NCBI GenBank assembly: GCA_021799755.1
Contig: JAJYZU010000083.1
Location: 1-5,362 of the forward strand
DNA: 5,362 nt
Direction of reading: 5' to 3'
DNA from: Thermoplasmata archaeon
Lineage (GTDB): Archaea; Thermoplasmatota; Thermoplasmata; Thermoplasmatales; Thermoplasmataceae
The position numbers were made by a program, and so were the translations under genes. The notes under the pieces are model-generated. The model was not told where the DNA came from. It saw only the letters and a list, made by a program, of their open reading frames with translations, and made no database searches. Positions 1 to 5,362 of the stretch are shown here, piece after piece; within the stretch, counting starts at the first letter, position 1; each line of letters begins with the position of its first letter.

Positions 1-287
1 AGAGACTGAAGGAAACAGGGCTGAAGCTTGAGAGCTTCACCTCAGATGACCCTGCATCATCATATCATGAATACGAACAGATGATTGTAATAGGCAGGAA
101 TGAGCACCTGAAGGATCGGTACATGGCAATCGTCGATCAGATGAAAGGTAAGCGATCGGTCTTCATCAGTACCGGCGTACCTGCAGACTTGGGTCTCTTT
201 CCAGATGGCGTAGGATACATCTCGACCTTCAGCACGAAGGTCGATGCAATAGCAGGAGCAGTATTCAGGGCGTTCGGCTATTTCTGA
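1..287 (+). CDS. GH3-family beta-N-acetylhexosaminidase (NagZ type), C-terminal end, 5' truncated by window edge
   Basis: The frame is open from the left edge (first full codon at base 3) to TGA at 285-287, giving 94 residues of a C-terminus. The order of elements matches the end of the C-terminal domain of two-domain GH3 beta-N-acetylhexosaminidases: a strand MIVIGRNEHL, a helix, KGKRSVFISTGVPADL (compare the family's 'PYDL' turn), FPDGVGYISTFST (compare 'vdAylatYs') and a final AVFRAFG (compare 'vLfG'). The family removes terminal beta-1,4-linked GlcNAc from muropeptides or chitooligosaccharides. The catalytic Asp and the His/Asp dyad lie in the N-terminal barrel outside the window, so activity cannot be checked, and beta-glucosidase-type GH3 is not formally excluded. 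The gene converges on the NamZ/epimerase/dipeptidase operon with only 4 bases between stop codons. In Bacillus subtilis a GH3 NagZ (ybbD) likewise neighbours namZ (ybbC), which supports the muropeptide role by context. Confidence 0.78.
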   Translation, partial: RLKETGLKLESFTSDDPASSYHEYEQMIVIGRNEHLKDRYMAIVDQMKGKRSVFISTGVPADLGLFPDGVGYISTFSTKVDAIAGAVFRAFGYF

Positions 288-301
288 TCTCTCAGAACGC
301 C
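269..301. terminator. Inverted repeats at convergent stop codons; possible bidirectional terminator
   Basis: The two convergent stop codons (285-287 on +, 294-292 on -) lie in a perfect inverted repeat, TTCTGA (282-287) / TCAGAA (292-297), with a 4-base loop. An overlapping, mutually exclusive 7-bp stem pairs GGCGTTC (269-275) with GAACGCC (295-301). Neither strand has a U-run after the stem, which archaeal termination normally uses, so a terminator role is only suggested by position. The repeat is partly coding on both strands and could be chance. Confidence 0.3.
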
Positions 302-1359
302 ATAATAGGGGTTGCTCCGATGCCGCCTTCCTTTGGAGGGTGGTTAATTCCCTTCACGAATGTTAGACCGCCTGAGACTCCAGGTTCCTTAAGGCTTGAA
401 AAACCATCAAGATCCGTATAAGCGAAATTCGGTTGTGCCAGTGCGACATGGAGACCTGCTGTATTTGCAAGCTTTGTCTCAACCATGCAGCCCATCATGC
501 ATGGCATCCTGAATACCTGGGCAGCTTTCACTATCTTAAGGGCATCAGTTATGCCGCCGCATTTCATCAGCTTTATGTTGACGTAGTCTGCAGCTTCCTC
601 GTAAACAACGTTGCTCAGATCCGCCAGGGTGAATACTGCTTCATCCGCCATAACTGGAATTGAAGAGTTGAGACGGACAAACTTCATTCCCTTGACGTCG
701 TCTCTGACAACAGGCTGCTCAAGGAACTCGATTCCGAACTTCTCTATCTTTCCTGAAAGGTCGACGGCTTTTTTGGGGCTGTAGGACTGGTTGAAATCGA
801 CGCAGATTGAATGTTCAGATCCAATTACCTCCCTGACCGCCTTGACCCTCTCATAGTCCTCATTTATTGACTTGCCCAGCTTTATCTTGAAGAATTCAAC
901 ACCGTCATCCAGGAGCTCTTTTGCCTGAACCTTCGCATGAGGAGCGTCCACCAGGTCGACAGTATATGATGTCTTCATGCTTGTTCTGTAACCACCAAGC
1001 AGTATGTAGAGAGGAAGATCGGCCTTCTTTCCAATTATGTCGTAAACTGCCATGTCCACCGCTGCTCTGCTAGCTTTAGAGCTTCTGGCAAGCGCTTTCA
1101 TCTTTTCGTTGAGTGCTTCCGTAGACAGTTCCATGCCCTTGAGTGCCTGGCTGAAAATGGAAAGCTCAGCCTCGACAGATCCCATTGTGTCTCCGGTGAT
1201 GAATGGGGTTGGGATTGCCTCGCCGTAACCAGATAGCCCATTGTCTGTTGTGACCTTGACGAAGTACCCTTCGTAAAAGTCTGTGGAACCAAGTGCAATC
1301 TTGAAAGGCTTCTTCATCTCTATGTTGATCTTCTTATACTCAAGACTCTTAATCTTCAT
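292..1359 (-). CDS. Dipeptide epimerase (L-Ala-D/L-Glu epimerase-like), enolase superfamily
   Basis: 355 residues, the usual length for the muconate-lactonizing subgroup of the enolase superfamily. The catalytic set is complete: K158-x-K160 (FKIKLGK; second Lys is one acid/base), metal ligands D188 (CVDFNQ), E214 (FLEQP) and D239 (MADEA), and the opposite acid/base K263 (VNIKLMK). A GCMVET loop at 290-295 and the D316-L-D318 pair (YTDLDG) follow. That C-terminal DxD, which holds the substrate amino group, marks dipeptide epimerases rather than muconate or succinylbenzoate enzymes. The reaction is 1,1-proton transfer at the second residue of a dipeptide, as in L-Ala-D-Glu to L-Ala-L-Glu from peptidoglycan. 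An oddity is that the position matching Arg24 of B. subtilis YkfB, which binds the Glu side chain, is Gly24 here (PFKIALG), so the preferred second residue may not be Glu. It is the last gene of the operon, 44 bases after namZ. The ATG start gives a full capping domain and has no clear Shine-Dalgarno site. Confidence 0.9.
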   Translation of the reverse strand: MKIKSLEYKKINIEMKKPFKIALGSTDFYEGYFVKVTTDNGLSGYGEAIPTPFITGDTMGSVEAELSIFSQALKGMELSTEALNEKMKALARSSKASRAAVDMAVYDIIGKKADLPLYILLGGYRTSMKTSYTVDLVDAPHAKVQAKELLDDGVEFFKIKLGKSINEDYERVKAVREVIGSEHSICVDFNQSYSPKKAVDLSGKIEKFGIEFLEQPVVRDDVKGMKFVRLNSSIPVMADEAVFTLADLSNVVYEEAADYVNIKLMKCGGITDALKIVKAAQVFRMPCMMGCMVETKLANTAGLHVALAQPNFAYTDLDGFSSLKEPGVSGGLTFVKGINHPPKEGGIGATPIMAF

Positions 1360-1375
1360 GACGCGTAATCCCTGG

Positions 1376-1386
1376 TAAATATTATT
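1376..1386 (-). promoter_or_regulatory. Weak TATA-like element before the epimerase gene
   Basis: On the - strand the short gap after namZ contains AATAATATTTA, centred about 22 bases upstream of the epimerase ATG, with no Shine-Dalgarno site between. That spacing would suit a leaderless internal promoter in an archaeon, but the gap is AT-rich and the 44-base spacing equally suits read-through from namZ. Confidence 0.3.
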
Positions 1387-1403
1387 AGCTATTGATCTTG
1401 TTC

Positions 1404-2498
1404 CTATTCGTAGAGCAGTAAAGCCTTCCTTACTTCGATGTAGTCCCTCGATGCGTCAATCCATGTTTCAGCTATTTCGCCTACGCCCATATCGTGTTCG
1501 AGGAATTTTTTCAGCTCATTGGATCCATACAGGATAGAAAGGTGCTTGAAATCAATGTTCTCCCGGTCAAGCGAGAATAGATGCTTCAGGATTCTTATTG
1601 CAAGAGTAGTGCTTCGAAATATCTTGCGATCCTCGATATGGATCGAAAAACCTTCCAGTTTTTGACCTGATAGCGGATCGAGGCTTGGAATGAACATTAT
1701 CTTTCGGAATATTGCGCCCAGTTGTTCCTTCAGATTGAGGGCCCATGCGCCGTTGTAACCGAACTGAGAGAATGGATAAGGCGTTCCTCGGCCAACGCTT
1801 ACTTTTGAGGATTCAACGAGAACCATTCCAACAAATACAAACAGCGCGTTTAACGTTGGAAGATTGAGTGAAGGCGGCACAAAATGTTTCAGATAAGCAT
1901 CATAATAATAGGATCTTTTGTACCCCGTCATGGTTGATATTTTGAGATCTGCGTTTATATCCCTGTTCAGGTACTGTGCCATTTCACCAATTGTCATCCC
2001 ATATCTCAGCGGAAAATCATCTATTCCGACGAACGATCTGAAACCAGGTTGCATCATCGGACCATCCACTATTGATCCTGAAAGAGGTGCGGGCCTGTCG
2101 CAAACTATCACCTGGGCGCCTGACTTTCCTGTGGCAGTTAGAAGGTGCTTTAATGATGATATATAGGTATACGGCCTTGCGCCTGCGTCCTGAATGTCAT
2201 ATATAACTGTCTCAACATCCTCCAGTTCAGCAGGATCTATCTGGTGCGACTTCTCAGTATAGATGGATTTGACTGGAATCCCTGCGTACGTTTCGTCCTG
2301 GACCATTTCTCCATTCTTAAGAGCGGCATAAATACCATGTTCAGGAGCAAATATCTTCCTAATATTCGCTCCCTTCTTCATCATTAGATCGATATTCTGA
2401 ATAAGGTCCTGAGTTACGCCAGATGCATTCGTTAATAAAGCTATAGGCTTGCTTGGCAGGTCAGGAAGCAATTTTTCTATGCCCAGTTTGAATTCCAT
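1404..2498 (-). CDS. namZ: Exo-beta-N-acetylmuramidase, NamZ type (GH171, formerly DUF1343)
   Basis: 364 residues carrying nearly all DUF1343/GH171 signature blocks in order: LLTNASGVT (21-29), IFAPEHG (49-55), VIYDIQDAGARPYTYISSL (98-116), VCDRPAPLSG (132-141), DGPMMQPGFRSFVG (145-158), LRYGMTIGEMA (164-174), VPPSLNLPTLNA (207-218) and VSVGRGTPYPF (233-243). Characterised members release MurNAc from the non-reducing end of muropeptides after NagZ has removed GlcNAc. The Glu of PEHG (E53) is the best candidate for a catalytic acid; I place this from the motif, not from a structure. Small departures from consensus are DRPAPLSG for DRPNPLGG and VESSKVS for the usual fEGTnvS. Bacterial NamZ often has a signal peptide, whereas this N-terminus (MEFKLGIEKLLPDLP) does not, implying a cytoplasmic enzyme. 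It sits between the dipeptidase and epimerase genes on the same strand. GH171 is mainly known from bacteria, so its presence here suggests transfer. Confidence 0.93.
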   Translation of the reverse strand: MEFKLGIEKLLPDLPSKPIALLTNASGVTQDLIQNIDLMMKKGANIRKIFAPEHGIYAALKNGEMVQDETYAGIPVKSIYTEKSHQIDPAELEDVETVIYDIQDAGARPYTYISSLKHLLTATGKSGAQVIVCDRPAPLSGSIVDGPMMQPGFRSFVGIDDFPLRYGMTIGEMAQYLNRDINADLKISTMTGYKRSYYYDAYLKHFVPPSLNLPTLNALFVFVGMVLVESSKVSVGRGTPYPFSQFGYNGAWALNLKEQLGAIFRKIMFIPSLDPLSGQKLEGFSIHIEDRKIFRSTTLAIRILKHLFSLDRENIDFKHLSILYGSNELKKFLEHDMGVGEIAETWIDASRDYIEVRKALLLYE

Positions 2499-2540
2499 AA
2501 TTAAGTATCGCAGGATACCTAAAATCTTTACCCGTTTAGT

Positions 2541-3473
2541 TTATCTCAAAACTGCCCTTATAACGCGCTCTGCGTTGGCATGAAGTAACTGATCGGGCTG
2601 CTTTACTGATTCTGCAAGCGTCCGGATATCAGAGAATGATGTGAATCCTTTGGTTCCGCCCCTCATGCCAAGAAAATCAGATCCAACGGCAACAATATCC
2701 CATCCGAAGTTTTCACCAAGATAATTGATGTTTTTTCTCATATCGTCTATAGTTGGTTCTGAAGACAACATTTCAGCGATTCCACTTATACCAACAATGC
2801 CATGAGTGGAATATATTGCCTGTAACATTGAATCATCAGCATTTCTTGCATGATCAAAGATCTTCCTGATGTTTGTATGCGTCATTATCACTGGATTCTT
2901 GGAATACTCGCATACGTCAAGAGTTGTCTGCCTGCTGGTATGAGCTGTGTCTACTATTATGCCTAGTTCATTACAAAGATCAACAAGTTCCTCACCAGCC
3001 CCGGTCAGGCCATAGTCTTTTTTTGAATAGCATGAAGCCGCATATTTGTTATCGTAATTCCATGTCAACCCGATGCATCTTATTCCAAGATCATAGAGGG
3101 AATATATGTCTGTAGGATCCGCAATAGTATCTGCCCCTTCAACAGATATTAAGAATTTAGGTATCTCTCCCTTGAGATCACCAGCTCTGGAGACAAAATC
3201 CACTGTCATTGTGCTGCGCAGAAAAGAATAGAAATTCGCCTGTTGAATGAGTGCAGAGTAATCTGGGATCCATGTAAATTCTGCTGGTTTCTGCTTCAGA
3301 TCAATGGGTGGTTTTGATTTTGCCCACACCCTTCTAAAAGGAAAAATAGCTGAAAAGATGAGAACATCCCCGTACTCCCTCAGCTTCGCTATAGACGATT
3401 GCGAAGTACCGGAAAAGACATTCTCTGTGGTTGAGGTTATGCCAAAGTCTTCGTGTAAGTCAATGATTCGCAT
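2541..3473 (-). CDS. Membrane-dipeptidase-family (M19, renal dipeptidase-like) zinc dipeptidase
   Basis: 310 residues, within the range of compact prokaryotic M19 peptidases. Expected metal and substrate residues are all visible: H7-x-D9 (DLHEDF) at the start of the barrel, bridging E112 (SVEGADT), H178 (DTAHTS), H199 (VIMTHTN), R210 in DHARNADD (compare family H-x-RN-x-x-D), and D266 (VGSDFLG). Family members hydrolyse a range of dipeptides, often tolerating a D-residue at the C-terminal position. In this operon the likely substrates are peptidoglycan-derived dipeptides before or after epimerisation, which is inference. Despite the family name there is no signal peptide or membrane segment, so it should be cytoplasmic. 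The ATG start places the HxD motif at residue 7, as expected for a protein that begins with the first barrel strand. It is the first gene of the operon, with namZ 42 bases downstream and a TATA box about 25 bases upstream. Confidence 0.9.
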   Translation of the reverse strand: MRIIDLHEDFGITSTTENVFSGTSQSSIAKLREYGDVLIFSAIFPFRRVWAKSKPPIDLKQKPAEFTWIPDYSALIQQANFYSFLRSTMTVDFVSRAGDLKGEIPKFLISVEGADTIADPTDIYSLYDLGIRCIGLTWNYDNKYAASCYSKKDYGLTGAGEELVDLCNELGIIVDTAHTSRQTTLDVCEYSKNPVIMTHTNIRKIFDHARNADDSMLQAIYSTHGIVGISGIAEMLSSEPTIDDMRKNINYLGENFGWDIVAVGSDFLGMRGGTKGFTSFSDIRTLAESVKQPDQLLHANAERVIRAVLR

Positions 3474-3492
3474 GATACAGTGATTCCAGACG

Positions 3493-3504
3493 TTTATAAT
3501 ATAA
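3493..3504 (-). promoter_or_regulatory. TATA-box promoter of the dipeptidase-namZ-epimerase operon
   Basis: The - strand reads TTATATTATAAA, centred about 25 bases upstream of the dipeptidase ATG, preceded by purine-rich AAGGAG that could act as a BRE. Nothing between box and ATG resembles a Shine-Dalgarno site. TATA-to-ATG spacing of 25-27 bases is the pattern of leaderless transcripts common in Thermoplasmatales, so transcription probably starts at or next to the ATG. Confidence 0.65.
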
Positions 3505-3592
3505 CTCCTTAATTTTCTGGTTTTTGCTTACTTTTAGGATTAGCATATAATTCCTGAATGTTTAAATAATGGACGGCTGGGAGGCATTCGTA

Positions 3593-3612
3593 GTGTCCAG
3601 AATTATGTGTAA
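3593..3612. repeat. Left terminal inverted repeat of the IS256 element
   Basis: GTGTCCAGAATTATGTGTAA matches the reverse complement of 4825-4844 at 17 of 20 positions, with no gaps. Similarity stops abruptly outside base 3593, which defines the tip to within a base or two. Confidence 0.8.
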
Positions 3613-3614
3613 TC

Positions 3615-4682
3615 TTAAGGATACCTTTCCCTGAACATGTCTGTGATCTCATCCTTGCATTTATAATATCCCTTTATGACTCTGTGTGACCACTTCTCAT
3701 TCAATTCTGCCACTCTGAGATATATTATCTTCATAGCTGCACTTTCAGTAGGCAGTGAATCAATTACCTTTATTCTTCTTCGAATCTCCTTGTTCATTCT
3801 TTCAATTATGTTGGAAGAATGCAGTGATCTCCTGATGCTCTCAGGATACTGGAAGTATGTGAACAGATATCCAAGCTTCCTTTCAAGATTGTATACAGGC
3901 CTTGGATATTTGGAGGACCATTTGTCCTTGAATCTATTGAATCTTTCAATTGCAGATTCCTTTGTGTCTGATAAGAATACTGCCTTAAGGTCACGATCTA
4001 TCTCGTTCTTATCTGATTCACGAACATCGGATTCAAAATTCCTGGATGCATGTATAGTGCATAACTGGAATTGAGCTCTTGGAAATATCTTCCTTATCTC
4101 CTCATCCAGTTTGGGTACACCATCCGCTATGAATAAAAGAGGTTCCATTATTCCACGGTTATAGAGATCCTGTATGATTGTGGAATATGTGTTATGTGTC
4201 TCCTTTGCAGATAAATAGAATCCAAGTATCTCATATTCGCCGGTTTCTTTTATTCCCATTGCGAATATGACAGGTTCTTTCTCAACTGTATCCCTTCTGA
4301 GAAAGAAGAATAATCCATCTAAGAATACAGCAATATATCTTTTTTCCAGAAGCCTGTCCTGGAATCTTTTAACCTCTTCAAGTGTTGCCTCAGTTATTGT
4401 CGATATTGTTGATTTCGAATATCGATTCTGGAATATTGTATGCATTATCTCAGCTGAATTTCTTGTTGATATGCCCTTGGAGTAAAGGGCCAGTATCAGT
4501 TCATCTATTCCGATCGATCTCGAATAAGGTTCAAACACTGCTGTCTGGAATGTTCCATTTCTGTCCCTCGGTACATTCAGATCTCTTATCTCACCCATCT
4601 TGGTCTTCATGGATCTGCTATAATATCGATTCTTCTGGCCATTATTTTCCATGAGGAATACATCCCTTTCTGTATTCATCAA
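3615..4682 (-). CDS. IS256 (mutator-type) DDE transposase, N-terminally interrupted form
   Basis: This continuous frame encodes 355 residues with the full IS256 catalytic core: D122 (FLDG), D187 (IADG) and E294 (IIERMNKEIRRR). D-D spacing is 65 and D-E spacing 107, as the family expects, and the conserved C208-x2-H211 (QLCTIHAS) precedes the insertion domain. The N-terminal conserved block MKTKMGEIRDLNVPRDRNG is at 25-43. The open frame begins at TTG (4682-4680) followed directly by ATG (4679). Upstream in the same frame are two stop codons, then an ATG with a strong Shine-Dalgarno site at 4748, so the ancestral protein would be about 377 residues. Translation could restart at the TTG/ATG pair, though the nearest purine tract (AAAGGAA, about 4702-4690) is rather far. 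The core is undamaged, so loss is recent or the shorter form still works. Role: cut-and-paste or copy-out transposition of the element. Confidence 0.85.
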   Translation of the reverse strand: MMNTERDVFLMENNGQKNRYYSRSMKTKMGEIRDLNVPRDRNGTFQTAVFEPYSRSIGIDELILALYSKGISTRNSAEIMHTIFQNRYSKSTISTITEATLEEVKRFQDRLLEKRYIAVFLDGLFFFLRRDTVEKEPVIFAMGIKETGEYEILGFYLSAKETHNTYSTIIQDLYNRGIMEPLLFIADGVPKLDEEIRKIFPRAQFQLCTIHASRNFESDVRESDKNEIDRDLKAVFLSDTKESAIERFNRFKDKWSSKYPRPVYNLERKLGYLFTYFQYPESIRRSLHSSNIIERMNKEIRRRIKVIDSLPTESAAMKIIYLRVAELNEKWSHRVIKGYYKCKDEITDMFRERYP

Positions 4683-4748
4683 ATTCTAAAGGAATTCCTT
4701 TACAGCTTTTCAAGCGACTTCCGATACAATTTTATCTATGTCTTCCAT
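4683..4748 (-). pseudogene. Interrupted N-terminal segment of the IS256 transposase (two in-frame stops)
   Basis: From ATG at 4748 the frame reads MEDIDKIVSEVA, TGA (4712-4710), KAVKEFL, TAG (4688-4686), NL, and continues in register into the long transposase frame (MNTERDVFL...). The stretch resembles the normal IS256 lead-in, where a helix of the kind 'KEFL-x-NLM-x-x-ER-x-x-FL' precedes the NRYYSRS motif, so the stops sit inside once-coding sequence. AAGGAGG lies 10 bases before this ATG, a strong initiation signal. Two different stop codons argue for decay rather than a single recoding event; amber or opal recoding is possible but unsupported. Confidence 0.6.
4687..4702. repeat. Perfect 16-base palindrome inside the transposase 5' region
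   Basis: TAAAGGAATTCCTTTA is its own reverse complement and lies just upstream of the TTG/ATG restart, overlapping the in-frame TAG. It may be a protein-binding dyad or a small hairpin, or may simply reflect codon content (VKEFL). Nothing else supports a function. Confidence 0.4.
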
Positions 4749-4756
4749 GTATGTTT

Positions 4757-4784
4757 TACCTCCTTGCTTGTCTTCAAGGAGGTA
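4757..4784 (-). promoter_or_regulatory. Hairpin sequestering the transposase Shine-Dalgarno site
   Basis: On the - strand TACCTCCTTG (4784-4775) pairs perfectly over 10 bases with CAAGGAGGTA (4766-4757), leaving an 8-base loop. The 3' arm contains AAGGAGG (4765-4759), the ribosome binding site placed 10 bases before the ATG at 4748. The 5' arm is an anti-Shine-Dalgarno sequence. When the hairpin forms, the site is hidden. Fold-back inhibition of transposase translation is known for some bacterial insertion sequences (IS10, IS50); applying it here is inference. Confidence 0.6.
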
Positions 4785-4800
4785 TCCTTTTTCTTTTCAT
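4774..4800 (-). CDS. Possible 8-codon leader mini-ORF (MKRKRIPP)
   Basis: ATG at 4800 is followed by seven codons and TGA (4776-4774). The TATA-like element at 4817-4827 is centred about 22 bases before this ATG, so the transcript could start at or near it and be translated leaderless. The stop codon falls in the 5' arm of the Shine-Dalgarno-sequestering hairpin. A ribosome finishing the peptide would therefore open that hairpin. The peptide is too short to judge by composition; its placement is the only evidence. Confidence 0.3.
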   Translation of the reverse strand: MKRKRIPP

Positions 4801-4816
4801 GAATTTTCTATTCATG
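4798..4816. repeat. 7-bp inverted repeat between TATA box and transposase leader
   Basis: CATGAAT (4798-4804) and ATTCATG (4810-4816) form a perfect inverted repeat with a 5-base spacer, directly downstream of the TATA-like box and spanning the expected transcription start. It could be an operator dyad that blocks the promoter or a 5' hairpin in transcripts entering from outside. No partner is identified. Confidence 0.4.
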
Positions 4817-4827
4817 GTTTATATTTA
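4817..4827 (-). promoter_or_regulatory. TATA-like promoter of the IS256 transposase
   Basis: The - strand reads TAAATATAAAC here, overlapping the inner edge of the right inverted repeat. Its centre is about 22 bases before the ATG of the mini-ORF and about 74 bases before the transposase ATG at 4748. It is the best TATA match between the repeat and the gene and lets the element carry its own promoter. Confidence 0.5.
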
Positions 4828-4844
4828 CACAGAAATCTGTACAC
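4825..4844. repeat. Right terminal inverted repeat of the IS256 element
   Basis: The reverse complement, GTGTACAGATTTCTGTGTAA, pairs with the left end at 3593-3612 with three mismatches in 20. The promoter for the transposase begins inside it. Confidence 0.8.
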
Positions 4845-5162
4845 AATCGCGCTATTCACATAAACAAAGAAGCTCCCAAACTATATCACGAGAATGGATA
4901 GAAAGCGAGTTCTGATTACATTCAATTGTGCACGCTTATCATGTCGAAGGGGAGCATATGCTCACCAGGATGTTTTATCTCTGGTTTTATCAAATAATCA
5001 GACACAAATGCAATCCTATCAACAATAGCTAAAATTCCTCATAGAGCGACAAAATATATGGAAAAATTTAAAAAAAATAAGATGAACATGTTGAAGGTCA
5101 AGATAAGTAAAATAATAAATAAAGGTGCGCCTGAGATGATTCCAGACGCAATCAATTTACAC
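4845..5162. other. Intergenic region without a convincing gene; possible decayed sequence
   Basis: Only short frames occur, none with a recognisable family, clear promoter and start together. They include a 44-codon + frame from ATG 4894 to 5028, and an antisense stretch open from 5038 to TGA 4924-4922 (38 codons, starting GILAIVDRIAF) that has no ATG at its head. A longer + frame starting at 5058 runs into the antisense of the surface-protein gene and is lysine/asparagine-rich from A tracts. A perfect 12-base palindrome, GAGCATATGCTC, is at 4952-4963, and two copies of GTTTTATC lie at 4972-4979 and 4984-4991. Being next to the insertion sequence, it may hold remnants of a lost gene. Confidence 0.5.
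5062..5123 (-). terminator. T-rich transcription terminators of the surface-protein gene
   Basis: Downstream of the TAG stop on the - strand there are two T-rich tracts. One lies at 5123-5101 (TTTATTTATTATTTTACTTA and on). A stronger one has eight Ts at 5077-5070 and five at 5066-5062. Archaeal RNA polymerase terminates at such oligo-T stretches without needing a hairpin, and no other gene uses this strand here. Confidence 0.5.
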
Positions 5163-5362
5163 CTATTTCTTCCTAGTCATAAGAAGTACAGCAGAAGCAA
5201 TAACAATGGTAGCAACAATGACGCCAATCAGAACATAAACAAGATAGCTTACAGGCTTTGCAGGTGTCACTGTGCTTAACTTCTCAAATGCTACTGTTAC
5301 TGTAACGCTATTGTCGTTCAGTGTTATTGAACCAGTCTTTTGCTTATAACCGCTGGAGGAAG
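5163..5362 (-). CDS. C-terminal end of a membrane-anchored extracellular (surface) protein, 5' part beyond window
   Basis: The - strand is open from the right edge to TAG at 5165-5163, showing 65 residues. It begins SSSGYKQKTGSITLNDNS, continues VTVTVAFEKLSTVTPAKP, then has one hydrophobic helix (about residues 39-61, YLVYVLIGVIVATIVIASAV...) and ends MTRKK. A threonine/serine-rich beta segment of the form 'GY..-G-ITLNDNSVTVTVAF' before a single C-terminal helix and basic tail is the layout of many Thermoplasmata surface proteins, including thermopsin-like proteases and large Ig-like-repeat proteins. Substrate-binding proteins of peptide transporters in these archaea can also be anchored this way. 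The visible part cannot decide between them. It should sit with the beta part outside and RKK inside the membrane. It reads toward the insertion sequence and the muropeptide operon but is separated from them by terminators. Confidence 0.7.
   Translation of the reverse strand, partial: SSSGYKQKTGSITLNDNSVTVTVAFEKLSTVTPAKPVSYLVYVLIGVIVATIVIASAVLLMTRKK

Follow-up and report, generated by a model that had tools for sequence, protein, structure and literature searches.

A probable gene set for the scavenging of imported muropeptides in a Thermoplasmata archaeon

Introduction

In Bacillus subtilis, muropeptides are rescued by the products of murQRP-amiE-nagZ-namZ (the ybb genes) and ykfABCD, with NagZ, NamZ and AmiE being secreted proteins. 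Cell-wall recycling in Escherichia coli involves AmpG, NagZ, AmpD, LdcA, AnmK, MurQ and NagA. The bond on which MurQ acts is the lactyl ether of MurNAc.

For archaea, a study of the MupG-MurQ operon of Staphylococcus aureus (PMC6262408) judges MupG-like proteins of Sulfolobus relatives to be unlikely peptidoglycan enzymes, because archaea lack peptidoglycan. Another study (PMC12352652) reports that archaeal peptidoglycan hydrolases kill bacteria, with homologues prominent in Thermoplasmatota among others; its authors leave a scavenging role open, and the words muropeptide and recycling are absent from its main text. Among the literature matches listed, we found no description of an archaeal muropeptide pathway of the kind considered here. 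The DNA that we analyzed is a stretch of 5,362 nucleotides from a Thermoplasmata archaeon, hereafter the window. Its gene cluster resembles the enzymes of PMC12352652 in being archaeal and apparently aimed at the bacterial wall, but those enzymes cut the wall and were found in culture supernatant, whereas the window cluster would be a downstream breakdown set. We consider it likely that the cluster serves cytoplasmic, catabolic scavenging of imported muropeptides, in an archaeon with relatives that give no sign of making peptidoglycan.

Results

Gene content and layout of the window

The window carries the following features:

3..287, + strand: predicted NagZ-type GH3 beta-N-acetylhexosaminidase, last 94 aa, truncated at the window start (match to a 464-aa GH3 protein of relative L007)
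292..1359, − strand: predicted L-Ala-D/L-Glu-type dipeptide epimerase of the enolase superfamily, YkfB-like, 355 aa (PF13378/PF02746)
1404..2498, − strand: NamZ, putative exo-beta-N-acetylmuramidase family (GH171/DUF1343), 364 aa (PF07075, PF20732)
2541..3473, − strand: predicted M19 dipeptidase, 310 aa (PF01244)
3474..3589, − strand: region upstream of M19, common to relatives (sequence comparison with L007, L002 and L009)
3615..4682, − strand: IS256/Mutator-type transposase, flanking and outside the pathway (PF00872, NF033543)

The tight packing of the first four genes given in a preliminary description, with gaps of 4 to 44 bases, is borne out by the open reading frames (gaps of 4, 44 and 42 bp) and Pfam matches, the GH3 end being identified through its L007 homologue. 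Since NagZ is convergent with the other three genes, only M19, NamZ and the epimerase could share one operon within the window, and a single four-gene operon is ruled out. The region upstream of M19 has a TATA-like stretch about 20-30 bp 5' of the start codon and resembles its counterparts in L007 and L002, not that in L009. The transposase scores 317.5 bits against NF033543 (cut-off 150), and no inverted repeat at least 14 bp long was found around it.

Positions 1-3589 of the window are 95% identical over 3,590 bp to L007, a Thermoplasmata archaeon contig, and the homology ends at position 3589 (blastn). This agrees with the archaeal rather than bacterial origin proposed earlier. For the source of the window, all genes beyond the four are extrapolated from this 95%-identical relative.

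Enzymes encoded in the window

The epimerase matches PF13378 (4.2e-50) and PF02746. The best of 17 NCBIfam models is the L-Ala-D/L-Glu epimerase NF041118, with a score of 239 bits that is below the equivalog cut-off of 500, and its top PDB sequences are the dipeptide epimerases 3jva and 1jpm. The catalytic set described as complete is indeed so in the alignment with 1jpm from B. subtilis, where K158xK160, D188, E214, D239, K263 and D316xD318 all align with identical residues; we take the DxD to be the substrate pair and the others to be the catalytic residues. NamZ scores 206.3 bits against NamZ_N PF07075 (cut-off 26.9) and 93.1 bits against NamZ_C PF20732 (cut-off 25), with 4k05 and 4jja as PDB relatives. 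By its domains it is a GH171 member that putatively removes MurNAc residues from non-reducing ends. The M19 protein (PF01244 Peptidase_M19, 214.9 bits, cut-off 26) has HxD (H7, D9), E112, H178, H199 and D266, presumably the metal-binding residues.

The 94-aa GH3 end alone matches no Pfam or NCBIfam model. Its counterpart at L007:4292-5686 (PF00933, 204 bits) is an intact GH3 protein of 464 aa, with a C-terminus that departs from the window sequence at 3/94 positions. Outside the part covered by the window, this protein carries the Asp nucleophile motif, as ITDSLNM at 247, and the NagZ His/Asp loop KHFPGHG-x(4-6)-D-x-H, as KHFPGHGGVLGDSH at 166. It comes near the hexosaminidase equivalog NF003740 but stays under its cut-off (190.4 against 207 bits). 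The first entry of its PDB list is an unnamed GH3 protein (3tev, 6.7e-47), followed at about 1e-38 to 1e-19 by entries that bear the names hexosaminidase, N-acetylglucosaminidase or NagZ/ybbD. The top entry with beta-glucosidase in its name is 5iob ("beta-glucosidase-related", 2e-24), and the next is BglX (beta-glucoside phosphorylase, 7e-15). A beta-glucosidase active site, named in the preliminary description as evidence that would overturn the proposal, is rejected in view of the intact loop and the PDB ranking. The protein is predicted to be of the NagZ type, outside formal NF003740 membership.

The longer gene set in the relative L007

In L007 the cluster extends with a full NagZ, S15, an AmiE-like hydrolase, MurQ, NagA, a SIS isomerase, an SH3-NlpC/P60 protein, AnmK and Opp-type importer genes, so that by gene content the window looks like one end of a muropeptide gene set that continues in the relative. 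OppC and OppF of L007 were labeled by eye, as was an MFS-like gene (L007:1-764) that matches no Pfam or NCBIfam model.

L007 MurQ scores 315.4 bits against NF003915 (cut-off 168) and 272.1 against TIGR00274, under that model's cut-off of 302; in other genomes, MurQ of G070 falls under the same cut-off (252.8) and the second-type MurQ of G043 exceeds it (307.3). In the L007 protein, the motifs GAGTSGR...E and EGSED are presumably the two active-site glutamate motifs of MurQ. NagA reaches 242.9 bits (cut-off 225.65). The AmiE-like protein, a label that we adopt for the beta-lactamase-type serine hydrolase of the cluster, has PF00144 at 143.1 bits and the SxxK motif as SLTK at 68; its top NCBIfam model is PBP4B, far under cut-off, and at the family level it is a candidate MurNAc-L-Ala amidase. 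AnmK has PF03702 at 260.4 bits (cut-off 24) and lies under the cut-off of every NCBIfam AnmK equivalog, the nearest being NF007148 (387) with 385.2 for L007 and 386.8 for G181. Its top PDB match is a levoglucosan kinase (1.5e-47), with AnmK behind it at 1.4e-40; gene context favors anhydroMurNAc over levoglucosan as the predicted substrate. The expected motifs were found in MurQ, AnmK, the AmiE-like hydrolase and NlpC/P60 alike.

Candidates for an LD-carboxypeptidase and a MurK-like kinase lie outside the cluster in the L007 genome; family S66 also occurs in six control genomes, including Haloferax, and is thus not specific to the pathway. The steps listed as missing from the window (MurNAc-6-P etherase, amidase and LD-carboxypeptidase) therefore have family-level candidates in relatives. 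Among the N-termini of 27 enzymes no stretch exceeds a mean hydropathy of 1.17, compared with 2.33 for OppA; the lack of signal-like N-termini is consistent with the cytoplasmic location suggested earlier.

Distribution among Thermoplasmata genomes and MurQ phylogeny

Co-occurrence was examined in 200 genomes sampled from the class of the source, with curated cut-offs for MurQ, AnmK and NamZ. Over cut-off were MurQ in 11, AnmK in 9 and NamZ in 9, all inside 12 genomes, and MurQ carriers include 9/9 NamZ carriers and 8/9 AnmK carriers (hypergeometric overlap 5e-14 and 3e-11, with genomes treated as independent). In the stretches retrieved from 14 carriers we found NamZ, the AmiE-like hydrolase and NagA 11 times each, and the epimerase, NagZ, NlpC/P60 and AnmK 10 times each; MurQ, NagA, NamZ, NagZ, AmiE-like and NlpC/P60 are the recurrent members. 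Content is uneven, with several members absent from the retrieved stretches of G092, G034, G067 and G075, and gene order varies. Among 14 controls, AnmK (5) and NamZ (3) occur in bacteria only. LysA lies inside the cluster in both genomes tested (TIGR01048, over cut-off). All 14 carriers have at least one candidate MurNAc kinase (AnmK in 11, BadF-type in 11), but the BadF-type family also matches 10/14 controls, archaea among them, and so is not specific.

M19 was seen in the retrieved stretches of just the three closest genomes; it looks peripheral, and we reject it as a core member. With this correction, the earlier proposal that the four window genes belong to one pathway is supported.

One carrier has the set on a 2,226,687-bp contig and another on a 1,938,699-bp contig; the latter almost certainly belongs to the cultured, wall-deficient Cuniculiplasma divulgatum S5. 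In this organism the cluster, at 1,596,773-1,622,674, includes a GH31 glycosidase as well as an ABC transporter of the SBP_bac_1 type. In four genomes (G011, G043, G059 and G075) a MupG homologue stands beside a second MurQ, Pfam having been run on G011 (PF19200/PF05913); in G043, G059 and G075, Opp-like genes adjoin the MurQ of this pair.

For a MurQ tree we combined 15 proteins from 11 carriers with 81 of the 120 matches listed: we chose 8 among the first 44 and, of the 76 that start at P0045, kept all but three short or fused rows (73). MurQ of six carriers groups with Thermoplasmata and Conexivisphaerales matches in a 69-row clade, split (100/99) from Acidiferrales bacterium rows in a tree that has midpoint rooting and few named bacterial rows. 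This bears on whether bacterial DNA was mis-binned into archaeal metagenome-assembled genomes (MAGs), which might be suspected given that three relatives are MAGs and that enzymes of these families are typically bacterial. The archaeal-named MurQ clade, thin as its bacterial sampling is, and the same gene content in many assemblies argue against it, and we reject bacterial contamination as hardly credible because two of the contigs that carry the set are 2.23 and 1.94 Mb long.

The enzymes might instead serve substrates that have no link to muropeptides, such as archaeal or plant glycans, levoglucosan or ordinary dipeptides. The levoglucosan kinase match of AnmK, the MurK-like kinase of G181 (which scores about equally with archaeal hexokinase) and the GH31 and SBP_bac_1-type genes of C. 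divulgatum would fit such a role, whereas MurQ, NamZ, AmiE-like, NlpC/P60, dipeptide epimerase, LD-carboxypeptidase and LysA jointly fit the bonds of peptidoglycan, and the MupG-MurQ pairs point the same way. We know of no other polymer that fits the combined set and regard this alternative as improbable.

Wall synthesis in carriers

The PBP transpeptidase PF00905 and FtsW/RodA PF01098 are each found in 0/14 carriers as against 10/14 controls, in line with the earlier claim of an organism without peptidoglycan synthesis. Could these archaea nevertheless make and recycle a small MurNAc-containing wall or signal of their own? Mur-ligase-domain proteins occur in 13/14 carriers, and S13 carboxypeptidase homologues lie close to the cluster in five genomes (Pfam run on one). 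Peptidoglycan synthesis, however, requires four Mur ligases, whereas 12 genomes have one apiece, of a family that also matches control archaea; we read them as probably folate-type. A review states that the studied Thermoplasmatales, Picrophilus excepted, lack cell walls. We consider a self-made wall very unlikely and reject it, given the two families missing from all 14 carriers.

Discussion

From the gene families, their clustering, conservation and motifs, and the two wall-synthesis families missing in carriers, we infer substrates, direction of flux, transporter specificity and cytoplasmic location as follows. An Opp-type ABC transporter would import bacterial wall fragments, both GlcNAc-(anhydro)MurNAc-peptides and free peptides. 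In the cytoplasm, NagZ would take off GlcNAc and NamZ would take off MurNAc, while the AmiE-like serine hydrolase may cleave the lactyl-L-Ala bond. On the peptide side, an LD-carboxypeptidase could remove D-Ala and the SH3-NlpC/P60 enzyme could separate D-Glu from diaminopimelate, which LysA might turn into lysine in some relatives; the epimerase would convert L-Ala-D-Glu to L-Ala-L-Glu, and a dipeptidase (M19 in the window) would cleave dipeptides. On the sugar side, AnmK and/or a MurK-like kinase would yield MurNAc-6-P, from which MurQ would remove lactate to give GlcNAc-6-P; after deacetylation by NagA, a SIS-domain isomerase or NagB would produce fructose-6-P and ammonia.

More broadly, we lean, with modest confidence, towards several wall-less acidophilic archaeal lineages living partly on bacterial wall debris. 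They would import intact muropeptides and gain carbon from the sugars, nitrogen, D-amino acids and lysine made from diaminopimelate; their MurQ lineage, apart from the sampled bacterial matches, would be long resident in archaea, and a second set of MurQ, MupG and Opp would handle MurNAc-GlcNAc. If so, there is a complete peptidoglycan-eating metabolism in archaea, cultured C. divulgatum included, and archaeal nutrition in acid communities is tied to bacterial wall turnover. Since the cluster is almost certainly present in cultured C. divulgatum S5, the pathway is directly testable. RNA-seq of C. divulgatum is said to exist in the supplement of PMC12448462. Such a pathway would also give archaeal peptidoglycan hydrolases a use, the scavenging question left by PMC12352652.

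Comparison with known systems

The archaeal set shares NagZ, NamZ, an AmiE-type serine hydrolase and MurQ with B. subtilis on the sugar side, and LD-carboxypeptidase, epimerase, NlpC/P60 endopeptidase and an oligopeptide ABC transporter on the peptide side. Unlike in B. subtilis, the archaeal NagZ, NamZ and AmiE-like proteins lack signal-like N-termini, the kinases are AnmK/MurK-like, sugar and peptide genes share one island, and the carriers lack PBP and FtsW/RodA. With E. coli it has NagZ, AnmK, MurQ, NagA and an epimerase in common, a set suited to anhydro-muropeptides; it differs in adding NamZ and an AmiE-like hydrolase and in having an Opp-type importer in the cluster, and because wall synthesis is absent its products can only be catabolized. 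Finally, MupG with a second MurQ in G011, and their homologues in G043, G059 and G075, recall the S. aureus MupG-MurQ operon of PMC6262408, with ABC importer genes in the archaea where S. aureus has a PTS; this likeness bears on the judgment of that study that a peptidoglycan role for MupG-like enzymes of archaea is improbable.

Gene content and archaeal source of the window

The tightly packed set claimed in the preliminary description (a GH3 end, NamZ, a dipeptide epimerase and an M19 dipeptidase) is present, with four ORFs filling window positions 3-3473 at gaps of 4, 44 and 42 bp.

Features of the window
3-287, plus strand: C-terminal end (94 aa) of a GH3 (NagZ-type) protein, open at the window 5' edge (ORF)
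292-1359, minus strand: epimerase, enolase superfamily (Pfam)
1404-2498, minus strand: NamZ, both domains (Pfam)
2541-3473, minus strand: M19 dipeptidase (Pfam)
3590-4760: IS256 transposase, directly upstream of the M19 promoter region
5163-5360, minus strand: C-terminal anchor and end of an apparent membrane-anchored surface protein

Searched alone, the 94-aa GH3 end gave no family match; all but 3 of its 94 residues are shared with the C-terminus of the closest relative's intact 464-aa GH3 protein, which carries PF00933 and the NagZ loop KHFPGHGGVLGDSH. The epimerase aligns with the B. subtilis L-Ala-D/L-Glu epimerase 1jpm and the dipeptide epimerase 3jva, and the catalytic set attributed to it earlier is borne out by identity to 1jpm at K158, K160, D188, E214, D239, K263, D316 and D318. 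Both the NagZ and the epimerase labels are putative, drawn from family and gene context. A TATA-like stretch ahead of the M19 start codon is common to the window, its matching stretch in the closest relative (L007) and a further related stretch (L002).

The archaeal source proposed earlier is upheld by the three loci found when genome contigs were scanned with NamZ: all are in Thermoplasmata archaea, at 95, 88 and 78% protein identity. The first 3,589 bases of the window are 95.0% identical to the closest relative over 3,590 bp and 86% identical to a second, while bases 101-3487 are 73% identical to a third. Among the best 120 of 8000 matches to the neighbouring MurQ, the closest named ones come from Thermoplasmataceae and Thermoplasmata archaea. 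For NamZ, 44 of the 120 matches listed have at least 41% identity, the single named one among them from a Candidatus Thermoplasmatota archaeon, and the next step down is 36%. Bacterial contamination was rejected on the basis of the cluster's position on contigs of 2,226,687 bp (G181) and 1,938,699 bp (G070) in two related genomes.

Homology to L007 stops at 3589, where an MFS-like gene (by eye) takes the place of the IS256 transposase; the transposase and the surface-protein end are both missing from the relative's matching stretch. No inverted repeats of at least 14 bp were found around the IS256 element. The surface-protein end resembles, by eye, the C-terminus of a 1281-aa protein in another related stretch (L003:5012-8857).

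Candidate remaining steps in relatives

L007 continues with, in order, NagZ, a CocE/S15 hydrolase, an AmiE-like protein (a beta-lactamase-type serine hydrolase with SxxK), MurQ (above the NF003915 but below the TIGR00274 cut-off), NagA (above the TIGR00221 cut-off), a SIS-domain isomerase, an SH3 plus NlpC/P60 endopeptidase, AnmK and an Opp-type importer. Of the importer genes, OppA, OppB and OppD were assigned by search, OppC and OppF by visual inspection. MurQ, NagA, SIS, AmiE-like and AnmK are present in two other close relatives as well, on other contigs. The MurNAc-6-P etherase, amidase and LD-carboxypeptidase that the preliminary description missed in the window have candidates in MurQ, the AmiE-like protein (so labelled from family and gene context) and PF02016. 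Of 14 genomes carrying the cluster (carriers), 12 have PF02016 above cut-off, but it also matches in 6/14 comparison genomes (controls).

Each of the 14 carriers has AnmK or a BadF-type kinase above cut-off, the latter found in 11 carriers and 10/14 controls. In G181 the BadF-type kinase is nearest to MurK 8zo3 (3.3e-31), with an archaeal hexokinase nearly level (2.1e-29). The cluster AnmK is nearer in the PDB to levoglucosan kinase than to bacterial AnmK; the kinase labels are likewise predictions from family and context. Between two close relatives, AnmK (L007:12385-13590 vs L065:4650-5771) is only 61% identical whereas adjoining genes are 82-93% identical, which points to a possible replacement of AnmK in one of the lineages.

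Distribution and history of the cluster

Among 200 genomes sampled from the class of the close relative G001, MurQ (11 genomes), AnmK (9) and NamZ (9) are above cut-off inside just 12 genomes. The MurQ genomes include 9/9 with NamZ and 8/9 with AnmK; in the ninth AnmK genome (G067) MurQ is truncated at a contig end. Looser MurQ matches in 185/200 genomes and 13/14 controls, mostly below cut-off, were left out of these counts.

The carriers are G001-G003, G011, G027, G034, G043, G059, G067, G070, G075, G092, G156 and G181. In stretches around cluster genes, MurQ occurs in all 14 (one cut), NamZ, AmiE-like and NagA in 11 each, and epimerase, NagZ, NlpC/P60 and AnmK in 10 each (AnmK in 11 genome-wide), with SIS in seven and NagB in five others. 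Gene order differs among carriers, and G034, G067, G075 and G092 have fewer cluster genes. Genes that recur beside the cluster encode a BadF kinase in 8 genomes, an S13 carboxypeptidase in 5 and a LysA-type decarboxylase in 3, and G181 has a D-aminopeptidase near the cluster; these families were assigned by Pfam searches with one or two copies of each. LysA is above its cut-off in both genomes tested. A DUF218 protein adjoins the cluster in five genomes (L058:11145-11675, the copy run against Pfam, L036, L037, L057 and L007:19670-20000).

Four archaeal genomes have a MupG homologue beside a second MurQ (L027:13435-15549, L030, L028 and L025; Pfam on the G011 MupG), which adjoins Opp-like genes in three. 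This pair has a conserved partner of about 320 aa, the L027 copy of which has no Pfam match.

The midpoint-rooted MurQ tree (96 rows, most of them unnamed, with thin bacterial sampling) suggests at least two acquisitions of MurQ. The proteins of G001, G027, G070, G092, G156 and G181 fall in a 69-row clade (100/99) with Thermoplasmata(ceae) and Conexivisphaerales matches. Opposite this clade, together with the Acidiferrales bacterium rows, are the first MurQ of G011, G034, G043, G059 and G075 as well as the second MurQ found beside MupG.

In G070 the cluster forms an island (about 1,596,773-1,622,674) holding GH31, a second ABC transporter type and a second BadF-type kinase followed by a TrmB sugar-type regulator (the two at L035:11320-13359); TrmB may control the island. 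An adjoining FMN-dependent dehydrogenase (PF01070, L035:3525-4688) could serve to dispose of the lactate expected from MurQ.

Wall synthesis, prior reports and cellular location

Titles and abstract openings among the matches listed, mainly non-subscription literature, yielded no description of muropeptide catabolism in Thermoplasmata. Term look-up in several papers on Cuniculiplasma, Thermoplasmatales or Thermoplasmatota found no muramic-type terms, and peptidoglycan once, incidentally. A haloarchaeal CAZyme set includes GH171 (PMC12343721), and PMC12352652 leaves it open whether archaea scavenge peptidoglycan.

The peptidoglycan-synthesis markers PF00905 and PF01098 were found in 0/14 carriers and each in 10/14 controls. 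Peptidoglycan synthesis needs four Mur ligases. Since carriers usually have one Mur-ligase-domain protein (one in 12, two in one, none in one) and control archaea also have them, these are probably folate-type ligases.

Hydropathy was checked for 27 enzymes encoded in the window, in L007 and in five carriers: no N-terminal 17-residue stretch exceeds a mean of 1.17, against 2.33 for OppA. The check measures hydropathy and is no signal-peptide predictor. Import of intact muropeptides followed by cytoplasmic breakdown, as envisaged earlier, would fit these values. In B. subtilis, by contrast, NagZ, NamZ and AmiE are secreted, whereas the archaeal cluster enzymes appear by this check to have no strongly hydrophobic N-terminus.
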